From the NCBI GenBank assembly GCA_020345785.1, contig CP070771.1, forward strand, positions 6,616,137 to 6,624,249: DNA of 8,113 nucleotides, given 5' to 3'. The number at the start of each line of letters is the position of its first letter. Within the stretch, counting starts at the first letter, position 1. Below, piece by piece: positions 1-8,113 of the stretch. The stretch comes from Desulfobacterales bacterium (GTDB taxonomy: Bacteria > Desulfobacterota > Desulfobacteria > Desulfobacterales > JAFDCJ01). The notes under the pieces were generated by a model that worked only from the letters and a program-made list of their open reading frames with translations, was not told the DNA's origin and made no database searches. A program made the position numbers and the translations under genes.

Positions 1-102
1 CGGTCTGCGAGCAAAATAAAGTGCGGCCAGCAGCAAAAAGATCCATATCATCATGGACAGGAAAGGGTTTGACGTTATGCTCAGCATGTTGGCAATTGGC
101 AT
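1..102 (-). CDS. N-terminus of a membrane-anchored protein, truncated by the window edge
   Basis: The minus strand reads 34 codons from an ATG at 102 to the window edge without a stop: MPIANMLSITSNPF, then a hydrophobic stretch (about residues 15-30, LSMMIWIFLLLAALYF), then ARRP. This looks like one N-terminal transmembrane anchor followed by basic residues that would sit on the cytoplasmic side. A good ribosome site (GGAGG, complement of 108-112, five bases before the ATG) supports this start. A weak -10-like GATAAT (complement of 173-178) lies about 70 bases upstream, with no good -35. The remainder is outside the window, so no function can be assigned. The gene is separated from the next minus-strand gene by a terminator, so it is probably not in the same operon. 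Confidence 0.6.
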   Translation of the reverse strand, partial: MPIANMLSITSNPFLSMMIWIFLLLAALYFARRP

Positions 103-143
103 AAAAACCTCCGATCAACTCCCTGATTTAACGCTATTCAAAA

Positions 144-285
144 TTGAGCCATTTCCCGGTGAAAATTGTTACATTATCATACAAGGTAGCGAGCGGGGAA
201 AAATCCCGCGATTAAGGCCTTGAATGCCGGATAAATCGCTAAACTTAAGGTCTATGTTAATTTTTGAGCCATCACAGCCTGAAAA
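144..285 (+). repeat. Diverged 22-bp direct repeat (144-165 and 264-285)
   Basis: Both copies start with TTGAGCCAT and end with TGAAAA, with one further shared C at repeat position 12 (16 of 22 positions identical). They are exactly 120 bp apart. From memory, repeats built around AAATTGAGCCA occur in the ends of IS21-family elements, which carry several transposase-binding repeats. No istA or istB coding sequence is present here, and 120 bp is wide for such ends, so an old element footprint is only one possibility. Confidence 0.35.
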
Positions 286-390
286 AGCGCATGTATGCGT
301 GAACTCTAAGATGTATAGCGGTATATCGGTTGGTGAATTTAAAAACTTGAGGATATCCGTATGACCGAAATACGAACCGCTAGTAAATCC

Positions 391-426
391 GCCGGCTTTA
401 TTCCGGTTGCCGACGGAATATCCGGC
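391..426. other. Two-part hairpin
   Basis: TATTCCG (399-405) pairs perfectly with CGGAATA (414-420) across an 8-base loop. Below a small internal loop, GCCGG (391-395) pairs with CCGGC (422-426). The structure lies 20 bases from the terminator hairpin at 447-471. No T-run follows on either strand, so it is not itself an intrinsic terminator. It could be part of the 3' untranslated region of the DUF2914 transcript or of a small structured RNA. Confidence 0.4.
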
Positions 427-440
427 CCCGGGCGGGCAAA

Positions 441-471
441 TTCAAACCGCCCCGTATGAGATACGGGGCGG
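441..471 (-). terminator. Intrinsic terminator of the DUF2914 gene
   Basis: A perfect 11-bp GC-rich stem (447-457 with 461-471, CCGCCCCGTAT paired with its complement) encloses a 3-base loop. Read on the minus strand it begins about 35 bases after the stop codon at 506-508 and is followed by TTTGAATTT, an interrupted T-run. No T-run follows on the plus strand, so it serves the minus-strand gene. Confidence 0.75.
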
Positions 472-505
472 CCGTTGAAGCGTTCTATCAGCGTCGGGTC
501 GGCCT

Positions 506-922
506 TCACGGCGTGGTTTCAAACCGAACGGTTTGCAGTAAATTTCCCATTGTATCGAGAATTTCGACGCGCCAAGCGCCAATTTCGTGGGCTTGAATGA
601 TTTTTGAACTGTAGGTGCGCCAGCTAGGTGGATTGATGTTCAGCGATATCCGAGCGCGTTGGGTGTCGCCGTAATACCACGCATGCACGATGTTGGCGGC
701 GTTCTGAATATTCTCAATTTTGGTGTAGCAATAAAGCTTACCCACCGAAACCGGGAAACTGCCCCCGGGCTCCACCGGCTGACGATCGACTACATTTTTG
801 CAGATAACGGCGGTGGCGATCTTTACGTCACCGGCTTGCTGGGCCTGGATTGACGCCGGTGCCAACAGGCACCAAGACACGATTGCCAGACATACCCCGG
901 ACCATAATAAAAATCGTTTCAT
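506..922 (-). CDS. Exported DUF2914-domain protein
   Basis: A 138-residue protein. Residues 1-27 form a signal peptide (MKRFLLW, hydrophobic core, then a probable cut near AQA), so it is predicted to reach the periplasm or outer surface. Residues about 34-136 match the DUF2914 pattern as I recall it: LYCYTKI (63-69), IVHAWYY (78-84), SSKII (105-109) and GAWRVEILD (115-123), with two cysteines (41 and 65) that could form a disulfide. The family has no established biochemical role that I know; it is a small beta-rich domain found in many proteobacteria. Start: ATG at 922 with a strong GGGGAGGA ribosome site six bases upstream. It lies 88 bp after the DUF4124 gene in the same direction and ends at the terminator near 441-471, so it is probably the last gene of the PilZ-DUF4124-DUF2914 group. 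Confidence 0.85.
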   Translation of the reverse strand: MKRFLLWSGVCLAIVSWCLLAPASIQAQQAGDVKIATAVICKNVVDRQPVEPGGSFPVSVGKLYCYTKIENIQNAANIVHAWYYGDTQRARISLNINPPSWRTYSSKIIQAHEIGAWRVEILDTMGNLLQTVRFETTP

Positions 923-1010
923 AGCATTCCTCCCCGTTCAATATTCGTTGTTGGATATTTGCTTCTTTTATACTCAAATGCGACTCGACGCGTTTTACCC
1001 CTATGTATCT

Positions 1011-1571
1011 TTAATTACCACTTTCACTCGCAGCCGGCGCCGTTTCTTCTGCAGCAGGATTTTTGACATTTCCTTCGAAAGATGCCGGCTGTTTGAAATA
1101 TTGGTCGGGATTCTCCATCAGTTCCTGCAGTCGGTAGTGGTAATACCCGATGCGGACGGTTTTATTTCTTTGGGATCCGAAGAACTCCAGCGGCTGCTCC
1201 TCGAGAAACGCAATTCTTTTTTCCAGCCGCTCTTTTTCGGCCGCAATGAGTTCCTCCTGCGTGGGCTTTCGATTTTTTTCAGCTCCTTCAGCGCGTTTTC
1301 GTTCCTCAGCCTGCGCTTCGGCATCCTCTGCTTCGATGTCCTTGATCAGCGATTTCAGTTCTTCCTGATCCTGCGCCATACGGTTTTTGTCCGCCGATTC
1401 ATCAAATTGATATTCTGGAAAAATAACCCTGGCATCTTCAGCATCCTCGGGTGGGGAATCGCTGTAACGCCTGACCCCATTTTCATCGGTCCACGTGTAA
1501 ATTTCGGCGTTTACGGCTGAAAATCCGGAAAAGGTTAGCACCAAAATCAACAAAATGGTATAGGCTTTCAT
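1011..1571 (-). CDS. Exported DUF4124-domain protein with coiled coil
   Basis: A 186-residue protein with a clear signal peptide (residues 1-22, cut after VNA). The mature protein opens with EIYTWTDENGVRRYSDSPPE (23-42), the hallmark of DUF4124, a small N-terminal domain of secreted proteobacterial proteins. Residues about 62-125 are rich in E, K, A and R with heptad-like spacing and should form a long, highly charged coiled coil. The tail (about 160-186) is rich in P, A, S and E and is probably disordered. No enzyme motif is visible, and a structural or adaptor role in the periplasm is the most that can be inferred. Start: ATG at 1571 with GGAGGAA just upstream. Only 13 bp separate it from the upstream PilZ gene, which indicates co-transcription. 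Confidence 0.85.
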   Translation of the reverse strand: MKAYTILLILVLTFSGFSAVNAEIYTWTDENGVRRYSDSPPEDAEDARVIFPEYQFDESADKNRMAQDQEELKSLIKDIEAEDAEAQAEERKRAEGAEKNRKPTQEELIAAEKERLEKRIAFLEEQPLEFFGSQRNKTVRIGYYHYRLQELMENPDQYFKQPASFEGNVKNPAAEETAPAASESGN

Positions 1572-1584
1572 AGTTCCTCCAGTG

Positions 1585-2136
1585 TTAATCTTTTTGTGCG
1601 ATAAAAGATTTTAACATATCGCTTTGCAGCACACTGATATTTTCAAATTTTACACCAAAACCTTTGGTACTGCTCCAGGCAATTTTTCCGCTAAACGTGA
1701 ACGGCTGTGGATGGTTGAGCAAGGAGAATTTTAGCAGCACATCCTTACCGACGGGAAATTTGGCGTTGGATTCGATGAAGACCCCGCCGATACTAACATC
1801 CAATATATAGCTTTTGTATGTGCGATCTTGAATTCGATAATTGGCGTTTATCAGGCATGGTTTGCGCTGATGCTCCCGCATTGAGGCATTGGATTCCTCG
1901 ATACTCACTGTTTTGACAGGTAATTCAATCTGCGGTGATTGACCCATTTGCTCCAAGAGGATTATCTGCTGTTCTTCGGTCATATCAACAATCAGCTTGT
2001 ATAAATGAGAGCTGACCTTATTGCCCACCAATTGTTTTAATAGAATCAACTGCTGGTCTTTGGGCATTTCGCTTACCAGTTGAAACAAACGTGCCGTGAT
2101 GCCGAATTTACCCAGCGTCGGGTCCGAAGCTATCAT
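1585..2136 (-). CDS. PilZ-domain protein, likely c-di-GMP effector, with N-terminal helical repeats
   Basis: A 183-residue cytoplasmic protein. The C-terminal PilZ domain (about residues 87-180) carries both c-di-GMP-binding motifs: RxxxR as REHQR (R87, R91), and D/NxSxxG as DVSIGG (D113, S115, G118). It should therefore bind cyclic di-GMP and relay it to an unknown partner. The N-terminal part contains two similar helices: LFQLVSEMPKDQQLILLKQL (17-36) and LYKLIVDMTEEQQIILLEQM (45-64), 9 of 20 identical with a 28-residue period, probably a docking or dimerisation module. Start choice: the ATG at 2136 has AGGAG seven bases upstream. A longer in-frame TTG at 2163 would add nine residues but has no ribosome site. 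First gene of the PilZ-DUF4124-DUF2914 group, which hints that the exported proteins are part of a c-di-GMP-linked surface process; that link is inference. Confidence 0.88.
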   Translation of the reverse strand: MIASDPTLGKFGITARLFQLVSEMPKDQQLILLKQLVGNKVSSHLYKLIVDMTEEQQIILLEQMGQSPQIELPVKTVSIEESNASMREHQRKPCLINANYRIQDRTYKSYILDVSIGGVFIESNAKFPVGKDVLLKFSLLNHPQPFTFSGKIAWSSTKGFGVKFENISVLQSDMLKSFIAQKD

Positions 2137-2517
2137 GCCCGGGCTCCTATTATGTGAGTGCAATTTGAGAACTGAAGAATTCTTATGTTTATGATATATT
2201 AAAAGCCTGTATTCCTTTTAATTTATTAGCAATATGCGAAAAGCGCGAAAGCCGATGTATTGGGGATATTGCGCCATTGCCGGCTAAAATGATTAGTTTT
2301 TAAATAAATTCTAATGGTTTACCGTTAAGGTGTCAATTAAATTTTTTTATTCATTATTCAGCAAAGCAAATCGCTTCTATCAAATCAGGTGCAGGTGACT
2401 CAAATCACACGCTTCATCGCCGGTTATTTGTTTGACACCGCGGCGGCTTTTATCTATTATTCCACTTCTCCAATTCATTTCACTCGCCAGAATTTCTGCA
2501 TAGAAGGGATTTTAAAA
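2137..2517. other. Intergenic region between divergent genes
   Basis: 381 bases between the PilZ gene (minus) and the gcvT-SHMT gene (plus). The left part, especially 2160-2230 and 2285-2360, is AT-rich and must hold the minus-strand promoter of the PilZ group, but no hexamer pair stands out there. The right end holds the plus-strand promoter at 2432-2460. I looked for a glycine riboswitch, which often precedes gcv genes, and see no convincing match. No tRNA or other RNA gene is visible. Confidence 0.6.
2432..2460 (+). promoter_or_regulatory. Sigma-70 promoter of the gcvT-SHMT fusion gene
   Basis: A perfect -35 TTGACA (2432-2437), a 17-base spacer and a -10 TATTAT (2455-2460, five of six consensus bases) predict a transcript starting near 2467. 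That gives a leader of about 50 bases before the ATG at 2518. Because the promoter lies downstream of the in-frame GTG at 2389, it also argues that translation begins at 2518. Confidence 0.8.
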
Positions 2518-5169
2518 ATGGAACAGCTGCTCAAAACCGTATTTTACGAAAAGCATATCGGCTTGGGTGCCCAAATGGTGGAATTCGGCGGTTGGGATAT
2601 GCCGGTGCAATATGAAACGGGCATCGTCCAGGAGCACCTTAACACCCGTAAGCAGGCCGGTCTTTTTGATGTATCCCACATGGGTCGGTTCGTTATTTCC
2701 GGCCGGGATGCAAGGGATTTTCTCCAGCACGTGCTGACCAACAATGCAGCCGCCATCGAAGTCGAAGAAGGCCAGTACACTATGATTCCGGATGATAACG
2801 GCGGGGCGGTTGATGATGCCTATCTGTACCGCTTTGTGGAGGATGAATACCTGCTGGTGGTCAACGCTGCCAACCGTGAAAAAGATTGGAGTCACCTGCT
2901 GGCATTCAAAAAGGATTTCGGCCAGGTGGACATCGCCGACCGTACCCTGGACATCGCCATGCTGAGTCTGCAGGGGCCGCTGACAAAAGAAATTATGACC
3001 GCCATCATAGACGCTGGACGCCTGCCGGAGCCGCTCAGAAACACTCTGAGCACCGTGGTGATAAACGGCAGTCGGGTTCTGGTCGCCCGTACAGGGTACA
3101 CCGGCGAGCCGATTTGCTTTGAACTTTTTGTCGAGCGCCGGGATGCGTTGATGGTCTGGGATATGCTCTTGCAAAAAGGTGCTTGGCCGGTGGGCCTGGG
3201 CGCACGCGATACCCTGCGATTGGAGGCCGGTTTGCCGCTCTACGGCCACGAACTGGGTCTTGATCCGGAGGGGAAGCCCATCCCGATTTTTGCGTGCAAT
3301 CTGGCAGGTTTTGCCGTCAGCTTTTCACCGCTTAAGGGAGAATTTGTCGGCAAGCAGCCTTTAGCCCGGCAATTTGAGGCCTTTAAGAAAATTGTCGACC
3401 GCGATTACTCCCTCATTGAAAGGCTGCCTCGAATGATTCAGCCTATCGAACTGCTGGACAAAGGTGTCGCCCGGGCCGGTGCCGCCGTATATCGCGGTCC
3501 CGAGCCGGTGGGATATGTGACCAGCGGCACCATGGTTCCTTACTGGCAGAGCGAGGGGGTGGGGCTTTCAACCGTCCAGAGCAAAGACAAGAAAATGCGG
3601 GCTATCGGACTGGCGCTGGTAGACAGCCGGCTGGTGGAAGGCGATGAAATCGAAATTGAAATCAGGGCGAAAAAACTCAAGGCGGTTATCGTCCCATATC
3701 TCCTGAGAAACGAAGCGCCGCCTTATAGCTGGTCGATTCGATACGAAGAACTGCGCCGGGATAAAAAAACCATGCAGACGGACGATCAGACAGCCGATAA
3801 TGTCCGGGCCCTGATTGAAAAGGCGGCGGCCAATACCATCTGGCGCCAAAAAGAATGCGTCAATTTGATTCCCTCCGAGCAATCCTATTCAGCCATGACC
3901 CGCCTGCTTTCCATCATGGACCCGGTCGGAAGATATGCCGAACACAAACCGGTCAAGGCGTTTAAAGAAGCGGATATCTTCTATTATCAGGGCACGGATT
4001 TCATTTCGGAAGTCGAATACCTGCTCCAATCAGAACTGAAGAAATATCTGGACTGCACGGAAGTAGAGACACGGGTGATTTCCGGCCAGATGGCCAATGT
4101 CGCCGTGTTCAGTGCCCTGGTGGATTATTTAAACCGGGCCGATCGGAAAAGCGAGCAGCGCCGAATTCGCAAGATAATGAACAATCACATCATCAAGGGC
4201 GGCCATCTAAGCGCTCAGCCCATGGGAGCGTTACGGGATTTTGTGATGCGCGACCCTGAATGGGAAAAACCGGCGGTCATCAACTTCCCGGTATTAGATG
4301 AAAATCCATATAAAATCGATACGGCAGCCTGCCGCGAGTTGATCGCACGGCATCGACCCGAATTGATTATTCTGGGCAAGAGCATGATTATTCAGCGTGA
4401 ACCGGTGGCCGAAATTCGCAGCATCATTGATGAACTCGAGTTGGACTGCATTCTGATGTACGACATGGCCCACGTGCTGGGGTTGATCGGGCCCTATTTT
4501 CAGCAACCTTTTAAAGAAGGTGCGGACATCGTAACCGGTTCGACCCACAAGACGTTTTTCGGGACCCAACGCGGTATTGTTGCAGCCAATTATACCGAAG
4601 AGGATCTGCTCTATGATTTCTGGGAAGCCATTCAACGCCGGACCTTTCCGGGCAGCCTGAGCAATCATCATCTGGGAACCCTGCTGGGCCTTCTTCTGGC
4701 CGCTTACGAGATGAATTATTTTAAAGACGACTACCAGAAGGCGGTGCTGAACAATGCCAAAGCGTTTGCCGCGGCTCTGAAGGATTGCGGATTGGATGTT
4801 GCCGGTGATCCCGCCATTTCTTATACGGAGACCCATCAGGTCATCGTGAATGTGGGCTATGCAAAAGGGCCGGAAATTGCCCGGCGCCTGGAAGACAACA
4901 ATATCATACTCAACTATCAGGCTGCGCCGGATGAAGAAGGGTTTACCGCGTCCGGCTCCCTGCGGACCGGTGTGCAGGAGATGACCCGCTTTGGAATGAC
5001 GGAAAAGGATTTTGGCGAACTGGCCCGGCTGATGGCCGATGTCATTCTCAATCAAAAAGACGTCAAGGACGAAGTGCGTGCTTTTCGTCGGCGCTTTCTG
5101 GACATGCAATACTGTTTTTCCGGCAAGGAGTTCGAGGAGCACATTGAGAAATTGCACCGGTTGGTCTAA
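2518..5169 (+). CDS. Fused glycine-cleavage T-protein (GcvT) / archaeal-type serine hydroxymethyltransferase
   Basis: An 883-residue protein with two complete-looking enzymes. Residues 1 to about 400 are a GcvT aminomethyltransferase: DVSHM (51-55), GQYT (85-88), the DD pair that includes the catalytic Asp (99-100), VNAANREKD (115-123), RTGYTGE (191-197), GLGARDTLRLEAGLP (226-240) and TSGT (335-338). After a linker of about 20 residues, 419-883 are a PLP-dependent SHMT: NLIPSE (449-454), YAE (473-475), YY (489-490), GGHL (561-564), D649 and H652 (YDMAH), Schiff-base Lys678 in GSTHKTFFG, SNHHL (715-719) and substrate-carboxylate Arg816. The DxxH spacing and the His-to-Lys spacing of 26 equal those of E. 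coli SHMT. The SHMT half resembles archaeal SHMTs. Together the halves could pass methylene-tetrahydrofolate and glycine into serine. Start: ATG 2518 with AAGGGA eight bases upstream and a promoter at 2432-2460; the GTG at 2389 is rejected. No gcvH or gcvP lies nearby. The junction lies on an A7 run, so two separate genes remain possible. Confidence 0.85.
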   Translation: MEQLLKTVFYEKHIGLGAQMVEFGGWDMPVQYETGIVQEHLNTRKQAGLFDVSHMGRFVISGRDARDFLQHVLTNNAAAIEVEEGQYTMIPDDNGGAVDDAYLYRFVEDEYLLVVNAANREKDWSHLLAFKKDFGQVDIADRTLDIAMLSLQGPLTKEIMTAIIDAGRLPEPLRNTLSTVVINGSRVLVARTGYTGEPICFELFVERRDALMVWDMLLQKGAWPVGLGARDTLRLEAGLPLYGHELGLDPEGKPIPIFACNLAGFAVSFSPLKGEFVGKQPLARQFEAFKKIVDRDYSLIERLPRMIQPIELLDKGVARAGAAVYRGPEPVGYVTSGTMVPYWQSEGVGLSTVQSKDKKMRAIGLALVDSRLVEGDEIEIEIRAKKLKAVIVPYLLRNEAPPYSWSIRYEELRRDKKTMQTDDQTADNVRALIEKAAANTIWRQKECVNLIPSEQSYSAMTRLLSIMDPVGRYAEHKPVKAFKEADIFYYQGTDFISEVEYLLQSELKKYLDCTEVETRVISGQMANVAVFSALVDYLNRADRKSEQRRIRKIMNNHIIKGGHLSAQPMGALRDFVMRDPEWEKPAVINFPVLDENPYKIDTAACRELIARHRPELIILGKSMIIQREPVAEIRSIIDELELDCILMYDMAHVLGLIGPYFQQPFKEGADIVTGSTHKTFFGTQRGIVAANYTEEDLLYDFWEAIQRRTFPGSLSNHHLGTLLGLLLAAYEMNYFKDDYQKAVLNNAKAFAAALKDCGLDVAGDPAISYTETHQVIVNVGYAKGPEIARRLEDNNIILNYQAAPDEEGFTASGSLRTGVQEMTRFGMTEKDFGELARLMADVILNQKDVKDEVRAFRRRFLDMQYCFSGKEFEEHIEKLHRLV
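3763..3769 (+). other. A7 homopolymer at the GcvT/SHMT junction
   Basis: Seven consecutive A lie directly before ACC ATG, at codons 416-418. With six A, the GcvT frame would stop at TGA 3812-3814 (431 residues). With eight A, it would stop at TAA 3798-3800 (427 residues). In both cases the SHMT half could start at ATG 3772 (465 residues), overlapping gcvT by 29-43 bases. The ribosome site for that ATG is weak (GGGA at 3758-3761, ten bases away). Confidence 0.7.
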
Positions 5170-5256
5170 GGAATCAGCGACCGGAGGCAGGGTATGGTCC
5201 CATAAACGCTAAGTTGCTTTTAGGTAGGGGAATCGGGGAACGTTTACTGAAAATAA

Positions 5257-5298
5257 TTGAACATCGAACATCGAACGTCCAACGTCGAACATCGAATG
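5257..5298 (+). repeat. Heptamer array, copy 1 (six units, TCGAACR-like)
   Basis: Six consecutive 7-base units: TTGAACA, TCGAACA, TCGAACG, TCCAACG, TCGAACA, TCGAATG. The consensus is TCGAACA or TCGAACG. Its inverted partner lies at 5494-5535. Confidence 0.85.
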
Positions 5299-5401
5299 AG
5301 AATAAAGATGAACAAGCCGGTGTATTAATTTGAAGAAAGGCAACCTAAGAACCTTAATGGTTTCATCATTTAACTACTTCATTTTTCTCCGCCTCCGGCG
5401 G

Positions 5402-5412
5402 GGGGATATGCG
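5402..5412 (+). repeat. GGGGATATGCG, inverted partner at 5634-5644
   Basis: The exact 11-mer recurs as its reverse complement at 5634-5644. The pair crosses the heptamer-array pair (one arm inside the array loop, one outside), so both pairings could not form simply at the same time. Confidence 0.5.
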
Positions 5413-5493
5413 AACCAACCCGATATCTACAACGCGTATCAATTCTGTGGATCAGGAAAGCACTTAGCAATTCAAAATTCGATATAGGTTTAT

Positions 5494-5535
5494 CATTCGA
5501 TGTTGGACGTTCGGCGTTAGATGTTGGACGTTCAT
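5494..5535 (-). repeat. Heptamer array, copy 2 (inverted, six units)
   Basis: Read on the minus strand: ATGAACG, TCCAACA, TCTAACG, CCGAACG, TCCAACA, TCGAATG. It aligns unit for unit with the array at 5257-5298 (35 of 42 bases identical, last unit identical), separated by 195 bp. Confidence 0.85.
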
Positions 5536-5674
5536 TTCTAAATCAACCGCTTTAGGGAACGATTACAACTTGTGAATGTTTACAGCACGACTCAGAGCTA
5601 TGGGTCTGGTCCCCACCCATTCCAGGCACCTTGCGCATATCCCCAACTCTGCTGGTGGTCGCTGATTGAATATT

Positions 5675-6352
5675 CTACAACTCACACTCCACCAGGCAGC
5701 CCATCGCTGCGGCGATCACGTCGACGGCATTGGCGATACTCAACGTTTCCGTGTTGATGACCAGATCATAGTTGGTGGGATCAGCAATATCAGCATTAAA
5801 ATATTTGCGGATAAAAGCCCGGCGATTCGATTCCGTTTTAATCACGCGACGCTTGGCGTCTTCTTCAGACAGGCCAAAGTCCTGGGCAACATTCTGGATT
5901 CTTACCCTGCGGGATGCGGTAATTCGAACCCGAAACCGTTGTTCCGGCGGCAGGATAAAATTTGCGCCGCGGCCCACGACAACCGCTCGACCGAGTTTGC
6001 CGATCGTGCCGATAACATGCATGAGGTGCTGCAGGTATTCGTCCGGCCATAAATGCCGGCTTTGGACTATCGATGATATCCAGTCCTCCAGAATGGACAG
6101 CCCCCTTTCATCCAGGGTAGCAAGCATTTGTTCGCTGATGTCAGCCCGTTTCGCCATTTCGTGCAGGACTTCCTGATGAAACACTTCAAATCCCAACCTC
6201 TCGGCGAGTTTCTGGGCCACAATGCGTCCCCCGCTGCCGGGTTCGCGGGAGATTGTGACGACGGGAAGACTTATTTTTTCTTCAGGTATTCGCTTGTTCA
6301 GAATTTGCCAGCGGTGGATCTGTTCTTCGGCAATTTGAAGTATCGATTTCAT
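5675..6352 (-). CDS. Cytidylate-kinase-like protein
   Basis: A 225-residue cytoplasmic protein of the cytidylate-kinase-like family. After an N-terminal helical extension (about residues 1-28) comes a P-loop in VVTISREPGSGG (31-42), in which the GxGG core binds nucleotide phosphates. Further family features are GRGAN (127-131), an arginine-rich lid region (R143, R148, R149, R151, R168, R169) and DPTNYDLVINT (191-201). This family is distinct from the housekeeping Cmk, and its true substrate is generally unknown, so CMP phosphorylation should not be assumed. Start: ATG 6352 with a near-perfect AAGGAGG four bases upstream. An in-frame TTG at 6439 would add 29 residues but lacks a ribosome site and conserved sequence. 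It converges on the gcvT-SHMT gene across a repeat-rich gap and appears to be a single-gene unit. Confidence 0.85.
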   Translation of the reverse strand: MKSILQIAEEQIHRWQILNKRIPEEKISLPVVTISREPGSGGRIVAQKLAERLGFEVFHQEVLHEMAKRADISEQMLATLDERGLSILEDWISSIVQSRHLWPDEYLQHLMHVIGTIGKLGRAVVVGRGANFILPPEQRFRVRITASRRVRIQNVAQDFGLSEEDAKRRVIKTESNRRAFIRKYFNADIADPTNYDLVINTETLSIANAVDVIAAAMGCLVECEL

Positions 6353-6679
6353 AGGCCCTCCTTTAGGTTTGCACTGAGGGGTTAAAACGTCCGCAAAACC
6401 GCCGCAGGAATTTTCGAGGATCAACTCATGGTTTGACAATTTTTCTCAGCCGATCAGGTATCCTTTTCAATCGGCGGCCGCAGCTTCAGCCGAATAAAAA
6501 AATGAAGGGTATGGGGGAGGCAGCCTAACGGTGGTGAACCACTGCGGTTGAGGTCCTTAAATGCGTTCGCCAGAGATCAGGGGCAGGTGCGATTTTAAAT
6601 GTCAGCGTTAGGATCTGACAGGTGTCATGTTCGTCGGGTTGACTTTGACGTAAGGTTCATACCCATGGAAATAATATAG
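6353..6679. other. Non-coding stretch upstream of the kinase-like gene
   Basis: 327 bases with no convincing gene. It holds the ribosome site (6357-6363) of the kinase-like gene, a probable terminator of the hydrolase gene (6593-6620), and a 6-bp hairpin with a 15-base loop (GCCGAT 6449-6454 with ATCGGC 6470-6475) of unknown meaning. No good promoter hexamer pair for the kinase-like gene was found on the minus strand. Confidence 0.5.
6593..6620 (-). terminator. Weak intrinsic terminator after the SGNH hydrolase gene
   Basis: On the minus strand TGTCAG and CTGACA form a perfect 6-bp stem (6615-6620 with 6600-6605) around a 9-base loop, followed by TTTAAAAT. It lies about 60 bases after the stop codon at 6680-6682. 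The stem is short and the T-run is broken, so efficiency is uncertain. Confidence 0.4.
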
Positions 6680-7285
6680 TCATTTAGGATTAAAATAAAA
6701 CTGGTTGCACAGTAAATCCACGACTTTTTCAGACATGCGCCGATGACCCCTCTTGTTGGGATGAAGCCCATCCTCCAGATAATATTCAGCCAGAGGCTCG
6801 CCGCTTTTGCCCACAAACGGATGATAGAGGTCCAGGCAGGCAATGTCGCTTTCTTTGGCCGACGTTGCCAAGGCGGCTACCAGGTCGGCTAATTTTTGGA
6901 CGCATTTCTGCCATCCGGCGACCGGCGCCATCATCTCCTGACGCTGGATGTTGGCCAACAGCAAGGGTAAAGGAAGGCCCACGATCGGCGTAATACTATG
7001 AAACCCGGCCTGGCAGGCCATGGTGAACACATTGGCTTGAATTAAATTGACATCAAGATCCCACCAAAGATCATTGGTTCCGCCCAAGATGATCACCATT
7101 TCAGGTTTGTGTCGAACAACGTCGTAATAAAAGCGACCCAGCAGACCGCCGCTGGTATCCCCACCGATTCCGCTGTTGATGATTTGTACGTTCAATCTGT
7201 TTTCTACCAGGGCCGGCCAGGTATAATTTTTTTCCAGATCAGATGCTTCGGTCAGGCTGTCGCCGTGGCATACAATTTTTTTCAT
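6680..7285 (-). CDS. TesA-like SGNH/GDSL hydrolase, cytoplasmic
   Basis: A 201-residue serine esterase or thioesterase of the SGNH superfamily. All four family blocks are present: nucleophile Ser10 in HGDSLT; oxyanion Gly42 in GGDTSGG; Asn71 in LGGTND; and the Asp172/His175 pair in EDGLHPN. WPALVENRL (23-31) and the GDTS block are very close to E. coli TesA (acyl-CoA thioesterase I/lysophospholipase L1). Unlike TesA it lacks a signal peptide, so it should act in the cytoplasm. The substrate cannot be deduced; short or medium acyl esters or thioesters are typical. Start: ATG 7285 overlaps the TGA of the J-domain gene (ATGA), which indicates translational coupling; an AAGG lies about eight bases upstream. 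Confidence 0.9.
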   Translation of the reverse strand: MKKIVCHGDSLTEASDLEKNYTWPALVENRLNVQIINSGIGGDTSGGLLGRFYYDVVRHKPEMVIILGGTNDLWWDLDVNLIQANVFTMACQAGFHSITPIVGLPLPLLLANIQRQEMMAPVAGWQKCVQKLADLVAALATSAKESDIACLDLYHPFVGKSGEPLAEYYLEDGLHPNKRGHRRMSEKVVDLLCNQFYFNPK

Positions 7286-8091
7286 GGATTTGCCTTTCGT
7301 TTGGTGAAAAAGCCTTTTATGGTATCGAGCAGCGGTTTGCGGATGTGGACTTTTAAATAAAGGTCTCCGGGTTTGCCGCCGGCTTTGCCTTTCTCTCCCA
7401 TCCCCGCCAGTCGAATGCGCTGACCTTCGCGGATGCCAGGCGGAATTTTGACCACCAGCTTCTTGGAACGGCGACGCAGATAATATGCATAAGGTCCTCC
7501 CTGTAGCGCCTGCTGGGCGACCAGATAGAGATTCTCGTGGATGTCGGCACCGTCCTCCGGCAGTTGAACACCGCCGATTTTTTGAAGCATAAAACGGACT
7601 ATTTTTCCCAAATTTCCGCTCAAAGGGAATTGTACCTGCGGTTGATGACCTGTTTTTGAAGGTCCGCGAAAAACATATCCCCGACTATAAACGCCTGGTC
7701 TTTTGAATTCGAACTGCCGGTAGCCCCTGCCGTAGAATTCTCTAAAAATTTCGTTGGAACCTCTCAATCCGAAGGCTTTGGCCATCTCCTCAAAAATGTG
7801 GTTAATGTCCGAACCGCTGAAGATGTCCTGTTCGGAATAATTTTTTCTAAAATGCGTATAAGCGGACGATCCAAACTGAGACCTTAAGTTGTCATATTCT
7901 CTTTTTTTGGCCGGATTTGATAGGACGGCATAAGCCTCATTGATCCTTTTCATTTCTTCAGCGGCTGAAGGATTTTCTTTGTTGCGATCCGGATGGTATT
8001 TAAAGGCCAGGCGGCGATAGGACTCTTTGATTTGGGATGCTGTGGCGTTCTGATCCACCTGCAAGATCTGATAATAGTCCGATGAGGTCAT
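7282..8091 (-). CDS. J-domain (DnaJ/CbpA-like) co-chaperone with a single C-terminal substrate-binding-type domain
   Basis: A 269-residue protein. Residues 4-68 are a J domain (DYYQILQVDQNATASQIKESY) with the HPD motif at 33-35, which stimulates the ATPase of an Hsp70 (DnaK) partner. Residues about 70-175 form a variable linker, partly rich in G, F, Y and R. Residues about 182-252 resemble one DnaJ C-terminal domain: an ENLYLVAQQALQGG segment, then VKIPPGIREGQRIRLAGMG (214-232) and GGKPGDLYLKV (238-248). There is no cysteine-rich zinc finger, so it is CbpA-like, but at 269 residues it is shorter than CbpA (about 306) and appears to lack the second C-terminal domain. A basic tail (KRKANP) ends it. 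Start: ATG 8091; AAGGAAA lies upstream at a rather long spacing of about ten bases. The gene is coupled to the SGNH hydrolase by a 4-base overlap. Confidence 0.88.
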   Translation of the reverse strand: MTSSDYYQILQVDQNATASQIKESYRRLAFKYHPDRNKENPSAAEEMKRINEAYAVLSNPAKKREYDNLRSQFGSSAYTHFRKNYSEQDIFSGSDINHIFEEMAKAFGLRGSNEIFREFYGRGYRQFEFKRPGVYSRGYVFRGPSKTGHQPQVQFPLSGNLGKIVRFMLQKIGGVQLPEDGADIHENLYLVAQQALQGGPYAYYLRRRSKKLVVKIPPGIREGQRIRLAGMGEKGKAGGKPGDLYLKVHIRKPLLDTIKGFFTKRKANP

Positions 8092-8113
8092 TATTGAATG
8101 TTTCCTTTTTCGG

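Follow-up and report, generated by a model that had tools for sequence, protein, structure and literature searches.

A GcvT protein joined to a serine hydroxymethyltransferase of methanogen type in a single, probably bifunctional chain found in many, mostly anaerobic bacteria

A T-protein of glycine cleavage (GcvT) and a serine hydroxymethyltransferase (SHMT) are joined in one polypeptide in many mostly anaerobic bacteria, often under a name that covers only the first half. Judged from its sequence and those of its relatives, the fusion is very probably a bifunctional GcvT/SHMT that couples glycine cleavage to serine formation. The basis of this reading is the single chain, its predicted folds and conserved residues, linkage to gcv genes, its status as mostly the sole T-protein and sometimes the sole SHMT of a genome, and the occurrence of each half alone. 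The T-protein transfers the aminomethyl group of lipoylated H-protein onto tetrahydrofolate (THF), giving methylene-THF and ammonia, and SHMT reversibly converts methylene-THF and glycine to serine. Both photorespiration and reductive-glycine carbon fixation have long raised the question whether the glycine cleavage system hands methylene-THF straight to SHMT.

The fusion gene and its surroundings

The window, that is the whole stretch of DNA analysed, is 8,113 nucleotides long. The first-pass annotation had described one uninterrupted frame encoding GcvT and then SHMT, and Pfam bears this out, placing GCV_T, GCV_T_C and SHMT, all above cut-off, in one chain of 883 aa (coding part 2518-5166, + strand), a complete GcvT followed by a complete SHMT. 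The mechanical frame opens at a GTG at 2389 and has 926 aa; the M1 encoded by the ATG at 2518 is invariant across 26 aligned relatives. The features of the window are as follows.

1585-2163, strand opposite to the fusion: PilZ gene, flanking
2432..2460, + strand: promoter-like site TTGACA-17-TATTAT, matching 11 of 12 consensus positions; not significant as a scan result
2518..5169, + strand: GcvT and SHMT fusion gene, 883 aa plus stop; ATG at 2518, stop at 5167-5169
2545..3258, + strand: GcvT folate-binding domain (GCV_T), residues 10-247; PF01571, 248 bits
2812..2817, + strand: Asp99-Asp100 of GcvT; Asp100 aligned with T. maritima Asp96
3451..3696, + strand: GcvT C-terminal barrel (GCV_T_C), residues 312-393; PF08669, 38 bits against a cut-off of 25.9
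3727..3789, + strand: junction of GcvT and SHMT, about residues 404-424, modelled with lower confidence
3826..5031, + strand: SHMT domain, residues 437-838; PF00464, 129 bits, above the gathering score
4549..4551, + strand: Lys678, the PLP lysine, aligned with E. coli K229; K in 79 of 79 fusions
5675-6439, strand opposite to the fusion: cytidylate-kinase-like gene, flanking

Neither gcvH nor gcvP is among the seven ORFs of the window that were scanned, and the window holds no Rfam match at the gathering threshold and no tRNA. The earlier remark that the gene stands alone without these partners is thus true of the window, but many relatives have gcv genes nearby. A promoter of its own had also been proposed; the consensus-like match is there, but it does not rise above the shuffled background, with 5 promoter-like sites in 2100-5700 against 3.7 +/- 2.5 in shuffles. 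Degenerate 7-base repeats (GAACATC-like) occupy intergenic DNA 3' of the fusion gene at 5259-5296 (TRF), and a second, inverted GAACATC-like array was noted by eye only at about 5496-5532.

Occurrence among bacteria

A search for single chains with both domains, and a map of their taxonomy, had been proposed with the first-pass annotation. The protein search gave 6037 proteins at E <= 1e-3 (7997 candidates scored), of which the best 120, the window's own included, were considered. All of these, 119 besides the window's own, carry the three domains in 847-895 aa. Because the same two-enzyme chain recurs at this length in each of the best 120 matches, a chance origin is excluded. Members of this set are often named GcvT or aminomethyltransferase.

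A scan of genome contigs, with both patterns taken from the T half, gave at least 584 relatives, and 80 loci were kept. Four cut by contig ends (L006, L046, L054, L061) were left out, and 75 of the remaining 76 have an uninterrupted frame across the matched span. The sole exception (L028, a Spirochaetales MAG) has one in-frame stop and was excluded from alignments and trees. This single stop would favour an assembly artefact, or two adjacent genes whose separating stop was missed; the other 75 loci, the lengths of the best 120 matches and the presence of the same architecture in long records (Vescimonas fastidiosa NZ_AP023416.1 and the 5.3-Mb CP070694.1, L038) reduce the probability of such an artefact almost to nothing, and the homologues refute it. 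Two separate adjacent genes, named at the outset as an outcome that would count against a fusion, were not seen in the 76 loci, L028 with its stop included.

By NCBI lineage the 80 loci belong to Thermodesulfobacteriota (30), Bacillota (22), Myxococcota (9; those looked at are titled Deltaproteobacteria), Pseudomonadota (6), Spirochaetota (3), Actinomycetota (3), Planctomycetota (2), Auribacterota (1) and Bacteroidota (1), with none given for 3. Most loci come from MAGs, and MAG labels can be misleading. Named isolates with the fusion include Sporomusa ovata, Clostridium thailandense, Oscillibacter valericigenes and Desulforhopalus singaporensis. Four gammaproteobacterial MAGs with the fusion have two flanking gene families in common, which speaks against contamination there. 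Spirochaetota rarely have the fusion: among 198 genomes of the phylum (E <= 1e-60) the fusion type occurs only in G021, the search centre, picked for having it, and a stand-alone methanogen-type SHMT occurs in 12, G021 included. The plasmid search gave 201 records, one (V. fastidiosa) at 60-80% identity and 200 under 60%. In a protein search with the SHMT half, the best 120 of 4473 matches resemble fragments of the fusion, and a good many of them sit on short contigs; the stand-alone SHMT relatives described below came from whole-genome searches instead.

The two halves and their predicted structure

The T half passes both the NCBIfam gcvT equivalog TIGR00528 (257 bits, cut-off 235.85) and PRK00389 (318, cut-off 300). 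Its Asp100 aligns with Asp96 of T. maritima, which we take to be the catalytic Asp. D99, D100, N116, Y194, E202 and R230 are kept in all 79 aligned fusions, and W26, Y104 and E197 in 78 of the 79; this set presumably comprises the catalytic Asp and the folate-site residues of GcvT. Relative to known T-proteins (TIGR00528; PDB 1woo, 1yx2, 3a8i), the fusion differs in having a second complete enzyme at its C-terminus.

The SHMT residues Lys678, Asp649/His652 and Arg816 had been correctly picked out: aligned to E. coli GlyA they correspond to K229, D200, H203 and R363, whose catalytic roles we assume to hold. The equivalents of E. coli Tyr55, Glu57, Tyr64, Tyr65, His126, Asp200, His203, Lys229 and Arg363 are kept in 79 of 79 fusions. 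At the position of Asn347, presumably a folate contact, all 79 have Gln (Gln801), a conservative change. A catalytically dead half, the other outcome that would have weakened the first-pass annotation, was not found, neither half having lost its catalytic residues in the 79 aligned fusions. Both halves look catalytically intact and are probably active.

By sequence, methanogen-type SHMT is a closer match to the SHMT half than bacterial GlyA is. The half is 34% identical to the enzyme of Methanocaldococcus jannaschii, 39-41% to eight stand-alone proteins and 22-27% to eight GlyA. Catalytic residues and fold are held in common with GlyA; its score for that subfamily (PRK00011) is 247 against a cut-off of 335, and it falls in another tree group. 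The M. jannaschii SHMT (4bhd, 4uqv) and the stand-alones of about 430 aa are the nearest SHMT lineage among those compared, and have an SNHH stretch and the fold in common with the fusion. The stand-alones are unfused; the fusion has extra loops and the Gln in place of the folate-contact Asn. The M. jannaschii enzyme is one that we take to use tetrahydromethanopterin. The stand-alone methanogen-type SHMTs occur in Desulfobacterota and Spirochaetota (L081-L083, L130-L133, L135, and L146 at 6170-7411, - strand), and by eye only the one in L146 is adjoined by a gene resembling a thymidylate-synthase-type protein. A further PF00464 protein, L134 (G145:C100:67356-68492), has Ala at the Tyr55 position and Gly at the His228 position, and possibly has another PLP activity.

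The second half could instead belong to a related kind of PLP enzyme (an L-threonine transaldolase, say, or a different beta-hydroxy-amino-acid aldolase), its union with GcvT then serving some other product. This appears quite improbable, given the nine E. coli SHMT residue equivalents conserved throughout. The half also scores higher with the methanogen SHMT than with a transaldolase (173 versus 119 bits), reaches only 129 against the cut-off of 650 for fluorothreonine transaldolase (TIGR04506), and is the only SHMT over cut-off in some of the genomes considered below (6 of 30, or 7 with G017, and also G310).

An AlphaFold2 model predicts both the GcvT and the SHMT fold. Confidence is lower at the junction, with a mean pLDDT of 63 over residues 411-420, and low in the active-site loop of the SHMT half (470-490). 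The junction lies where the three stand-alone T proteins end, at 411-413 aa.

Genome complement

The genomes compared are mostly MAGs or drafts and are not counted as complete, so absences are weak. No separate GcvT over the cut-off was found in 25 of 30 fusion genomes; the five that have one are S. ovata, C. thailandense and three gammaproteobacterial MAGs. P-protein is present in 29 of the 30, and GlyA also in 22. The fusion is the only SHMT match over cut-off in six, or in seven if G017, with a further weak 32-bit match, is counted, and G021 has a stand-alone methanogen-type SHMT as well.

In the order of G006 (Desulfobacterales), 47 of 118 genomes have a GcvT over the cut-off, with 48 matches between them. 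Forty-six of these lie in frames of 877-1013 aa, all with a fusion-type SHMT, and the other two (711 and 591 aa) are cut by contig ends, with the SHMT present as pieces. No separate GcvT over the cut-off was found in the 118 genomes, and 46 of the 47 with the fusion have a P-protein. In most genomes that have it, the fusion is thus the one GcvT to exceed the family cut-off. P-protein was found neither in G090 nor in G030, the source of L002, which is 80% identical to the window and, with L006, most like it among the complete fetched matches.

A family sample of 101 genomes was drawn around G018 (L066), a Clostridiales MAG that probably belongs to the Oscillospirales. Of the 22 genomes without a GlyA-class SHMT, 13 have the fusion type, as against 9 of the 79 with a GlyA-class enzyme (Fisher p 1.2e-5, or 3.2e-5 without G018, kinship being ignored). 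All 22 occurrences in this family were confirmed as fusion type, in pieces in G315, G316, G338 and G342 and unfused in G310. In 8 of the 22 genomes without GlyA no SHMT was found at all, so assembly gaps or true loss are also at work.

Glycine cleavage partners

Linkage was counted by Blast with the gcvH, gcvPA and gcvPB of L042 (identities checked). At least one of the three lies within 10 kb of the fusion in 33 of 76 loci, a lower bound given the short contigs and the simple ORF caller. With groups named after the record titles, the share is 17/23 in Bacillota (a group that includes Sporomusa, Negativicutes), 12/38 in the Desulfobacterota type and 4/15 in others. In V. fastidiosa, presumably a gut isolate and with a record of human source, the order is fusion-gcvH-gcvPA-gcvPB-lpdA-5-formyl-THF cyclo-ligase (NZ_AP023416.1). 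The fusion there (L141, 6717-9362) is annotated only as 'glycine cleavage system aminomethyltransferase GcvT', with the SHMT domain hidden. Coupling of glycine cleavage to serine is the natural reading, and it is strengthened by the nearness of these genes in relatives.

Desulfobacterales also carry divergent GcvT-like proteins of about 420-450 aa that score under the gcvT equivalog cut-off and are about 30-37% identical to the window's T half over part or all of that half. Five of their genes lie beside gcvH/gcvPA.

L100 5598-6860, - strand: divergent GcvT-like gene
L112 6728-7993, - strand: divergent GcvT-like gene
L114 6525-7877, + strand: divergent GcvT-like gene
L115 6013-7326, + strand: divergent GcvT-like gene
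L116 5961-7229, - strand: divergent GcvT-like gene

Some Desulfobacterales with such a gene also have the fusion (L100, L114-L116), and with a second GcvT-like gene in the gcv operon the fusion may in these genomes be a paralogue that has taken on a special role. The T half of Desulfobacterales might then serve another methylene donor, leaving glycine cleavage to the divergent protein, as the positions of these five genes would suggest, together with five genomes (G084, G137, G003, G007, G011) in which a divergent gene beside gcvP or gcvH accompanies the fusion. We regard this as unlikely, since in 11 of the 47 Desulfobacterales with the fusion a P-protein gene sits on the same contig as a fusion (for G109, as the SHMT piece of one), no more than about 10 kb away. 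In G006, a single 5.3-Mb contig, the gcv operon moreover has no T-like gene in 19 kb (L097) and the fusion is the only GcvT over the cut-off. In G061 there are two P-protein genes (C527 and C951), of which one is near a divergent GcvT-like gene and the other near the fusion, possibly two glycine cleavage systems side by side.

Origin and natural splits

The 76 fusion domains group together (SH-aLRT 100) in a tree built from 94 SHMT sequences, 76 of 77 fusion halves being used as one short half was dropped by the length filter. The fusions, the stand-alones of about 430 aa and one methanogen SHMT stand apart from the eight GlyA. Fusion halves likewise form a single group in both quick trees (T and SHMT), which have long branches and, for SHMT, a single methanogen sequence; the results on splits rest on reduced trees. 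The reduced T tree (31 of 77 fusions) unites T halves and three stand-alone derivatives in one clade (100/100) against 14 canonical GcvT. Eight divergent GcvT-like proteins were left out of it, and fall outside the fusion clade in the quick T tree. The reduced SHMT tree, also with 31 fusions, was built without GlyA and without the stand-alones L133 and L134, which have long branches. The simplest history would be that a GcvT and a methanogen-type SHMT fused once, and that the fusion then spread.

Three genomes of the G018 family (L101-L103), gut-type Clostridia, have a fusion-type T protein of 411-413 aa beside gcv or lipoate genes. GlyA is present in these T-only genomes, and fusion-type SHMT was not found in them. 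Their T proteins nest inside the fusions, with the fusions as a separate clade rejected (AU p 0.0012), and the SHMT half has therefore probably been lost. G310 has an unfused SHMT half of 466 aa that opens with its own start and is the only SHMT match of that genome; neither GcvT nor P-protein gave a match there. The sister of this half is the SHMT half of L065 (100/99), and a placement outside the fusions is not rejected (AU p 0.24). Three other suspected splits were discarded, L104 and L105 being contig ends and L106 a gap of N. The natural splits fit what two working enzymes would give: the SHMT half may stay without glycine cleavage, and may go where GlyA exists.

Proposed mechanism

In the proposed mechanism the T half would make methylene-THF from aminomethyl-H-protein, and the PLP-dependent, methanogen-type SHMT half would join it to glycine to give serine, or run the reverse. 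THF would shuttle between the two halves of the chain, and with the P-, H- and L-proteins the net reaction would be 2 glycine <-> serine + CO2 + NH3, catalytic in THF. Besides both activities, we infer from the fusion a dimerisation through the SHMT half, a raised local folate concentration and a local sharing of folate by the two sites. Sulfate reducers may run the fusion towards glycine synthesis, and gut Clostridia either way, the direction not being readable from sequence; a reductive-glycine reading is possible.

The fusion may, on the other hand, do no more than keep the two enzymes in equal amounts, both halves drawing on the free folate pool, so that coupling would be by co-expression only. 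The occurrence of either half alone and the short junction with its low model confidence agree with this, and we give it a substantial probability, somewhat short of even. The fusion has been kept across several phyla, as one group in both trees and even where GlyA exists (22/30). Such retention implies some benefit; it is weak against mere co-expression, because co-expression is itself a benefit.

The proposed bifunctional enzyme has a parallel in dimethylglycine oxidase/dehydrogenase and sarcosine oxidase (1pj5, 4pab, 2gag), in which, by fold match, a GcvT-like folate domain is also fused to a partner enzyme. These hand a one-carbon unit to THF within one protein, the folate step being preceded by that of the partner, a flavin oxidase. 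In the GcvT/SHMT fusion, unlike these oxidases, the partner is a PLP enzyme that acts after the folate step.

Significance

The domain architecture is already in sequence databases. A literature search, with most subscription journals outside it, found no description or characterisation of a GcvT/SHMT fusion, and passages of PMC12674515 and PMC7547702 do not describe one. Beyond the first-pass annotation, the analysis adds the methanogen-type affinity of the SHMT half, the reach into Bacillota, some gammaproteobacterial MAGs and others, and the finding of each domain without the other. Annotation as GcvT only can hide an SHMT, which matters most where the fusion-type domain is the only SHMT found. 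The natural fusion and its relatives with one half make the hand-over of methylene-THF directly testable, and the fusion would be a ready-made part for formate- or CO2-assimilating pathways.

More tentatively, as a possibility to which we give less than even weight, the fusion could be a dedicated glycine-serine converter. Methylene-THF made at the T site would then move on to the SHMT site within one dimer and stay apart from the folate pool of the cell, and the fusion would have arisen a single time before being transferred among phyla of mostly anaerobic bacteria. If so, the glycine cleavage complex and SHMT would form a single machine closed with respect to folate, the bacterial counterpart of the mitochondrial pair of glycine decarboxylase and SHMT.
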